From an uncultured Bacteroidota bacterium (GTDB taxonomy: Bacteria; Bacteroidota; Bacteroidia; Chitinophagales; LD1): a stretch of 58,749 bases of DNA. Both the position numbers and the translations under genes were made by a program. The stretch spans positions 1 through 58,749 of the forward strand of contig CAIXGR010000086.1 in NCBI GenBank assembly GCA_903919075.1. Reading direction: 5' to 3'. The notes beneath the pieces are model-generated. The model was given only the letters and a program-made list of their open reading frames with translations. It did no database searches and was not told the DNA's origin. Positions 1 through 58,749 of this stretch are shown piece by piece; the first letter of the stretch is position 1; each line of letters begins with the position of its first letter.

Positions 1-70
1 GGGTGGCCGAGGGGTTAGGCTGAGCTCTGCAAAAGCTCCCACAGCGGTTCAAATCCGCTCCCGACCTCCA
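1..70 (+). tRNA. tRNA-Cys (GCA), 5' end cut by the window
   Basis: The anticodon arm at about 24-40 has a five-pair stem around the seven-base loop CTGCAAA, giving anticodon GCA (Cys). The D arm is GCC/GGC and the T arm is AGCGG/CCGCT around TTCAAAT. The 3' acceptor strand CCCGACC is followed by T73 (normal for tRNA-Cys) and an encoded CCA at 68-70. Only GGG, the last three bases of the 5' acceptor strand, is in the window, so about four bases are missing on the left. Confidence 0.93.
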
Positions 71-80
71 ATAACAGTAA

Positions 81-113
81 AACCTCTTGATTATCAAGAG
101 GTTTTATTTTTTT
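81..113 (+). terminator. Rho-independent terminator after tRNA-Cys
   Basis: A ten-pair stem, AACCTCTTGA and TCAAGAGGTT around TTA, is followed by a T-rich tail (102-113). It ends the tRNA transcript. The minus strand also has a short T stretch after the stem, so it may also stop transcription arriving from the T9SS gene on the other strand. Confidence 0.85.
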
Positions 114-174
114 AGCATACCAAAATCATACCTCATAGTGGTATATTAACACCAACTTTTCTTGTTAAGGCAAA

Positions 175-1806
175 CTACTCCTTCACAATTTCCTTCACCA
201 CTCTTTCTCCATCAATTTCAATCCTCAACAAATAAACTCCACTAGGCAGGTAACTTAAATCAAGCATTTTAGTATAGCTGGAGCTTAGGTTGGTTTCATG
301 TTGCGTGTAAATTTGCCGCCCCAACATATCGGTTATAGCAAAGTCTGCATCTATTAAGCCTTGCTTTTGTATGGCAATTGCAATATCATTAGTAAAGGGG
401 TTAGGGTAAACAGTAAGGTTTACATTTTGCGTTAATTCAGTAACACCGGTAAGTAACGTATCACAAAATTTTACTATCCAATAATCAACACTTGAATCCC
501 ATGTAGATTGGCTTTTATCCCAACCAACTTCTGCCCAAGTATAGCTGCCAATTGCGTAACAGCCATCTTTTGTTTGAAAAGCGTTTGCCGTAGTTACAGT
601 ACCATTGGCAAATATTGTTTTATCCCACTGCTTATTGCCGACGGAATCTGTCTTTATTATCCATGTTTGTACAGCACCAATATTGCTTTCTGTTTTGTCG
701 CCGCCCGAAGTAGAATAAGAATCCCCCGCTAATAAATAACCGCCATCGTCAGTTAAAGCCAAAGATCTTAACCAGTCTTCAGCAGGTCCTCCATAATCTT
801 TGTCCCACAATTTATTGCCTTGCGAATCAATTTTGACTAATCAGTAATCATCACCACCTTGAGTATTTTGGGTTTTATCGCCACCGATACCGGAATTAGA
901 GAGTCCCCCTAAAAGAAAGCCACCGTCTTTTGTTTGAATCATTGCTACTAATCCATCTTCTCCCAAACTTCCAAAACGTTTATCCCATAATTTATTGCCA
1001 GCAATATCTGTTTTTACTATCCAATAATTCCAATAACCCCAATTAGCTTCGGTTTTATCCCCGCTGCTGTCTGAAGTAGAGCTACCTCCTAATATATATC
1101 CGCCATCATCTGTTTGAAGCAGTGCTCTCAAATCTTGCAGAGCTGTACCGCCAAAATCCGCATCCCACTGTTTATTGCCAACCGAATCTGTTTTAACAAC
1201 CCAATAATCTTTTGAACCCCAATTCGTATGAGTTTTATCGCCACCAATAGGCGAATACGAAGTGCCCCCCATAACATAACCCCGGTCTTTTGTTTGCCGC
1301 ATAACATATAGGTAATCATCCAAAATACCTCCAAATCGCTTGTCCCAAATTTTATTACCGTTGGAGTCTATTTTCACCAGCCAGTAATCAAAGCCGCCTC
1401 TATTAGTTTGCGTTTTATCGCCACTTATCCCTGAAGCAGATACACCCGCCAAAACATAGCCTCCATCTATTGTCACTTGTAGAGATGAAGGCTGTAATCC
1501 ATCGTCATCAGTACCGCCAAAATGTTTATCCCAAACTTTATTTACCCCAGCATCGGTTTTTACCACCCAAAAATCGTATGTGCTAGAAGTAGTATCCCAA
1601 TTATCTTGAGTTTTATCACCGCTTATTCTGGAATACGACGCTCCTCCTAAAAGATAACCGTTATCCGGTGTCATTAAACATATACTCATTTCATCTGGTA
1701 AAGTTCCCCCAAATCGTTTATCCCACTCCTTTGTCAAAGCATGTTGTTGTGCTATGGCATTATTTATAACTGCCAAAAAAAGAAAAGACAGAATGACATT
1801 CTTCAT
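175..1806 (-). pseudogene. T9SS-exported tandem-repeat protein, interrupted by one in-frame TGA
   Basis: One continuous minus-strand frame codes for a signal peptide (MKNVILSFLFLAVINNAIAQ), then about eight repeats of roughly 60 residues. Each repeat carries W-D-K-x-F-G-G, GGY-x-L-G-G, GDKT and DYW-x-VKTD-type motifs, as in predicted beta-propeller proteins. A type A T9SS sorting domain follows, starting at VYPNPF and ending in a basic strand. Codon 322 (bases 841-843) is TGA where every other repeat has TGG, the Trp of DYW. The frame then continues unchanged to the normal end, so the gene would otherwise encode 543 residues. Without read-through, the 321-residue product lacks the sorting domain and would not be exported by T9SS. 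The 211-residue downstream part has an internal ATG at 810 but no signal peptide. A base-call error is possible. Confidence 0.85.
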
Positions 1807-1807
1807 A

Positions 1808-1978
1808 TTACATTTTCACCAATTTATTTGTAACGGCATTCCCCCCATTAGTTTTCACTTGGTAATAATAAATACCTGCATTTACATTTTTAGCATCCCA
1901 CATCAAATTTTTAGAGGTTCCGAGGGAAATATTAAAATTAAATATTCCTTTCGATGGATTACGTTAGATATTTTTCTT
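1808..1978 (-). pseudogene. Remnant of a T9SS C-terminal sorting domain
   Basis: The minus strand, ending at the TAA at 1808-1810, reads NPSKGIFNFN, then ISLGTSKNLMWD, then AGIYYYQV and ends TNKLVKM. This is a typical end of a type A sorting domain (the PNPxxG start, then the GxYxY strand). The frame is closed by an in-frame TAA at 1964-1966, where a Tyr or similar is expected before the NPSKG motif. No start codon or body of a gene is present: the next gene (DUF3179) ends at 2028. It lies one base upstream of the neighbouring T9SS repeat protein. It looks like the tail of a deleted or rearranged surface protein gene. Confidence 0.65.
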
Positions 1979-2027
1979 TTAATCAGGGAACACATTTTAC
2001 AGGTTGGTGCAAACAAAATACCTATCG

Positions 2028-3212
2028 CTATGGCTTATACATCTCGGTTTCCGGGTGAAAACTTTGCCATGAATGCCAGAACTCTTGGTAAGATTGTATT
2101 TTCTCCAGTTGATTGCCTTTCGAAGGGCCATCTATACATAACCCACTTATTTGCCATGTAGAATTGGTTTGCTGGTCGTGCAAAAGAGCAGTGGGGGCAT
2201 CGTATGTAAAGCTTAAACTTTGCCCGTTGATCTTTCTGTTTAACACAAAAAAGTCTTTTGCATTAGTATCAGCAGAAAGTAAGAGCGGAACTCCATCAAT
2301 TGAATCCTGAATAAGTTTTTGATGCTGCAACATATTCCAGTCGTATGCTTTAGCAGCATTATTTACTTTTACACCCACCACCCATGATTTAAATTTCCAA
2401 GAGGCAGAATCTCTTTTTTCCAAACTGCTGTTTATTGTTCCTTCATCAAATCCTTTAAGATTATCGTATCTCCTGGTAAAATTACTATCAGGTAATAACG
2501 TAACGCTATTGGGGTGAAGCTTCAGCCAATCTTCAAGGCTCATTTGTGCTGAAATAATTTCTTTTAATTGTGTTCCTTTTAGTTTGCCTGCTATTGCAAC
2601 TCCGGTGGCTTGTCGCCACCAGCTTTTTGTAGTTGCATCTTCAAACATTGCGTTGAAGTGATCCATCCCCACAAGTCTGAATTTTTCGTATTTACCATTT
2701 ACAACGGGGCTATAAACGCGTCCGGTGCGGCATACGGTGCAATAGGTAACCATAATAGGCTCACCGCCTACAGTATCTAATACCTGATGGTGATAACCAA
2801 TTATTTCAACCGGGTATGCTTTTGATTCGCCGTTAATTAATACGCCAATAATTAATTTATTTAGGTTATGAGTAGTATCGTTAGTAAAGGCTGTAATGCG
2901 TGGCTGGTAAAACATTTTATCAGCCAGAAATTTGAAATTGAAATTGTAGAAAATAAAACCGTAAAGTGCTACTACTATTATTACTGCTATTGTCTGCCAT
3001 AACTTTCCTTTACGCAAATAAAAAATAGCTGGAAAAAGTATTAGCGCAAAAATCAGCAATCGCATCCACCATATATTATTATGAATAAAGTAGGCAATAT
3101 CAATAGTATTAGCCGCCTGACTGCCCGGAAAAGGCATAATAAAATACACCTTTAATATCTCAATTGCGATAAGCATCAATAAGCCAAAACTTAAAAGCCA
3201 GCCCTTTTTCAT
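2028..3212 (-). CDS. DUF3179 domain membrane protein
   Basis: About 394 residues from the start MKKGWLLSFG. An ATG 39 bases further upstream is possible, but it would put a Phe/Tyr-rich stretch before a normal membrane start. Three hydrophobic segments (roughly residues 4-24, 46-66 and 73-92) precede a soluble domain. The soluble part matches DUF3179: ING-x-SKAYP, then GEPIMVTYCTVCRTGRVYSP with a Cys-x2-Cys pair, and later a second copy of the same fold. The family's biochemical role is not known. It follows the SusC/SusD operon on the same strand but is separated from it by a strong terminator, so it is probably its own unit. Confidence 0.8.
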   Translation of the reverse strand: MKKGWLLSFGLLMLIAIEILKVYFIMPFPGSQAANTIDIAYFIHNNIWWMRLLIFALILFPAIFYLRKGKLWQTIAVIIVVALYGFIFYNFNFKFLADKMFYQPRITAFTNDTTHNLNKLIIGVLINGESKAYPVEIIGYHHQVLDTVGGEPIMVTYCTVCRTGRVYSPVVNGKYEKFRLVGMDHFNAMFEDATTKSWWRQATGVAIAGKLKGTQLKEIISAQMSLEDWLKLHPNSVTLLPDSNFTRRYDNLKGFDEGTINSSLEKRDSASWKFKSWVVGVKVNNAAKAYDWNMLQHQKLIQDSIDGVPLLLSADTNAKDFFVLNRKINGQSLSFTYDAPTALLHDQQTNSTWQISGLCIDGPSKGNQLEKIQSYQEFWHSWQSFHPETEMYKP

Positions 3213-3229
3213 ATAGTAGGTTAAATTAT

Positions 3230-3279
3230 AAAAAAAGAGAATACAAAACAAGCAGATGGGCCTGCGTGTTTTGTATTCT
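3230..3279 (-). terminator. Terminator of the SusC/SusD operon
   Basis: On the minus strand a 13-pair stem (AGAATACAAAACA against TGTTTTGTATTCT) encloses a second GCAG/CTGC stem. A run of seven T (bases 3236-3230) follows. It sits between the SusD stop and the DUF3179 start. Confidence 0.8.
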
Positions 3280-3352
3280 TAATTATACCTTGCCGAATAT
3301 TTCTTTACTTTTTCAACAAGGCTTTAAAAAATGGGTTGTTCATGTAAAAGTC

Positions 3353-4660
3353 CTATTGTTCGGTTAAAGGCAACGGAAACTGAGTCCACACCTTATCGCT
3401 TCCTCTATCTAACGGCAGTTGCGTTAACAGATTATACCGACGCATATCAACCCAGCGATGTCCTTCGCAAAACAACGAATACCTTCTCTGATTCAGCATT
3501 TCTGTTTTTAATGCATCTTGCGTAACAAGGCCCGCATAAATTGGCAAGCCATGTCCGGTTCTAATTGCATTAATTGCAGTAACCGCATCGACCAAATTAG
3601 CACCACCTAATTGAATATTCGCTTCGGCGTATATCAAAATCAATTCTTCATTTCTAATAATTGGAATAGGCGCCAGGCTTGATGTATATACCCAAACATC
3701 TCTATCGCTGCTAAGAGAATCAAGCGAAACGGGTGATGTCCTTAAAGTAGCCTTGTTAATTCTATCATCGCTGCCTTCAATTTCTGCAGCATACGAAGGA
3801 TGTGCTACTCTAACCTCGCCTGCTTGGTTTTGAGGAATGAAAAAGCCATTTAACTGGTCGCCTGAGCCTGTTCCGAATACATTAAACACGCCCATGTTAA
3901 AGTTGTTGCCCAATCCAAAAAATGATAAGTTCAAATCGGCTAAAGCGGTACTCCAATCACTTCTGTAAACATCAACCCTGGCAGCAAGCGCACGATTGAA
4001 TTTTACCAAACCTGCCGCATCGTTAAAACCAACAAAACCAGCCAGAGTAAATGAAACCGTGGAACCTGTTAATTCGGTTTGCGCAGCGTTAAGCATGGCG
4101 GCTATAGAATCTAAAGGAACACCAGGGCCAGCTACAATGGGGCCAAGGTTCTTCGGGTCAGCTACATTAATTCTTATGCCATTTGCATAAGTTTGGTTCA
4201 ATGTTAGTAACAACTGATACGCCTTAATAGTCATTGCAAACCCGATGTAGGCTTTTCTTTGGGCATCGGTTATAGATGATGAATTAGTAGCAGCTTGTAT
4301 TAATAAATTACAATTTTTTACTACCGCATAACGGGCTGCCCAGGTATTAGTAATATAAAAATTACTTCCGTCTATGGTAGCATTGTTATAACCCAATAAA
4401 TCGGTAACATATCTTGGTTCAGAGGGCGCGAAATGATACATTTCTCTTCCCAATATTCCGGTAACATCAAGATATAATGCCAGTGAGTTGCGCATTCCCG
4501 ATTCGGTACCGCTAACAAGATTGTTTAGCTGACCCGGAGTAGCATTTTTTAAATAAGACTCCAAAGTGGGGCCATTAAGATTGTCGAAATCTTTTTTGCA
4601 CGATGATAAAAATGAAACCGTGCCTACTAGCAGCACAGTATATATGATGTACTTTTTCAT
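3353..4660 (-). CDS. RagB/SusD family nutrient-uptake lipoprotein
   Basis: 435 residues, starting at MKKYIIYTVLL. The longer frame upstream overlaps the end of the SusC gene and adds no signal. A lipoprotein signal ends at SSC-KKD (Cys about residue 21). The body has the helical, TPR-like SusD fold signals: an N-terminal LNGPTLESYL region, a central AKAYQLL-type helix, and a C-terminal RNEELILIYAEANIQLGG followed by LNQRRYSLFCEGHRWVDMRRYN, the SusD hallmark. It is an outer-membrane surface lipoprotein that caps its partner SusC and binds the ligand. The ligand cannot be read from the sequence. It starts 19 bases after the SusC stop, so the two are co-transcribed. Confidence 0.93.
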   Translation of the reverse strand: MKKYIIYTVLLVGTVSFLSSCKKDFDNLNGPTLESYLKNATPGQLNNLVSGTESGMRNSLALYLDVTGILGREMYHFAPSEPRYVTDLLGYNNATIDGSNFYITNTWAARYAVVKNCNLLIQAATNSSSITDAQRKAYIGFAMTIKAYQLLLTLNQTYANGIRINVADPKNLGPIVAGPGVPLDSIAAMLNAAQTELTGSTVSFTLAGFVGFNDAAGLVKFNRALAARVDVYRSDWSTALADLNLSFFGLGNNFNMGVFNVFGTGSGDQLNGFFIPQNQAGEVRVAHPSYAAEIEGSDDRINKATLRTSPVSLDSLSSDRDVWVYTSSLAPIPIIRNEELILIYAEANIQLGGANLVDAVTAINAIRTGHGLPIYAGLVTQDALKTEMLNQRRYSLFCEGHRWVDMRRYNLLTQLPLDRGSDKVWTQFPLPLTEQ

Positions 4661-4679
4661 AATAATCTTTTTTACTTGT

Positions 4680-7622
4680 TTAGAAATCAAACGAAATATG
4701 GAAATCTGCATGTTTACTTGCCGGGTAAGGATCAACATCTACACCCTGAGAAAAACCGGTACCAAAGTTTGATACCTCAGGATCATAACCCCTATATTTT
4801 GTAATGGTTAAATAATTATGCAACGATACTCCGATAGTTATTGTTTTTAAATATTTGGTGGTAATATTTGTAAAAGAATAATACAACCCTATTTCACGTA
4901 ATTTCATATAACTGGAATTTTCAACGGTTTGCTGTGCGTTTACACCTACCTGAGTGATGTGGTAGAATCCGTCGGGAAGATGAGCAGGGTTAGTAACCTT
5001 ATCGAAATTAGCACTGGTTCCGCCAAAATCATTTTGTAAACTGGTTAGGTTAATGTTTTGTCCACCATATTTCCAATGCAATAAAAAGCGCAAGCTAAGA
5101 TGGCCAAAGAAGGTAAAATCGTTGTAGGTACTCATTTGGAATATAGGTTCTGCATCTCCCAGTACGCCCACTCCGGCACCATTAAGGCCAACAATTTGCG
5201 TGGCTGATTTTCCTTGCTCAATTTGGTATGAACCAATTACGTATCCAAATGAGCCTTGCGGAATTGCAGGGATAGAAAGTCTGGTTACTTTTGATCTATT
5301 AAGCCAGAAACTAAGATTGGTATGCCATGTAACAACTTTTGATTTAACCGGTATAGCATTCATTCCAAATTCAAAACCCTGGTTGCGAAGGTCGCCAGCA
5401 TTTACCCATGCGTTAGTAAAACCACTGGAAGCGGGAAGGCTTTGCAACATTAAAAAGTTGTAAACGGTTTTATTGTAGTATGTCAATTCAAAGCCCAATC
5501 TGCCTTTCAACAAACTAAAATCGATACCGGTTTCAAACTCGGCTTGTCTTTCAGATTGTATTCCTGCTTCTCCTTCTTGTGTGCCTACAAGTAATCCGGT
5601 GTTTCCTGAAATATTTGAAATGGCAAACGAAGTAGATTTGCTACCATATGCTGGAACGCTATTGGCTTGGCCATAAGCAGCACGCAGTTTAATATTATCA
5701 AACACATTGCTCTTTATGCCGGTATGCATTAAATCCCATGATATGCCTGCTTTTGGGTAAGCATAATATTTATTGCCGTTTCCGTTATTTGTAGATTGGT
5801 CGAAACGCACACCTGCTGTTAATGTCACAATATCATACAGGTTAGCTTCTTCTTGTATATAGATTCCATTATTCTGATACTGTGTTCTTACCTGGGTTGC
5901 GGTTAATGCCCCTGCCTGGTTAATATTACTTTGGCCGGAAATTAACTGTGTGGCTATATCTAACACGTTATTATATTTTCCGAACTCTTGTGTAAAGCCG
6001 CCTGACGATGTTAATGAAATTTTATCGGTAGGTGTAAAAGTATTAACCAATGATGCCGTGTAATTAGCGTTCAAATTATTAGTAAGACCCTGAATTGAGG
6101 TTCCTTTATTAACCGCCTGAAATTGCAATTCGCTGGGGAAAAGAACGTTGGTAGTTAAATTGTAAAAATCCACGCCTCCTCTTCCCACAATTTTTGTAAT
6201 GCTTTTATCGCTTTTTTGTAAAATGGCTTCGAGGTAAGCACCGGTAATAAACCGGTTCACTCTTTCGTTATTCTTCATTAGTGCAATAGTTTGCAAAGGA
6301 TTTGCAGCTGCAAAAGGGTTATTAGGATATATGCCATTGGCATCGGGCCCTAATTGTGCAAAACCTGGTGTAGATGAAAGAGCAATACCGGTGGTTATAC
6401 CCGCATTGTCATTGCCAAACAACCCCCTATCTGAAGAAGAATTTATATAGTTAGAGTTAAGGCCAATTTTAATACCGTCGTTAACTTTATGTTCAACATT
6501 TAAACGTGCACTAACATTATTGTAACCGGTGTTTTGAACTATACCCTGTTCGTTTTTTACACCCCCAGCAAAATAGAAAGTTGTTTTAGCGTCGCCACCG
6601 GAAATACTCAATCTTGTATTTCTGGTAAAACCAACATGGCCATATATTTCTTTTTCATAATCGTGCATTGGCATGCCGGCAGCTACTGCCTGATCGTAAG
6701 CCTGAATAAATGTTGGGCTGGCGGCAGGATCTGCTGCCAAAGCAGCATCTGAAAAAGTTCGCACCCCTAACAGTTTACTGGCAGAAACTAAACCAAGGTC
6801 TTGCGAAACAGTAATTTTTGTTTTGCCCGGCGTACCCTTTTTGGTGGTAATAATAACCACACCTGCAGCAGCTTTTGAACCATATGAAGCAGCAGCTGAA
6901 GCACCCTTTAAAATTTCAATATTCTCAATATCATCGGGGTTTATATCGGCTATACGGCTGGATGGGTTATCTTGTATTGAAGTAGGGCCGCCACCTTTAA
7001 GCGCATTGGTTACAGTATTTAAACCGCCTGAAGTTGCGCTATTATCAACCTCAACACCATCTACAACATATAGTGGCTGAGTATTACCATAAACAGATGT
7101 AACACCACGAAGCTTTACCGAAATGCCTCCACCGGGTGCACCTGAATTGGCAATAATATTTGCGCCTGTAATTTTCCCTTCAAGCGCCGCATCGAATGTT
7201 TGCGCAGGGGCAATGCCGTTTAACTCTTCGGCAGAAATGGTGCCTACTGCGTTTGCAAGGTTCCTTCTTTTAACTGTGGTAGCAAGGCCTGTTACAATAA
7301 CTTCATCCAAGTGTGCTACGTCTTCTTCCATAGTTAGCTGTGCATCTGCGGTAATGTCTGCAGCGCTGATAGTCATTGATTTGAAACCTATGTAGCTTAC
7401 CACTACGGTTGAATTTGCAGGAACTGATAATTTAAATCTTCCATCTGCATCTGTAACAGTTCCAAGCGATGTAGATTGTTTAACGGAGATGGTTGCCCCT
7501 ATAATAGGTTTAGCATTTGCATCAACTAAGGTTCCGGTTATGGTTTTATCCTGTGCAAAAATGAAAAAAGGTAATAGCAATAGAAAGACTACTCCTTTTA
7601 ATCGGTGGTATAAATTATGCAT
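4680..7622 (-). CDS. SusC/RagA family TonB-linked outer membrane receptor
   Basis: 980 residues. The signal peptide ends at FIFAQ. A carboxypeptidase-regulatory-like domain follows (about 24-110, ITGTLVDANAKPIIGATISV), then a plug domain (about 120-240) with the RGV-x-SVYGNTQPLYVVDG and DIENIEILKGASAAASYG signatures, then a long beta-barrel ending in an aromatic residue (FHISFDF). It imports a ligand handed over by the SusD partner, using TonB energy. The barrel is slightly shorter than many SusC proteins (usually 1000-1100). No glycoside hydrolase or sulfatase gene is nearby, so this is not a recognisable polysaccharide locus. The next genes upstream on the same strand are the AhpD-like/MFS cluster. 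Confidence 0.95.
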   Translation of the reverse strand: MHNLYHRLKGVVFLLLLPFFIFAQDKTITGTLVDANAKPIIGATISVKQSTSLGTVTDADGRFKLSVPANSTVVVSYIGFKSMTISAADITADAQLTMEEDVAHLDEVIVTGLATTVKRRNLANAVGTISAEELNGIAPAQTFDAALEGKITGANIIANSGAPGGGISVKLRGVTSVYGNTQPLYVVDGVEVDNSATSGGLNTVTNALKGGGPTSIQDNPSSRIADINPDDIENIEILKGASAAASYGSKAAAGVVIITTKKGTPGKTKITVSQDLGLVSASKLLGVRTFSDAALAADPAASPTFIQAYDQAVAAGMPMHDYEKEIYGHVGFTRNTRLSISGGDAKTTFYFAGGVKNEQGIVQNTGYNNVSARLNVEHKVNDGIKIGLNSNYINSSSDRGLFGNDNAGITTGIALSSTPGFAQLGPDANGIYPNNPFAAANPLQTIALMKNNERVNRFITGAYLEAILQKSDKSITKIVGRGGVDFYNLTTNVLFPSELQFQAVNKGTSIQGLTNNLNANYTASLVNTFTPTDKISLTSSGGFTQEFGKYNNVLDIATQLISGQSNINQAGALTATQVRTQYQNNGIYIQEEANLYDIVTLTAGVRFDQSTNNGNGNKYYAYPKAGISWDLMHTGIKSNVFDNIKLRAAYGQANSVPAYGSKSTSFAISNISGNTGLLVGTQEGEAGIQSERQAEFETGIDFSLLKGRLGFELTYYNKTVYNFLMLQSLPASSGFTNAWVNAGDLRNQGFEFGMNAIPVKSKVVTWHTNLSFWLNRSKVTRLSIPAIPQGSFGYVIGSYQIEQGKSATQIVGLNGAGVGVLGDAEPIFQMSTYNDFTFFGHLSLRFLLHWKYGGQNINLTSLQNDFGGTSANFDKVTNPAHLPDGFYHITQVGVNAQQTVENSSYMKLREIGLYYSFTNITTKYLKTITIGVSLHNYLTITKYRGYDPEVSNFGTGFSQGVDVDPYPASKHADFHISFDF

Positions 7623-7771
7623 GGTTAATGTTTTTTCTTTTTAAATAAAATATGAAAAATACTCTCATGTATTATTAATTATGAGATTTGATTAGAAGCA
7701 AATAATGTTGAAATGTTGCTTTAAATAAATTTGAAAACAGATATTAATGCTAAATGATGCTCCTAACCCCA

Positions 7772-7794
7772 GGCTTATCTCACAGAGATAAACC
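7772..7794 (-). repeat. Ten-pair hairpin between the AhpD-like cluster and SusC
   Basis: On the minus strand GGTTTATCTC, a TGT loop and GAGATAAGCC form a nearly perfect stem with one G-T pair. It lies about 150 bases upstream of the SusC start and about 40 bases after the last short frame of the AhpD-like cluster. No T run follows, so it is either a weak terminator, a processing site or a dyad operator in the SusC leader. The rest of the 7623-7832 gap is AT-rich, and I see no gene in it. Confidence 0.5.
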
Positions 7795-7832
7795 AGCTTA
7801 CATCATAACTTTAATAAATTTCAAATCTTGAA

Positions 7833-8087
7833 TTATAACCAACCTAAAAGAAGTTCGGGAGGTTTATCAATAACAGAAGGAGTATATTTATTTATTCCAA
7901 AACTTTTCGAATTGGCAGAATGATTGCCCGACTTTTTGCTTTGAAACAAATGTTGAAGGCCTTTTAATGAAACTTGCTTTTTTGCCGGAGGATTAGCCTT
8001 AAGCTCAACAACATTACTACCCCACAACCAGTCATCAATCTGGTCGTATAAAAGTATTCTTATTAAAAGGGTTGCAATCTGTTCCAA
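7833..8087 (-). CDS. Short ORF in frame behind the first AhpD-like gene
   Basis: 84 residues if read from the TTG at 8087-8085. The frame is the same as that of the preceding AhpD-like gene and begins directly after its TAA stop (bases 8100-8102), with no other stop for about 90 codons. The product (EQIATLLIRILLYDQIDDWL, then VELKANPP, KKQVSLKGLQ and a C-terminal PPELLLGWL) is not recognised. It has no ATG start and no clear ribosome site. It may be a small translated gene, a remnant of another gene, or a former extension of the AhpD-like protein cut off by the stop. Confidence 0.3.
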   Translation of the reverse strand: MEQIATLLIRILLYDQIDDWLWGSNVVELKANPPAKKQVSLKGLQHLFQSKKSGNHSANSKSFGINKYTPSVIDKPPELLLGWL

Positions 8088-8099
8088 GCGGTATAATAT

Positions 8100-8669
8100 T
8101 TATTTCGCAGCTGTAGGCTGTGGTGATTTAAATATATGGTTGCCATATCCTTTCTCAGCCACCTGCTTTGCCCGTAGCGGATAGGTACTTAAATCAGATG
8201 GTGTTATTGCGCCAAGCCCATCAACATACCTGTTGAACATACAAAATGCTGCAGTAATTAAAACAGTATCATGAATATCCTTATCGGTAGCTCCCTCCTG
8301 TTTAGCTTTTGCAACTGCTTCTGCAGTTACATATTTGCCGCCCTTTTGTGCCTGACCTGCTATACGTAACAAGGCTTTTAGTTTATTTGAAATATTGGCG
8401 GTTTCCGGATTTTTTCTCACCTGGTCTACCAATTCTTTGTCTCCGCCCAAATAATAACATGCAATTTCGGCATGCGAATTATGACAATAAAAACAATCGT
8501 TAAGATAAGATACGTAGGTTCCAATTAACTCGCGCTCAACTGGTGTCAATCCGATATTACTACGCAGTATAATTTCAGTAAAAACTCCCAATGGTTCTGC
8601 TGTGTCAGGACTGAAAGCCATTAGTCCCCTAATTCCGGGTAAATCATTATTCAGTTCAATGTGGGGCAT
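8100..8669 (-). CDS. AhpD-like (CMD family) protein, copy 1
   Basis: 189 residues, in the carboxymuconolactone decarboxylase/alkylhydroperoxidase AhpD fold, peroxidase-related group. The redox motif is complete: ERELIGTYVSYLNDCFYCHNSH gives Glu47, Cys59, Cys62 and His66, the AhpD pattern in which the two Cys cycle between thiol and disulfide and the His/Glu relay protons. The C-terminal half has GATDKDIHDTVL and NRYVDGLG, typical of this group. By eye it is about three quarters identical to the next copy (8877-9443), so the pair is a recent tandem duplication. It has its own 207-base upstream gap (8670-8876, AT-rich, nothing coding seen), so it may have its own promoter. The natural substrate is unknown; peroxide or quinone chemistry is inference. 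Confidence 0.88.
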   Translation of the reverse strand: MPHIELNNDLPGIRGLMAFSPDTAEPLGVFTEIILRSNIGLTPVERELIGTYVSYLNDCFYCHNSHAEIACYYLGGDKELVDQVRKNPETANISNKLKALLRIAGQAQKGGKYVTAEAVAKAKQEGATDKDIHDTVLITAAFCMFNRYVDGLGAITPSDLSTYPLRAKQVAEKGYGNHIFKSPQPTAAK

Positions 8670-8876
8670 ATGGGTTTACCTTTAATTAATGAATTACTTG
8701 TTGCAGACTTGTAAAAGCCAAAATAGGATTTTTTTATTATAAATTATAATAACCGGAATATTTTTGCAGGGTCTAAACTTGCAATTTTTTATACAATAAT
8801 GTGATTAGCATATTATTACAAAGCCAATCAAAGCTTGCAGAGGAAGTTATTTAGAGTTCTTTTTTAACAGTAGCTT

Positions 8877-9443
8877 CTATTGAGCAGTAGGTTGTTTTGC
8901 CGAAAAAATGTGATTGCCATATCCGTTTTCTGCCACCTGTTTTGCACGCGGAGGATAGGTGCTTAGGTCGGTTGGTGTTATTGCGCCCAAGCCATCTACA
9001 TACCTGTTAGCCATGCAAAACATAGCAGCTATTAAAACAGTATCGTGAATATCCTTATCAGTAGCCCCTTCCTGTTTTGCTTTTGCAACCGCTTCGGGCG
9101 TTACATATTTGCCGCCGTTTTGAACCAATGCGGCAATATTGAGCAGTGCTTTTAATTTGTTTGAAATATTTGCAGCAGCAGGATTCTCTCTAACATCATC
9201 AACAAGCTCCTTATCACTATTAAGATAATGGCAGGCAATTGCAGCATGGGCGTGCTGACAAAAAAAACAGTCGTTGAGATAAGATACATGCGTGCCTATT
9301 AATTCTCTTTCAGTAGGAGTTAAACCGTCATTACTGCGCAGCAATATTTCAGCTAACAAATTCATAGGTTCGGCAGTTGCCGGGCTAAAGGCCATTAAGC
9401 CACGCATTCCGGGCAAGTCATTTCCTAAATTAATGTGGGGCAT
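8877..9443 (-). CDS. AhpD-like (CMD family) protein, copy 2
   Basis: 188 residues from MPHINLGN. A longer frame starting at 9512 would add a hydrophobic leader, but all paralogs begin with this MPHI-type sequence, so the shorter start is preferred. The motif is complete: Cys59-x2-Cys62-x3-His66 in LNDCFFCQHAH, preceded by TERELIG. The C-terminal half is nearly the same as in copy 1 (AVAKAKQEGATDKDIHDTVL, NRYVDGLGAITP). If the longer start were real, this copy alone would carry an N-terminal membrane or signal segment, which a translation-start assay could show. Confidence 0.88.
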   Translation of the reverse strand: MPHINLGNDLPGMRGLMAFSPATAEPMNLLAEILLRSNDGLTPTERELIGTHVSYLNDCFFCQHAHAAIACHYLNSDKELVDDVRENPAAANISNKLKALLNIAALVQNGGKYVTPEAVAKAKQEGATDKDIHDTVLIAAMFCMANRYVDGLGAITPTDLSTYPPRAKQVAENGYGNHIFSAKQPTAQ

Positions 9444-9514
9444 ACACAAATTTGTTTTAATAATACATATAACTAATAATAAATATAAAACACACTTTTT
9501 GAAGAAAACCAAAA

Positions 9515-10096
9515 TCAGCCTTTCTCCGGCAGTTCACCGGGGACTACTCTTTGCAAGTTCATATTAGTGTAGCCTTCCTCCGCCCGTATTTTAGCACGTT
9601 CTACGTATATCTGCCTATCTTGCGGTGCCCAGGTTCCTAACCCATCTACATAGCGGTTAAACATGCAGAAAGCAGCAGCAATTAGAACTGTATCATGTAT
9701 TTCTTTATCAGTGGCACCCACTTTTTTAGCTTGCGTTATTTGCTCGGGTGTTACGTACTTGCCGCCTTTTTGTACGCTTCCGGCAATGGCTAATAATGCC
9801 TTTAATTTATCTGATATTTGTGCTGCAATCGGGTCCCTCTTAATATTATCAATAAAGGGCATATCGCATTGAAAATAATGCTGCGCCAAGGCACCATGCA
9901 CGTTTTGACAAAAGAAACAATCGTTGAGCGATGATACGTAGGCGCCTATCATTTCGCGATCGCCGCGGCTGAGTGTGTTATCATCAGAATGCAATAAAAT
10001 TTCGGCAAGCATGTTTAACGGCTTTTCCGTATCAGGGCTATAGGCCATTAAACCGCGTATACCTGGTAAATCATTTTTCAAATCAATATGTGCCAT
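9515..10096 (-). CDS. AhpD-like (CMD family) protein, copy 3
   Basis: 193 residues. It keeps the CxxCxxxH motif (Cys60, Cys63, His67 in LNDCFFCQNVH) and the GATDKEIHDTVLIAAAFCMFNRYVDGLG block. It is one residue longer than the others before the motif (DDNTLSRGDREMIG). It is closest to copies 1 and 2 in the N-terminal KNDLPGIRGLMAYSPDT segment. It starts five bases after the stop of copy 4, so the two are translated from one message. The C-terminal tail (NLQRVVPGELPEKG) is not shared with its neighbours. Confidence 0.88.
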   Translation of the reverse strand: MAHIDLKNDLPGIRGLMAYSPDTEKPLNMLAEILLHSDDNTLSRGDREMIGAYVSSLNDCFFCQNVHGALAQHYFQCDMPFIDNIKRDPIAAQISDKLKALLAIAGSVQKGGKYVTPEQITQAKKVGATDKEIHDTVLIAAAFCMFNRYVDGLGTWAPQDRQIYVERAKIRAEEGYTNMNLQRVVPGELPEKG

Positions 10097-10101
10097 AAAA
10101 T

Positions 10102-10650
10102 TTATTTAGCTGGTGGTGGTAATACATATCCTTTTTCTGTCATTCGTTTTCCCATCTCCTCATATACTGCCGGATCGGTTGGGGTAAAGCTTGCAAGGCC
10201 ATCAACATAACGGTTGAACATGCTAAAAGTCGCCGCTATTAAAACAGCATCATGAATTTCTTTATCGGTAGCGCCCGTGGCTCGTGCAGCTGCAACATCC
10301 TCAGGCTTTACCTCTTTGCCCAATATTTGAACCTTACCTGCAATGTTTAGCAAGGCTTTCATTTTGTCACTCGCTTTCGAGTGTTGCATATCGTTCAATA
10401 CATCATCTACAACATCCATCTCGTCGCCATATAAACAACGAGAAGCTGCAGCATGGCTGCTCATACAAAACATACAGTTATTGCGCGCTGAAACATATGC
10501 CGCAATTAATTCCCGCTCCGCCTCTGAAAGAGAAGATTTGCCCCGCAATAGAATCTGCGCCAACTCGTACAAAGGCTTACCGGTTTCGGGCCTAAACATT
10601 ACTAAACTTCTTATACCGGGAACACCCTCCGGCACTTTGATGTGTGGCAT
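10102..10650 (-). CDS. AhpD-like (CMD family) protein, copy 4
   Basis: 182 residues, with the motif Cys59-x2-Cys62-x3-His66 in RNNCMFCMSSH. The C-terminal block reads GATDKEIHDAVLIAATFSMFNRYVDGLASFTP. It is more diverged than copies 1-3: the N-terminus reads KVPEGVPGIRSLVMFRPETG, and Met residues flank the active Cys pair. It sits 35 bases after the MFS transporter stop and five bases before copy 3, so it belongs to the transporter transcript. Confidence 0.88.
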   Translation of the reverse strand: MPHIKVPEGVPGIRSLVMFRPETGKPLYELAQILLRGKSSLSEAERELIAAYVSARNNCMFCMSSHAAASRCLYGDEMDVVDDVLNDMQHSKASDKMKALLNIAGKVQILGKEVKPEDVAAARATGATDKEIHDAVLIAATFSMFNRYVDGLASFTPTDPAVYEEMGKRMTEKGYVLPPPAK

Positions 10651-10685
10651 ATTTTATTTTATATCATTCCCTATTAATAAAAAAT

Positions 10686-11942
10686 CTAATCAATAACAAC
10701 CGCAACATTATCAAGTGATGCCTGAGGAGATTTTTCTTCGGATAAAAAAGTTACTATTAACCCCAGTACAAAAACCAATGAAAAAACGAACAATGCGTTT
10801 CCGTAACCTCCAAAAAAAGATTCCAAAATACCTATAAATAATACAGCAGTGCCTGTAAACAGCCTGCAAATATTAAAACAAAAACCTGTTGCCGTAGAGC
10901 GTATGGCTACCGGAAATAATTGCGGTATGTAAACAGCCAATACTCCCTGACTTATACCAAAGAAAAAAGAGAGACAACCGATTTCAGCATAAATTACCGG
11001 ATTAAATACATTGTTTGTTTTGAACAAAAGAAATGCTGCTAAAGCACAGAATGTGTAGCATAATATTAACGCCCTTCGCGAGCCTATGGCGTTCATTACC
11101 CAACCTGAAATAAAGCTACCGGTAAGACCGCCTATTCCAAAAATCATCATAGTAAAGCTGCGTTTTTCCTGTGCGTCAGCCTCGCCAGCTATGCTTTGTA
11201 CCCAGGTGGGCAGCCATGAAAAAATAGCCCAAAGACCGATAAGCATAGCACCGAACACCATAGCACCTACCATAAGTTCTTTACGGTGATGAGAGGCGAA
11301 AATGCTTACCTGTTTTAAATTGTTGTTGCTCACCCTATCTCGTTCAGTCAACCAGCTTTCCGATTCTTTCAGCAGCCATATAGAAATAATGCCCACAGCC
11401 AGCGGAATTACACCAACGCCAAACCCTTGCCGCCATGAACTGACAAAGAAGTTAATAGCACCGGCAGAAAAGATACCGATGGGCATAGAAACTGATGCCA
11501 TGCCAATATATACTGCCCTGCTTTTTGCAGGCCATTCTTCAATCATAATTGTTGTGGTGGCTACCATTATGCCCCCCATACCAAAACCGGTGATGAACCT
11601 ACACAATACTACGCCCCACCACGTTGGCATAGTACCGGTAAGCACTGTAAACAGCCCATAACATATAATAGAATAAACAGTTGCCTTTTTTCTGCCAGCC
11701 TTATCGCTTATATAGCCCCATATAAAGCCGCCGAATGCCCAACCAAAAATAAAAACAGCATTAATGTAAGCGCTTATGTAGTTAAGTTGAAGGGCATCTT
11801 TACTGCCCATAAGACTATTAACTACAACAGGCAAGTAAACCGACATTAGCCCAGACACTACGCCTGCAAAACCAATTACAATAAAGCAAATGGCAAAAAG
11901 TATCCAATGATATCCGGTAATTTTATCGGTTGTTGAACTCAT
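10686..11942 (-). CDS. MFS transporter inside the AhpD-like cluster
   Basis: 418 residues with about twelve hydrophobic segments. The loop between segments 2 and 3 carries the MFS signature GYISDKAGRKKATV (about 75-88). The repeated signature in the second half is GWVMNAIGSRRAL. The N-terminal motif pattern and the GFGMGGIMVATTTIMIEEWP segment place it among the metabolite:H+ symporters (sugar, aromatic acid or nicotinate-like carriers). The substrate cannot be read from sequence. It starts two bases after copy 5 and ends 35 bases before copy 4, which ties transport to whatever the AhpD-like proteins act on. Confidence 0.92.
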   Translation of the reverse strand: MSSTTDKITGYHWILFAICFIVIGFAGVVSGLMSVYLPVVVNSLMGSKDALQLNYISAYINAVFIFGWAFGGFIWGYISDKAGRKKATVYSIICYGLFTVLTGTMPTWWGVVLCRFITGFGMGGIMVATTTIMIEEWPAKSRAVYIGMASVSMPIGIFSAGAINFFVSSWRQGFGVGVIPLAVGIISIWLLKESESWLTERDRVSNNNLKQVSIFASHHRKELMVGAMVFGAMLIGLWAIFSWLPTWVQSIAGEADAQEKRSFTMMIFGIGGLTGSFISGWVMNAIGSRRALILCYTFCALAAFLLFKTNNVFNPVIYAEIGCLSFFFGISQGVLAVYIPQLFPVAIRSTATGFCFNICRLFTGTAVLFIGILESFFGGYGNALFVFSLVFVLGLIVTFLSEEKSPQASLDNVAVVID

Positions 11943-11944
11943 AC

Positions 11945-12505
11945 TTATTTTTTTAAATGGTCGTAGCCTTGTGGTAAGCGATTATAGCCATGTTGTTTAA
12001 GCCGTTCTCCTAACCCCTGGTAAAACTCAGGGGCATCGGGTGTTACGGTGGCAAGGCCATCCACATAGCGGTTGTATAAACAGAATAAGGCTGCTATAAG
12101 AACGGTGTCGTGAATCTCAAGATCTGTTGCGCCTTCGCTTTTCGCTTTTTGTATAGCCTCAGCTGTTACGGTTTTGCCACTTACCTGTACTTGCGAGGCT
12201 ATGGTAAGCAATGCCTTCATTTTATTACTTACGGGCGCTGTGTCAATATTTTGCTTTACTTTTTCGGCAGTTTCTTTTTCGCCTAATAAAATATCGGCAG
12301 CGGCGGTATGTGCAGTTGCGCAAAACTTACATTGGTTGCGATAAGACACAACAGTTGCTATCAGCTCCCTTTCGCCTTCGGTAAGGGTTGAAGGACCGCG
12401 CAGCAAAATCTGCGTAAGTTCGCGAATGGGTTGAGCGGTTTCTTTACTGTACTCCAACAAGCCTGTAATGCCTGGCAAGTGATCTTCTAACGGAATATAA
12501 GGCAT
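11945..12505 (-). CDS. AhpD-like (CMD family) protein, copy 5, first gene of the minus-strand cluster
   Basis: 186 residues, with Cys59-x2-Cys62-x3-His66 in RNQCKFCATAH and the C-terminal block GATDLEIHDTVLIAALFCLYNRYVDGLATVTP. It leads the minus-strand operon (copy 5, MFS, copy 4, copy 3, then copies 2 and 1 after larger gaps). The start at ATGCCTTATATTCC matches the N-termini of the other copies. Its upstream region is shared with the divergent copy 6 (12506-12719), so the two directions are probably co-regulated. Confidence 0.9.
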   Translation of the reverse strand: MPYIPLEDHLPGITGLLEYSKETAQPIRELTQILLRGPSTLTEGERELIATVVSYRNQCKFCATAHTAAADILLGEKETAEKVKQNIDTAPVSNKMKALLTIASQVQVSGKTVTAEAIQKAKSEGATDLEIHDTVLIAALFCLYNRYVDGLATVTPDAPEFYQGLGERLKQHGYNRLPQGYDHLKK

Positions 12506-12660
12506 AGCCCGGGGGGATTACTGTTTATGAATAATAACTGCAATACAATACTAAGATAACTAAAATAAAAATCTTTTGACAAGCATGAGTTTTGTTAAAA
12601 CCTAAAAGCTTGTTAATGTATTAATATAATGTCTAATTTTTCCAAAAGCAATTTTTATTT

Positions 12661-12668
12661 TACATTTG
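12661..12668 (+). promoter_or_regulatory. Candidate -7 box for copy 6 in the divergent region
   Basis: TACATTTG is a perfect match to the Bacteroidota -7 consensus TAnnTTTG, 52 bases before the ATG at 12720. The -33 region holds only a partial TTTG-like TTTT at about 12637. It lies in the 214-base gap between two divergent AhpD-like genes. For the opposite direction only a weak TAGTATTG (12553-12546, minus) was found. Confidence 0.45.
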
Positions 12669-12719
12669 TTTCAGACAACCCAGAAGTATTTTTGTTAAAC
12701 CCATTAAAATTTCAATACT

Positions 12720-13304
12720 ATGGCATTTATTCAAACAGGTATACAGCAGCCAGGCATTCTTGAGCTATTGTTTTATAAAGGCCCAACAGGCAAAGCCCTA
12801 TCAGATTTAGCGCAAACTCTTCTTCATGGACCTTCTACCCTAACGCTTGGAGAAAGAGAACTTATTGCATCTTATGTTTCAAAATTGAATGATTGCGAAT
12901 TTTGTTATGAATCGCATGGCGCCGCAGCCAATGCACATATGAATGACAACGGACAATTATTAAGGGCTGTGATTAGCAATGTTGATACTGCGCCTGTGTC
13001 GGAAAAAATGAAATCGCTTTTAAAAATTGCAGCCAAGGTTCAAAAAAGTGGCCGCGAAATGAAGGCTGAACATGTACAGGCTGCTAAAAAAGCAGGCGCT
13101 ACAGATGAAGAAATTCATGATGCCGTTTTGATTGCTGCTGCTTTTTGCATGTATAACCGCTATGTTGATGGCTTGGGCACCAGCCTGCCTAAGGCAAAAG
13201 CCGATTATGTACCTATGGGTAAAAGAATAGCCCGCAGAGGATATAAATACCCGCCCCTGTTTATGCGCAAGTTTGTTATTTGGATGATGAGCAAAAAGAA
13301 CTGA
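12720..13304 (+). CDS. AhpD-like (CMD family) protein, copy 6, divergent
   Basis: 194 residues, with Cys59-x2-Cys62-x3-His66 in LNDCEFCYESH and the C-terminal block GATDEEIHDAVLIAAAFCMYNRYVDGLG. It is the only copy on the plus strand and starts with MAFIQTGIQQPGI, the most diverged N-terminus. Its C-terminus extends into a basic and hydrophobic tail (RRGYKYPPLFMRKFVIWMMSKKN) absent from the other copies, which may touch the membrane. A clear terminator follows, so it is a single-gene unit. Confidence 0.9.
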   Translation: MAFIQTGIQQPGILELLFYKGPTGKALSDLAQTLLHGPSTLTLGERELIASYVSKLNDCEFCYESHGAAANAHMNDNGQLLRAVISNVDTAPVSEKMKSLLKIAAKVQKSGREMKAEHVQAAKKAGATDEEIHDAVLIAAAFCMYNRYVDGLGTSLPKAKADYVPMGKRIARRGYKYPPLFMRKFVIWMMSKKN

Positions 13305-13341
13305 AAACAGTTTTTACCCCAATAGAATTAAAATAAAAATA

Positions 13342-13375
13342 CCTAACTAATTGACAGTTAGGCATTTTTATTTTA
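13342..13375 (+). terminator. Terminator of AhpD-like copy 6
   Basis: CCTAACT (13342-13348) pairs with AGTTAGG (13356-13362), followed by the T-rich tail CATTTTTATTTTA. It closes the AhpD-like region. Confidence 0.75.
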
Positions 13376-13561
13376 TAAACCCTACAAACACGGATTGAAA
13401 GCATCATCACATTAAATAAATTTACTATTAATAGTTTAATTTTAAAAAGTGTCTTCATTTGGGGTTGGGATAAATTTAGCCTATAAAGTATTACAACTGT
13501 TCTATTGAATTTCAACTAAAGTTTATCTGCTTTGTTTTAATAAACTAATAAACCAATAAAT

Positions 13562-13957
13562 ATGAAATGCATATTAAGAAGTATAGCCTATATATTGTTT
13601 CTGAGTCTGCTACCGGTAGCCATAAGTGCACAAACACATACCGGTGGTATCAACAAACAAAATACATATTCAAAAAAACAAGCTGCTCCGGTTTCGAATA
13701 AGCAAATAACTGTTACAGTGAAAAACTTAGCTGAAAAATCGGTTGTTGTTTTTGCAGGGCCGAAAGTTGAAATTAAAAACCCCAAACCCAGATTGAAAAC
13801 GTTAGGCGGCCTAAGCAAAAATACAGTTTATGTAAAGGTAAGCGATGTGGTGTGTTTAATGAATGTGCAAGATAAACCGACAGCGTGTACAGATATAAAG
13901 CTTACGACTACCCTGGTTGAAATAAATGCCTCGGCCAATGGTATTACCGCGAAATGA
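13562..13957 (+). CDS. Small secreted protein of unknown function
   Basis: 131 residues with a clear signal peptide (hydrophobic LFLSLLPVAISAQ, cut after Ala-Gln). The mature part is basic and Thr/Lys-rich, then has a compact region with VVVFAGPKVEIKNPKP, SDVVCLMNVQDKP and CTDIKL containing two Cys, perhaps a disulfide. I do not recognise the family. It faces away from the AhpD-like genes and runs towards a broken lipoprotein gene. The gap upstream (13376-13561) is AT-rich with no firm promoter call. Confidence 0.7.
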   Translation: MKCILRSIAYILFLSLLPVAISAQTHTGGINKQNTYSKKQAAPVSNKQITVTVKNLAEKSVVVFAGPKVEIKNPKPRLKTLGGLSKNTVYVKVSDVVCLMNVQDKPTACTDIKLTTTLVEINASANGITAK

Positions 13958-13988
13958 ATAATAATAACCCGATTAGAATTAGTTACTA

Positions 13989-14705
13989 CTAATAATAGGT
14001 ATAAGTCTGCGTACTAGTAGAGCCACCGGTCGTTATTTGAGTGGCAACCCTTCCGGAAGCATCGTAAGTATATGTATAATTCGTTGTTGTAGTGCTGTTG
14101 TTCGAATTATCGTACGTTACCGAGGATGTTATAACATTAGTTGAACTTTTGCCAAGATATGGTTGGCCCAAATTCTCATAACCAATGGAATTTGTATAAG
14201 CATTGTTATAAGAATTACTTGTAGAAGTAATTAAAAAGCCTCCCACCGGTTGCGTTACAACCAAAGAATCAACATTGCCATTTTTAATAGTATTGGTATA
14301 AATGGCAATTGGTGAGTTGACGTTGTTGTATCGCTTATAACTGACCAGATAGCCATTCGCATCATACTAGCCCTTTACATAAACATGCACATTTGACAAA
14401 TTGTTGAAGATTACTGAACTATCAACCAGGGACTGAGCATTTAGATAAAAGGTAGTGGTGTGAGTTAGCACATTTGAAGAATTATACTCCAACTGTATTA
14501 TTGTACTGCCTGATTTAGTAAATGTTGTGCTTGAACCATCGGAGCCTTTTATGGCAGTTATCCAATGTTGCGAATCGTAATAAAACGTGTCGGTTACTGC
14601 GGAACTTGTTCGTGTTTTAACCAAGGTAACTGTTGTATTACTTTTTTTGCAAGCTGAAAAAGCAAAAGCTATAATTAGAATATAGATAGAAAATTTTGCC
14701 TTCAT
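13989..14705 (-). pseudogene. Lipoprotein gene with one in-frame TAG
   Basis: The start is MKAKFSIYILIIAFAFSAC; the frame extends 42 bases further upstream but the lipoprotein signal fits here. The lipobox is FSAC (Cys about 19). The product contains repeated Tyr/Ser/Thr-rich strands of YD-repeat style (TFYYDSQHWITAIKG, YDANGYLVSYK, YTYDASGRVATQ), common in Bacteroidota lipoproteins. Codon 113 (14367-14369) is TAG. The same frame continues with YDANGYLVSY to a normal end 125 codons later. The upstream part alone would lack the last half of the repeats. It may be a decaying gene or carry a base-call error; Gln CAG to TAG is a single transition. Confidence 0.75.
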
Positions 14706-14767
14706 ATGTAAATTTTTTTGTACTGCAATGTAGAAAATAAATATCAAAATATTTTATTTCACCGGCG

Positions 14768-15316
14768 CTATTTGCGGGGCAGCCATGGGGTTTCTTCGGC
14801 CCCCAAATCTTTAGCCATTTTACGGCATAGGGTAAACAGATAATCGGAAAGGCGATTCAAATATTTAATAACAAGAGGATGAATTTCGGAATCGATGTTT
14901 AATGCTACACACAAGCGCTCAGCCCTGCGGCACACAGTTCGCGCTATATGGCAATACGATACATTAACGTGCCCGCCGGGAAGAATAAAATTTTTAAGCG
15001 GCTCTAATTGCTCGTCAATTGCATCAATAGCTTTTTCAAGCAATTCAATATCTTCTTCGTGTATTCCTGGTGTTTTAAGTTTTGCTTTATCAGGGTCGGC
15101 AGCAAGGGTTGAGCCTAATGTAAAAAGTCTGTCTTGTATTTCTTTCAATAACTCTTTAATAGCATTATCGGTTTGCACATCGCGCACTAAACCAATCCAT
15201 GAGTTTAACTCATCAACTGTACCATAGGCTTCAATTCGCAATTCACTTTTCAAAACCCTTTTGCCACCGAAAAGTGATGTTTCGCCAATATCTCCCGTTT
15301 TGGTATAAATCTTCAT
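14768..15316 (-). CDS. PduO-type ATP:cob(I)alamin adenosyltransferase
   Basis: 182 residues, normal for the family. The N-terminus [20 protein letters not shown] is the ATP-binding motif, and [16 protein letters not shown] follows. The C-terminal helices carry LPGG and [10 protein letters not shown], then [14 protein letters not shown]. It transfers the adenosyl group of ATP to cob(I)alamin, making adenosylcobalamin in the cytoplasm. Its ATG overlaps the stop of the ABC ATPase gene by four bases (ATGA), so the two are translationally coupled. That pairing does not reveal a shared pathway. No cobalamin riboswitch was seen upstream. Confidence 0.95.
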
Positions 15317-16017
15317 AAAGCGTTTTTAATTACTGGTTCGCTTTTCACATCTGTTTCAATCAAGCCATCGCGCAAACGCAATACTCTGCGGGCGTGGCGA
15401 GCAATATCCTCTTCATGGGTTACTAATATTACTGTGTTGCCCTTTTTATTAATCTCAGCAAAAATATCCATTATCTCGTACGAAGTTTTCGTATCCAGAT
15501 TACCCGTTGGTTCATCGGCAAGTATAATAGATGGATTATTTACAACTGCTCTGGCAATAGCCACCCTTTGCCGTTGCCCACCTGAAAGCTCATTGGGCTT
15601 ATGCTTCATTCTATCGGCAAGGCCTACCATGCCCATTACTTCCTCAGCTCTTATCCGTCTATCATTACTACTCATTCCGGCATATACTAGAGGTAGGGCT
15701 ACATTTTCAAGTGCAGTAAGGCGAGGTAGTAGGTTGAAAGTTTGAAATACAAAACCTATTTCTTTATTACGAACGTGGGCCAGTTCATCATCGCTCATTT
15801 CCGAAACTTCGGTACCATTCAATTTATACGAGCCTGAACTGGGTGTATCTAAACAACCTAAAATATTCATTAGAGTTGATTTGCCTGAGCCCGATGGGCC
15901 CATCAATGCTACATACTCATTTTTTTCGATGGATAGAGATACGTCCTTCAAAGCCGCAATTAGTTGCAGGCCCATGGTGTATTCCTTTTTGATATGTTTT
16001 ATCTCGATGATTGGCAT
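15313..16017 (-). CDS. ABC transporter ATP-binding protein, MacB/LolD type
   Basis: 234 residues. It has Walker [10 protein letters not shown] (40-48), the Q-loop VFQTFNLLP, the signature LSGGQRQR (144-151), Walker [12 protein letters not shown] (about 166-176) and an H-loop in VTHEEDIA. The [19 protein letters not shown] stretch is typical of the LolD/MacB/FtsE-like group, which drives permeases with a large periplasmic domain. No permease gene is adjacent; a LolC/E-type permease lies 28 kb away (44599-45906) and is a possible partner. The coupled downstream gene is the cobalamin adenosyltransferase. Confidence 0.93.
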
Positions 16018-16049
16018 TTCCGCTTTAAATTTTAGCTACTCGCTCCGCT

Positions 16050-16085
16050 GCACCCTCTAACTCCCTAAAGGGAGAACTGCTCCCC
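16050..16085. repeat. Palindromic intergenic element, copy 1
   Basis: GCACCCTCTAACTCCCTAAA followed by GGGAGAACTGCTCCCC. The inner palindrome is CTCCCTAAAGGGAG. The same core occurs at 30879-30915 and 39248-39283. This copy lies between the ABC ATPase start and the gatC stop and has no long T/A arms. Confidence 0.85.
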
Positions 16086-16104
16086 TCAAAATTCAATGGC
16101 TCAA

Positions 16105-16395
16105 TTATTTTTTCAACACTTTTGGCACTTTAAAATAGTCCGAATCGCGTTGCGGCGCATTGGAAAGTGCTTCATCTTTGCTCACTGTATCCTTTACGGC
16201 ATCCTTGCGCAAAACATTTTTTTCATCGGTCATATATATCAAAGGCTCAACGCCATCAACGTTCACTTCCTTTAGACGTTCTACCATATCCAATATTTTT
16301 TGCAGATCTTTTTGCAAATCTTTTTTTGCCTGTTCATCAAATTCAAGCTTCGAAAGTTCGGCCAGCTTATCCACAAGCTCATTATCTATCTTCAT
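16105..16395 (-). CDS. gatC: Asp/Glu-tRNA amidotransferase subunit C
   Basis: 96 residues, the usual size. The N-terminal helix pair (ELVDKLAELSKLEFDE) and the central QKILDMVERLKEVNVDGVEPL segment are GatC hallmarks; the tail DSDYFKVPKVLKK is the conserved end that wraps between GatA and GatB. It stabilises the GatCAB complex, which converts misacylated Glu-tRNA(Gln) or Asp-tRNA(Asn) to the correct forms. gatA and gatB are not in the window. It is divergent from trpS, with a 44-base shared upstream region. Confidence 0.95.
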   Translation of the reverse strand: MKIDNELVDKLAELSKLEFDEQAKKDLQKDLQKILDMVERLKEVNVDGVEPLIYMTDEKNVLRKDAVKDTVSKDEALSNAPQRDSDYFKVPKVLKK

Positions 16396-16439
16396 ACATT
16401 TAATTATTTTCGTTCGCCAAAAATAACAGAAAACATTTC

Positions 16440-17441
16440 ATGACGAAGGAGATAACAGTAAGTGGCGTAAGGCCCACAGGAAGACAGCACTTGGGCAACT
16501 ATTTTGGCGCTGTGCTTAACTTCGTTAAAATGCAGGAGCTTTTTGATGGTTATTTTTTTGTGGCTGATTATCATTCACTAACCACCCACCCCAAAGCAGC
16601 CGACCTGCAAGCCAACGTTAAACAGATTGTTATTGAATACTTAGCCTGTGGCCTTGACCCTAATAAGTGCACATTATACCTACAAAGCGATTTGCCGCAG
16701 GTTCCGGAGTTATACCTCATTTTTAACATGTTCGCTTATTTGGGTGAGCTAGAACGCGAGGCTACCTTTAAAGAGAAAGTGCGCGACCAGCCGAACAATG
16801 TTAACGCAGGCCTTCTCACCTACCCTGTGCTGATGGCGGTTGATATTGTTATACATAAAGCAGCCAAAGTGCCTGTAGGCAAAGACCAGCAACAGCACCT
16901 TGAAATGACTCGCGATTATGCAAAGCGATTCAATAGCCTATATAACTGTAACTATTTTCCAGAGCCTGAAGCTTTTAATTTTGGAGGCAATCTTGTTTCG
17001 ATACCGAGTTTGGATGGCGAGGGTAAAATGAGCAAATCTAAAGGCGAGCAAACCTGTATCTACTTATCGGATGAACCTGATGCAATACGCAAAAAAATTA
17101 TGCGCGCAGTAAGCGATTCAGGGCCTACAGCGCCTAACTCAGCCAAACCACAAATCATTCAAAACCTATTCTCTTTGATGGATTTAGTATCCACAAAAGA
17201 TACGGTTCAGGTTTTTGATGAAAAATATAACAACTGCACCATACGCTATGGAGATATGAAAAAGCAACTGGCTGAAGATATGGTGCTGTTTCTTGCCCCT
17301 ATAAGAGAGAAGATAAAGGAATTAAGCAGTAACGATAAACTGTTAGCACAAATAATAGGCGATGGGGGAAATAAGGCACGCCAAAGCGCAGCCCAAACCA
17401 TAAAAGATGTGCGTGAAATTGTTGGTATCAAAAATTTTTAA
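16440..17441 (+). CDS. trpS: Tryptophan-tRNA ligase
   Basis: 333 residues, normal for bacterial TrpRS. The class I signatures are present: GRQHLGNYFG (HLGN at 17-20, the HIGH motif) and GEGKMSKSKGE (KMSKS 196-200). The GxxPTG start of the fold and the LTYPVLMAVDIV and VPVGKDQQQHLE segments are also seen. It charges tRNA(Trp) with tryptophan in the cytoplasm. It is the first of three plus-strand genes (trpS, deoxynucleoside kinase, rarA) with gaps of 77 and 55 bases. Confidence 0.97.
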   Translation: MTKEITVSGVRPTGRQHLGNYFGAVLNFVKMQELFDGYFFVADYHSLTTHPKAADLQANVKQIVIEYLACGLDPNKCTLYLQSDLPQVPELYLIFNMFAYLGELEREATFKEKVRDQPNNVNAGLLTYPVLMAVDIVIHKAAKVPVGKDQQQHLEMTRDYAKRFNSLYNCNYFPEPEAFNFGGNLVSIPSLDGEGKMSKSKGEQTCIYLSDEPDAIRKKIMRAVSDSGPTAPNSAKPQIIQNLFSLMDLVSTKDTVQVFDEKYNNCTIRYGDMKKQLAEDMVLFLAPIREKIKELSSNDKLLAQIIGDGGNKARQSAAQTIKDVREIVGIKNF

Positions 17442-17518
17442 AAACAAAACAATTCATATTTTAGGCCCTTCAGACACACAGGTTCGACATTTATAAATTT
17501 TAGGGACACCCAATAACT

Positions 17519-18166
17519 ATGGCAAAAAAAGCAATAGACAAGAAGCAAATCAGACACATTGCTATATCCGGTAACATAGGCGCCGGTAAAACAACACTTA
17601 CCAAAATATTGTCGAAAAATTTTGGGTGGATACCACACTTTGAAGATGTGGAAAACAATCCTTACCTGAATGATTTTTATGAAGACATGCCAAGGTGGTC
17701 GTTCAACTTACAAGTTTACTTTTTGAACTCTCGTTTTCGCACCATTATTGATATTCAGAAGGGAGAAGAAATAATTATACAAGACCGTACGATCCATGAA
17801 GATGCGATGATATTTGCACCTAATCTTCACTCCATGGGATTAATGTCGACCCGCGATTTTGAAAATTATACACGTCTTTTTGAAACACTTTCTTCTTTAA
17901 TCCGCCCGCCTGATTTATTGATTTATTTGAAGGCCAGCGTTCCTACTTTGGTTAATCAAATACAAAAACGTGGTAGGGAATATGAGGACAATTTACGTTT
18001 GGATTATCTGCGCCGCTTAAATGAATACTACGAAAAGTGGACCACTGGCTATAAATCGGGCCGGATGATGGTGGTTGATGTAGACAAAACTAACTTTGTT
18101 GATGATGAAGATGCGCAAGCGGATATTATCAATAGAGTTAGGGCTGAGTTGTACGGGCTTTTTTGA
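17519..18166 (+). CDS. Deoxynucleoside kinase (dGK/dAK/dCK family)
   Basis: 215 residues. P-loop GNIGAGKTT (18-26) follows the strand IAISG. The catalytic region has the ERS-like IIQDRTIHEDAMIFA segment and the LID arginine stretch RGREYEDNLRLDYLRRLNEYY. MPRWSFNLQVYFLNSRF is the substrate-pocket helix of this family. It phosphorylates a deoxynucleoside at the 5' position for salvage; base specificity is not readable from the sequence. It lies between trpS and rarA on the same strand. Confidence 0.93.
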   Translation: MAKKAIDKKQIRHIAISGNIGAGKTTLTKILSKNFGWIPHFEDVENNPYLNDFYEDMPRWSFNLQVYFLNSRFRTIIDIQKGEEIIIQDRTIHEDAMIFAPNLHSMGLMSTRDFENYTRLFETLSSLIRPPDLLIYLKASVPTLVNQIQKRGREYEDNLRLDYLRRLNEYYEKWTTGYKSGRMMVVDVDKTNFVDDEDAQADIINRVRAELYGLF

Positions 18167-18221
18167 GAAGCTGAATTAAACTTTTCAATTACTAATTGCT
18201 AACTTCATTTTTTAAGAGGTA

Positions 18222-19487
18222 ATGAATATGTTAGCACCCCTGCCGGAAAGATTAAGACCAAAAACTATTGCAGAATTTGTAGGCCAACAGCATTTAATTG
18301 GCGAGGGCAAAGTATTGCGCAAGCTTATTGATTCGGGCAATATTCCTTCTATCATTTTTTGGGGGCCACCGGGTGTGGGTAAAACTTCATTAGCACGTTT
18401 TATTGCCGAGCAAGTGCATTTACCCTTTCATCAACTTAGCGCTATTGATTCGGGTGTGAAAGAGGTGCGGCGCGTAATTGAAGAAGCGACAGAAATAGGA
18501 AAGTCTATTTTGTTTATTGATGAAATACACCGGTTCAATAAGGCGCAACAAGATGCACTGCTTGGTGCTGTTGAACGGGGCACTATTATTTTGATTGGTG
18601 CTACAACTGAAAATCCTTCGTTTGAAGTAATCTCGGCACTCCTCTCCCGCTGCCAGGTTTATGTATTGAAATCTTTGGAAAGAGAAGACCTTGAAAAACT
18701 TTTGAAACATGCGGTTGAAAAGGATATAGAGATTTCGAAGAAGGATGTTGTAATTAAAGAAACAGAGGCTATACTAAAATACTCGGGCGGCGATGCAAGA
18801 AAATTGTTGAACGTATTGGAGCTTGTAGTTAATTCCATTAACACCAAGCCAATTGAAATAACCAACGAAATAGTTGAGCAGGTTATACAACAAAAAATTG
18901 CCATTTATGATAAAAGTGGCGAGCAGCATTACGACATTATTTCGGCCTTTCTAAAATCAATGCGCGGCAGCGACCCAAACGCTGCCTTATATTATTTGGC
19001 AAGAATGATAGCCGGTGGCGAAGACCCCAAATTTATAGCGCGCCGTATGTTGATTCTTGCCAGCGAAGATATAGGCAATGCCAACCCAAATGCACTATTG
19101 CTTGCAACATCTTGCTTTCAGGCGGTAACTATGATAGGTTACCCGGAATGCGACCTTATACTTTCGCAAACGGTTATATACCTGGCTACTTCGCCCAAAA
19201 GCAATTCAGCCACTACAGCTATTAGTGCGGCAAAACAAATGGTTGCCAGCACCGGCGATTTACCGGTGCCCTTGCCTATACGAAACGCACCTACTAAGCT
19301 GATGAAAGATTTAAACTACGGTAAAGATTATAAATACGCCCACCAATACGAAGGCAATTTTGCCGACCTTGAATTTCTTCCTGAAAAAATAAAAGGTTCA
19401 AAATTTTATGAGCCGGGTGACAACGCCCGCGAAGTTGAGATAAGAAACAATTTGAAAAAATGGTGGAAGGAAAAATATGGATACTAA
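18222..19487 (+). CDS. rarA: Replication-associated recombination protein A
   Basis: 421 residues. AAA+ ATPase with Walker A GPPGVGKT (48-55), Walker B ILFIDEIHR (96-104), sensor 1 IGATTENPSFEV, and the C-terminal tetramerisation segments (MIAGGEDPKFIARRMLILASEDIG). NMLAPLPERLRPKTIAEFVGQ is the usual N-terminus. RarA/MgsA works at stalled replication forks and interacts with SSB and gap repair. It is convergent with the DUF2252 gene, with one base between the two stops. Confidence 0.96.
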   Translation: MNMLAPLPERLRPKTIAEFVGQQHLIGEGKVLRKLIDSGNIPSIIFWGPPGVGKTSLARFIAEQVHLPFHQLSAIDSGVKEVRRVIEEATEIGKSILFIDEIHRFNKAQQDALLGAVERGTIILIGATTENPSFEVISALLSRCQVYVLKSLEREDLEKLLKHAVEKDIEISKKDVVIKETEAILKYSGGDARKLLNVLELVVNSINTKPIEITNEIVEQVIQQKIAIYDKSGEQHYDIISAFLKSMRGSDPNAALYYLARMIAGGEDPKFIARRMLILASEDIGNANPNALLLATSCFQAVTMIGYPECDLILSQTVIYLATSPKSNSATTAISAAKQMVASTGDLPVPLPIRNAPTKLMKDLNYGKDYKYAHQYEGNFADLEFLPEKIKGSKFYEPGDNAREVEIRNNLKKWWKEKYGY

Positions 19488-19488
19488 G

Positions 19489-20703
19489 CTACGTAAGTTT
19501 TAATTTACCGGCTCCGTATGCTTTTTTATACTCGCCCCAATATTTCTCGGTGGTTTGTGCATACTCCTCGGCATAGTTAATAATGGCGGGTTCAATTTTA
19601 TTTAGTCTTTTTCCAAACCTTATTAATTCATCGGCAATGGCTGAGCCTTGCCTGCCGCTACTTCTTAAATTATTCCAAGCCACAATAGCGCCCATATCTG
19701 TTAATAACTGATTGAATTTTTTCGGGTCTTTTTCCAGAAACCTAAAGTCTATTTTATCTTCCAACGGCTGTAGTTCTTTCATCACAAACCATTTTTTATC
19801 AATTTTCACTGGATTCAAAAATGCAGGAGGTGATGCTTGTACCCTTTTTTGAATATTTATCAACCGGTCAGCTTCATTCTTCCAGTTTGGCTGTTTCAAC
19901 TTGTGGAAATATAATGCAGACGGAGGCATTACTTCTTTAATATCCAGCAAATAGCGCCCATCATGTTTACCGTTTCCATTTACTAAAATCAGGTATCTTT
20001 CAACACCAATGCTGCCGGTGCCTATGGCCCTACCTGCAACATCCATTACTTTAAAAAATTCGGGGTGGCGCGTGTTTTTTTCTGCCCATGCATTAATAAT
20101 GCCTTTAACTTTTTCTTTAATCTCAGCCTTAGCTTTAAAGGCTTTCAATTCAATAAACTTAATGTGTGCTTTGCTACCGGATAAGGTTACTCTTTTTGCG
20201 AGCAAATCTTTTCGCTTACGAGTGGCTACATTATCTAAAAAATCGCGCACAAAACCACGCGCAGTTTCCTGTTCAATAAATTTTATGTAGCCTGCCGATA
20301 AATTTTTAGCGTATGATTGCAGAAATGCTTTTACCAGTTCACCACACTCCTGCCTGGTCATTTTAACCAAGCCTGCTGATAAAAAAATGCTGGTGCATAA
20401 GCGCACCACATCCATTAAGCAAGGCGCCAGCAGCGATTCATCAAAATCATTCATATCAAAATACGCCAACCGGTTATCGCCTTTAAAGCTGCCAAAATTT
20501 TCGAGATGTAAATCACCACATATCCAAGCTTTGGGAGAGTTAAAGATGAAAGATTTTTGCGGCAGGTCATCATAGAACAGATGGCAGGTGCCCCTAAAAA
20601 ATCTAAATGGGCTTTCGGTTAAGGCCTCATATTTTAATTTCAACAATTCAGGCTCGCGGTCCTTATTGAATTTTTTAATGCGCTTAACAATATTTTTAGG
20701 CAT
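19489..20703 (-). CDS. DUF2252 family protein
   Basis: 404 residues. Hallmarks are the FFRGTCHLFYDDLP block, then ICGDLHLENFGSF with the conserved GDxHxxNFG, and YFDMNDFDES; the latter two resemble the catalytic loop and metal-binding DFD of aminoglycoside-kinase-like folds. RAIGTGSIGVERYLILVNG continues the fold. The activity is unknown; the kinase-like pattern suggests a phosphotransferase, which is inference from the motifs. It is followed 28 bases upstream by the MscS gene on the same strand. Confidence 0.9.
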   Translation of the reverse strand: MPKNIVKRIKKFNKDREPELLKLKYEALTESPFRFFRGTCHLFYDDLPQKSFIFNSPKAWICGDLHLENFGSFKGDNRLAYFDMNDFDESLLAPCLMDVVRLCTSIFLSAGLVKMTRQECGELVKAFLQSYAKNLSAGYIKFIEQETARGFVRDFLDNVATRKRKDLLAKRVTLSGSKAHIKFIELKAFKAKAEIKEKVKGIINAWAEKNTRHPEFFKVMDVAGRAIGTGSIGVERYLILVNGNGKHDGRYLLDIKEVMPPSALYFHKLKQPNWKNEADRLINIQKRVQASPPAFLNPVKIDKKWFVMKELQPLEDKIDFRFLEKDPKKFNQLLTDMGAIVAWNNLRSSGRQGSAIADELIRFGKRLNKIEPAIINYAEEYAQTTEKYWGEYKKAYGAGKLKLT

Positions 20704-20731
20704 ATATAATTTTAATTACCGGCTAAAGTTT

Positions 20732-21589
20732 TCATGTGGTTTTTAATTCCAACACACTATCGTCGTGCGCAATGTCTATCCCTTCTTTTGTAAAACGCTC
20801 CTTCAATGTTTTCAGCAAATCGCACTTCATATTAAAAGCATCGGCATCATTTTTAGCCCAAATATTGGCTCGCAGGCGTACACCCTTATCTTCAAAAGCT
20901 AAAATATAAGCCTTAACAACTTCTTTTCCCTCCATTTTTTCCGAAACAGCTCTTAAATCTAAATGTAAGGGATGTTTAAGTGCCGCTTCCTGCATAATTT
21001 CAAGCGCAAGATTATGATTGCTTTTATAGGTAATCAACAACTCAAAGTAAAGCTGGATATGTTCATCTTTAATAGTTGAGTTTAAAATTTGTTCACGGCT
21101 TATTACCGAGTTAGGTATTACTATCCTCCGGTTTTCATTTCCTTTAATTATTGTATGGCGCAACGTAATATCCTCTACAGTTCCACTCTGGCCGTTTGAA
21201 AGCAGTTTAATTTTATCGCCTACGCTAAACGGTTTATAGATAACAATAAAAATGCCACTAATGATATTACTAAATGCCTCCTGTGATGCAAAACCTATAA
21301 TAGCGGCCAGTATACCGGCACCGGTAAACAGTGTTTTACCAATACCATGCAACTCGGGAATATTCCAAAAGATGAAAAATACTGCCCCAACAAAAACAAG
21401 CAGACTAACTGTATTTTGAAGGAAAGAATAATTAGTGGGGTCGACGTTAAGCACCCTGGCACTGCGCTTAATGTACCGGTGCAATAAAACATTCAAAAAC
21501 TTTGCAACTACTGCTGCTATAATAATTGTAACAACAGGCCCTATAAAGGTTTCTATTCGGTGGATATCAATTTTAAATGAGAGGAGCAT
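20732..21589 (-). CDS. MscS-family mechanosensitive channel
   Basis: 285 residues with two to three N-terminal hydrophobic segments (about 17-35, 58-76 and 85-105). The pore-lining TM3 and beta-domain signature reads GFASQEAFSNIISGIFIVIYKPFSVGDKI, and IVIPNSVISREQILNST is also conserved in MscS. It opens under membrane tension to release solutes. It is the short MscS type with no long periplasmic domain. It sits between DUF2252 and the OmpA-like gene on the same strand; spacings of 28 and 38 bases suggest a shared transcript, but the functions do not tie together. Confidence 0.93.
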   Translation of the reverse strand: MLLSFKIDIHRIETFIGPVVTIIIAAVVAKFLNVLLHRYIKRSARVLNVDPTNYSFLQNTVSLLVFVGAVFFIFWNIPELHGIGKTLFTGAGILAAIIGFASQEAFSNIISGIFIVIYKPFSVGDKIKLLSNGQSGTVEDITLRHTIIKGNENRRIVIPNSVISREQILNSTIKDEHIQLYFELLITYKSNHNLALEIMQEAALKHPLHLDLRAVSEKMEGKEVVKAYILAFEDKGVRLRANIWAKNDADAFNMKCDLLKTLKERFTKEGIDIAHDDSVLELKTT

Positions 21590-21627
21590 AATTTAATTTC
21601 CAAATTTCGATTTAACTATAACATATT

Positions 21628-23547
21628 CTATATTCCCATTACTACAAATTCAGTTCTTCTGTTTTTGGCTTTCCCTTCGGGCGTGGTATTGGGTGCCACA
21701 GGTTTTGATGCGGCATAACCCCTGTAACTGATGCGTTCAGCATCAACTCCTTTTTCTATCATATAATTATAAACGCTTTTTGCCCTGTTTTCTGATAGTG
21801 TTTTATTTCTCTCTTCGCTTCCGGTATTATCTGTGTGTCCGCCAAACTCAATTTTCATAGTTGGGTTTGTTTTCAGTAGATTTATAATCACCCCTAACTC
21901 AGTCATCGATTCTGGTTTTAAATCAAATTTTTCGGGGTCAAAAAAGATATTGTTTAACACAACCGCTTCGCCAGCCATAATTTTTCGCAACGGAATATTA
22001 AACTCAAAAGGAAGACCATCCTTGCTATCTTTCAATGAAATATTTTGTGAGTAAAAAAGATAGCCCGGCTTAATTACTTCAATCGCATAATTTTTGCCGG
22101 CCGGTAGGGTTGATAGGTAGTGGCCATTCACTTTATCTGAGGAAAACGAATTATACAACTTACCGGTTTCAACATCATAAACTTCGATATTAGCTGAAAT
22201 CGATGCGCCGGTAATGCTATCGTATACATTTCCATTTATATACGTGGTGTACATCGGGCGTAAATTCTCTGGCATGTCAAATGTGTAAATATCCTTTTCT
22301 CCCTTACTATCTTTTTGCTGTGTAGCATAAAAGGCTTTACTGCCATCAACTGTTACAAAAATTCCGTTCTCGTCGCCGGGTGTGTTTATAGGGTAGCCCA
22401 AATTAACGGGCTTGCCCCAAGTGCCATCCGCCTGTTTTTTGCTCATATAAATATCAAAATTGCCCATGCCCGGATGCCCGTTGCTGGAAAAATAAAGGGT
22501 TTGCCCATCAGGATGAATAAAGGGCAGCATCTCATCGAACTGTGTATTGATATTATCGCCCAAATTTTCAGGTGTACTCCAGCCGGTTTTATCATCATAA
22601 TAACTTACAAAAATATCGCTGCCGCCCTTGGTTCCTTGTCTTACTGATGAAAAATATAACGACCTGCCATCGGCGCTTATGCAAGGTTGAGCATCCCAAC
22701 CGGGTGTGTTTATAGGGCGCCCCATGTTATTAGGTTTCTCCCAAACACCACCGGTAAGGCGGCTCATATAAATATCAGCACGGCCCACGCCATCTTGGCG
22801 CTCGCCACTTGTAAAGAAAAGGTACTTACCGCTTGGCGAAATACATTCGGCACCTTCAACATATTGCTCCGTATTGATAGTAGTTAATGGCTGTGCCTGA
22901 CTATAATAGCCACCGGTATTTATGGACATATAAATATTTTCATCCTGATAAATACCTAATCCGGTGTGGCGGGTAAAATATAGGTATTTCCCATCGGCAG
23001 TTAGCGATGGCATACTTTCATCGTCAGCAGTATTTACACCTGAGCCAAGATTAATAGGCTTGAATGGACCAGGATGTTTTATGGCCTCAACACCAAAATC
23101 GCAGTCCTTCAACATTTTTTCGGCAAGAAACCGTGTTGAAGCTGGTATTTTTTCGACTTTAAGATATTCATGCAAGTGTATTTTGGCAGTATCATATAAG
23201 CCTTGATCCAGGTAACATTTTGCTAACTGAAAATCAATATCAGGCATATAATCTTTACTCAATAGTTTCACCTTTTCAAAAGCCTGGGCAGCTTTGCTGT
23301 ATTCATGCAAAAAATCAAGTTTTATTTGGCCAATGGATATCCAAGCATCAATAAAATTATCTTTCTCCATTACTGCTAAATGAAAAAATGAATCAGCCAT
23401 TATGAACTTCTGAAACTGGTAGTCGTTATCGCCACGGGTAAAATAGTCCTGTGCTTTTCCTTTGGCAGTTTCTTTAGTCGTAAACTGGGCAAAAGAAAAT
23501 ACCGGAATAATCAGCATCACAATCAATAACAACTTAGCCATTTTCAT
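21628..23547 (-). CDS. PorE-like OmpA protein (TPR, beta-propeller, CRD, OmpA)
   Basis: 639 residues. A signal peptide (MKMAKLLLIVMLIIPVFSFAQ) is followed by TPR helices (about 25-150), then five WD40-like PD40 blades with repeated YFSS and GG-DIY-type strands (about 165-430), a carboxypeptidase-regulatory-like domain (about 432-505, NGNVYDSITGASI), and a C-terminal OmpA domain (about 525-639) with GGHTDNTGSEERNKTLSENRA. This domain order and length match PorE, the T9SS component that links the outer-membrane machinery to peptidoglycan in Porphyromonas. Many Bacteroidota have several paralogs of this design, so a direct T9SS role is likely but unproved. Confidence 0.88.
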   Translation of the reverse strand: MKMAKLLLIVMLIIPVFSFAQFTTKETAKGKAQDYFTRGDNDYQFQKFIMADSFFHLAVMEKDNFIDAWISIGQIKLDFLHEYSKAAQAFEKVKLLSKDYMPDIDFQLAKCYLDQGLYDTAKIHLHEYLKVEKIPASTRFLAEKMLKDCDFGVEAIKHPGPFKPINLGSGVNTADDESMPSLTADGKYLYFTRHTGLGIYQDENIYMSINTGGYYSQAQPLTTINTEQYVEGAECISPSGKYLFFTSGERQDGVGRADIYMSRLTGGVWEKPNNMGRPINTPGWDAQPCISADGRSLYFSSVRQGTKGGSDIFVSYYDDKTGWSTPENLGDNINTQFDEMLPFIHPDGQTLYFSSNGHPGMGNFDIYMSKKQADGTWGKPVNLGYPINTPGDENGIFVTVDGSKAFYATQQKDSKGEKDIYTFDMPENLRPMYTTYINGNVYDSITGASISANIEVYDVETGKLYNSFSSDKVNGHYLSTLPAGKNYAIEVIKPGYLFYSQNISLKDSKDGLPFEFNIPLRKIMAGEAVVLNNIFFDPEKFDLKPESMTELGVIINLLKTNPTMKIEFGGHTDNTGSEERNKTLSENRAKSVYNYMIEKGVDAERISYRGYAASKPVAPNTTPEGKAKNRRTEFVVMGI

Positions 23548-23598
23548 ATTATATTATTTTTATACTTAAATACTCTTCAGAAAATACGATAAACGACT

Positions 23599-24219
23599 TT
23601 AAGGCACATTTATATATTTATGAATTTGCACTGATATTTGCCACTTCGGGTTTTGCTTAACATAGTGTACTATTAAAGGTAAAACCTCTTTTTCCTTACT
23701 CCATTCAGGTTGCAGGAACAGCCTGCATTCGCTACTTACTTTTACTGCATTTTCCTCTGCAAAGCGAAAATCATTGCGGTGAAAAACTATAGCCTTCAAT
23801 TCATTGGCCAACTTTAGGCACTCATCCAACGGTAGCTTAAAACGTTTTGGCGAAACGCAAATCCAATCCCACTCTCCGCTCATTGGGTAAGCCCCGGAGG
23901 TTTCAACGTGTGTGCGTATGTTATTTGAATGTAACAGATGCGTAAGCTGATCAAGGTTATAGGTTAAAGGCTCTCCTCCGGTTATTACGCAAATCGGAGC
24001 ACCCGATTTTACAACCTCATCTACTATTTCTTCAACCTTCCAAAGCGGGTGTTTTTCTGCCAGCCAACTTTCTTTTACATCGCACCAGGTACAACCCACA
24101 TCACAGCCCCCTAACCTTACAAAATAAGCAGCGTTACCTTGGTGAAAGCCCTCGCCTTGAATAGTATAAAAATGCTCCATCACAGGCAACTGTGATGGAT
24201 ATTGATTTTTTGAGTTCAC
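23599..24219 (-). CDS. queE: 7-carboxy-7-deazaguanine synthase (radical SAM)
   Basis: 206 residues. The N-terminus has YTIQGEGFHQG and FVRLGGCDVGCTWCDVKESW: the Cys39-x3-Cys43-x2-Cys46 triad binds the 4Fe-4S cluster and SAM. VCVITGGEPL-type glycine motifs (ICVITGGEP) follow. QueE makes CDG from carboxy-tetrahydropterin, an early step of the queuosine pathway. The family is usually 210-240 residues, so this is at the short end but complete. queC, queD and queF are not in the window. The 307-base stretch upstream holds a possible structured leader RNA. Confidence 0.95.
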   Translation of the reverse strand: MNSKNQYPSQLPVMEHFYTIQGEGFHQGNAAYFVRLGGCDVGCTWCDVKESWLAEKHPLWKVEEIVDEVVKSGAPICVITGGEPLTYNLDQLTHLLHSNNIRTHVETSGAYPMSGEWDWICVSPKRFKLPLDECLKLANELKAIVFHRNDFRFAEENAVKVSSECRLFLQPEWSKEKEVLPLIVHYVKQNPKWQISVQIHKYINVP

Positions 24220-24274
24220 AACGGTGCAAATTGAATATAAAAAAGTGAGAAAAATTGAAAGTGAATATGCACAA

Positions 24275-24389
24275 AATAACCTGCCTTAATTGATGTGCCC
24301 AAAACTACCACAGTTATAAGGCTATATATTGCATTAAACATGCCGGGCAAATAGTTTTGGTAGAGGGCTTATAAAGCAGGCTGGTTATT
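24275..24389 (-). other. Possible structured leader RNA of queE
   Basis: The 307-base gap 24220-24526 has no gene. On the minus strand it can fold into nested stems: AATAACC (24389-24383) with GGTTATT (24281-24275), extended by a further GCCT/AGGC helix; an inner nine-pair helix CCAAAACTA (24360-24352) with TAGTTTTGG (24307-24299); and a small GCAT/ATGC loop within it. The element ends 55 bases before the queE start. It resembles no riboswitch that I can name, including the preQ1 classes. The pairing is visible in the sequence; regulation is inference. Confidence 0.3.
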
Positions 24390-24459
24390 GAGCTAAATAT
24401 GTGCAGCTTTAAAAGGAAAACATTATCAGAAAAATAACCTTTGTTCCACAAAACAAAAT

Positions 24460-24492
24460 GCCCACATTTGATTCTTTACATCAAATGCGGGC
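24460..24492 (-). terminator. Terminator of the PID-CTERM-like gene
   Basis: On the minus strand GCCCGCATTTGAT pairs with ATCAAATGTGGGC (one G-T pair), followed by the T-rich stretch ATTTTGTTTTG. It lies 35 bases after the stop of the small gene at 24527. Confidence 0.75.
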
Positions 24493-24526
24493 TAAGAATA
24501 TATTAATGCTTAGAGCAGAATGGCTT

Positions 24527-24745
24527 TTATTCGCTAACTTCTAACTCGGCTGTTTCTCTTTCTTTAAGCTTCTTGTAGCCGTAAGTTGCAGCACCAATTA
24601 ACAGGGTTACAACACCGCTATCAATAGGACCACTAGTACTTCCACCTGGAGGTGGCGGTGGTGGTGCACCTTGCGCCATTACTGAAACAGTAGCAGATAC
24701 AAGTATCAGTGTTACTACAACAGCTAATATTTTTTGAATTTTCAT
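24527..24745 (-). CDS. Small PID-CTERM-like sorted protein
   Basis: 72 residues. A signal peptide (ILAVVVTLILVSATVSVMAQ) is followed by a short Pro/Gly linker (six Pro then GG), then GPIDSGVVTLLIGAATYGYK and a basic/acidic tail. The pattern PID, a short hydrophobic stretch and a basic tail matches the PID-CTERM sorting signal described in Bacteroidota, related in design to PEP-CTERM/exosortase signals. The mature chain would be little more than the linker, as is common for these tiny proteins. No exosortase gene is in the window. It could instead be a simple small membrane protein. It has its own terminator. Confidence 0.7.
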   Translation of the reverse strand: MKIQKILAVVVTLILVSATVSVMAQGAPPPPPPGGSTSGPIDSGVVTLLIGAATYGYKKLKERETAELEVSE

Positions 24746-24850
24746 AAGCTTTTATTTTTTGGGTGATACAATGCTTAAAATATGCGTTTTGTTAAAATCT
24801 AGCGCAATTAACATTTAATACGCTACAATATTAGCCATTTATTTTCAAAA

Positions 24851-24877
24851 TAACAAAATTATTATCAACAATTTTGT
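24851..24877 (-). terminator. AT-rich hairpin after the SprB-repeat gene
   Basis: AACAAAATT pairs with AATTTTGTT in a perfect nine-pair stem with a nine-base loop. It lies 65 bases downstream of the SprB-repeat gene stop. The tail (ATTTTGAAAATAAA on the minus strand) is only moderately T-rich, so termination is probable but weak. Confidence 0.5.
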
Positions 24878-24941
24878 TACAACTACCTTAATATACAATT
24901 ACCCCTACATTTTGGCAATGTAATTATAGGGTACAACGGGG

Positions 24942-27419
24942 CTATTTAACAATTGTTATTTGTTTACCAATAGCGCCTTGTGGTGTTGAAATCCGTATTA
25001 AATAATAGCCCGATGAAATTTGAGCCAATGATATTTGCTTTTCAATATGCGTTGTAACTTCAGGATTGCTGTTGAAAACATTTTTACCAGTTACATCATA
25101 AATCGAAATACTACTGCTGGTATTCTCTTTCAAGGATACATTAATCATCAGATTGTCGCCTGACTGATACGCTACAAATTTTTCAATCAAATCTGTTTCC
25201 TGAATGCCTGTAGATAAGGTTACATTAAAGCAAGCCGAAGCCTGACATAAGTTGTGGTCAGTAATAGCTACACAGTAATTGCCTACAACAAGGCCTGAAA
25301 TGCTTTCAGTAGTATCTGTATTGGTCCAGAAGTAATTATAGCCAGGTGTGCCCCCAAAAACGTAAAGTGCAATACTACCATCTGAACCACCTGATGATGA
25401 AACATTAGTAATGGTATCGATATAAGAAATAGAATCTGTAGGTTGATTAATTGTAGCTGAAACTGTTATTAAACAACTATGGTTATCGGTTACAGTAAGT
25501 ATATAATTTCCACCAACTACACCGTTTAGGTTTGCTGAATCTACAGAATTGTTCCATAGATAAGTATAAGGAGCAGTGCCTCCGTGAATAGTTACATGAA
25601 CTGCACCATTGGTGTCGCCGTAACAACTAACATTAGTAACGCTGGTTGAATAGGTTAAAATAACAGGTTGTGTAATTCCAATAGTATTAACTGCAGAACA
25701 GCCGCCGTTATCATTAACGGTAATGGTATAATTACCAGGTGATAGATTACTTATGCTTTGCGAAGTGCTATCGTTACTCCATGAAAACGTATAACCGGGA
25801 TTTCCACCAGTTGGTGCGGTGGTAATAGAACCATTATTATAACCATTGCATGTAACGTTTGTAACAACAGGATGAATAAGCAAATCGCCTGTGTTGGATA
25901 TAGTTGCACTAAACGATGCAGAACATGAAGTAGTATCGGTTACAATTACTGTATACACTCCGGTACCTAAGCCAGTAATGCCTGAAGTAGTTGCTGAATT
26001 GTTCCATAAATAAGTATATGGAGATGCACCACCAGTAACAGTAAGTTGAATAGCACCGGTATCGGCATTATTTCCACTACATGCAAGATTGGTAACTGCT
26101 GCTGAAATTGAAATAGCAGGCGGTTCGGTTATTGAAGCGGAAGCGGATATTGAACAACCACCCGCATCGGTTGCAGTAATTGAATAATTGCCTGCAGCTA
26201 AACCAGTTTTATTTTGAATGCTGTCGTTATCTGACCAGTGAAATTTATAGGGAGTAATACCACCTACAATTGATAAAGTAATAGAGCCATTATGCTGATT
26301 ATTACAAGTAGAATTATGTACTGAAGTGATAGCTGCTACAAAAGAGGCAGGCGCTGTTGTGCCGGGCGCTAGTGCAATACCCCTGAAAAGTGTTTTAGAA
26401 GCAGAAGCAACTACTAAACTAAATGAGCCTGTAATGTTTTGATTGTACCCTGTTGTATCAACTAATTTGTAAATACCATTAGTTGCAGAAGCAAAAAGAT
26501 TAATTGAAGAACATGCCTGGAAGCCGGTAAGGCCTCTTAAAGCTGATGAACTTGGAATGTTTCCATTATCTACCCACACTCCGCCAACAAGCGAAAATTT
26601 GTAGATACCACCGTTTGGATTACTAGTACGTTCATCGCACAAATAAAGAACATCGTTTCCAGGAACATCTGGGCTTAAATCGAAAAAGTAAAACGAGTAT
26701 GGTGAAATAAGACTATCCTGAGTGCTGGTAAAACCAGGCAAAGCTGCAGTAAGGTTAGCCGAGGTAGTAGGTAATCCGCTTCCTACAGTATTTATTCCGC
26801 GTGTACCGGTAGTATATAACTGGCCATCAAATATGCCTACGGTATGTGTGTTGGTAATAGTAGTGCTAACGTGTACCGGTGAACTGGTAAAAGAGCCAAA
26901 AGGCAAGTAGTAAGTACCGCCAGAACTGCTTGAGCTTGTACCTGAGCACCAAAACTCATTTCCATCGTTACTTACCGAACCGCGGATATTTCCTTTTCTG
27001 TAAGCGCTTCCGGGACTAAACCCTGTTGATGTATTAGGTATACCGTCTGCCCCAACTCGTGCAACTGTTCTGCCAGGTGTTGTGTCAGTAGCTACAGAAG
27101 GAAATCCGAGATCAGCATCATAGCCGGCTAAACTTAAATATTGGCCATTAGCAGAAAGTGAAAGTTCGCCTTCAGAGTTAGAACTTCCCGTTAGAGTAAA
27201 TCTGTGATTACCGCCATTGGCAACAGTGGGCATAGCGATTGATTGAACTAATACTCCTGAAATAGAATATTCGTCCAAATATACACGTGCTGCAGCCCCA
27301 GAGAGTGTATCGGTTCCATTTCCAACCCTAATTACTACAAGATTGCCCGGAGTAAAATTCCCGGCAAATGCTGCGCACGAGGTAAGAATAAATAATAGTA
27401 ATAAGTTCAGGTTTTTCAT
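24942..27419 (-). CDS. T9SS-exported protein with SprB repeats
   Basis: 825 residues. The signal peptide (NLLLLFILTSCAAFAG) leads into a beta-propeller-like region (about 20-350) with GQYLSLAGYDADLG-type strands. Five SprB repeats follow (about 360-735), each with the pattern C-x-G-x-x-x-GSI, GG-x-x-PY-x-Y-x-W and NYTITV-TD. A type A T9SS sorting domain ends the chain (SISIYDVTGKNVF, SSGYYLIRIS, KQITIVK). SprB repeats occur in gliding adhesins and other surface proteins, so a surface or adhesive role is likely; the partner is unknown. A strong TTTG-N18-TACTTTTG promoter lies just upstream. Confidence 0.92.
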   Translation of the reverse strand: MKNLNLLLLFILTSCAAFAGNFTPGNLVVIRVGNGTDTLSGAAARVYLDEYSISGVLVQSIAMPTVANGGNHRFTLTGSSNSEGELSLSANGQYLSLAGYDADLGFPSVATDTTPGRTVARVGADGIPNTSTGFSPGSAYRKGNIRGSVSNDGNEFWCSGTSSSSSGGTYYLPFGSFTSSPVHVSTTITNTHTVGIFDGQLYTTGTRGINTVGSGLPTTSANLTAALPGFTSTQDSLISPYSFYFFDLSPDVPGNDVLYLCDERTSNPNGGIYKFSLVGGVWVDNGNIPSSSALRGLTGFQACSSINLFASATNGIYKLVDTTGYNQNITGSFSLVVASASKTLFRGIALAPGTTAPASFVAAITSVHNSTCNNQHNGSITLSIVGGITPYKFHWSDNDSIQNKTGLAAGNYSITATDAGGCSISASASITEPPAISISAAVTNLACSGNNADTGAIQLTVTGGASPYTYLWNNSATTSGITGLGTGVYTVIVTDTTSCSASFSATISNTGDLLIHPVVTNVTCNGYNNGSITTAPTGGNPGYTFSWSNDSTSQSISNLSPGNYTITVNDNGGCSAVNTIGITQPVILTYSTSVTNVSCYGDTNGAVHVTIHGGTAPYTYLWNNSVDSANLNGVVGGNYILTVTDNHSCLITVSATINQPTDSISYIDTITNVSSSGGSDGSIALYVFGGTPGYNYFWTNTDTTESISGLVVGNYCVAITDHNLCQASACFNVTLSTGIQETDLIEKFVAYQSGDNLMINVSLKENTSSSISIYDVTGKNVFNSNPEVTTHIEKQISLAQISSGYYLIRISTPQGAIGKQITIVK

Positions 27420-27437
27420 TTTTTACGGTTTTTTTTA

Positions 27438-27445
27438 CAAAAGTA
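27438..27445 (-). promoter_or_regulatory. Promoter of the SprB-repeat gene
   Basis: On the minus strand, TTTG (27467-27464), 18 bases, then TACTTTTG (27445-27438). Both match the Bacteroidota -33 TTTG and -7 TAnnTTTG elements at normal spacing. The start codon follows 18 bases after the -7 box, leaving a short leader. Confidence 0.6.
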
Positions 27446-27584
27446 ATTTTATTCGCATTTTAACAAATAGGATTAACTTAAAATACTTTTAAACAAAATG
27501 CAATGCATTGATTATCAATTGAAAAGTAATTCAAATAACTTTGCTGTGCATAAATAAAAAAAATTAAGATGAAAAGCTCTAAGG

Positions 27585-28280
27585 CTATTCGGTAAATTTA
27601 TATCCCACTCCCCTTACAGAGTGAAAATATTGGGGATTGGATGGGTCCTTTTCAAAATATTTTCGAAATGTCATTATAAAGTTGTCAATTGTTCGGGTAG
27701 ATGGGTAAACATCGTACCCCCATACAAATTGAAGTATCTGGTTTCTCGAAACCACAGTCCCTTTTCTATCCACTAACAATTTAAACAGAGCAATCTCTTT
27801 TTTTGTAAGTGTTAGTTCATTATCATTTATTCCTTTGGCTTTAAAGGTTAAAAAGTTTACCTCGTTATCTCCGAATTTAAAGGTCCTAATTTCTTCGGCT
27901 TCCCGGCTTCCCCGAACGCTGTGTTTTATAAGCACCCGCACCCGTAACAATAACTCTTCAAGATTAAAAGGTTTTGTAAGATAATCATCGGCGCCTTGCT
28001 TTAAACCATTTATTTTATCCTGTCCGCTATCTTTAGCCGTAAGGAAAAGTATTGGTGTATCAGAATCGCTGATTCTTATTTTTTGGCATACAGCAAAGCC
28101 ATCCATTTCCGGTAACATTACATCCAATATAATAAGATTGAACCGCTGGCCCTCGGCTTTTTTAAGCGCTTTTGTACCGGTATCGGCCACCTCTACTTCA
28201 TAACCCTCCATTTCCAGGTTCATCTTAACTGCCTCTAGTAGCATTTCCTCATCCTCAACAACCAAAATTCGCGAAGTCAT
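27585..28280 (-). CDS. OmpR/PhoB-family response regulator
   Basis: 231 residues. The receiver domain has acidic residues Glu9/Asp10, the phospho-acceptor Asp53 in IILDVMLPEMDG, and Lys103 in YLTKPF. A winged-helix DNA-binding domain (about 130-231) ends in VRGVGYKFTE, the OmpR-type wing. It receives phosphate from the sensor kinase encoded just upstream. The gap between the two genes is 123 bases, so a separate promoter for the regulator is possible. The regulon cannot be read from the window. Confidence 0.95.
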   Translation of the reverse strand: MTSRILVVEDEEMLLEAVKMNLEMEGYEVEVADTGTKALKKAEGQRFNLIILDVMLPEMDGFAVCQKIRISDSDTPILFLTAKDSGQDKINGLKQGADDYLTKPFNLEELLLRVRVLIKHSVRGSREAEEIRTFKFGDNEVNFLTFKAKGINDNELTLTKKEIALFKLLVDRKGTVVSRNQILQFVWGYDVYPSTRTIDNFIMTFRKYFEKDPSNPQYFHSVRGVGYKFTE

Positions 28281-28403
28281 ATATGTATATTAATTTAAAA
28301 TATTGTTACGTATCAAATCACATATAATTTTACATACAAATATTCAAACCAATGTCATGGAATTGTAAAAGTTAGCAAAGGTAATTAAGAGGGCATTAAA
28401 AAA

Positions 28404-29402
28404 CTACAACCTTTCTTTAGGCAACACAAGCACAAATACAGTGCCTGCCGGTTGATTTTTTTCTACAGTTATTTCTCCTTTGTAAATTTCGACAAAACGC
28501 TTAACTATATATAACCCCAAGCCTGTCCCTTTCGTTTTACGTGTATTCTCGCTACCAATGCGGTAAAACTTTTCAAATACCTTTTCGTGTTCGCTTACCG
28601 GAATGCCTATGCCATTATCGGCCACTTTAAGTATAACCTTCTTTTCATCAGCAGTTAAAGTTACAATTATTTCAGTTTCAGGTTCGGAATACTTTATGGA
28701 ATTTTCAATCAAGTTATTAATAACTGAAGTGAAGCCTATAGGATCAGCATACAAGTATATCTCCGGTGAAATAACCGGTGTTATTTTAATTGATTTTTTG
28801 TTTTGCCCAAAACGTTGAAGAGCATTAAGCGTGCTTTCGGAAATATTAATTTCATCATCGGCAAAACCGTGTTGGTCGCGTTCAATTTTTGCAGCAAATA
28901 AAATATTATCCACAAGTGCCTCAAGCCGGGTTAAATCTGAAAGAGAATTGGCAATCAGCTTTTCAGTTTGCTCGGCCTCTAACTTTCGTTTGGCCATAGT
29001 TTGCAACGATAATTTAATGGTAGAAAGCGGGGACTTTAATTCGTGAGTAATAGAGAGCAGAAAATTACTTTGCTGTTCAGCCAGTTGCATTTCATGCAAA
29101 AACACTTTACGAACCCTTAGTAAACCAAATATAAGAAGCACTAAAAAAACAACCCCCTCACCAAGAATCATCACCTTTTGCCTAAAATACTTTGAATGCA
29201 TTTTCAGGTATTCATCTGAGGTGGTATAATCCTGACGGGGATATATTTTATGAAAATTTATCTCGTTCAGTTGAACTTTTTCAGTGTAGGCTGTTTCATT
29301 TTTAGCGTATAATAAATAAGCCCACCATAGCGCAAATACAACTATGTAGGCAAAAACAACATAAAAAGTTTTAAAGGGGCCTGAAGACATTTTTTTCAAC
29401 AT
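28404..29402 (-). CDS. Two-TM sensor histidine kinase
   Basis: 332 residues. TM1 at about 12-32 and TM2 at about 78-98 enclose a short periplasmic loop of about 45 residues. The HisKA domain has His120 in SITHELKSPLS. The ATPase domain has NLIENSIKYS (N box), ADNGIGIP (G1), the F box and GTGLGLYIVKR (G2). It signals to the adjacent OmpR-type regulator. The loop is small for a ligand-binding domain, so it may sense the membrane or a partner protein. Confidence 0.95.
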   Translation of the reverse strand: MLKKMSSGPFKTFYVVFAYIVVFALWWAYLLYAKNETAYTEKVQLNEINFHKIYPRQDYTTSDEYLKMHSKYFRQKVMILGEGVVFLVLLIFGLLRVRKVFLHEMQLAEQQSNFLLSITHELKSPLSTIKLSLQTMAKRKLEAEQTEKLIANSLSDLTRLEALVDNILFAAKIERDQHGFADDEINISESTLNALQRFGQNKKSIKITPVISPEIYLYADPIGFTSVINNLIENSIKYSEPETEIIVTLTADEKKVILKVADNGIGIPVSEHEKVFEKFYRIGSENTRKTKGTGLGLYIVKRFVEIYKGEITVEKNQPAGTVFVLVLPKERL

Positions 29403-29485
29403 TAGTTAAATATAATGGTTGCGCAATTATATTGGTAACGTCAAAATAAGTAAATTTATTCAAGGCAAATTCTTAATTTCAAATT

Positions 29486-30316
29486 ATGGCAAAAAGAAAA
29501 CGCAAAAAGAAAAGTGCGGAAGACATTGGCACCGAAAATGAGCTGATGAAATTGAAAATGATGGCCGAGTTTGGGGGCGATTTTGTAGGTAGCGAAGATA
29601 TTTCGCCTGAAGTGGAAAATCAGTTTTTAAAACAAATTATCACCTTTCACAAGCAACACGAAAAATCAAAAATAACTACCGTTTACCAGTACATCGGCGA
29701 ACCGGAATACAATCATGTAAATGACATGACTGATAAGGAGATTAAAAAAGAATTAAAACGCATGTTTACAATTATGACAAAAAACGGAGTTTCGTTAAGT
29801 GTGTTAGCTGAAACGCCGGACCGAGAAGTTTACCGCTTTATTACAGAGGAACTTTTTAAGCATGAAATTGAAGATGTAAAAATGAAGGGGTGGGTAAACC
29901 AGTTTATTTATGAGGAGTTTCACCCAAATGCCGGTTATAATGTAAAAAATGCAGTTGTTTATTGTTTGCAATCTATTTTTGATAAAGGAAGTTCTTTTTT
30001 TGAGGACCATTATAGCGAAGAAATGAAGAACTCCATCGGACTATCTACCGATACTGAAGAGTTAAGAGAGAAAATAACAGCGTTCTGGAATGAACACCGG
30101 CAGGTTAAATTACATCAACATGAATTTACATCGGTAGAAATAGACAAGGAAGCACATACGGCGCATGTAGTATGTAACGTTAGCTACAAAACACAAAAGG
30201 AAAAAGGAAAAAGATTTAAAATTGAAAACACTACAGTTGAAGTTTTTTTGGAGCGCAGCAAATATGTTGACAGCTGGTGGGAGATAAAGCAAATAATATG
30301 CGATGTAATTGGATAA
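29486..30316 (+). CDS. Conserved hypothetical protein, 276 residues
   Basis: The N-terminus is very basic (AKRKRKKK), with no signal peptide or membrane segment, so it is cytoplasmic. The middle is helical, with a FHKQHEKS and an EYNHVNDMTDKEIKKELKRMF segment. The C-terminal 80 residues look like an alpha/beta domain ending in a WWEIKQIICDVIG strand, which might be NTF2-like; that is a guess. I do not recognise a catalytic motif. It is divergent from the sensor kinase and is followed 22 bases later by the DinB gene on the same strand, so the two are likely co-transcribed. Confidence 0.8.
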   Translation: MAKRKRKKKSAEDIGTENELMKLKMMAEFGGDFVGSEDISPEVENQFLKQIITFHKQHEKSKITTVYQYIGEPEYNHVNDMTDKEIKKELKRMFTIMTKNGVSLSVLAETPDREVYRFITEELFKHEIEDVKMKGWVNQFIYEEFHPNAGYNVKNAVVYCLQSIFDKGSSFFEDHYSEEMKNSIGLSTDTEELREKITAFWNEHRQVKLHQHEFTSVEIDKEAHTAHVVCNVSYKTQKEKGKRFKIENTTVEVFLERSKYVDSWWEIKQIICDVIG

Positions 30317-30338
30317 ACCGCAATTAACCCAGTAAAAC

Positions 30339-30857
30339 ATGCCAATAACAAAACCCGATATTTCAGAGTATCCGCCTTACTATGGCACTTATATTAACCA
30401 AGCAAATTATAACGACCTTATTAAAGCTTTAAATGAAAGCGGAGAGTTATTTGCAAAGTTTATACGCAGCTTACCAGCCCAAAAGCTTGACTACCGCTAT
30501 GCTGAAGGCAAATGGAGTATTAAAGAAATTGTAAGCCATATTACTGACACGGAAAGGGTGTTTACCTACCGTGCCCTAACTTTTTCGAGAAATGATAAAA
30601 GTGAGTTACCCGGTTATGACGAAAATATATGGGCACCTGAAAGCAATGCCACCGGCAGAAATATTAAAGACTTAATAGAGGAATATGAAAATGTACGCAA
30701 AGCAACTATTTCGCTTTTTGAAGGATTTACCGAAGCGATGATGATGCGCAAAGGCGTTGCTAATGGCAGAGAAATTTCTGTCAGGTCGTTGGGTTATATC
30801 CTACCGGGGCATGAAGTACACCACATGGAGGTTATTAAAGAACGGTATTTGAAGTAA
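30339..30857 (+). CDS. DinB-family putative metalloenzyme
   Basis: 172 residues in a four-helix bundle. His67 (IVSHITDTE) and the pair His158 and His162 (GHEVHHMEVIKERY) are in place for the usual DinB metal triad. The family uses a divalent metal, and some members are thiol-dependent transferases; the substrate here is unknown. It follows the 276-residue hypothetical gene at 22 bases. The stop is followed almost directly by a palindromic repeat element. Confidence 0.88.
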   Translation: MPITKPDISEYPPYYGTYINQANYNDLIKALNESGELFAKFIRSLPAQKLDYRYAEGKWSIKEIVSHITDTERVFTYRALTFSRNDKSELPGYDENIWAPESNATGRNIKDLIEEYENVRKATISLFEGFTEAMMMRKGVANGREISVRSLGYILPGHEVHHMEVIKERYLK

Positions 30858-30861
30858 AATA

Positions 30862-30924
30862 TTTTTTTGCCGCTCCCCGCACCCTCTAACTCCCTAAAGG
30901 GAGAACCTGCTCCCCGGCAAAAAA
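30862..30924. repeat. Palindromic intergenic element, copy 2, with T/A arms
   Basis: The same core as at 16050 (GCACCCTCTAACTCCCTAAA then GGGAGAACCTGCTCCCC, bases 30879-30915). The core is wrapped by inverted arms: TTTTTTGCCG on the left and CGGCAAAAAA on the right. The whole unit is a hairpin of about 63 bases lying between two convergent genes (DinB and the lysyl-oxidase-like protein), where it would also work as a terminator. Confidence 0.85.
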
Positions 30925-30941
30925 TTACCCTCTTCTTAAAA

Positions 30942-33344
30942 CTACTCTCCTACTATCATTATCCGTTTGGTAACTTCAGCGCCGTTTAATTTAATGCGCA
31001 TAAAGTACATGCCGTTTGAATGGTTGTTTAAATCAATTCGAAGTTTATTGGACAGTGTTTCTTCTTTCGATTCGTATATTATTCTTCCAACCGCATCGGT
31101 AATATTTATCTGTGCGCCATACATAGATTGATTGGCAAAGTAAACATCGAAACTACCTGATGAGGGATTAGGTATTATTGAAACATCGCTGGCCGAAAAG
31201 TTCACTTCGGCAATTGAATTTATTAATGGTTTCTTAACGCAATCAACACCGGTAAGGCCTACTACCTCTTCGTAATCTGAATTTACTACTGATTTCACTG
31301 TATCAATATAAACTACAGTATCGGTTAAGCTGCTGTAGTAAACGCGCATAAAATTAAGCGGTGCCCCCTGAACATAAAGTGGATTATTATCGAATGACAT
31401 TCCCGCTATATGCCCCAATGATGAAGAATATAGCTGAGGCTGATAATTACCGGTTGCAAGATTTTGCACAGAATCTACAACTAACCCATGTATTTTAAAC
31501 TCGTAAGCTAATAACCGGCAGCTTGGGTTGTAAGCACTTAAATCTACATATTTATTTTGCCAGTCAGCATCGGCAATACAAAAAGTAACGGTATCAAGCT
31601 GGTTATCTATCTCGAAAGGAAACTGGCAATGCCTACGGCTATCATCGCCGTTATTTTGCCCCTGATTAAATAATATACAACCATATAACCAAGCAGCATC
31701 GGTTACAGTAATAGCCTTATCGCCGTTTAAATCATCGCAAAATGTATATGGGAGCGTTTCAGTTACTACACCATTAATATATTGGCCTACATCTTGAATA
31801 TCGGCCACGTGGTCGGCATTTATATCGCCCATGATATTTGAGCCATGGCATACCCCTGCACAATCGCGCTGTTCGGTGCCAAAAGTATCGCCGGCACAAT
31901 CTACATAAAGCGGGCAATCGTGAATAATATGGAATTTTTTTCTGCCGGTAGAATCATAGTATAATTGGAGGCATACCTGCGCCCAGTTATTATCATATCG
32001 TTTTTCGAAATGACCAAGTTCATCGGGTTCATGTGTCCAGTTAACCTGTACGGCAAAAGTATAATAGCCGGTATCTACATCAGTTATGTCAATCCATTGG
32101 CAAGGAATAACGGTCTCATAAATATCGCTACAGCCTGCTGTTATACCCATATTACTACAGGTATATTTTGCTACCCCCGAATCACACGTCAAATCAATTA
32201 CGCAAAACCCGTCTTTAAAACTTACCTGCATTTCCTGCTGTTGGCTGTTAAATAATAAATATTCAGCATAGCCTACGTAATGCCAGTGATGATGACAGAT
32301 ATCGTATACAAATTTCGGATTGGTAGAGTCGGGTACACCCAGATAATAATCCTGATTGCCAACATTAGCTATATGTGTAGTAAATCTTATAAGCTGGCGT
32401 ACGCCATAACCTGAGGCACATCCATCACTCACATAACAATCGGATTGCCCAATTCTAATTGTATCAAGCTGCATGGAATTTTCGAGATCGCTTTGTACAA
32501 GAACTAAATCGGGTTGAGGACAAAGGGAATTAGGAAAATATAAGCAACTGCTATCATCAATACCAGCAAGAGGAAAATAATTGCAGGCTGCAGGATCGGT
32601 GCACCCGTGTAATAAGCCAAGAAATTTTAATGACCATGTAATACTTTGTCCAACACAACTATTATCGTGCTGTCCTATCCTTATATAATACGCATGCCCT
32701 GCTTGCAAAATACCTGTAGCTTCGGCTTGTGTGGTATCGCACTCGGCACCACCATTGTATAGCATAGCTCCTTCCTGATCACCACTAGGCACAATGCCGG
32801 TGCAGTGATCGTATACAAAAATTTTTGTTCTACATGTATTTCCCAATCCACAAGTACTAAAGTCGTATAAACCGGTTGAATCGGGCGTGAATACATACCA
32901 GGTTTCAGGTGCTTGCGCAGTAACAGTATCAAGCCCTACCGGAATAGCTACTGTGCAATCGTGCCCAGGAGGGCAATTGAAAAAAGATGAAGAAACATAG
33001 CCCCAATTTTGGTCACCGCTGGCGACCGTTACACCATCTAAACTTACCTTGTAATACCCCGGGCCGTAATAGCAACAAATGCTATTTCCGAGCCTGCTGT
33101 AAATATTGAATTGCAGACATTCAGATGAGCTAACACAAACAGTATCGCTATTTGATGCGCCGGTATCAATTAAAACATTGGTTAAAGGATTGTATAAACT
33201 CCAATAGATTTTATATTGAGAAGGGGCGGGGTTATATATAGTTACAACTACCTGCGATTGCCCTGAGCCACAACCTGCATTAACTTTACCTACATATAAT
33301 AACGAAACAACTAAAAAAAGGAAAAAGTATTTCATAGAAGCCAT
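30942..33344 (-). CDS. T9SS-exported lysyl-oxidase-like protein
   Basis: 800 residues; the start could also be Met4 (33335). A signal peptide ends at KVNA. After a Cys-rich N-terminal part and a GCTDPAACNYFPLA-type repeat (about 247-268), residues 278-475 match the lysyl oxidase domain. The copper-binding motif Cys350-His351-x-His353-x-His355 (ICHHHWHY) lines up with the CHQHYH of animal LOX. Lys377 (FKDGFC) and Tyr409 (CSDIYE) sit where LOX forms its lysine tyrosylquinone cofactor, followed by CQWIDITDV, as in human LOX. A dockerin-like pair of calcium loops (about 506-519 and 537-550) and a T9SS type A domain (about 715-800, NPSSGSFDVYF) complete it. A secreted, quinone-dependent amine oxidase is expected; activity is inferred. 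Confidence 0.9.
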   Translation of the reverse strand: MASMKYFFLFLVVSLLYVGKVNAGCGSGQSQVVVTIYNPAPSQYKIYWSLYNPLTNVLIDTGASNSDTVCVSSSECLQFNIYSRLGNSICCYYGPGYYKVSLDGVTVASGDQNWGYVSSSFFNCPPGHDCTVAIPVGLDTVTAQAPETWYVFTPDSTGLYDFSTCGLGNTCRTKIFVYDHCTGIVPSGDQEGAMLYNGGAECDTTQAEATGILQAGHAYYIRIGQHDNSCVGQSITWSLKFLGLLHGCTDPAACNYFPLAGIDDSSCLYFPNSLCPQPDLVLVQSDLENSMQLDTIRIGQSDCYVSDGCASGYGVRQLIRFTTHIANVGNQDYYLGVPDSTNPKFVYDICHHHWHYVGYAEYLLFNSQQQEMQVSFKDGFCVIDLTCDSGVAKYTCSNMGITAGCSDIYETVIPCQWIDITDVDTGYYTFAVQVNWTHEPDELGHFEKRYDNNWAQVCLQLYYDSTGRKKFHIIHDCPLYVDCAGDTFGTEQRDCAGVCHGSNIMGDINADHVADIQDVGQYINGVVTETLPYTFCDDLNGDKAITVTDAAWLYGCILFNQGQNNGDDSRRHCQFPFEIDNQLDTVTFCIADADWQNKYVDLSAYNPSCRLLAYEFKIHGLVVDSVQNLATGNYQPQLYSSSLGHIAGMSFDNNPLYVQGAPLNFMRVYYSSLTDTVVYIDTVKSVVNSDYEEVVGLTGVDCVKKPLINSIAEVNFSASDVSIIPNPSSGSFDVYFANQSMYGAQINITDAVGRIIYESKEETLSNKLRIDLNNHSNGMYFMRIKLNGAEVTKRIMIVGE

Positions 33345-33366
33345 TTATTAAGCTTTAATAAAGATA

Positions 33367-33374
33367 CAAATTTA
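33367..33374 (-). promoter_or_regulatory. Candidate promoter of the lysyl-oxidase-like gene
   Basis: On the minus strand, TAAATTTG (33374-33367) matches TAnnTTTG, and TTTG lies at 33392-33389. The 14-base gap between them is shorter than the usual 17-23, so the -33 assignment is uncertain. The start codon lies 22 bases downstream of the -7 box. Confidence 0.4.
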
Positions 33375-33420
33375 TGATTTTATGGATGCAAACCCCTTTC
33401 CGGTAAGCTGATTTTAATCA

Positions 33421-33774
33421 TTACCGGGCAATCCAAAGCCATATCATGCGCGAAAAGCGGAAAAAAATGGGGCAGAAGATAAATAGCAATATCCCGTTTA
33501 TTAAAACGTATGTTAAATTGAGGGAGTTCATAAACCCAAATATGAGCGTAGAAATCAGAAAAGTAAAACCACTAAAAGCAACGGTTATGGCATAGCCTAC
33601 ATAGGTAGAACCCCAGTAAAACCCAATTTCGGGTATAAAATCGAGATGGCAGTTGGTGCACTCTTTATTGGTAGTAAGCATTAATGGCAAATTGTAGGGG
33701 TTGGGCGAGACAAAAACCTTACCTACTCCACAGCGCGGACATCTTCCTTTAAAAAAACTTACCCATTTACTCAT
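33421..33774 (-). CDS. DUF983 membrane protein
   Basis: 117 residues from MSKWVSFFKG. The start four codons earlier lacks the family's usual N-terminus. A Cys-x2-Cys in RCPRCGVGKV and a second pair in KECTNCHLDF suggest a small zinc site, followed by two hydrophobic segments (about 55-77 and 83-105). The family is common in Bacteroidota and Alphaproteobacteria, with no known role. It is divergent from the mgtC-like gene, 65 bases away. Confidence 0.85.
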   Translation of the reverse strand: MSKWVSFFKGRCPRCGVGKVFVSPNPYNLPLMLTTNKECTNCHLDFIPEIGFYWGSTYVGYAITVAFSGFTFLISTLIFGFMNSLNLTYVLINGILLFIFCPIFFRFSRMIWLWIAR

Positions 33775-33839
33775 TATTGGCAGCAAACTTATAGATTAAA
33801 TGGCAGCAAAAGGCAAAATTTTTATCTTTAGAAAATATT

Positions 33840-34472
33840 ATGGAGCCTGAGCTAATCATACGTTTGTGCATTGCCCTGCTATTTGGGGCAATTATTGGTT
33901 TTGAACGAGAATACCGTAGTAAGGCCGCCGGCTTTAGAACCATTACCATCATTACACTTGGCTCCACTCTTTTTACTATAGCGTCGTTTAAACTTGGCGC
34001 ACCCAATAATCCAGACCGCATTGCTTCGAATATTATTACCGGCATTGGTTTTATAGGCGCCGGTGTAATTTTTAAAGATGGGCTTACAATTTCGGGGCTT
34101 ACAACCGCTGCAACTATATGGATAGCTGCAGCCTTAGGCATGGCTATAGGTATAGGCGAGTATGTACTGGCCACCAGCGCTTTAATTCTTGCCATAATTG
34201 TTTTGGCTTTATTTGAAAAAGTGCAAGACTGGATTGATGCCCTACACCAAATAAGGGTTTACAAAATCAGCCTGCATTTAGATTACGATAAAGTAAAAAA
34301 AGAAATAGACGCACAACTGGATTCATTGCGCATTACCCATAAAGTAAAACGCTCGCTGCGCAACGCCGATGAGGTTATATTTTTTTACAGCCTAGCCGGC
34401 AACCAGGAACAATTAAATAAGTTTACCGAGTACCTGATAAGGCAGCGCGATGTAAAATCGTTTGACGAATAA
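33840..34472 (+). CDS. MgtC/SapB-family membrane protein
   Basis: 210 residues. The N-terminal MgtC domain has four to five helices with GFEREYRSKAAGFRT and the glycine-rich GIGFIGAGVIF signature. The C-terminal cytoplasmic part (about 145-210, KISLHLDYDKVKKEIDAQ) is ACT-like. MgtC proteins affect magnesium homeostasis and ATP synthase control in other bacteria; the role here is not fixed. It ends 26 bases before the L,D-transpeptidase. Confidence 0.9.
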   Translation: MEPELIIRLCIALLFGAIIGFEREYRSKAAGFRTITIITLGSTLFTIASFKLGAPNNPDRIASNIITGIGFIGAGVIFKDGLTISGLTTAATIWIAAALGMAIGIGEYVLATSALILAIIVLALFEKVQDWIDALHQIRVYKISLHLDYDKVKKEIDAQLDSLRITHKVKRSLRNADEVIFFYSLAGNQEQLNKFTEYLIRQRDVKSFDE

Positions 34473-34498
34473 AATTCAATAGAAGACTGAAGTAACAT

Positions 34499-36130
34499 AT
34501 GTTTAAAAAAATTTCGCCAAAACTTTTTGCAGTAATAGGAATATTGGCCGCTGTAATTATTATTGACCTGATTGTTAAGCGCCCGTTTTTTGGCACTGCT
34601 AAAGAAAGAGTGTATGAGTTACTGCATCATGGCAGAGTTAGTGTAAAAACCGATTCGGTAGACATTAACAGCCGTGATTTTTTAAAGAAATACTACGATG
34701 TTTTTGGTTATACTAAAAACTGGACCGACTCGAGCGGTACGAACGACAAGTACCGCGACATGCTGATTGATATGTTGAAGCATGCTGATAGCCTTGGATT
34801 AGACCGGAAAGATTACCATCAGGATTATATTTCGCGTTTCGATTCGCTTTCGCACTTGCCGAAATTTGATTACGCGCAATATGAATCGGAGAACGAACTT
34901 ATTTTTGCCGATGCGGCCCTTACATTTTTATATCATGTAGCTTATGGTAAAGAAATAAATATTGGCTACAACGGTGTGAAATACAATATTGACTCTGCCA
35001 GAATAGTAACCATGTTTGATAGTTTATTAATTAAGCACAACTGGCGAGGAATATTAGATAGCCTTGAACCTAAAACGACACAATATGTTATTCTGAAAAG
35101 CCAATTGAACCGGATGCAATCGTTTATGCAGGATTCTGCATGGACAGATTCGATTACAGCAACGAATACGCCTGCAGTAAAACAAGCGCTTGTAATGAAA
35201 TTAAAAGCTTATGGTTTAATGCCTGACTCGGTAAACAACGATTCTGTTTCGGCCTCTTTACTGCGTACAGCTATTAAAGGTTTTCAAAGAATGATGGGAA
35301 CTGATACCACCGGTGTTGCGAATGACAAAACACTTGCCTACTTAAATTTTCCATTAAAAAAGCGTATTGAGCAAATTAAAGAAAGCCTGAACTACTGGCG
35401 ATGGACCGGCAGGTTAAAAGAGCATGATTTTATTTTGGTAAACATACCGGCTGCGAGGTTGCAAATTGTAAGCAGCGATTCAACTAAAGATATAGGTATG
35501 CGCGTTATTGTAGGAAAGTTAGCCACGCGAACCCCATCATTTACAGCTTATATAACCAAAGTAATTAGCTATCCTTATTGGACTGTTCCTTTTAGCATTG
35601 CCACCAAAGAAATGTTGCCCAAAATACGCCGCGATACCGGTTATTTAGATAATAATAGCTTGCAAGTAATTAACGGAAAGGGCGAAGAGGTAGACCCACA
35701 CAAAATTAACTGGAATAAATATTCTGAAAAATATTTCCCGTATACTTTGCGGCAGGGCACGGGTTGCGACAACTCGTTGGGTGTACTAAAGTTTGACCTT
35801 AACTCGCCTTACAGTATATACTTGCATGACACGAATCGCAAAGATTTATTCTCTAACAAAAACCGTTTTATGAGCCATGGTTGTGTAAGAGTAGAAAAAC
35901 CCATGGTGCTTGCAGAATTTCTATTGCGCGAAGGTTTAGATACCAGCACTATTGCCCAACTGAACAAATGCATGGCTGAACAAAAGCCTAATGAATTTAA
36001 ATTGAAAAAGCATTTTCCGGTGCTTATCTTCTATATGACTGCAGACGTTGATGAAAAAGGCACACTGAAATTTTACGGCGATGTTTATGGCGTTGAGGAA
36101 AATACCACAGAAACCAAAAAGGCAATATAA
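34499..36130 (+). CDS. L,D-transpeptidase (YcbB/LdtD-like)
   Basis: 543 residues. An N-terminal signal anchor (about 6-24, FAVIGILAAVIIIDLIV) is followed by a scaffold domain with a peptidoglycan-binding-like segment (about 245-280, LRTAIKGFQRMMGTD). The YkuD catalytic domain (about 310-480) has YSIYLHDTNRKDLF and the active site MSHGCVRV, with His460 and Cys462. It makes 3-3 cross-links in peptidoglycan or attaches proteins to it, acting in the periplasm. The layout and length are those of the YcbB type. All catalytic residues are present. Confidence 0.93.
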   Translation: MFKKISPKLFAVIGILAAVIIIDLIVKRPFFGTAKERVYELLHHGRVSVKTDSVDINSRDFLKKYYDVFGYTKNWTDSSGTNDKYRDMLIDMLKHADSLGLDRKDYHQDYISRFDSLSHLPKFDYAQYESENELIFADAALTFLYHVAYGKEINIGYNGVKYNIDSARIVTMFDSLLIKHNWRGILDSLEPKTTQYVILKSQLNRMQSFMQDSAWTDSITATNTPAVKQALVMKLKAYGLMPDSVNNDSVSASLLRTAIKGFQRMMGTDTTGVANDKTLAYLNFPLKKRIEQIKESLNYWRWTGRLKEHDFILVNIPAARLQIVSSDSTKDIGMRVIVGKLATRTPSFTAYITKVISYPYWTVPFSIATKEMLPKIRRDTGYLDNNSLQVINGKGEEVDPHKINWNKYSEKYFPYTLRQGTGCDNSLGVLKFDLNSPYSIYLHDTNRKDLFSNKNRFMSHGCVRVEKPMVLAEFLLREGLDTSTIAQLNKCMAEQKPNEFKLKKHFPVLIFYMTADVDEKGTLKFYGDVYGVEENTTETKKAI

Positions 36131-36152
36131 ACACGAACCCTAACCTTAGCCT

Positions 36153-36872
36153 TTAAAATTTAGTGATCGAGTCGTTAATCAAATAAACCCGGAACGGTGG
36201 AGCAATAAGGGTATCGCTTTCAATTTGATATCGGATATTGTTGAACTGAAGAACATTGCCATCCTGCATTTTATCTATTGCATCGCGCATTTTAAAACTC
36301 ATGCGGTTACCGGTAGTTGTTAGAGTATCCATATTCCCATTATTTACTATTTGCACATTAAATGAAACTACTTTATAGCTTGACTTGGTTTTAAAAAGGG
36401 GATCAGGATTTGATGGTAAATACAAATAACCCATATCCACGGCCCTGATTCGATGGATAGCAGAATCATTGCCCACTCCATCTAAATTTGGTAGTGGGTC
36501 TATTTTTTTTATTACCTGAAATTCTTTTACTAACGCCAAAACAGATTTTCCACCAGTTTGCTTTTCATAAATTTTCAGTAATACGGTTTTTGATTTAGTT
36601 GCTTTGAGAACAATAATGGAATCTTTTATACGCACAGTTCCGCCTTCAAAAATTATAGTATCGATTTTAGTAGTAGCTGATTTAATGATTTTAAATTTCT
36701 TCGAAATATCTTTATATAGAATGTCAGTTTCTGGCACTAATTTAATACCCGATGAAACAGCCTTAACGTTAAATACCGTATCCCTGTTTTGGGAAAAAAC
36801 AAGGACCGGTATAAAAATAATTGCCGCTAATAAAAACCTGTCTAAAATTTTCCGCAGTCTATCCATATTCAC
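36153..36872 (-). CDS. Secreted GldM-C-like protein, third gene of the sigma-factor locus
   Basis: 239 residues. The signal peptide (FLLAAIIFIPVLVFSQ) is followed by a Val/Lys-rich part (about 25-125) and then a region like the C-terminal domains of GldM/PorM: YKVVSFNVQIVNNGNMDTL, then MRDAIDKMQDGNVLQFNNI and a final Pro-x-Arg strand. In GldM this region sits in the periplasm and contacts T9SS partners. Here there is no N-terminal membrane helix, so it is a free periplasmic protein. It starts four bases after the preceding gene and lies downstream of an ECF sigma gene, so it belongs to one operon. Confidence 0.65.
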   Translation of the reverse strand: MNMDRLRKILDRFLLAAIIFIPVLVFSQNRDTVFNVKAVSSGIKLVPETDILYKDISKKFKIIKSATTKIDTIIFEGGTVRIKDSIIVLKATKSKTVLLKIYEKQTGGKSVLALVKEFQVIKKIDPLPNLDGVGNDSAIHRIRAVDMGYLYLPSNPDPLFKTKSSYKVVSFNVQIVNNGNMDTLTTTGNRMSFKMRDAIDKMQDGNVLQFNNIRYQIESDTLIAPPFRVYLINDSITKF

Positions 36873-36876
36873 AAAG

Positions 36877-38496
36877 TTATATCTCTAAATATTCTTTGGC
36901 CTCATCGCTTGATTTGAAGTGCTTATCAATAATATTTAATTTAAGTTGCATGCTATTGTCTTTTTTTGCCATTGCTGCAGTTTTAAATTCATCGGGTTTA
37001 ACTATGGCTATTTTATAATCGCTGGTAACTACCCATACCATATTTTGCTTAGAGGGGTCGAAGCGAAAGTTTTTGATTTGCGGCGAGCCATAATAGGTAA
37101 ACATTGCATTTCTTCCTTTTTCAACTAAACAACAATACTGAACTGTGATTGCATTTTTAGTTTTTGCGTCTTGTAAACTAATCGTTACATTTTCGCCTGA
37201 GGGCAATTTGCTGGGGCAATCACAATTCCATATTCCAAAACCTGATACCTGGAAAGTTCTATACATAAGGTCGCTTTGCTGCATATTAGCCTCGTATTGC
37301 TTAATTCTTGCCTCCTGCTCGGCTATTTCCTTTTTCATTTTTTCTTCAGCCCCTTTTGCTCGTGCTTCATTTTCGGCTTTTAATTTTGCTTCGTTCTCCT
37401 TTCGCTTATTTAATGTGGTTTGATATTGTTTGAATTTCTCTTCGTACATATTTTTTGCTGCCGCGTAGTCTTTATCAGCAAATACCGGTGTGGCTATTAC
37501 CGTATATTTATCAGCTGCTTTACTGAATGTTATTTCGTAATTTGCTGTGCCCTCAATTCGTTTCAAATCGACGCTTTCCCATAATTCATCGGCCTTTGCA
37601 GGGTTGTATGTTTTATCTTCTACCTGAAATTTTATATTACGATAAACTGCTATCTCGGGAAATTCCTTTTCATCTACTTTTATTGAGAAGCTTGGTTTAT
37701 TTATAGTTTGCTTTTGGGGCATAACAGGTTTTTGTTTTTCAAATTCTTTCAAACTTCTTTCGCTTGCTTCTGTTTTTGCATCCTTATTAGATACGGAGTC
37801 TATTCTTGAAGTATCGGTTCCCGACACTAAATTTGAAGCTTTAGCAATGAAGTTTTTTTGCGCCAGATACTTCCATTTCTTTTCTATTGTATCGAGGTAA
37901 TAAGTATTAAACCGGTCATCGGAATTATTAGATACCATATCGACAGTTATGGGAGCTGCCGGATTTGTTTTTAAGGGGCTGCCATTTTGTGTAGCCCCAA
38001 TTTCCATCATACCTGCGCTTTCGAAATGGAATTTTTCGCCGGCAGAATCGTAAGTCATAGGAATACCGGCGAGGAAAGCTTCGGATATTTTTTTGAACTC
38101 GCGGTAGTGCAGGTCAACGTTTCCTTTTACTATATCGCCTTTTGCATCTAAAAAAGCATTGGCAGGTATGTGGATTTTGGAACCGCTTGGGTAAACAATT
38201 GTTGAATCGGTTTGAGCATTAACAACATAGCTATCTATTTTTATATCGGCATTGGCCATTGGAGGATTAATGAATGCGGTATTTAAAACATGGGCAGTAA
38301 TAACTTTATTATAAATAATAACCGCTGCCACACCTGCAACTATTATTGCCGAAGTGCTATACCAAAATTTTGCTGCTTTAAAAAAAGGTACTTTCATAGC
38401 CTGATAGTTTTTAAGAAGCTGATTAAAATTTTTACCCCTTGCAATATCGTCCTCGGTTAAGAGGCTACGGTTCATATTTGTTTTATAGTTTTTCAT
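36877..38496 (-). CDS. Single-pass membrane protein, candidate sensor or anti-sigma partner
   Basis: 539 residues. A short cytoplasmic N-terminus (about 1-45, LLTEDDIARGKNFNQLLKNY) precedes one transmembrane helix (about 48-66) and a long periplasmic part. The latter begins with a beta domain common in Bacteroidota (YPSGSKIHIPANAFLDAKGD, then LHYREF and FESAGMMEIGAT). A Lys/Glu-rich coiled coil follows (about 350-410), and a last beta region with an NCDCPSK Cys pair. It lies 12 bases after an ECF sigma gene and has the topology of a membrane anti-sigma factor, but no classic anti-sigma motif is visible. The role is inferred from position and topology. Confidence 0.7.
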   Translation of the reverse strand: MKNYKTNMNRSLLTEDDIARGKNFNQLLKNYQAMKVPFFKAAKFWYSTSAIIVAGVAAVIIYNKVITAHVLNTAFINPPMANADIKIDSYVVNAQTDSTIVYPSGSKIHIPANAFLDAKGDIVKGNVDLHYREFKKISEAFLAGIPMTYDSAGEKFHFESAGMMEIGATQNGSPLKTNPAAPITVDMVSNNSDDRFNTYYLDTIEKKWKYLAQKNFIAKASNLVSGTDTSRIDSVSNKDAKTEASERSLKEFEKQKPVMPQKQTINKPSFSIKVDEKEFPEIAVYRNIKFQVEDKTYNPAKADELWESVDLKRIEGTANYEITFSKAADKYTVIATPVFADKDYAAAKNMYEEKFKQYQTTLNKRKENEAKLKAENEARAKGAEEKMKKEIAEQEARIKQYEANMQQSDLMYRTFQVSGFGIWNCDCPSKLPSGENVTISLQDAKTKNAITVQYCCLVEKGRNAMFTYYGSPQIKNFRFDPSKQNMVWVVTSDYKIAIVKPDEFKTAAMAKKDNSMQLKLNIIDKHFKSSDEAKEYLEI

Positions 38497-38508
38497 ATCT
38501 GTTGCCCT

Positions 38509-39111
38509 CTACATGTTTATATTCTTTTGTACTACCGGTTTAAGTTTATCTAATATCCGGTAAAGCCTCATTTTTGTGTTTGGCTCGGTAATATTTAATA
38601 TCTCCCCTATTTCTTTAAATGGACGCTTTTCGAAAAAACGCATTTCAATTAAGCGGAAATCTTCTTCATCAAGCGTGGTAAGTGCGTTCAGCACAGCGCT
38701 TTCTTTTTCGGTATCGCTTACAACGTTCATTTCTTCAACTATTTCCTGCAAATGTTTTTCTTCAAGATTAACGCCGCGTTGCTTTTCGTTTTTTCTGAAA
38801 ACCTGATTTAACTCGTTTATAGCAATGCGATATAACCAGCTTGAAAAAGGGAAGCCTCTTAATTCGTATTTATGCAATGAAAGCATGGCTTGAAGAAAAA
38901 CCTGCTGTGTAATATCAAATGCATCTTCTTTGGTAACTACCCTTTGATAAACAAACTTTAGTATTTGCTCGTAATACCTTTCGTAAAGCGCGCTGAAACG
39001 CGACGGGTTTTCTTTGGCTGCCAGAATCAGCTTTTCTTCTTCACTATGCATTCCGGGGGCACTTTTTTCCTGCATTATTGTGTTTACTTGTAAGGGTTGC
39101 ATTGCCTGCAT
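38509..39111 (-). CDS. ECF-family RNA polymerase sigma factor
   Basis: 200 residues from MQAMQPLQ. Starts at 39102 and 39075 are also possible; the frame further upstream has no sigma-like sequence. Region 2 has RYYEQILKFVYQRVV and DAFDITQQVFLQAML; region 4 has LTTLDEEDFRLIEMRFFEKRPFKEI then ITEPNTKMRLYRILDKLK, the helix-turn-helix. The upstream region holds a direct repeat, AAAGTAACG twice (about 39138-39157), which may be a control site or chance. The neighbouring membrane protein and GldM-C-like protein suggest it responds to the cell envelope. Confidence 0.92.
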   Translation of the reverse strand: MQAMQPLQVNTIMQEKSAPGMHSEEEKLILAAKENPSRFSALYERYYEQILKFVYQRVVTKEDAFDITQQVFLQAMLSLHKYELRGFPFSSWLYRIAINELNQVFRKNEKQRGVNLEEKHLQEIVEEMNVVSDTEKESAVLNALTTLDEEDFRLIEMRFFEKRPFKEIGEILNITEPNTKMRLYRILDKLKPVVQKNINM

Positions 39112-39187
39112 TTGATAGTATAATACAGGAATTATTAAAAGTAACGGAAAGTAACGAAAAAAATTCTTGCAATGAACTAGCAACAGT

Positions 39188-39320
39188 AGACCTCTTCGAT
39201 AATTTCCACCTTTAGATATCAGGTAATTCTTTTTTTGCAGCCCCGCGCACCCTCTAACTCCCTAAAGGGAGAACCGGCTCCCCGCAAAAAAAGAAAACCT
39301 CTGAATTATCGAAGAAGTCT
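39188..39320. repeat. Palindromic intergenic element, copy 3, inside a long inverted repeat
   Basis: Three nested layers. The outer arms AGACCTCTTCGATAATT (39188-39204) and AATTATCGAAGAAGTCT (39304-39320) pair except for one mismatch. The middle arms are TCTTTTTTTGC and GCAAAAAAAGA. The inner core is the same GCACCCTCTAACTCCCTAAA element as copies 1 and 2. The unit sits between the sigma gene's upstream region and the HtrA gene's terminator. Confidence 0.85.
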
Positions 39321-39340
39321 AGTATAAGTGGTAGTTGTTG

Positions 39341-39375
39341 CAAAAACAAAAAGGCCGCCATTACAGCAGCCTTTT
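39341..39375 (-). terminator. Terminator of the HtrA protease gene
   Basis: On the minus strand AAAAGGCTGC pairs with GCGGCCTTTTT (one G-T pair) around TGTAATG, followed by a TTTTTG tail. It lies about 60 bases downstream of the htrA-type gene. Confidence 0.75.
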
Positions 39376-39435
39376 CATTCTAAAAACGCATTAGTCGGGC
39401 GACAAAAAAAATCGCCTGGCCACTGCCTTGAAATA

Positions 39436-40953
39436 TTACATTTTAAAAGCATACAGGTAACTCATAGGCTTATTAGGATATAAGCCTTCCACCATTACCT
39501 TGCCTGATTTATCCTTTAGTATGTTCACAAAATCCTGAACATCATTTACTGCCTGGTCATCGATTTGTGTTATTACGAAGCCTTTTCTGATGTCGGTAAA
39601 TTCATTCAGTTTTCCATCTTTAAGATCGGTAATTTTTACGCCGCCTCTTACGCCTAAATTTCTTTTTTCACTATCGGTCAGGTTGTCAAGTTTTACACCT
39701 AACACGTTCAATATATCTTTGGTGTTATCTATTGAAGCGGTGCTATTGTATTTGTTTTTAAGAATAACCTGCGCGATATAAGGATGCCCATCGCGGATAT
39801 AATCGACACTAATTTTATCGCCGGGGCGGTATTGGGCTACTTGCTCCTGCAATTCGGGTGAACTGTTTACTGCAAAACCGTTGATTTTTGTAATTACGTC
39901 TTTCTCTTTTAATCCGGCATCCTCGCCTGCCGAACCCTTATTTACACCATTTACATACACACCATAAGGCCTCTCGAAATTTACTTTTTTAGCTGTTTCG
40001 TCATCCATAGTGCGTATGCTTACCCCTAAAAATCCTCTTTGGCTAATGCCGAATTTCTTCAAATCGAATATTACTTTCTTTACAATATTTGAAGGTACAG
40101 CAAACGAATAACCGGCGTATGAACCGGTAGGTGAGGCAATGGCTGTATTAATACCAACCAGCTCGCCACTTACGTTTACTAAGGCCCCGCCACTATTGCC
40201 GGGGTTAACCGCAGCGTCGGTTTGAATAAAAGATTCGATAGATGTGCTGGCGCTTTTGTTTCCATGCATGTCATCTTCGCCGGGCAGGTTAATATTTCTG
40301 CCTTTAGCGCTTACAATACCTGCTGTAACAGTTGATGCCAAATTGAAAGGGTTACCCACTGCTAGCACCCACTCGCCTACCAATACCGAATCGGAATTGG
40401 CAAATTGAATGCTGGGTAGATTTTCGCCTTCAACCTTTACTAATGCAATATCGGTATCAGGGTCTTTGCCTATTACCTTTGCTTTGTAGCTTTTGTTGTT
40501 ATCCAGAACTACTTCCACCTCGCTGGCATCATCAACCACGTGGTTATTGGTAACTATATAACCATCCTTTGATACAATAACACCTGAACCGGTGGCTTTC
40601 ATTGGAGCCTGATTGCCGTAAGGGTTGGGGCCACGGAAAAATTGTGAAAAATCGTTACCGAAAAACTGTTTGAAGAGTTCTTCCTGCCCATTACCCCTAT
40701 ATGCGGTGCGTTCGGGCTTATAGGTTGAGGTAATATGCACTACGCAGGGTGTTGAAGTGGCAGCTGCATACCTGAAATCGATAGGCTGAACCTCATTTTT
40801 CGGCATATTGTAAGAAGCATATCTGGCAGGAGTTTGAGATTGGGTAAGGGTTACCACCTGCTTGTTAAAGCCGAAGTAGTTTAAAACGGCTACTGCAGCA
40901 AATGCACTGATAAACGATACCAGCGCAGTAAATCCGATTTTTTTAGTGTTCAT
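39436..40953 (-). CDS. HtrA/Do-family periplasmic serine protease
   Basis: 505 residues from MNTKKIGFTALV. The longer frame upstream adds 15 residues before a normal signal anchor. The catalytic triad is His138 (NNHVVDD), Asp168 (DPDTDIALVKV) and Ser254 (NPGNSGGALVN). Two PDZ domains follow (about 300-400 and 415-505), the first with GVYVNGVNKGSAGEDAGLKEKDVI. It degrades or refolds damaged envelope proteins. The N-terminal hydrophobic stretch (about 7-25) is a signal or anchor. Length and order match DegP/DegQ. Confidence 0.95.
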   Translation of the reverse strand: MNTKKIGFTALVSFISAFAAVAVLNYFGFNKQVVTLTQSQTPARYASYNMPKNEVQPIDFRYAAATSTPCVVHITSTYKPERTAYRGNGQEELFKQFFGNDFSQFFRGPNPYGNQAPMKATGSGVIVSKDGYIVTNNHVVDDASEVEVVLDNNKSYKAKVIGKDPDTDIALVKVEGENLPSIQFANSDSVLVGEWVLAVGNPFNLASTVTAGIVSAKGRNINLPGEDDMHGNKSASTSIESFIQTDAAVNPGNSGGALVNVSGELVGINTAIASPTGSYAGYSFAVPSNIVKKVIFDLKKFGISQRGFLGVSIRTMDDETAKKVNFERPYGVYVNGVNKGSAGEDAGLKEKDVITKINGFAVNSSPELQEQVAQYRPGDKISVDYIRDGHPYIAQVILKNKYNSTASIDNTKDILNVLGVKLDNLTDSEKRNLGVRGGVKITDLKDGKLNEFTDIRKGFVITQIDDQAVNDVQDFVNILKDKSGKVMVEGLYPNKPMSYLYAFKM

Positions 40954-41071
40954 ATTTATTAATTTATTTTTGTTTCTGTTTGGAACGTTGTATACCACAA
41001 AATTATTTCAATAGAAACGATTTATACAACATAAAGTATTTTACATTAACCTGTTTTAACAGCAAATTTTA

Positions 41072-41860
41072 ATGACCGTTAAATTTTATAAATACCAAGG
41101 AACCGGCAACGATTTTATAATTATCGATAACCGTAATTACCATATCAACAAAACGCAGGCCACGTGGGTTCAACGGCTGTGCGACAGAAGATTTGGCATA
41201 GGGGCTGACGGATTGATACTGTTGAATGACAAGCCTTCCTACGATTTTGAAATGGTTTATTTTAATAGTGATGGGGGCGAAAGCAGTATGTGCGGTAATG
41301 GGGGGCGTTGCCTTATAAAATTTGCACACCACCTGAATATTATTGGTAATCAATGCAGTTTTGTAGCTATTGATGGGCCACACGAAGGAGCAATTTTACC
41401 GGATGGCGGTGTTTCATTAAAAATGAAAGATGTGGATAGCATAGAAAAGCATGGCGATAATTTTATTCTTAACACCGGTTCGCCGCACTATGTCATTTTT
41501 GCAGATGATGTGAAATCGTGGCCTATTGTTGAGCAGGCTAAAAAAATACGATACTCGGAAAAATTTGCCAAGGAGGGCATTAATGTAAATTTTGCAGAGC
41601 AGAAAAGTGATGGTGAAATTTATGTGCGCACTTACGAAAGAGGTGTTGAAGATGAAACGCTATCATGTGGCACTGGTGTGGTGGCGTCTTCGTTAGCTTT
41701 TGCTTCTAAAAACAATTTAGCCGTTAATAAAGTGCAAATAGAAACACCCGGTGGCAAGCTTGAAGTTAAATTTGAAAAGGCGGGAAATGGGTTTAAGAAT
41801 ATATATTTAGTTGGACCGGCTGAGAGAGTTTTTGAGGGAGAGGTAGAAATTGAGAAGTAA
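41072..41860 (+). CDS. dapF: Diaminopimelate epimerase
   Basis: 262 residues. Two catalytic cysteines are in place: Cys74 in MCGNGGRCLIKF and Cys199 in LSCGTGVVASSL. KYQGTGNDFIIIDN is the conserved N-terminus. It converts LL- to meso-diaminopimelate for lysine and peptidoglycan. It is divergent from the htrA-type gene and followed 20 bases later by a small membrane protein gene. Confidence 0.97.
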   Translation: MTVKFYKYQGTGNDFIIIDNRNYHINKTQATWVQRLCDRRFGIGADGLILLNDKPSYDFEMVYFNSDGGESSMCGNGGRCLIKFAHHLNIIGNQCSFVAIDGPHEGAILPDGGVSLKMKDVDSIEKHGDNFILNTGSPHYVIFADDVKSWPIVEQAKKIRYSEKFAKEGINVNFAEQKSDGEIYVRTYERGVEDETLSCGTGVVASSLAFASKNNLAVNKVQIETPGGKLEVKFEKAGNGFKNIYLVGPAERVFEGEVEIEK

Positions 41861-41880
41861 AAAGGGAAAGAACGTTCAAT

Positions 41881-42192
41881 ATGAGGCTATTATTTCTGGT
41901 GAATATAATTATGTCTGTTATAATCATATTAATGTTTATCGCTGAGTTAATTATATTGTCTACCACCGACTTTTCCAATAACCACGGTACGACAAAATGC
42001 CTTGCACTATTCTATTTTACAATTGTATATTTTTGGCGTGTCATTCCTGCATTATTTTCTTTGCTTTTCCATAGAATCTCCAAGAAATATAAATTTTTGC
42101 TTATTTTATTATTACTGACCAACATTTATCTTATTTCATATAGCATACCCTTATTTACTATGTATTTAAAATCATATCTTAACCGTAGCTAA
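41881..42192 (+). CDS. Small hydrophobic membrane protein
   Basis: 103 residues with three likely membrane helices (about 2-25, 42-62 and 72-97) and short polar loops containing TTDFSNNHGTT and FHRISKKYKF. No known family is recognised. It follows dapF at 20 bases on the same strand and ends four bases before the convergent fmt stop, so the boundaries are tight; it is probably expressed with dapF. Confidence 0.55.
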   Translation: MRLLFLVNIIMSVIIILMFIAELIILSTTDFSNNHGTTKCLALFYFTIVYFWRVIPALFSLLFHRISKKYKFLLILLLLTNIYLISYSIPLFTMYLKSYLNRS

Positions 42193-42195
42193 GTA

Positions 42196-43128
42196 TCACT
42201 TGCCCTCTACCTTAAAGCCTCTCAAAAACTCCTCCACTCCCATTCGCTTCTTGCCTTCCATCTGCAATTCTTTTATTTCAATAAAACCATTGGTGCAATA
42301 GAATCTGAAAAAGGTTTTACCATCGGTTTCAAACTCGCCGGCAGATATTTTTGGAGTAACCTCTGATAGTCTTTTTTCTGCTTTATAGATTTTAAGCACT
42401 TTGGTTTGCAGTGTGGTAAACGCTGCAGGATATGGGCTTAGGCCGCGAATAAAGTTGTAGATGTAGTTTACTTCTTTATTCCAATCAATCTTACAATCGT
42501 CTTTGAAGATTTTTGGGGCGTGCTTAATGTCGGTAATGTGGTCTTGAGGGATTTGGGGATAGCTACCGAAAGCAATATCGTTTACTGTTTTGCCTAATAC
42601 TTTTGCGCCTAGTTGCATGAGTTCCTGATATAGTTCTCCCACATTTTCATCATCGCGAATTGCAATTTTTTCCTGATAAATAATTTTGCCGGTATCAATT
42701 TCCTGTTGAATAAAAAAGGTGGTTACTCCGGTTTCTTTCTCGCCATTAATAATAGCCCAATTAATTGGGGCTGCGCCCCGGTATTGTGGCAATAGTGAAG
42801 CATGGAGATTAATAGTGCCCAATGGCGGCATGCTCCAAACCAATTCCGGTAACATTCTAAATGCAACGACTACAAATAAATCGGCATTCAAAGATTTTAA
42901 TTCGAATAGAAAATTTTCGTTCTTCAATTTTTCAGGCTGAAGAATTTTTAAGCCTTTTTGAACGGCCAGCTTTTTTACTTCGCTTTCGCCTAATTGCATT
43001 CCTCTGCCTGCCGGTTTATCAGGGGCTGTAATTACTCCTACTATCTCATGCTCCGAATCTAACAGCACTTGTAGCATTGGTACTGCAAATTCGGGGGTGC
43101 CCATAAATACTATTTTCAGTTTTTTCAT
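42196..43128 (-). CDS. fmt: Methionyl-tRNA formyltransferase
   Basis: 310 residues. The N-terminal formyl-transfer domain has GTPEFAVPML, then the catalytic Asn107 and His109 in NLHASLLPQYRGAAP and Asp145 in QQEIDTGKI. The C-terminal OB-like domain (about 205-310) binds the tRNA. It formylates initiator Met-tRNA with formyl-tetrahydrofolate. It is convergent with the dapF pair. Confidence 0.97.
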   Translation of the reverse strand: MKKLKIVFMGTPEFAVPMLQVLLDSEHEIVGVITAPDKPAGRGMQLGESEVKKLAVQKGLKILQPEKLKNENFLFELKSLNADLFVVVAFRMLPELVWSMPPLGTINLHASLLPQYRGAAPINWAIINGEKETGVTTFFIQQEIDTGKIIYQEKIAIRDDENVGELYQELMQLGAKVLGKTVNDIAFGSYPQIPQDHITDIKHAPKIFKDDCKIDWNKEVNYIYNFIRGLSPYPAAFTTLQTKVLKIYKAEKRLSEVTPKISAGEFETDGKTFFRFYCTNGFIEIKELQMEGKKRMGVEEFLRGFKVEGK

Positions 43129-43184
43129 TGTTCTAAGTGTAAATATCTATAACCAAAGATGCCATTCGTTTATTAGGGCTCTCA

Positions 43185-43246
43185 TCCCCCTGACTGTCTC
43201 CCGACTTCATCAGGATCCAGTCGTCCCCCTTCGAAGGGGGACTTTT
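43185..43246. repeat. Second palindromic intergenic element
   Basis: A perfect 20-base palindrome, GTCCCCCTTCGAAGGGGGAC (43223-43242), preceded by CCCCCTGACTGTCTCCCGAC and CATCAGGATCCAGTC. It is in the gap between fmt and the NamZ-like gene. It is similar in style to, but different in sequence from, the element at 16050, 30879 and 39248. Confidence 0.7.
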
Positions 43247-43273
43247 TAAATTCAGTTTTTGAATGATTTCTGT

Positions 43274-44551
43274 TTATTCAAAATCCTTATACAACAAATA
43301 TTTTTTGCGCTTTGCTTTAAAGGCATCTAAGCCTTTTTGATATGAGGCTTTTATTTGGCTTTGGCTTTTATCGGCAACAATCATTTTTCTAATTTCATCG
43401 GTACCGGTAAGTTTATCGAAGAAATTATTTTTTAGGAAAAATTCTTTTTTGTTTTTGTATAGCCTATACATATCAATAACATATTGAAAAGAAACAGCAC
43501 CTTCCTGATGAACATTCTTATCTAAGCGCAGGTCGAAACCATAGCATTTTTGTTCTAGGAAAGGCGGATTTTTTGCACCTGGTTTACTTTGGGGAACGAA
43601 CTCATAAGCGCCATCAAACTTGGTTTCGGGTGAGCCTATTAACTGAAAGGGTGCATCGGTTCCTCTTCCTAAGCTTACGTTTGTGCCTTCAAAAAAGCAA
43701 AGCGATGGATATAACCGTACTGCCATATGATTAGGCAAATTGGGCGAAGGTTTTACCGGTAGGTTAAATTTCATTTTGTGCTCATAATGCAAACATGAAA
43801 TTACTTTGAGTGAACATTGCAAACTATCGTGCAGCCATTTTTCGCCATTTACCATTTGGGCATATTCGCCTATTGTAAGGCCGTGAACCACAGGTATAGG
43901 GTCGACACCAACAAATGATTTAAATTTTTTTTGTAGTACCGGCCCATCAACATACCAACCGTTCGGGTTAGGGCGGTCAAGCACTACTAATTGCACTTTA
44001 TTTTCGGCGCAGGCTTCCATAATATAATGCAAGGTTGAAAGGAAAGTATAGAACCGCGCGCCCACATCCTGTATATCGAAAATCACGACATCAATTCCTG
44101 CGAGGTCGGTAGCAGATGGCTTTTTCTTATCGCCATATATTGAAATTACGGGAATGCCAGTTTTAGCATCAACACTATCGCTTACATGTTCGCCGGCATC
44201 GGCAGTGCCCCGAAAACCATGTTCGGGTGAAAATATTTTTTTGATGTGGACACCGGAAGTTATTAAAGTATCAATTAAATAAGTATTGCCCACTATCGCT
44301 GTTTGATTAACTAAGAGGGCCACATTTTTATTCTTTACCAGAGGCAACAGTTGGTCTAATCGTTCTGCGCCAGTTGTTATAGCTTTGCCATCTATGGTTT
44401 TGTAGTTGTTTCCCCCCGCAGCACATGCCGGTCCGGAATTATAAAACATAGCGATTAAAAAGACTAGAACAGGGAAAAAAATAGCCTTTCTCACTCTTAG
44501 AGAATTAGATTGCAGAGGAAGTTGTTCACTCACATTTATTGTTTCCATCAT
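43274..44551 (-). CDS. DUF1343 family, NamZ-like exo-N-acetylmuramidase
   Basis: 425 residues. An N-terminal hydrophobic segment (about 22-42) is a signal peptide. The domain has VALLVNQTAIVG, KKIFSPEHGFRG and DVVIFDIQDVGARFYTFLSTLHYIMEA, the DUF1343 signature that includes the catalytic acidic pocket of NamZ. LDRPNPNGWYVDGP is also conserved. NamZ proteins remove N-acetylmuramic acid from the non-reducing ends of peptidoglycan fragments, for recycling. It is divergent from the LolC/E-type permease gene. Confidence 0.9.
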   Translation of the reverse strand: MMETINVSEQLPLQSNSLRVRKAIFFPVLVFLIAMFYNSGPACAAGGNNYKTIDGKAITTGAERLDQLLPLVKNKNVALLVNQTAIVGNTYLIDTLITSGVHIKKIFSPEHGFRGTADAGEHVSDSVDAKTGIPVISIYGDKKKPSATDLAGIDVVIFDIQDVGARFYTFLSTLHYIMEACAENKVQLVVLDRPNPNGWYVDGPVLQKKFKSFVGVDPIPVVHGLTIGEYAQMVNGEKWLHDSLQCSLKVISCLHYEHKMKFNLPVKPSPNLPNHMAVRLYPSLCFFEGTNVSLGRGTDAPFQLIGSPETKFDGAYEFVPQSKPGAKNPPFLEQKCYGFDLRLDKNVHQEGAVSFQYVIDMYRLYKNKKEFFLKNNFFDKLTGTDEIRKMIVADKSQSQIKASYQKGLDAFKAKRKKYLLYKDFE

Positions 44552-44598
44552 AAAAACTGGTAACTAATCATATTTTTGCTAAAATAGAAATCTAAACA

Positions 44599-45906
44599 TT
44601 GAATCTGGAATTATTCATAGTGAAAAAAATTGCGTTTAGCAGCCGGAAAAGTTTTTCGGCTTTCATTATTCGCATTGCCATTGCTGCGGTAACCCTAAGC
44701 CTGGCTACTATGATTATTGCTACCTCAATGGTTAATGGCTTTCAAAAAGAGATTCGCAATAAGGTGCTTAGCTTTTGGTCGCACCTTGAAATTGTTCCTT
44801 TTAGTATTTCCAAATCGTTAGAGGAAGAAGGCGTTTACCGCTACCAGGATTTTTATACTAACCCGAAATTAATACCCGAAGCGCGGCATATACAGGTTAC
44901 CGCACTTAAAGGTGGCCTTTTGAAAACCGATGATGATTTTGAAGGAATAGTGTTGAAAGGCGTGGGCGACGATTTTGAATGGAAAAATTTTATGCCCTAT
45001 TTAAAAGAAGGCAGTAAAATTGATGTGGGCACAGATAGTTCGCAAAGGCAAATTTTGATTTCGAAAATAACGGCTAACCGGCTGCAGGTTAAGGTGGGCG
45101 ATAAATTAATAGTTGCTTTTATGAGCAATACCGTTCGCAACCGGCCCTTTAGAGTAAAGGGTATTTATGAAACCGGGCTGGAAGATTTTGATGGAAAATA
45201 TGCTTTGGTAGATATTGGAACCATACAGGATTTAAACCATTGGGGGAAAGATACGGTTGGTGGTTTTGAAGTTTTTTTGAAACAAGAGCAACTTTTCAAA
45301 AGCCGCAGCCATGCTTACTTTCTAACTTTATTTGGAGGCCTGTTATCGAAAGATGCCATTGAGGAATTGCGTAAGGACCCGCTTGAAACTATTGGGGAAG
45401 ATGTTTATTCGCGCATCAATAATTCGAAATTAGATGTGCAAACTATTAAGAGCCTTAACCCCGGCATTTTTGACTGGCTGGATTTGCAGACCATGAATGA
45501 GTTGATTATTCTATCGCTAATGATAATAGTTGCTGCTATTAATATGGTAACGGCGTTACTTATTTTGATTTTAGAGCGTACAAACATGATTGGGATAATG
45601 AAAGCGCTTGGCAGCAGCAATATTTCAATCCGTAAAATTTTTATTTATTACAGTGCAGTTATAATAGGCATTGGCTTATTAATTGGAAATTTTGCCGGTA
45701 TAGGCCTGTGCCTTTTGCAGAAATACTTTCACCTCATCAAGCTACCACAGGAGTCGTACTACCTTTCGTATGCACCCATTGATATTAACTGGACCTGGAT
45801 ATGGGTGATTAATTTAGGTACGATAATGATTACTCTTTTATTATTATTGATACCTTCCTTGCTGGTTTCGAAGATTTCGCCGGTAAAGGCTATTCGTTTT
45901 GAATAA
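44599..45906 (+). CDS. LolC/LolE-type ABC permease
   Basis: 435 residues. The start is TTG at 44599 (NLELFIVKKIAFSSRK): the family begins with this sequence and no ATG occurs before the first membrane helix, so the rare start is favoured. TM1 at about 22-44, a large periplasmic domain (about 45-300), then three helices (about 305-330, 350-375 and 398-422) with the FtsX fold (VTALLILILERTNMIGIMKALGSS). It moves lipoproteins or other substrates across the inner membrane with a LolD-type ATPase; the gene at 15313-16017 is a candidate partner elsewhere in the window. Confidence 0.92.
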   Translation: MNLELFIVKKIAFSSRKSFSAFIIRIAIAAVTLSLATMIIATSMVNGFQKEIRNKVLSFWSHLEIVPFSISKSLEEEGVYRYQDFYTNPKLIPEARHIQVTALKGGLLKTDDDFEGIVLKGVGDDFEWKNFMPYLKEGSKIDVGTDSSQRQILISKITANRLQVKVGDKLIVAFMSNTVRNRPFRVKGIYETGLEDFDGKYALVDIGTIQDLNHWGKDTVGGFEVFLKQEQLFKSRSHAYFLTLFGGLLSKDAIEELRKDPLETIGEDVYSRINNSKLDVQTIKSLNPGIFDWLDLQTMNELIILSLMIIVAAINMVTALLILILERTNMIGIMKALGSSNISIRKIFIYYSAVIIGIGLLIGNFAGIGLCLLQKYFHLIKLPQESYYLSYAPIDINWTWIWVINLGTIMITLLLLLIPSLLVSKISPVKAIRFE

Positions 45907-45963
45907 TTTTTTTGTGGTAAACAATAACTGTAATATATTCGAATACACTATATTGCTTTCTCT

Positions 45964-47880
45964 ATGAACCAAACATTATCAAACAACATGAAGCAAATTA
46001 ATTCGATTGAAGAATACAATGCCCAATACAAGCAGAGCGTTCAAAACCACGATGTATTTTGGGCTGATGCCGCAGAAAGTTTTTCGTGGCGCAAAAAATG
46101 GGATACTGTTTTGGATTGGAACTTTACCGAGCCTTCGGTAAAATGGTTTAATGGCGCTGAATGCAATTTAAGTGAAAACTGTTTAGACCGCCAGCTTGCC
46201 ACCCGCGCTAACCAGGTAGCTATTGTATGGGAGCCTAACGACCCTAAAGAACAACATCGCACGCTTACTTATAAGCAACTTTATGATGAAGTGTGCCGGT
46301 TCGCAAATGTTTTAAAAAATACCGGTGCCAAACGCGGCGACCGAATTTGTATATACCTACCCATGATACCCGAAGCTGCAATAGCTATGTTAGCCTGCGC
46401 ACGTATAGGTGCTATACATACAGTGGTATTTGCAGGTTTTTCTTCAACATCGCTTGCTGACAGAATTAATGATTGCCAGTGCAATCTTTTAATAACTGCC
46501 GATGCTTTTTACCGTGGTGAAAAGAAAATTGAATTGAAAAAAATTGTTGATGAAGCCCTGCCGCAAACCACTACTATTAAAAACTGCATTGTATATAATC
46601 ATCGCAACACTGCGATTGAAATGAAACAGGGCAGGGACCTGTGGTGGAGTGATTTAATGAAAAATGCTTCGGTCGAAAACAAAGCTGAGGCAATGCTAAG
46701 CGAAGACCCTTTGTTTATACTTTATACTTCGGGCTCAACCGGTAAACCTAAAGGCATATTGCATACTACTGCCGGTTACATGGTTTATGCGGGCTATACA
46801 TTTAAAAATGTTTTCAATTATCAAAACGGTGAAGTGTTTTTCTGCACGGCTGATGTGGGCTGGGTTACAGGGCACACTTATCTTGTTTATGGCCCGCTGC
46901 TTAACGGGGCCACTACTATTATGTTTGAAGGCATACCCGTTTACCCCGACCACGGTAGGTTTTGGGATGTGGTGGATAAACATAAAGTGAATATTTTCTA
47001 CACCGCTCCTACCGCTATACGTTCGCTTGAAACTTACGGTACTGAAATATTTAAAACTAAAGACTTAAGTAGTTTACGGGTTTTGGGCACGGTAGGTGAA
47101 CCCATTAATGAAGAAGCATGGCATTGGTACGATAAAAATGCAGGCAAAGGAAAATGCCCCATTGTAGATACCTGGTGGCAAACCGAAACGGGTGGAATTC
47201 TCATCTCTCCCATTGCTACTGTAACTAAGCTTAAACCTTCTTTTGCTACATTCCCATTGCCGGGCGTACAGCCGGTGTTGATGGATGGTCAAGGCAAAGA
47301 AATAAGCGGTAATGATGTTGAAGGGAATTTGTGTATTAAATTTCCATGGCCGGGTATGGCTCGCACTATTTATGGCAACCATGAGCGTTTCAGGCAAACA
47401 TATTTTTCATCTTATCCGGGCTATTATTTTACCGGTGATGGCTGCAAAAGAGATGCTGACGGATATTATCGTATTACCGGTCGGGTAGACGACGTCATTA
47501 ATGTTTCGGGCCATAGAATTGGAACCGGTGAAATTGAAGATGCTATTGATGAACATGAATTGGTAATTGAAACTGCTGTGGTGGGCTTTCCGCATGATAT
47601 TAAAGGGCAGGGTATATATGCTTATGTAATTTGCACCGGTAAAGTTGAGAACGAAGAAAAACTGCGGACGGAAATAAAAGCCATGGTGACGGAAAAAATA
47701 GGAGCTTTTGCAAGGCCTGATAAAATACAGGTGGTAAAAGGACTACCCAAAACCAGAAGCGGAAAAATTATGCGCCGAATTTTGCGCAAAATAGCAGAAG
47801 GAGATATTTCCAATCTTGGCGATACAACTACGCTGATTGACCCAACCGTTGTTGGCCAAATAAAGGAAGGCGCTTTATAA
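45964..47880 (+). CDS. acs: Acetate-CoA ligase
   Basis: 638 residues from the first ATG; Met at 45988 (MKQINSIEEYNAQYK) fits the family's start better. The AMP-binding motif YTSGSTGKPKG, the WWQTETGG motif and the C-terminal TRSGKIMRRILRK with the acetylatable Lys are all present. It makes acetyl-CoA from acetate, ATP and CoA. The stop is immediately followed by the ATG of the RsmF-type methyltransferase (no spacer), so the two are probably coupled. Confidence 0.97.
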   Translation: MNQTLSNNMKQINSIEEYNAQYKQSVQNHDVFWADAAESFSWRKKWDTVLDWNFTEPSVKWFNGAECNLSENCLDRQLATRANQVAIVWEPNDPKEQHRTLTYKQLYDEVCRFANVLKNTGAKRGDRICIYLPMIPEAAIAMLACARIGAIHTVVFAGFSSTSLADRINDCQCNLLITADAFYRGEKKIELKKIVDEALPQTTTIKNCIVYNHRNTAIEMKQGRDLWWSDLMKNASVENKAEAMLSEDPLFILYTSGSTGKPKGILHTTAGYMVYAGYTFKNVFNYQNGEVFFCTADVGWVTGHTYLVYGPLLNGATTIMFEGIPVYPDHGRFWDVVDKHKVNIFYTAPTAIRSLETYGTEIFKTKDLSSLRVLGTVGEPINEEAWHWYDKNAGKGKCPIVDTWWQTETGGILISPIATVTKLKPSFATFPLPGVQPVLMDGQGKEISGNDVEGNLCIKFPWPGMARTIYGNHERFRQTYFSSYPGYYFTGDGCKRDADGYYRITGRVDDVINVSGHRIGTGEIEDAIDEHELVIETAVVGFPHDIKGQGIYAYVICTGKVENEEKLRTEIKAMVTEKIGAFARPDKIQVVKGLPKTRSGKIMRRILRKIAEGDISNLGDTTTLIDPTVVGQIKEGAL

Positions 47881-49233
47881 ATGAGTCTTCCAACCATATA
47901 CCCACCGGAGTTTTTGCACCGGATGGAAACATTACTGGGCGAAGAATACCCGGCTTTTATAAATAGTCTTTCTGAGTCTTCGCCTACGTCCATTCGACTA
48001 AATCCCAAAAAGAGAATTTCTAAGTTCGACGCTGAAGAAAAGGTGGTGTGGTGTAATGACGGGCATTATTTAAAAGAACGACCATCATTTACCTTCGATC
48101 CGCTGTTTCATGCCGGCACTTATTATGTGCAGGAGGCCAGTTCGATGTTTATTGAAAAAATATGGCGTCAAATAAATCCCGATAGTGTACCGGTGAAGGT
48201 TTTGGATATGTGTGCCGCACCTGGTGGTAAATCAACACACCTGCTTTCGCTGATGAGCGATGAAAGCTTGTTGGTTAGTAATGAAGTAATACCCAAACGC
48301 AATAAAATTTTATGTGAGAACATTATTAAATGGGGGAATGCCAATTGCATTATTACCCAAAATAAAACTGAAGATTTTGCCGCGCTGCAAAACTATTTCG
48401 ACATAGTTTTAATTGATGCACCATGCAGCGGTGAGGGACTTTTTAGAAAAGATAAAGATGCTATTGATGAATGGAGTGATAGAAATGTAGCTCAATGTTC
48501 GGTTCGGCAAAAAGAAATACTGGAACATGCGTTACAATGTCTTAAGCCAGATGGATTTTTAATTTATAGCACGTGTACTTATGAGCCTACTGAGAATGAT
48601 GAGAACATTGAATATGTATTGGAATTGGGAAGTAGCCAGGTACAGCTGCCTGCTGAGATAGGTGGAATAGCCAAAACAAAATACGGGTTACAGTTTTTTC
48701 CACACAAAATAAAGGGTGAGGGTTTTTATATATCTGTAGTAAGGAAAAATTCGCCGATGGGATTTGTTAGCGATAAATTGGAAATATCGAACTCAAAATC
48801 TCAGCTTCAAAATAAATTTCATCCGAGTCCTATTTTCGAACCTTTTCTTGAATCGTACGAAGATTTTGTTGAATCTAAAAGAGATAACTTAGTATTTGCG
48901 CTGCATAAAACCATTGCATCGGATTTTCTTTCACTTGAAAAGAAATTATACATCCGCAATGCCGGAATTTTTATGGGTACTATAAAGGGTAAAGATTTTC
49001 TTCCCTCCCATGACCTTGCTCTTAGTAACCATATTCGAAAAGATTTGCCATCCATTGAATTAAATTACGATGATGCAATTACTTATTTACGCTGCGAAGC
49101 ACCGAAAATAAAACCTGCTGAAAAAGGATGGCATGTGGTAAAATATCAAAACATGAATTTAGGGTGGATAAAAGCGTTAGATGGACGAATCAATAATTAC
49201 TTTCCTAAAGAATTGCGAATTTTAAAGAAATGA
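47881..49233 (+). CDS. RsmF/NOL1-NOP2-type rRNA m5C methyltransferase
   Basis: 450 residues. The SAM fold has VLDMCAAPGGKSTHLLSLM, then DAPCSGEGLFRKD with the first catalytic Cys, and YSTCTYEPTENDEN with the second. The two-Cys mechanism is that of m5C RNA methyltransferases. The C-terminal region (about 300-450) is the RsmF-like RNA-binding part, ending YFPKELRILKK. It probably methylates a 16S rRNA cytosine. Confidence 0.92.
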   Translation: MSLPTIYPPEFLHRMETLLGEEYPAFINSLSESSPTSIRLNPKKRISKFDAEEKVVWCNDGHYLKERPSFTFDPLFHAGTYYVQEASSMFIEKIWRQINPDSVPVKVLDMCAAPGGKSTHLLSLMSDESLLVSNEVIPKRNKILCENIIKWGNANCIITQNKTEDFAALQNYFDIVLIDAPCSGEGLFRKDKDAIDEWSDRNVAQCSVRQKEILEHALQCLKPDGFLIYSTCTYEPTENDENIEYVLELGSSQVQLPAEIGGIAKTKYGLQFFPHKIKGEGFYISVVRKNSPMGFVSDKLEISNSKSQLQNKFHPSPIFEPFLESYEDFVESKRDNLVFALHKTIASDFLSLEKKLYIRNAGIFMGTIKGKDFLPSHDLALSNHIRKDLPSIELNYDDAITYLRCEAPKIKPAEKGWHVVKYQNMNLGWIKALDGRINNYFPKELRILKK

Positions 49234-49239
49234 AAATTT

Positions 49240-49247
49240 TACCTTTG
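49240..49247 (+). promoter_or_regulatory. Promoter box of the TPR lipoprotein gene
   Basis: TACCTTTG is a perfect TAnnTTTG -7 box, placed in the 19-base gap after the methyltransferase stop and five bases before the ATG at 49253. A TTG lies at 49213-49215, 24 bases upstream, which is slightly long. The tight placement implies a very short leader, a common feature in this phylum. Confidence 0.45.
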
Positions 49248-49252
49248 TGCCC

Positions 49253-50329
49253 ATGAAAAAAATAAGTGCGGTAGTAGTTTTTTTAGCTTTTGTTTTGATA
49301 TGCTTCAATTCGTGTAAACAGTGCAATAAATCTACACAGGTAGTTGAAGTAAAAAAAGATTCTGCATCTAACCCGAAACTTGATGCCATAAACCTGGAAA
49401 TTAAAAAGGACTCGTTAAATTCATATTTATATTATAAGCGTGCGCAGATATACGATGCTAATAATGACTACAAAAGTGCGGCTACTGATATGTTTATTGC
49501 GTTGACTTTGGATTCTCTTCGTCCTGAATTTTTTCTTTATACAGCAGATTTATTTAAGAGAAATGGTGAGCCTAAAAGAGGGATTGCATTAATGGATAAA
49601 GCTATTGCCACAGATTCGTTGAATACTAATTATTACGTTAAGGCTGCTGAGTTGCTGTATATTGATACCACGATAAAAGGCAATTACAGGCTTGCTATGA
49701 ACTATTTAAATGCCGCCATTGACCAAAACCCGCAGAACGCTGATATTTATTTTTACAAGGGGAACGTATATAAATCTATTGGAGATACTTCGAAAGCGAT
49801 TTCTGCTTTTCAAACGGCTACGGAATTAAATCCTAAATTTTATAATGCGTTTGTGCAATTGGGTTTGTTGCTTGAAAAAAGAAAGGATAAAAACGCTGAG
49901 AAATATTTAGACAATGCCATTAAGATAAACGACAAACCCGAGGATGCTTTATATGCTAAAGCTAATTTATTGAAAGCTTCAGCACTGGCCGATGTTGATG
50001 CGCATAAAGATAAAAGTGCAATAGAAAAATTCAACTCAGCCATAGAGAATTTCAAAAAAGTGATTGAAATTAATCACCGGAATACTGAAGCGTATATGGG
50101 GGTTGGGTTTAGTTATTATCAGATGGATTCGGTTTTAGAGGCATATACCTTTTATGGATTGGCCACAAAGGTTGACCCAGCCTACGCCGGTGCTTACTTT
50201 AGCCAAGGGCTATGCGCCCAAGATTTAGGGCGAAAAAAAGAGGCACAGATGTTGTATCAAAATTGCCTAAATATAGACCCCAGCTTTAAAAGAGCTTCGG
50301 AGCATTTAAAAAAACTGCAAGCGCTGTAA
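49253..50329 (+). CDS. TPR-repeat lipoprotein
   Basis: 358 residues from MKKISAVVVF; a GTG six bases earlier is less likely. The lipobox is FNSC (Cys21). About seven TPR repeats (about 50-350) follow, with YKRAQIYDANNDYKSAATDM, then YFYKGNVYKSIGDTSKAISAF and YMGVGFSYYQMDSVLEAY. It is a periplasmic scaffold of unknown partner. It ends 15 bases before a second lipoprotein gene, which is on the same transcript. Confidence 0.85.
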   Translation: MKKISAVVVFLAFVLICFNSCKQCNKSTQVVEVKKDSASNPKLDAINLEIKKDSLNSYLYYKRAQIYDANNDYKSAATDMFIALTLDSLRPEFFLYTADLFKRNGEPKRGIALMDKAIATDSLNTNYYVKAAELLYIDTTIKGNYRLAMNYLNAAIDQNPQNADIYFYKGNVYKSIGDTSKAISAFQTATELNPKFYNAFVQLGLLLEKRKDKNAEKYLDNAIKINDKPEDALYAKANLLKASALADVDAHKDKSAIEKFNSAIENFKKVIEINHRNTEAYMGVGFSYYQMDSVLEAYTFYGLATKVDPAYAGAYFSQGLCAQDLGRKKEAQMLYQNCLNIDPSFKRASEHLKKLQAL

Positions 50330-50344
50330 AAAAATAATTGCATT

Positions 50345-50833
50345 ATGAATTTGAAAGGCATATTTATATTAAGCATAGTAATACTTATTACTGTTTGCTG
50401 CGCTAGAACAGGAAGAAGTAACAGAACAGGCCACGTTATGCCTGCCGCTATTATTTATAAAACAAAAGGCGACTATTCGAAAAATGTGGCAATAACCTTA
50501 TCGAAGGATAAATCGAAAATTGTTAGCTACCCTGCGCCGCAGGATGTTTATTACCGGGGGAAATTGGCGTATCCTACTATTTTGAAGGATGGCTTTTTGC
50601 TTGATAACCGTGGAGTAAATGCTAATAGTGTTTTTATTAAATTGACATACGAAGAATATTCGAAATTGAGCGAGGCGCCAAGTGGCGAGGAGTTGTACAA
50701 AATGATAATTGATAAAAATCCGTTTAAGGAAATTTATAATCTTGGCAACCGTAGAAGGTTTAAAGATGAAGTTGCGGAAATAAATCAATTAATTGAAGCA
50801 CATAAATTGAAGGGATTTAAAAGGCTTAAATAA
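50345..50833 (+). CDS. Conserved hypothetical lipoprotein
   Basis: 162 residues. The signal (FILSIVILITVCC) ends in two Cys, either of which could be lipidated. The mature part is basic with VAITLSKDKSKIVSYPAPQD and YPTILKDGFLLDNRG, then a helical tail. Proteins of this kind occur near TPR lipoproteins in Bacteroidota; I do not recognise the function. It precedes lgt by 63 bases. Confidence 0.7.
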   Translation: MNLKGIFILSIVILITVCCARTGRSNRTGHVMPAAIIYKTKGDYSKNVAITLSKDKSKIVSYPAPQDVYYRGKLAYPTILKDGFLLDNRGVNANSVFIKLTYEEYSKLSEAPSGEELYKMIIDKNPFKEIYNLGNRRRFKDEVAEINQLIEAHKLKGFKRLK

Positions 50834-50896
50834 TATTCCTCCAAGCCTTGTTTTTTCATCCCTAACTTTCACTAGTATTTTAGATATTTGACCTTG

Positions 50897-51715
50897 ATGC
50901 AGGATATATTACTATATATAAATTGGAACCCAATTCCGGATGCCATAACCATTGGGCACTTTTCCATTAAGTGGTATGGAATAATGTGGGGCATATCGCT
51001 TATGGTAAGTTTTTTTGTTGCTGAATATGTTTTCAAAAAAGCTAATAAAGACACTGATAAAATAACTTTAATCATTCAATACATTTTCATATTCGGATTA
51101 ATTGGTGCGAGATTAGGACATGTATTTTTTTATGGTTTCGATTACTACATGAACCACCCTTTGGAAATACCGGCTGTGTGGAAAGGAGGGCTTGCAAGCC
51201 ATGGCGGAGTAATAGGCGCTTTAGTAGGCATTTATTTTTTTTGCAGAACGGATAAGGAGTTTAGCTTTTTTTGGTTGCTAGACCATTCAGTAATAATAGT
51301 TATGTTCCTGGCATCGTTTGTTAGGTTTGGCAACTTAATGAACTCGGAGTTGTACGGAACCCGGACAAATGTTCTCTGGGCCTTTATTTTTGAGAGGGCA
51401 GATAATATTCCACGTCATCCGGTCGTTTTATATGAGAGTATTGCTTATCTCTTCATCCAATTTTTGATGCTTTACTTATTTAATAAATACAAAGAAACCA
51501 AACCGGGAATTTATCTTGTGGTTTTTCTATTACTAGTATTTGGTGTTCGGTTTATGTTAGAATTTTATAAAGAACCTGATGGAGGCTTGATTTTTGGAAT
51601 AAGCAAAACACAGGCTTTGAACCTTCCTTTTATTATAGCAGGCGCAACTTTATTTTATTTTGTGTTACGCGGAAAGCTGCAATACAAAACAACCCCACTA
51701 CCGGCAAATGGCTAA
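50897..51715 (+). CDS. lgt: Prolipoprotein diacylglyceryl transferase
   Basis: 272 residues from [12 protein letters not shown]; a TTG nine bases earlier is less likely. Seven hydrophobic segments. The family signature is seen in [14 protein letters not shown], then [14 protein letters not shown] and the catalytic pocket HPVVLYES. It transfers diacylglycerol from phosphatidylglycerol to the lipobox Cys, the first step of lipoprotein maturation. Its stop overlaps the next gene by eight bases. Confidence 0.96.
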
Positions 51716-52427
51716 ATATGAAAAATGGCTGGGGGCTGGCTTAGGGTGGATACTTACCGGTAGCCCATTAGGTAGCCTGTTGGGTTTTATTACCGGCAGC
51801 ATGATTGAAGGCGGCGAGCAAAACAAAGAAAAACAAATACCGGACGGAGTATCGGAATTTGAGGTTAATTTAATGGTGCTGGCCTCGCACCTAATTAAAA
51901 TTGACGGTGTGGCAAAGGACGAGGAAATTTCGTTTACCCTGAATTTTCTGAATACACATTTTAACGACCATTTTGCCGCCCAGCGGTTACAAATACTTAA
52001 TCATTGCCTTCAAAAAGAGTATGACCTGACTAATGCCTGCCACCAAATAAGAACATATACTCAACACGGAACTAAAATACAGGTAATACATTTTTTGCTT
52101 GACTTAGCCAGTTGTGATGGTGCTTTAAATGAGCGTGAAAACTATTTTGTATTTAAAATAGCCGGTTACCTGAACGTGAATGATGTTAATTTCAGAAAAA
52201 TAAAAGGGGAACATTTAGAAGTAAATATTTCGGTTTATGACACTTTGGGAGTAAGCAGGGATATGCAATTTTCAGAAATTAGAGCGGCATACCGTAAGTT
52301 AGTTTTGAAATATCACCCCGATAGAAATAAGGATATGACTGAAGAGCAAAAGAAAAACCTTGCAAGGAAATTTCAACAAATACAGGAGGCTTATGAAAAA
52401 ATTAAAAGCGAAAGAGGAGGCAAATAG
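51708..52427 (+). CDS. TerB-DnaJ (DjlA-like) co-chaperone
   Basis: 239 residues from [13 protein letters not shown] hydrophobic, glycine-rich N-terminal segment (about 8-32, [19 protein letters not shown]) is a probable membrane anchor, as in DjlA. A TerB-like helical domain (about 50-165) is followed by a C-terminal J domain (about 175-239) with the HPD motif in [10 protein letters not shown] domains stimulate the DnaK ATPase. It overlaps lgt by eight bases. A paralog without the anchor lies at 53719-54405. Confidence 0.88.
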
Positions 52428-52431
52428 TTTT

Positions 52432-52890
52432 TTATAAATGAAATGTAGCCGAGGAAGTTTCAATTTTGCCGTGTGTGTAAAACTTTAAATAGCTTATTAA
52501 AGTCTTCCTGTCATTTGAAATTACAAGCCTGCCCTCTATTTTACCACCAATCCATTTCTGTAGATTTATACTGATTGAATATCCTTTAATCTTTCCTTTA
52601 ACTTTAGTTTGAGAGCCGTGAATACCTGAAATATTAACGGTAGATGAATCTTTAGCAGTTAAGGTTAAGACTTCCTCCATACAATCCTTACCGGGGCAGT
52701 TTTGGCTGCGCTTCCACAGGTGTGTAAAATCAGATACCGGAATGCGGGGATATGAATCAGCAGGCCTTTGATGGCGGACCGGTTGCACATGGGGACTAAC
52801 GCCATCAGTAGCACTATTCTGCGCACTGCTACTAAACGTACATGCAGCGAAAAATATCATAGCCATAAATTTCATGAAGGCAGTGTTCAT
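52432..52890 (-). CDS. Hypothetical secreted protein
   Basis: 152 residues. The signal peptide (FMAMIFFAACTFSSSAQ) is followed by a linker rich in His, Pro and Arg, and a small beta domain with two Cys (QNCPGKDCMEEVL), then TKVKGKIKGYSISINLQKWIGG and EGRLVISNDRKTL. I do not recognise the family; the pattern suggests a small periplasmic domain with one disulfide. It is convergent with the TerB-DnaJ gene, with four bases between them. Confidence 0.6.
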   Translation of the reverse strand: MNTAFMKFMAMIFFAACTFSSSAQNSATDGVSPHVQPVRHQRPADSYPRIPVSDFTHLWKRSQNCPGKDCMEEVLTLTAKDSSTVNISGIHGSQTKVKGKIKGYSISINLQKWIGGKIEGRLVISNDRKTLISYLKFYTHGKIETSSATFHL

Positions 52891-53117
52891 ATATAATTTT
52901 AAAGTTATTTAAAAATAAGTCGCTTTTTACAGACAAGCTGTTTATATCTTTTCAATTTCTGAATATGCAATTTTGATGAAAGAACCTATTTTCATTAATA
53001 ATAATATATTCAACCAATAACATGAAGAATTTGAGAAGATTACAAACTGGCAAAGTAAAATTAATTGAAAAGCTAATAAATTATTACAACTAACTTTTAA
53101 TACAACATTAAGTAACA

Positions 53118-53186
53118 ATGCCAATAGTGTATGTTACAGAACATAAAGCCAAACATTTTGGCCTGGGTTTCGCTAAAAAACTATAA
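53118..53186 (+). CDS. Very short ORF before the broken gene
   Basis: 22 codons starting at ATG 53118: MPIVYVTEHKAKHFGLGFAK then KL and TAA. No ribosome site is clear, and codons this few can be chance. It lies in the 306-base stretch 52891-53196, which is otherwise AT-rich with nothing else coding. It ends 10 bases before the ATG of the interrupted gene. Confidence 0.2.
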   Translation: MPIVYVTEHKAKHFGLGFAKKL

Positions 53187-53196
53187 ACTATTACTT

Positions 53197-53688
53197 ATGA
53201 CTCAGCCTGTTGAACCAGTTAAAAACTATGGCACCTTATACCATGATTTTACCGATGCTTATATAGCTGTTGACCAGGTAACCAGAGATTTTTATCCGCA
53301 GGCGAAATAATTTGTTGAAAGCACGGGGCAGGAAATAGATAAGCAAATGCAAAAACTATCCAACGACAGGAATAGTGAAGTAAATCCGAAATCGTATCAG
53401 ATGGTGCTTAATTATATGAGCCATTTTGATGATTTTACCATTACAGCGAATAAACTTTTTTCGGAAATAAAGACTGCCCTACAACAAAGCGAAGATTTTA
53501 TGAATAAGGTGCTTGACTTGAAACAAAAATCGGAAAACACTTCGCTTAACCCGGTGGAGGAATATGAGGGGCTAATGCCAGAATTAACTACACTTAATAG
53601 CAAGCTTAAACACACTTTATTGCAAGCCGGAACTGTAGAAAAGCAAATGAAGAACCTGCAAACTGACTGGGGAAAAATGAGGTTGTAG
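53197..53688 (+). pseudogene. Small helical protein gene with one in-frame TAA
   Basis: From ATG 53197, the frame reads MTQPVEPVKNYGTLYHDF, VAVDQVTRDFYPQAK-type sequence (actually AVDQVTRDFYPQAK) and then TAA at codon 38 (53308-53310). It continues without frame change as FVESTGQEIDKQMQKL to a normal stop 125 codons later. The internal ATG 53347 could start a 113-residue protein. The product is helical, with heptad-like Leu/Ile spacing (coiled coil), and has no signal peptide. It is convergent with the second TerB-DnaJ gene. Either a base-call error or a decaying gene would explain the stop. Confidence 0.6.
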
Positions 53689-53718
53689 AAATTTAATTTA
53701 AATTTTATTCAGCCAAAG

Positions 53719-54405
53719 CTATGGCTTTAATTTCATTTGTTTAATTACCTCGAACGCCCTTTGAATTTGCCGGAATTTAGCATTTGCATCAGCAATACTA
53801 ATGTGTGCCTCACGCTTATCGGGATGGAACTTTAATAGCATTTTGCGGTATGCTGTTTTTATTTGTTGCATTGAGGCATCTTCATGAATGTCTAATACAA
53901 CAAAGGGGCTGCTGGAGGAAGTAAAGCTTGTTTTAATTTCTTTAAAGTCATCTTCGCTTATATCAAGATAACCTGCAACGCGGCGAATACAACGTATTTC
54001 TTTGGCGTTTATAAAATCATCAATATCGGCAACGCCAAACAAAAAAGTGATAATAATTAAACGCGAATCGTAAGTTGTAAGTAACTTCAATTCTTTGCAA
54101 GCCATTCGGGATACCGGTTCTGTGCCTAAATGAAGATGATTGTTAATGGCGGTAACTTTGCGCTTAATGCCTACTGCCCCGAACTGCTTTGCTAAAAATT
54201 CGGATATGAAATTTTCGGTAGGGGTGGTATAATTTTTGTTGCAGCGTATAACTTCGGCAGCCAGAACTATGATAGCATTTTGAATTTCTTCCTCATGCGC
54301 TTTTTGGCGGGGAGTTTTTGAATGCTTTTTCTCAACAGGCTCGCCCTCGGCAATAATTTTAGAAAGGGAGCTTAGCAGCCCGTTGAAAGAAAATTTTGTT
54401 GCCAT
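53719..54405 (-). CDS. TerB-DnaJ protein, soluble paralog
   Basis: 228 residues. No membrane anchor; the N-terminus is polar (FSFNGLLSSLSKIIAEGEPV) with a basic KKHSKTPRQK. A TerB-like domain (about 38-150) and a C-terminal J domain (about 165-228) with HPD in FHPDKREAHIS. It has the same domain order as the gene at 51708, so the two are paralogs, one anchored and one soluble. It lies 15 bases after the EVE gene on the same strand. Confidence 0.85.
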   Translation of the reverse strand: MATKFSFNGLLSSLSKIIAEGEPVEKKHSKTPRQKAHEEEIQNAIIVLAAEVIRCNKNYTTPTENFISEFLAKQFGAVGIKRKVTAINNHLHLGTEPVSRMACKELKLLTTYDSRLIIITFLFGVADIDDFINAKEIRCIRRVAGYLDISEDDFKEIKTSFTSSSSPFVVLDIHEDASMQQIKTAYRKMLLKFHPDKREAHISIADANAKFRQIQRAFEVIKQMKLKP

Positions 54406-54420
54406 TTTATCCTGCGTACT

Positions 54421-54828
54421 TTATGATTTGCTCATCTTAATAATTTCATCCCACTCTTCACCACTAACCGGTTGTACACTTAGTCTGCCAATACGTACTA
54501 ATGCCATTTTAGCCAGCTTTTTATTTGCTTTTACTTCTGCCAGGGTTACCGGACGTTTTAATGGCTCGGAATACTCCACATCTACACAAGACCAATCTTC
54601 GGTAGTGGTAGGGTCCTGGTAATGTTCTTTTGCAACTTTAACAACTCCCACAATAGAAGGTTCGCCGTTCATGCTTTCGTAAAAAAAACAATGGTCGCCT
54701 TTTTTCATTGCCCTTAAATGAAGGCGGGCTGCGTAATTCCGAACGCCATCCCAAAAGGTTTTCTTTTCTTTTTTCATTTTATCAAACGAATATGTTTCGG
54801 GGTCGGATTTAATAAGCCAGTAAGCCAT
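54421..54828 (-). CDS. EVE-domain protein
   Basis: 135 residues. The PUA-like EVE fold has YWLIKSDPETYSFDKM, then FWDGVRNYAARLHLRAMKKGD, CFFYESM and PSIVGVVKV. EVE domains bind modified bases in DNA or RNA. The chain is a single domain, the usual stand-alone form. The function in this host is not known. It is divergent from the M48 protease gene, 120 bases away. Confidence 0.92.
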   Translation of the reverse strand: MAYWLIKSDPETYSFDKMKKEKKTFWDGVRNYAARLHLRAMKKGDHCFFYESMNGEPSIVGVVKVAKEHYQDPTTTEDWSCVDVEYSEPLKRPVTLAEVKANKKLAKMALVRIGRLSVQPVSGEEWDEIIKMSKS

Positions 54829-54925
54829 AGTATTGAATTTGTTGTGAGTATAAAATTATAAGTTTTTGAATATTGACAATGATTTAAAAAATATTAATGC
54901 AATTGCTAAAGGTGTTTGAATAAAC

Positions 54926-54933
54926 TAAATTTG
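54926..54933 (+). promoter_or_regulatory. Promoter of the M48 protease gene
   Basis: TAAATTTG is a perfect TAnnTTTG box. TTG at 54903-54905 lies 20 bases upstream, the normal -33 spacing. The ATG at 54949 is 15 bases after the box, so the leader is short. Confidence 0.5.
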
Positions 54934-54948
54934 CGCCAAATTTTTGAA

Positions 54949-56181
54949 ATGGCACAAACGATTCTGATTCTAATTACAATTTTTATACTGTTTGAATTTA
55001 TTCTTTCGAAAACCTTATCGTGGCTGAATCTAAAAACCTGGAGTAAACCACTACCCGAGGAGGTTAAAGACCTTTACGATGCCAAGAAATATGCTGATGC
55101 TAAGGATTATGCATTTGCCAATTATAAAACGGGTACAATAGCCTCAGTAATATCGCTAATTATTACGCTGGTTTTTTTATGGAGCGGAGGCTTTGCATGG
55201 GTAGATAATATTGCGCGGTCGTTTTCCGGCTCGCCAATTATACAGGCTTTAATATTTTTTGGATTGATAGGCGGTGCTTCAACACTACTTTCGTTACCAT
55301 TTGATATTTATGAAACTTTTGTGATTGAGGAGAAATTTGGATTTAATAAAACGACACCCGCTTTATTTGTAACCGATAAACTAAAGGGCTTGGGGCTAGC
55401 CATAGTAATTGGCGGCGGCATATTGGCTTTACTTACTTTTTTGTTTGGGTTATTGGGTAGCAAATTCTGGATAGCGGCATGGTTGGTTGTTGCCGGCATT
55501 TCGATTTTTGTTGCGATGTTTTACACTTCTCTGCTATTGCCTTTGTTTAATAAACTTACGCCACTTACACAGGGCGAGCTACGCGAATCGATTGAAAAAT
55601 ATGCAGCCAAGGTAAACTTTCCGTTGACTAATATTTTTGTATTGGATGGCTCGAAACGCTCAACCAAAGCCAACGCATTTTTTAGTGGCTTGGGATACAA
55701 GAAAAATATTGTGCTGTATGATAACCTGGTTAATGATATGACTACGGATGAAATAACTGCAGTGCTGGCGCATGAAGTGGGCCATTATAAAAAGAAACAC
55801 GTTATGCAATCAATAGTGCTTTCAATCATTCAAATGGGGGTTATGTTTTATATTTTTGGGTGGTTAGCCAACCATTCGATTATGGCTGAAGTGCTGGGAG
55901 CAAAGCAAAATAGTTTTCACTTATCGCTGGTTACGTTTGCGTTACTCTACTCTCCTATTTCGCTAATTATTGGATTACTGATGAATGTTTTTAGTCGCAA
56001 AAACGAGTATGAAGCCGATGCGTATGCTAAAGAAACTTATAATGCTACCCCACTTATAACAGCTTTAAAAAAGCTATCTGTTAACCATCTTAGCAATCTT
56101 CAGCCGCATTCGGCTTTTGTATTTTTTAATTATTCGCATCCTACTTTGTTACAAAGAATGAGAGCGATGAAGGGCAATTAG
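54949..56181 (+). CDS. M48 family (Ste24/CAAX-type) membrane metalloprotease
   Basis: 410 residues from MAQTILILITIF. The TTG start 33 bases earlier overlaps the promoter box, so the ATG is preferred. Several membrane helices (about 4-25, 60-80, 94-112, 150-175 and 180-200). The zinc site HEVGH lies in AVLAHEVGHYKKKH, with a downstream Glu in KNEYEADAYAKETY. Ste24-type enzymes cleave prenylated or damaged membrane proteins. It is convergent with the Wzi/RemB-like gene, with two bases between stops. Confidence 0.93.
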   Translation: MAQTILILITIFILFEFILSKTLSWLNLKTWSKPLPEEVKDLYDAKKYADAKDYAFANYKTGTIASVISLIITLVFLWSGGFAWVDNIARSFSGSPIIQALIFFGLIGGASTLLSLPFDIYETFVIEEKFGFNKTTPALFVTDKLKGLGLAIVIGGGILALLTFLFGLLGSKFWIAAWLVVAGISIFVAMFYTSLLLPLFNKLTPLTQGELRESIEKYAAKVNFPLTNIFVLDGSKRSTKANAFFSGLGYKKNIVLYDNLVNDMTTDEITAVLAHEVGHYKKKHVMQSIVLSIIQMGVMFYIFGWLANHSIMAEVLGAKQNSFHLSLVTFALLYSPISLIIGLLMNVFSRKNEYEADAYAKETYNATPLITALKKLSVNHLSNLQPHSAFVFFNYSHPTLLQRMRAMKGN

Positions 56182-56183
56182 AC

Positions 56184-57956
56184 TTAAAACAAGTAAGTTC
56201 TTCTGGCAATGTTAACACGTGCCCCAAGAGTGAATACAAATGTTGACTGACCCTGAAGAGGATTGTTTGGCGAGGTAAGTGATGACTGGCTGCGATATAG
56301 AATAGTGGCATCGAAATTAATATTGTGCCAAATTTGATAGGTAGCCGCAAATTCGAAATAGTTAATAAAGCTTTTAACGCCCTGGCCCAACTTATGGCCA
56401 AATGCATTATCAGTATAGCCGGGTATTGGCGTAATTAAAAGGCTACCTGACGGGTTTGAAGGCTGAAAAATATTGCCTCCGTAATTACTCATTATGTTAT
56501 TAATTAAAGTATCGCCACTTACCTGGGCCAGCATGTATTTTGCATTAAACGAAAGTTTAGCTGTAGGGTGCAAATGCAAATTGAAAATTAATTCGTAAAA
56601 GTCTGCTCCCAGCGGGTCGGCAAGCGGTTGGTTGTAATTGGTATAAGAATCACTTCCATCGCTGTGGGTGTACATGAATGGCCTTACATAATTAAACTCA
56701 ACTTGTGCATCTAAATTGGGAAGAATGTCGACATACTTTGCACCTAATTGAAGCGCCCACTTATCACCCCAGTATCCATTTTTTTTGAAAAAGTTTTTGA
56801 AACTGATATCATCAATGACAAGCTGGCCATATAGTTGCGCCTGACCTGCAATATTTGCTTTGAAATCTCCGCCAAGCATTACATTATCGGGGCTGCCCAA
56901 TGCCGCTTCAACCGCTCTGTAAAAAATAATTGGGTTTAAATATTGCAATTCAAAATTATCGCTTCTATTAAAAATAACCGATTCGAAAATGCCCAAATTT
57001 AACCAAGGTGTTGCCTGCACACTTAAATGATGTAGGGCCATGTATTTTTTAGGCAGTACCTGGTCAAGGCCTCGCTGATATTGACCTGTTAATTGTGCAA
57101 AAATGTTCTCGTAATTAATTCGCCAGAAACGGACATTGAATTTCATGAAAAAATACGGAGCCGAAAAATCAGACAAAATAAGCGATCGCTGTCCATCGCC
57201 AATAAAATTTTTATCGCGGCCAACAGTAAGATTGATATATTTTAGAATATTGACATTAACATAGCCTCTAGCATCGAAATAATCAATTGCATTTCTATAA
57301 CCCAGACCATTGGAACTATAATCTTTCCAATAAGCCTGGCCAGGCACATATGCATAAGCCCGAGGGTTTGGGCCTGATTGATAATAAGCAGTTGCAGGCA
57401 TTATAACATTTTCAACATAATCAGGGGTATGTTCATCGTTGCCGGTAGCATTAAAATAAAAACTAAGAACCTTTTTTATATTGCCCCTAACTTCCAACCC
57501 AGCAGTTCTAGAAAATATGAATCGCCCTTTTGAGGCATCGCCCAAAGTAAGTCCTAACATTGGGTTAATGCGCAAATCGAAAAGCCCTTTCTTTTTAGAA
57601 CTTACCGTATAAAAATTCGCCGACTCGGTATAAAGAGCCTTTAACCAAACACGGTTTTTATATGGGTGAACACTATCCAACCATTCAGCATTCTCTTCGG
57701 CTAAGTATTTTATTTCAGCCTCTTGTACTTTATTAAACCTTAGGTTCGATAGTTGTAGTGTCTCAGATATCTTAGCAATGCTCTTACGTCTATAGGGCTT
57801 ATCGGCAGTAAACGCAATGGGCATAACACGGCCGTATTTAATATCAATCCGATCCATGTATTGATAGGCCTCAGAACCAAGTGGAATATAGGTGCCTTGC
57901 GCAGAGCAAAACAGTTTAAACATTACAAAAACTGTAACCAATAAGTATTTCTGCAT
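56184..57956 (-). CDS. Wzi/RemB-like outer membrane barrel
   Basis: 590 residues. The signal peptide (LLVTVFVMFKLFCSAQ) leads to a long beta-barrel. NFIGDGQRSLILSDFSAPY and FFMKFNVRFWRINYENIF match the capsule-assembly Wzi family and the RemB gliding-related group. The chain ends in an aromatic, hydrophobic strand (ARRTYLF). It probably holds or secretes surface polysaccharide, or helps gliding. On the minus strand the leader has a small AACCTAA/TTAGGTT hairpin (57995-58015) and a TATATTTG box at 58028-58021. No capsule genes are in the window. Confidence 0.85.
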   Translation of the reverse strand: MQKYLLVTVFVMFKLFCSAQGTYIPLGSEAYQYMDRIDIKYGRVMPIAFTADKPYRRKSIAKISETLQLSNLRFNKVQEAEIKYLAEENAEWLDSVHPYKNRVWLKALYTESANFYTVSSKKKGLFDLRINPMLGLTLGDASKGRFIFSRTAGLEVRGNIKKVLSFYFNATGNDEHTPDYVENVIMPATAYYQSGPNPRAYAYVPGQAYWKDYSSNGLGYRNAIDYFDARGYVNVNILKYINLTVGRDKNFIGDGQRSLILSDFSAPYFFMKFNVRFWRINYENIFAQLTGQYQRGLDQVLPKKYMALHHLSVQATPWLNLGIFESVIFNRSDNFELQYLNPIIFYRAVEAALGSPDNVMLGGDFKANIAGQAQLYGQLVIDDISFKNFFKKNGYWGDKWALQLGAKYVDILPNLDAQVEFNYVRPFMYTHSDGSDSYTNYNQPLADPLGADFYELIFNLHLHPTAKLSFNAKYMLAQVSGDTLINNIMSNYGGNIFQPSNPSGSLLITPIPGYTDNAFGHKLGQGVKSFINYFEFAATYQIWHNINFDATILYRSQSSLTSPNNPLQGQSTFVFTLGARVNIARRTYLF

Positions 57957-58202
57957 AAACAGGTTCTGCTGTTATTTTTTTCGTTATTGCGCCAAACCTA
58001 ATTGAATTTTAGGTTCTTAGCAAATATAGGATAGAAAACCAATGGTATATACCTAGATTTACACAGTTTAATGAGTATAAACAGGCCAAAAGTTCGACTT
58101 GTATGTGCTTAAAACTATGAGGCTAAAAATCTGTTAAGCAAGGTAAAACGTATATAAATGTGTAAGGATTGGCGATTTATTACGTCAAATAACAAAAACA
58201 GT

Positions 58203-58739
58203 ATGAGGAAAGTATCATTTTTAATTTTGACAATAGCTAGCCTAGTATTTGCTTCGTGCCATGAAAGAGCACAGCATAGTGAATTGAAAACTGAAAACAC
58301 AAAAACCAATATTATGAATAACAACAATAGCAATGATTCGGCCCAAGTTGTAAAGACTGATGAAGAGTGGAAAAAACTGCTAACCCCTGAGCAATTTAAG
58401 GTGCTTCGCGAAAAAGGAACTGAAGCCCCTTTTACGGGCAAGTATTACCTAAATAAAGACAACGGTGTATACGTATGTGCTGCTTGCGGTAATGAGTTAT
58501 TTACATCGGATATGAAATTCAACTCATCATGCGGATGGCCTAGTTTTGACAAGGAAATAGCCGGAGGAAAAATAAAAACACATATTGATAGTTCGTTTGG
58601 TATGGTGCGTACTGAGATTGTTTGCGGCAAGTGCGGGTCGCACTTAGGGCATTTGTTTGATGATGGGCCTACTGAAACCGGTGCGCGGTATTGCGTAAAT
58701 TCAGTTTCTTTAGACTTTAAAAAAGATTCGACCCATTAA
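58203..58739 (+). CDS. msrB: Peptide-methionine (R)-S-oxide reductase, lipoprotein form
   Basis: 178 residues from MRKVSFLILTIA. A lipobox (VFASC, Cys19) marks it as a lipoprotein, so it acts in the envelope. The MsrB domain (about 55-175) has LTPEQFKVLREKGTEAPF, zinc-binding CAACG and CGKCG pairs, SSCGWPSF, and catalytic Cys164 in RYCVNS. It reduces methionine-R-sulfoxide in oxidised proteins. Its stop is 10 bases before the window end, so it is complete. Confidence 0.95.
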   Translation: MRKVSFLILTIASLVFASCHERAQHSELKTENTKTNIMNNNNSNDSAQVVKTDEEWKKLLTPEQFKVLREKGTEAPFTGKYYLNKDNGVYVCAACGNELFTSDMKFNSSCGWPSFDKEIAGGKIKTHIDSSFGMVRTEIVCGKCGSHLGHLFDDGPTETGARYCVNSVSLDFKKDSTH

Positions 58740-58749
58740 AAGTAGATGA

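Follow-up and report, generated by a model that had tools for sequence, protein, structure and literature searches.

A recurring Bacteroidota locus of AhpD-like protein classes tied to position beside transporters, with a possible role in uptake and conversion

The window analysed here, a 58,749-nucleotide stretch of DNA from an uncultured Bacteroidota bacterium, carries six intact AhpD-like (CMD) genes around one MFS transporter, as a preliminary description had stated and as open reading frames and profile matches confirm. The CMD copies are not a local amplification; they belong to old classes that are tied to position. We tentatively take it as most likely that this locus takes up a compound from the outer membrane through to the cytoplasm and converts it, using several thiol enzymes that are not redundant. 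A bolder and rather doubtful proposal is a new type of metabolic locus: diverged AhpD-like thiol proteins, in place of unrelated enzymes, would make up an entire pathway or a single mixed enzyme, served by dedicated transport at both membranes and accompanied by a DUF3179 thiol protein of Rieske descent. Within the large CMD/AhpD family, most names reflect the fold alone; four classes that keep their places beside transporters over family-level distances give a handle on CMD roles beyond peroxide removal.

The features are listed in Table 1. The spacings reported earlier were reproduced (2 bases between copy 5 and MFS, 35 between MFS and copy 4, 5 between copy 4 and copy 3), and the further gaps are 71 bases (copy 3 to copy 2), 207 (copy 2 to copy 1) and 477 to SusC. 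The limits of the unit had to be redrawn. The ORF at 7833, previously taken as the start of the CMD locus, encodes 84 aa without a Pfam match and is not a CMD, and the unit does not end at the CMD and MFS genes, since SusC, SusD and a DUF3179 membrane protein follow on the same strand. Copy 2 was started at the ATG at 9443 (the automatic ORF began at an upstream TTG) and SusD at 4660, a start placed by visual inspection of the signal peptide (the automatic ORF starts at 4738). One additional CMD-family match lies in the same genome outside the locus, on contig C27.

Table 1. Features of the locus, in window coordinates, with the basis of each assignment
Feature	Position	Strand	Basis
DUF3179 protein, CxxC	2028..3251	-	PF11376; model pLDDT 88; Rieske structural matches
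SusD-type outer-membrane lipoprotein	3353..4660	-	PF07980 59 bits, cut-off 23
SusC/RagA-type TonB-dependent outer-membrane receptor	4680..7622	-	TIGR04056 507 bits, cut-off 368
CMD copy 1, class D, nearest SusC	8100..8669	-	Profile scores, tree, identity to orthologues
CMD copy 2, class D duplicate	8877..9443	-	Profile scores, tree
CMD copy 3, class C	9515..10096	-	TIGR01926 78.6 bits, cut-off 81.8; clade C 100/99
CMD copy 4, class B, directly 3' of MFS	10102..10650	-	TIGR01926 95.3 bits; clade B 99/99
MFS transporter, organic-ion type	10686..11942	-	Nearest named models TIGR00895, MhpT, sialate
CMD copy 5, class A, directly 5' of MFS	11945..12505	-	TIGR01926 95.7 bits, above cut-off; clade A 100/99
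CMD copy 6, divergent	12720..13304	+	Groups 100/99 with MFS-less CMDs of genus and order

All six copies score above 23 bits with PF02627 (CMD/AhpD-like) and keep the active site (R-E, C-x2-C, x3-H). Five exceed the cut-off of the peroxidase-related subfamily TIGR01926 (82.3 to 95.7 bits), with copy 3 below it, and three exceed that of the core-domain model TIGR00778. Among the copies' NCBIfam matches there was no full-length AhpD model up to E 1e-3 and no decarboxylase-named model (PcaC, 4-carboxymuconolactone decarboxylase), models that NCBIfam may not contain; no AhpC was recognised by eye among the window ORFs inspected. The solved TIGR01926 relatives (2prr, 3c1l, 2pfx, 2oyo and 6k40) share the subfamily, by score, with five of the six copies, and CxxC with a following His is common to them. 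Three are titled uncharacterised (2prr, 2pfx, 2oyo), 3c1l a putative antioxidant and 6k40 AhpD. Unlike these relatives, the CMDs described here form four co-inherited classes that share one operon with uptake genes.

Several Bacteroidota families share the gene order A-MFS-B-C, accompanied by D-SusC-SusD and DUF3179. Recurrence elsewhere was what the preliminary description had made its idea depend on, and because the gene order is repeated in other genomes, chance is excluded. Counts were made over 81 selected loci, namely the best 80 of at least 542 confirmed candidates plus the window, and they describe close relatives, not the phylum. Part of these loci are fragments at contig ends (L104 has no called CMD gene), and since genes were called by longest ORF, some CMDs beneath overlapping ORFs were missed. 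Among the 81 selected loci, all 42 CMDs directly before MFS or a TonB receptor were class A and all 18 directly before SusC were class D, while the 48 directly after MFS comprised 36 of class B, 11 of class C and one of class D. Class A was present in 46 of the 81, 44 of them with MFS, and class D in 23, 22 of them with SusC.

The classes themselves are robust. Classes A, B, C and D each had bootstrap values of 99-100 in an IQ-TREE tree of 88 rows (79 CMDs from 23 hand-picked loci and nine from other genomes), in which L112, a class D row, sits on an exceptionally long branch. The classes stayed distinct in this tree of the six copies and their relatives, in support of the earlier view that the copies are diverged forms kept by selection. 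Copies 1-5 are 69-84% identical to their best orthologue, compared with 42-59% between classes within the window.

Conservation of the active site was less complete outside the window. The suggestion that all copies keep it is right for the window, but some related CMDs have TxxC or CxxR. TxxC was found in 8/218 CMDs of the 81 selected loci that reach the motif (2 class A, 6 class B), CxxR in one broken-looking CMD (L110), and 2/220 CMDs (L073, L083) end short of the motif. Loss of the first cysteine was confined to classes A and B (8/83 vs 0/134 elsewhere; Fisher p 0.0004, uncorrected for relatedness). Because some A/B relatives are TxxC, not every A/B member needs a two-cysteine peroxidase cycle. 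In the proposed scheme the essential nucleophile of the CMD steps would be the second cysteine of CxxC. In-frame stops in three CMD matches (TGA in G374 and G088, TAA in G248) raised the idea of selenoproteins, but on translation each was the protein's end.

Next to the CMDs lies an adjacent SusC/SusD pair, both proteins scoring above their profile cut-offs. An alternative TonB receptor is present in 22 of the 81 selected loci, only one of which also has SusC (L084, with SusC kilobases away). Linkage to TonB-type receptors favours the uptake direction, as far as gene neighbourhood can indicate it. PUL-like SusC/SusD loci of Bacteroidota likewise have a SusC-SusD pair co-oriented with enzyme genes; unlike in those loci, the enzymes inside this operon are CMDs with an MFS transporter. 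No carbohydrate-active enzymes were found among the subset of window ORFs scanned, and the carbohydrate-type genes seen in relatives lay close to the operon but outside it (trehalase in 3/81 selected loci, polysaccharide deacetylase in 4/81, GH18 in L103).

The best named models for the MFS protein are the aromatic acid:H+ symporters (TIGR00895, 144.1 bits vs cut-off 418.55) and MhpT (106 bits vs cut-off 410), of which it is a relative, not a member; it scores far under the cut-off of every transporter model matched, and import and an acid substrate are therefore guesses. Among solved structures, SLC22 organic-ion carriers come nearest to it. This likeness was considered as a guide to substrate, but it spans only part of the chain (about residues 48-222) and no substrate follows from it.

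The predicted structure of the DUF3179 protein (pLDDT 88) has N-terminal helices, probably membrane-spanning, and two Rieske-like beta domains. A structure search matched both halves to Rieske-type chains, with Z values reaching 9.3 (50 matches listed), best Z values of 7-8 being commonplace; some of the 50 were assigned the Rieske fold by title, and the others we take to have it. The Foldseek list, which includes a few unrelated chains, has its best match at E 0.014 and none at E<=0.001. All 22 DUF3179 members, the window's included, have CxxC and not CxH, so the two-Cys/two-His ligands of Rieske proteins are absent; by eye, no Cys-x-x-His loop followed the CxxC in the window's protein. The alignment comprised 21 of the 22 members, the L093 fragment being excluded.

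Taken as an uptake-and-conversion locus, the system would work as follows. SusC/SusD, or a different TonB receptor in other genomes, would bring a compound across the outer membrane, and MFS would take it or its product, probably a small organic acid, across the inner membrane. In the cytoplasm, where the CMDs are presumed to reside, four non-redundant types (A, B, C and D) would carry out thiol-dependent steps on the compound, with DUF3179 as a possible membrane-anchored periplasmic redox partner. This reading is supported by the recurrence of gene order across families, by classes fixed by position and the co-occurrence of A with MFS and of D with SusC, and by the greater closeness of copies 1-5 to their orthologues than to other classes. 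It is also supported by protein distances, which include species-tree signal: those of classes A, B and C parallel MFS (r 0.67, 0.73 and 0.74), and class A parallels the TonB receptor (r 0.88). Esterase and MetE-like genes, in 7/81 and 16/81 selected loci, fit a multi-step conversion.

Several observations count against it. Shared species history enters the correlations, and the distances of class D follow those of SusC less closely than those of MFS (r 0.46 vs 0.56, 19 loci each). MFS is below its cut-offs, two loci have class A without MFS (L058, L075), and the set is patchy, with MFS in 1/18 genomes of the genus. No ring-cleaving family was found among the minority of neighbours scanned. 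A stress function would also be compatible with the OsmC-like genes that four Mucilaginibacter loci carry close to the operon, and with a protein adjoining it in L154 whose Crp-like matches are weak (below cut-off).

Furthermore, where roles of AhpD-type proteins have been tested, they lie in protection against oxidants, as far as the excerpted reports go (PMC7950407, PMC7119367). A defence locus, in which the CMDs remove hypohalites, allicin-like disulfide stress or electrophiles, one reactant per class, and MFS exports the products, is the closest competitor, which we regard as somewhat unlikely. RclX of Pseudomonas aeruginosa, AhpD-like with CxxC and four of the five AhpD catalytic residues, is required against HOCl and HOSCN (PMC7950407, excerpt), and ahpD was the main allicin-resistance gene of the tested PfAR-1 clone (PMC7119367, excerpt). 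By these descriptions both are AhpD-like thiol proteins too, and their settings differ: RclX is a single-gene operon adjoining rclR (PMC7950407) and PfAR-1 ahpD lies beside oye/4-ot/kefF/kefC with dsbA/trx (PMC7119367), the excerpts mentioning no SusCD in either case. PAP2/vanadium-haloperoxidase-like genes in 8/81 selected loci, plus L148 and L154, and the OsmC-like genes would suit defence, but an export model leaves the association with SusC/SusD or a TonB receptor without an evident place, and the loss of the first cysteine in some class A/B members also argues against it.

That same loss, confined as it is to A and B, would suit a mixed-subunit enzyme, in which two or more CMD classes are subunits of one hetero-oligomer, not separate enzymes. 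Co-inheritance of the classes in fixed order points the same way, as do the 12 chains in solved 2prr, 3c1l and 6k40 (2 or 6 in the other five of eight relatives). An obligate complex is not expected to leave class E without class B, as in nine of the 81 selected loci, nor a class C member standing alone, as in L163 (a short contig from a relative in the same genus), where MFS and the other classes are missing, and we consider this explanation improbable. Drift, with duplicates kept beside unrelated transporters, would suit the patchy distribution but is scarcely credible given position-specific classes across families, co-inheritance, a dN between copies 1 and 2 that is a small fraction of dS and, strongly, the recurring gene order.

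The claim that AhpD genes are normally single holds as a tendency. In a set of 392 genomes of the phylum with completeness of 90% or more, matches at E<=1e-40 occurred in 27, while 10 had at least three CMD matches, in each case at least three within about 6 kb (own genome included in both counts). The literature searched (titles and abstract starts) contained no description of this locus, a statement that covers the papers within that search. Named strains carrying it (among them Mucilaginibacter gossypii, Segetibacter koreensis, Spirosoma endophyticum and Parafilimonas terrae) make the substrate findable via transport and growth tests. A further neighbour, the small protein c2, has a single long helix at its N-terminus (model pLDDT 75; alignment of 37 of 41) and gave neither a Pfam match nor a structural match at E<=0.001; it is present in 38/81 selected loci, usually before class A.

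The preliminary idea of a functional system thus held in its recurrence, its distinct classes and the check for relaxed selection, made on copies 1 and 2; what did not hold were its unit limits, the recency of the duplication and the place of copy 6. Copies 1 and 2 form a sister pair (100/96, IQ-TREE), but with dN 0.16 and saturated dS (2.6) their lineage-specific duplication within class D is, by these substitution estimates, not recent. FastTree placed copy 6 in class E (0.73), and the class E tally over the 81 loci still counts the window, but IQ-TREE groups it with solitary, MFS-less CMDs from its own genus and order (100/99); it is probably a resident solitary-type CMD adjoining the operon, not a member of it.

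The open reading frames of the window place the six CMD (AhpD-like) genes, copies 1-6, and the MFS transporter gene where the preliminary description had put them, with the same spacings of 2, 35 and 5 bases. All six proteins exceed the PF02627 cut-off in a profile search, and the best NCBIfam model for each is TIGR01926, 'peroxidase-related enzyme', whose cut-off is passed by five, copy 3 scoring 78.6 against 81.8 bits. In the alignment, R-E, C-x2-C-x3-H and a C-terminal IHD...NRYVDGL block are common to all copies. The CMD and MFS genes of the minus strand are separated by 2, 35, 5, 71 and 207 bases, with a further 477 from the last CMD gene to SusC, 19 from SusC to SusD and 101 from SusD to the DUF3179 gene. 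The row of same-strand genes continues through these three, so the natural unit is putatively 2028-12505 rather than 7833-13304, the extent originally proposed.

Coordinates of features in the window and of two example neighbours in related loci
Feature	Positions	Strand	Remark
DUF3179 gene	2028-3251	-	
SusD	3353-4660	-	start inferred by eye
SusC	4680-7622	-	
MFS gene	10686-11942	-	
Copy 2 start codon	9443	-	ATG
84-aa ORF	7833-8087		between copy 1 and SusC; lacks a Pfam match; probably not a gene
ORF with secretion-system C-terminal sorting domain (Por_Secre_tail)	175-810		perhaps rear part of a repeat protein
Front of same repeat protein, perhaps	841-1806		
c2 protein, locus L057	3970-4530		
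c2 protein, locus L099	11235-11789		

The six-copy alignment was used to search one-per-species genomes, giving at least 542 confirmed relatives; gene counts refer to the best 80 of these loci plus the window (the 81-locus set). The arrangement recurs in other genomes: among these best 80 the common order, with variation, is CMD, (TonB receptor), MFS, CMD, CMD, (MetE-like, esterase), CMD, SusC, SusD, (CMD), DUF3179. CMD genes number 223, in 80 of the 81 loci. The window-type MFS occurs in 49, SusC in 22 (25 counting fragments; apart from the CMDs in L084 and L096), SusD in 19 and DUF3179 in 22. A second type of TonB receptor is present in 22 loci, and genes for a MetE-like protein and a PF00756 esterase in 16 and seven. 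A conserved protein of about 185 residues, c2, is found in 38 loci, usually before class A (defined below); it had no Pfam match in the profile search, and no copy of it was detected near the window's operon. In an even draw of 392 genomes from the phylum, at least 90% complete and own genome included, 27 had a match at E≤1e-40 and ten had three or more CMD copies. An MFS-type gene, by best BLASTP match, lay near the CMDs in all nine others of these ten.

A mostly acidobacterial CMD clade (one member is named Nevskia) had the window-type MFS in none of its 21 loci in the 81-locus set; an Oar-type receptor, amino-acid permease or other MFS lies near some. This clade (L060, L072, L086, L106, L113, L115 and others) has diverged CMD pairs, adjoined by the permease in L061, L106 and L113 and by the Oar-type receptor in some.

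A FastTree tree of 220 CMDs and an IQ-TREE tree of 88 agree on four classes, A (copy 5 in the window), B (copy 4), C (copy 3) and D (copies 1 and 2), with IQ-TREE support of 100/99, 99/99, 100/99 and 99/84. By record names, the classes together cover Chitinophagaceae, Sphingobacteriaceae, Cytophagaceae, Fulvivirgaceae, Flectobacillaceae and Saprospiraceae. Class also goes with position in the 81-locus set. Every CMD immediately before the MFS or the second TonB receptor is class A (42/42), and every one immediately before SusC is class D (18/18); the 48 immediately after the MFS comprise 36 B, 11 C and one D. SusC accompanies class D in 22 of 23 loci (L112 is the exception), and the second TonB receptor does so in one. 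Nine loci, the window not counted, have a further class, E, and lack B. The chief finding is that the CMD copies are an old set kept apart, not six recent paralogues, and the classes are therefore probably non-redundant.

Identity between classes in the window is 42-59%, and best-orthologue identity is 84% for copy 5, 79% for copies 4 and 3, 72% for copy 1 and 69% for copy 2. Copies 1 and 2, previously called a recent duplication, are indeed sisters (100/96; 78% identical). Their dN is 0.16 and their dS a saturated 2.6; the duplication is therefore lineage-specific and not recent, and selection on the pair is purifying, not relaxed. For other copy pairs and orthologues dS lay mostly outside the range of the method, and no ratio is given. 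The identity of copy 6 to class E does not exceed 50%, and IQ-TREE, the better tree, removed it from that class and grouped it (100/99) with CMDs of G003 (same genus), G037 and G052 (same order) that have no adjacent window-type MFS.

The cysteine motif is reached by 218 of the 220 CMDs and reads CxxC...H in 209. In eight it is TxxC...H, confined to class A (2/45) and class B (6/38); a broken-looking CMD in L110 has CxxR. The second cysteine is thus kept in 217, and CxxU seleno-forms, given in the TIGR01926 entry of PMC13188914 and listed for an AhpD-like protein in PMC9312934, also mark this position as catalytic. Judged from these sequences, not all class A and B proteins require an internal disulfide; the TxxC members may perform no redox change, or may be served by a partner.

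Our tentatively favoured reading, at slightly under even chances, is a locus for uptake and multi-step conversion, because of its ties to SusC/SusD or another TonB receptor, an organic-ion-type MFS, the esterase and the MetE-like protein. The receptors and the MFS would provide uptake, and the esterase and MetE-like protein further conversion steps. Two patterns matched by the MetE-like neighbours (the first, as written, in 8/16, the second in 16/16) resemble the MetE zinc site. Class D distances correlate with those of the MFS (r 0.56) better than with SusC (0.46), which counts against neat modules. A serious though less likely rival is oxidant defence: AhpD-like proteins with a tested role protect against HOCl/HOSCN (PMC7950407) and allicin (PMC7119367), PAP2/haloperoxidase-like genes lie within the stretch read in eight of the 81 loci, and four Mucilaginibacter loci have OsmC-like genes. 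A mixed-subunit CMD enzyme would account for co-inheritance and for one cysteine lost in two classes, and we consider it improbable.

PAP2/vanadium-haloperoxidase-like proteins near the CMD operon (L036, L047, L049, L067, L077, L081, L098, L108, and also L148 and L154) come from several lineages, often with two neighbours, c13 and c16; only some pass the VCPO or PAP2 cut-off.

DUF3179 is a family of unknown function. In the structural model of the window protein (pLDDT 88, pTM 0.84), long N-terminal helices, which probably cross the membrane three times, are joined to two beta domains. Foldseek gave no match at E≤0.001; in its list, those matches that had the size of a domain and a probability close to 1.00 were Rieske domains, and a few unrelated chains were listed too. 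In a second structural search the 50 rows shown were Rieske-type chains, by title or by their fold, on both halves. Z reached 9.3; since a best Z of 7-8 often arises where nothing matches clearly, the Rieske-like case comes from the uniform match list more than from Z. CxxC is present in all 22 DUF3179 members of the 81-locus set; by eye it stands at the first Rieske ligand loop, replacing the usual cluster ligands, and no second ligand loop was recognisable. For DUF3179, UxxC or UxxT seleno-forms are listed (PMC13188914, PMC9312934), and no paper naming both Rieske and DUF3179 was found in the literature searched.

Within the genus the MFS occurs in one of 18 genomes. Of the operon's flanking genes, those for cobalamin adenosyltransferase, an ABC protein and TrpS were present in all 12 relatives read, GatC in 11 and the window's 13562 gene in five; the operon was at that site in none of the 12, some of whose contigs end close by. 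Acquisition by transfer and repeated loss are both consistent with this distribution. No exact junction with the flanks was found, and the GC content of 0.414 for 8100-12505 against 0.384 for 14768-58749 is a weak hint. Elsewhere in the genus, a short contig of G012 (L163) carries a class C CMD without the MFS, 84% identical to that of L071.
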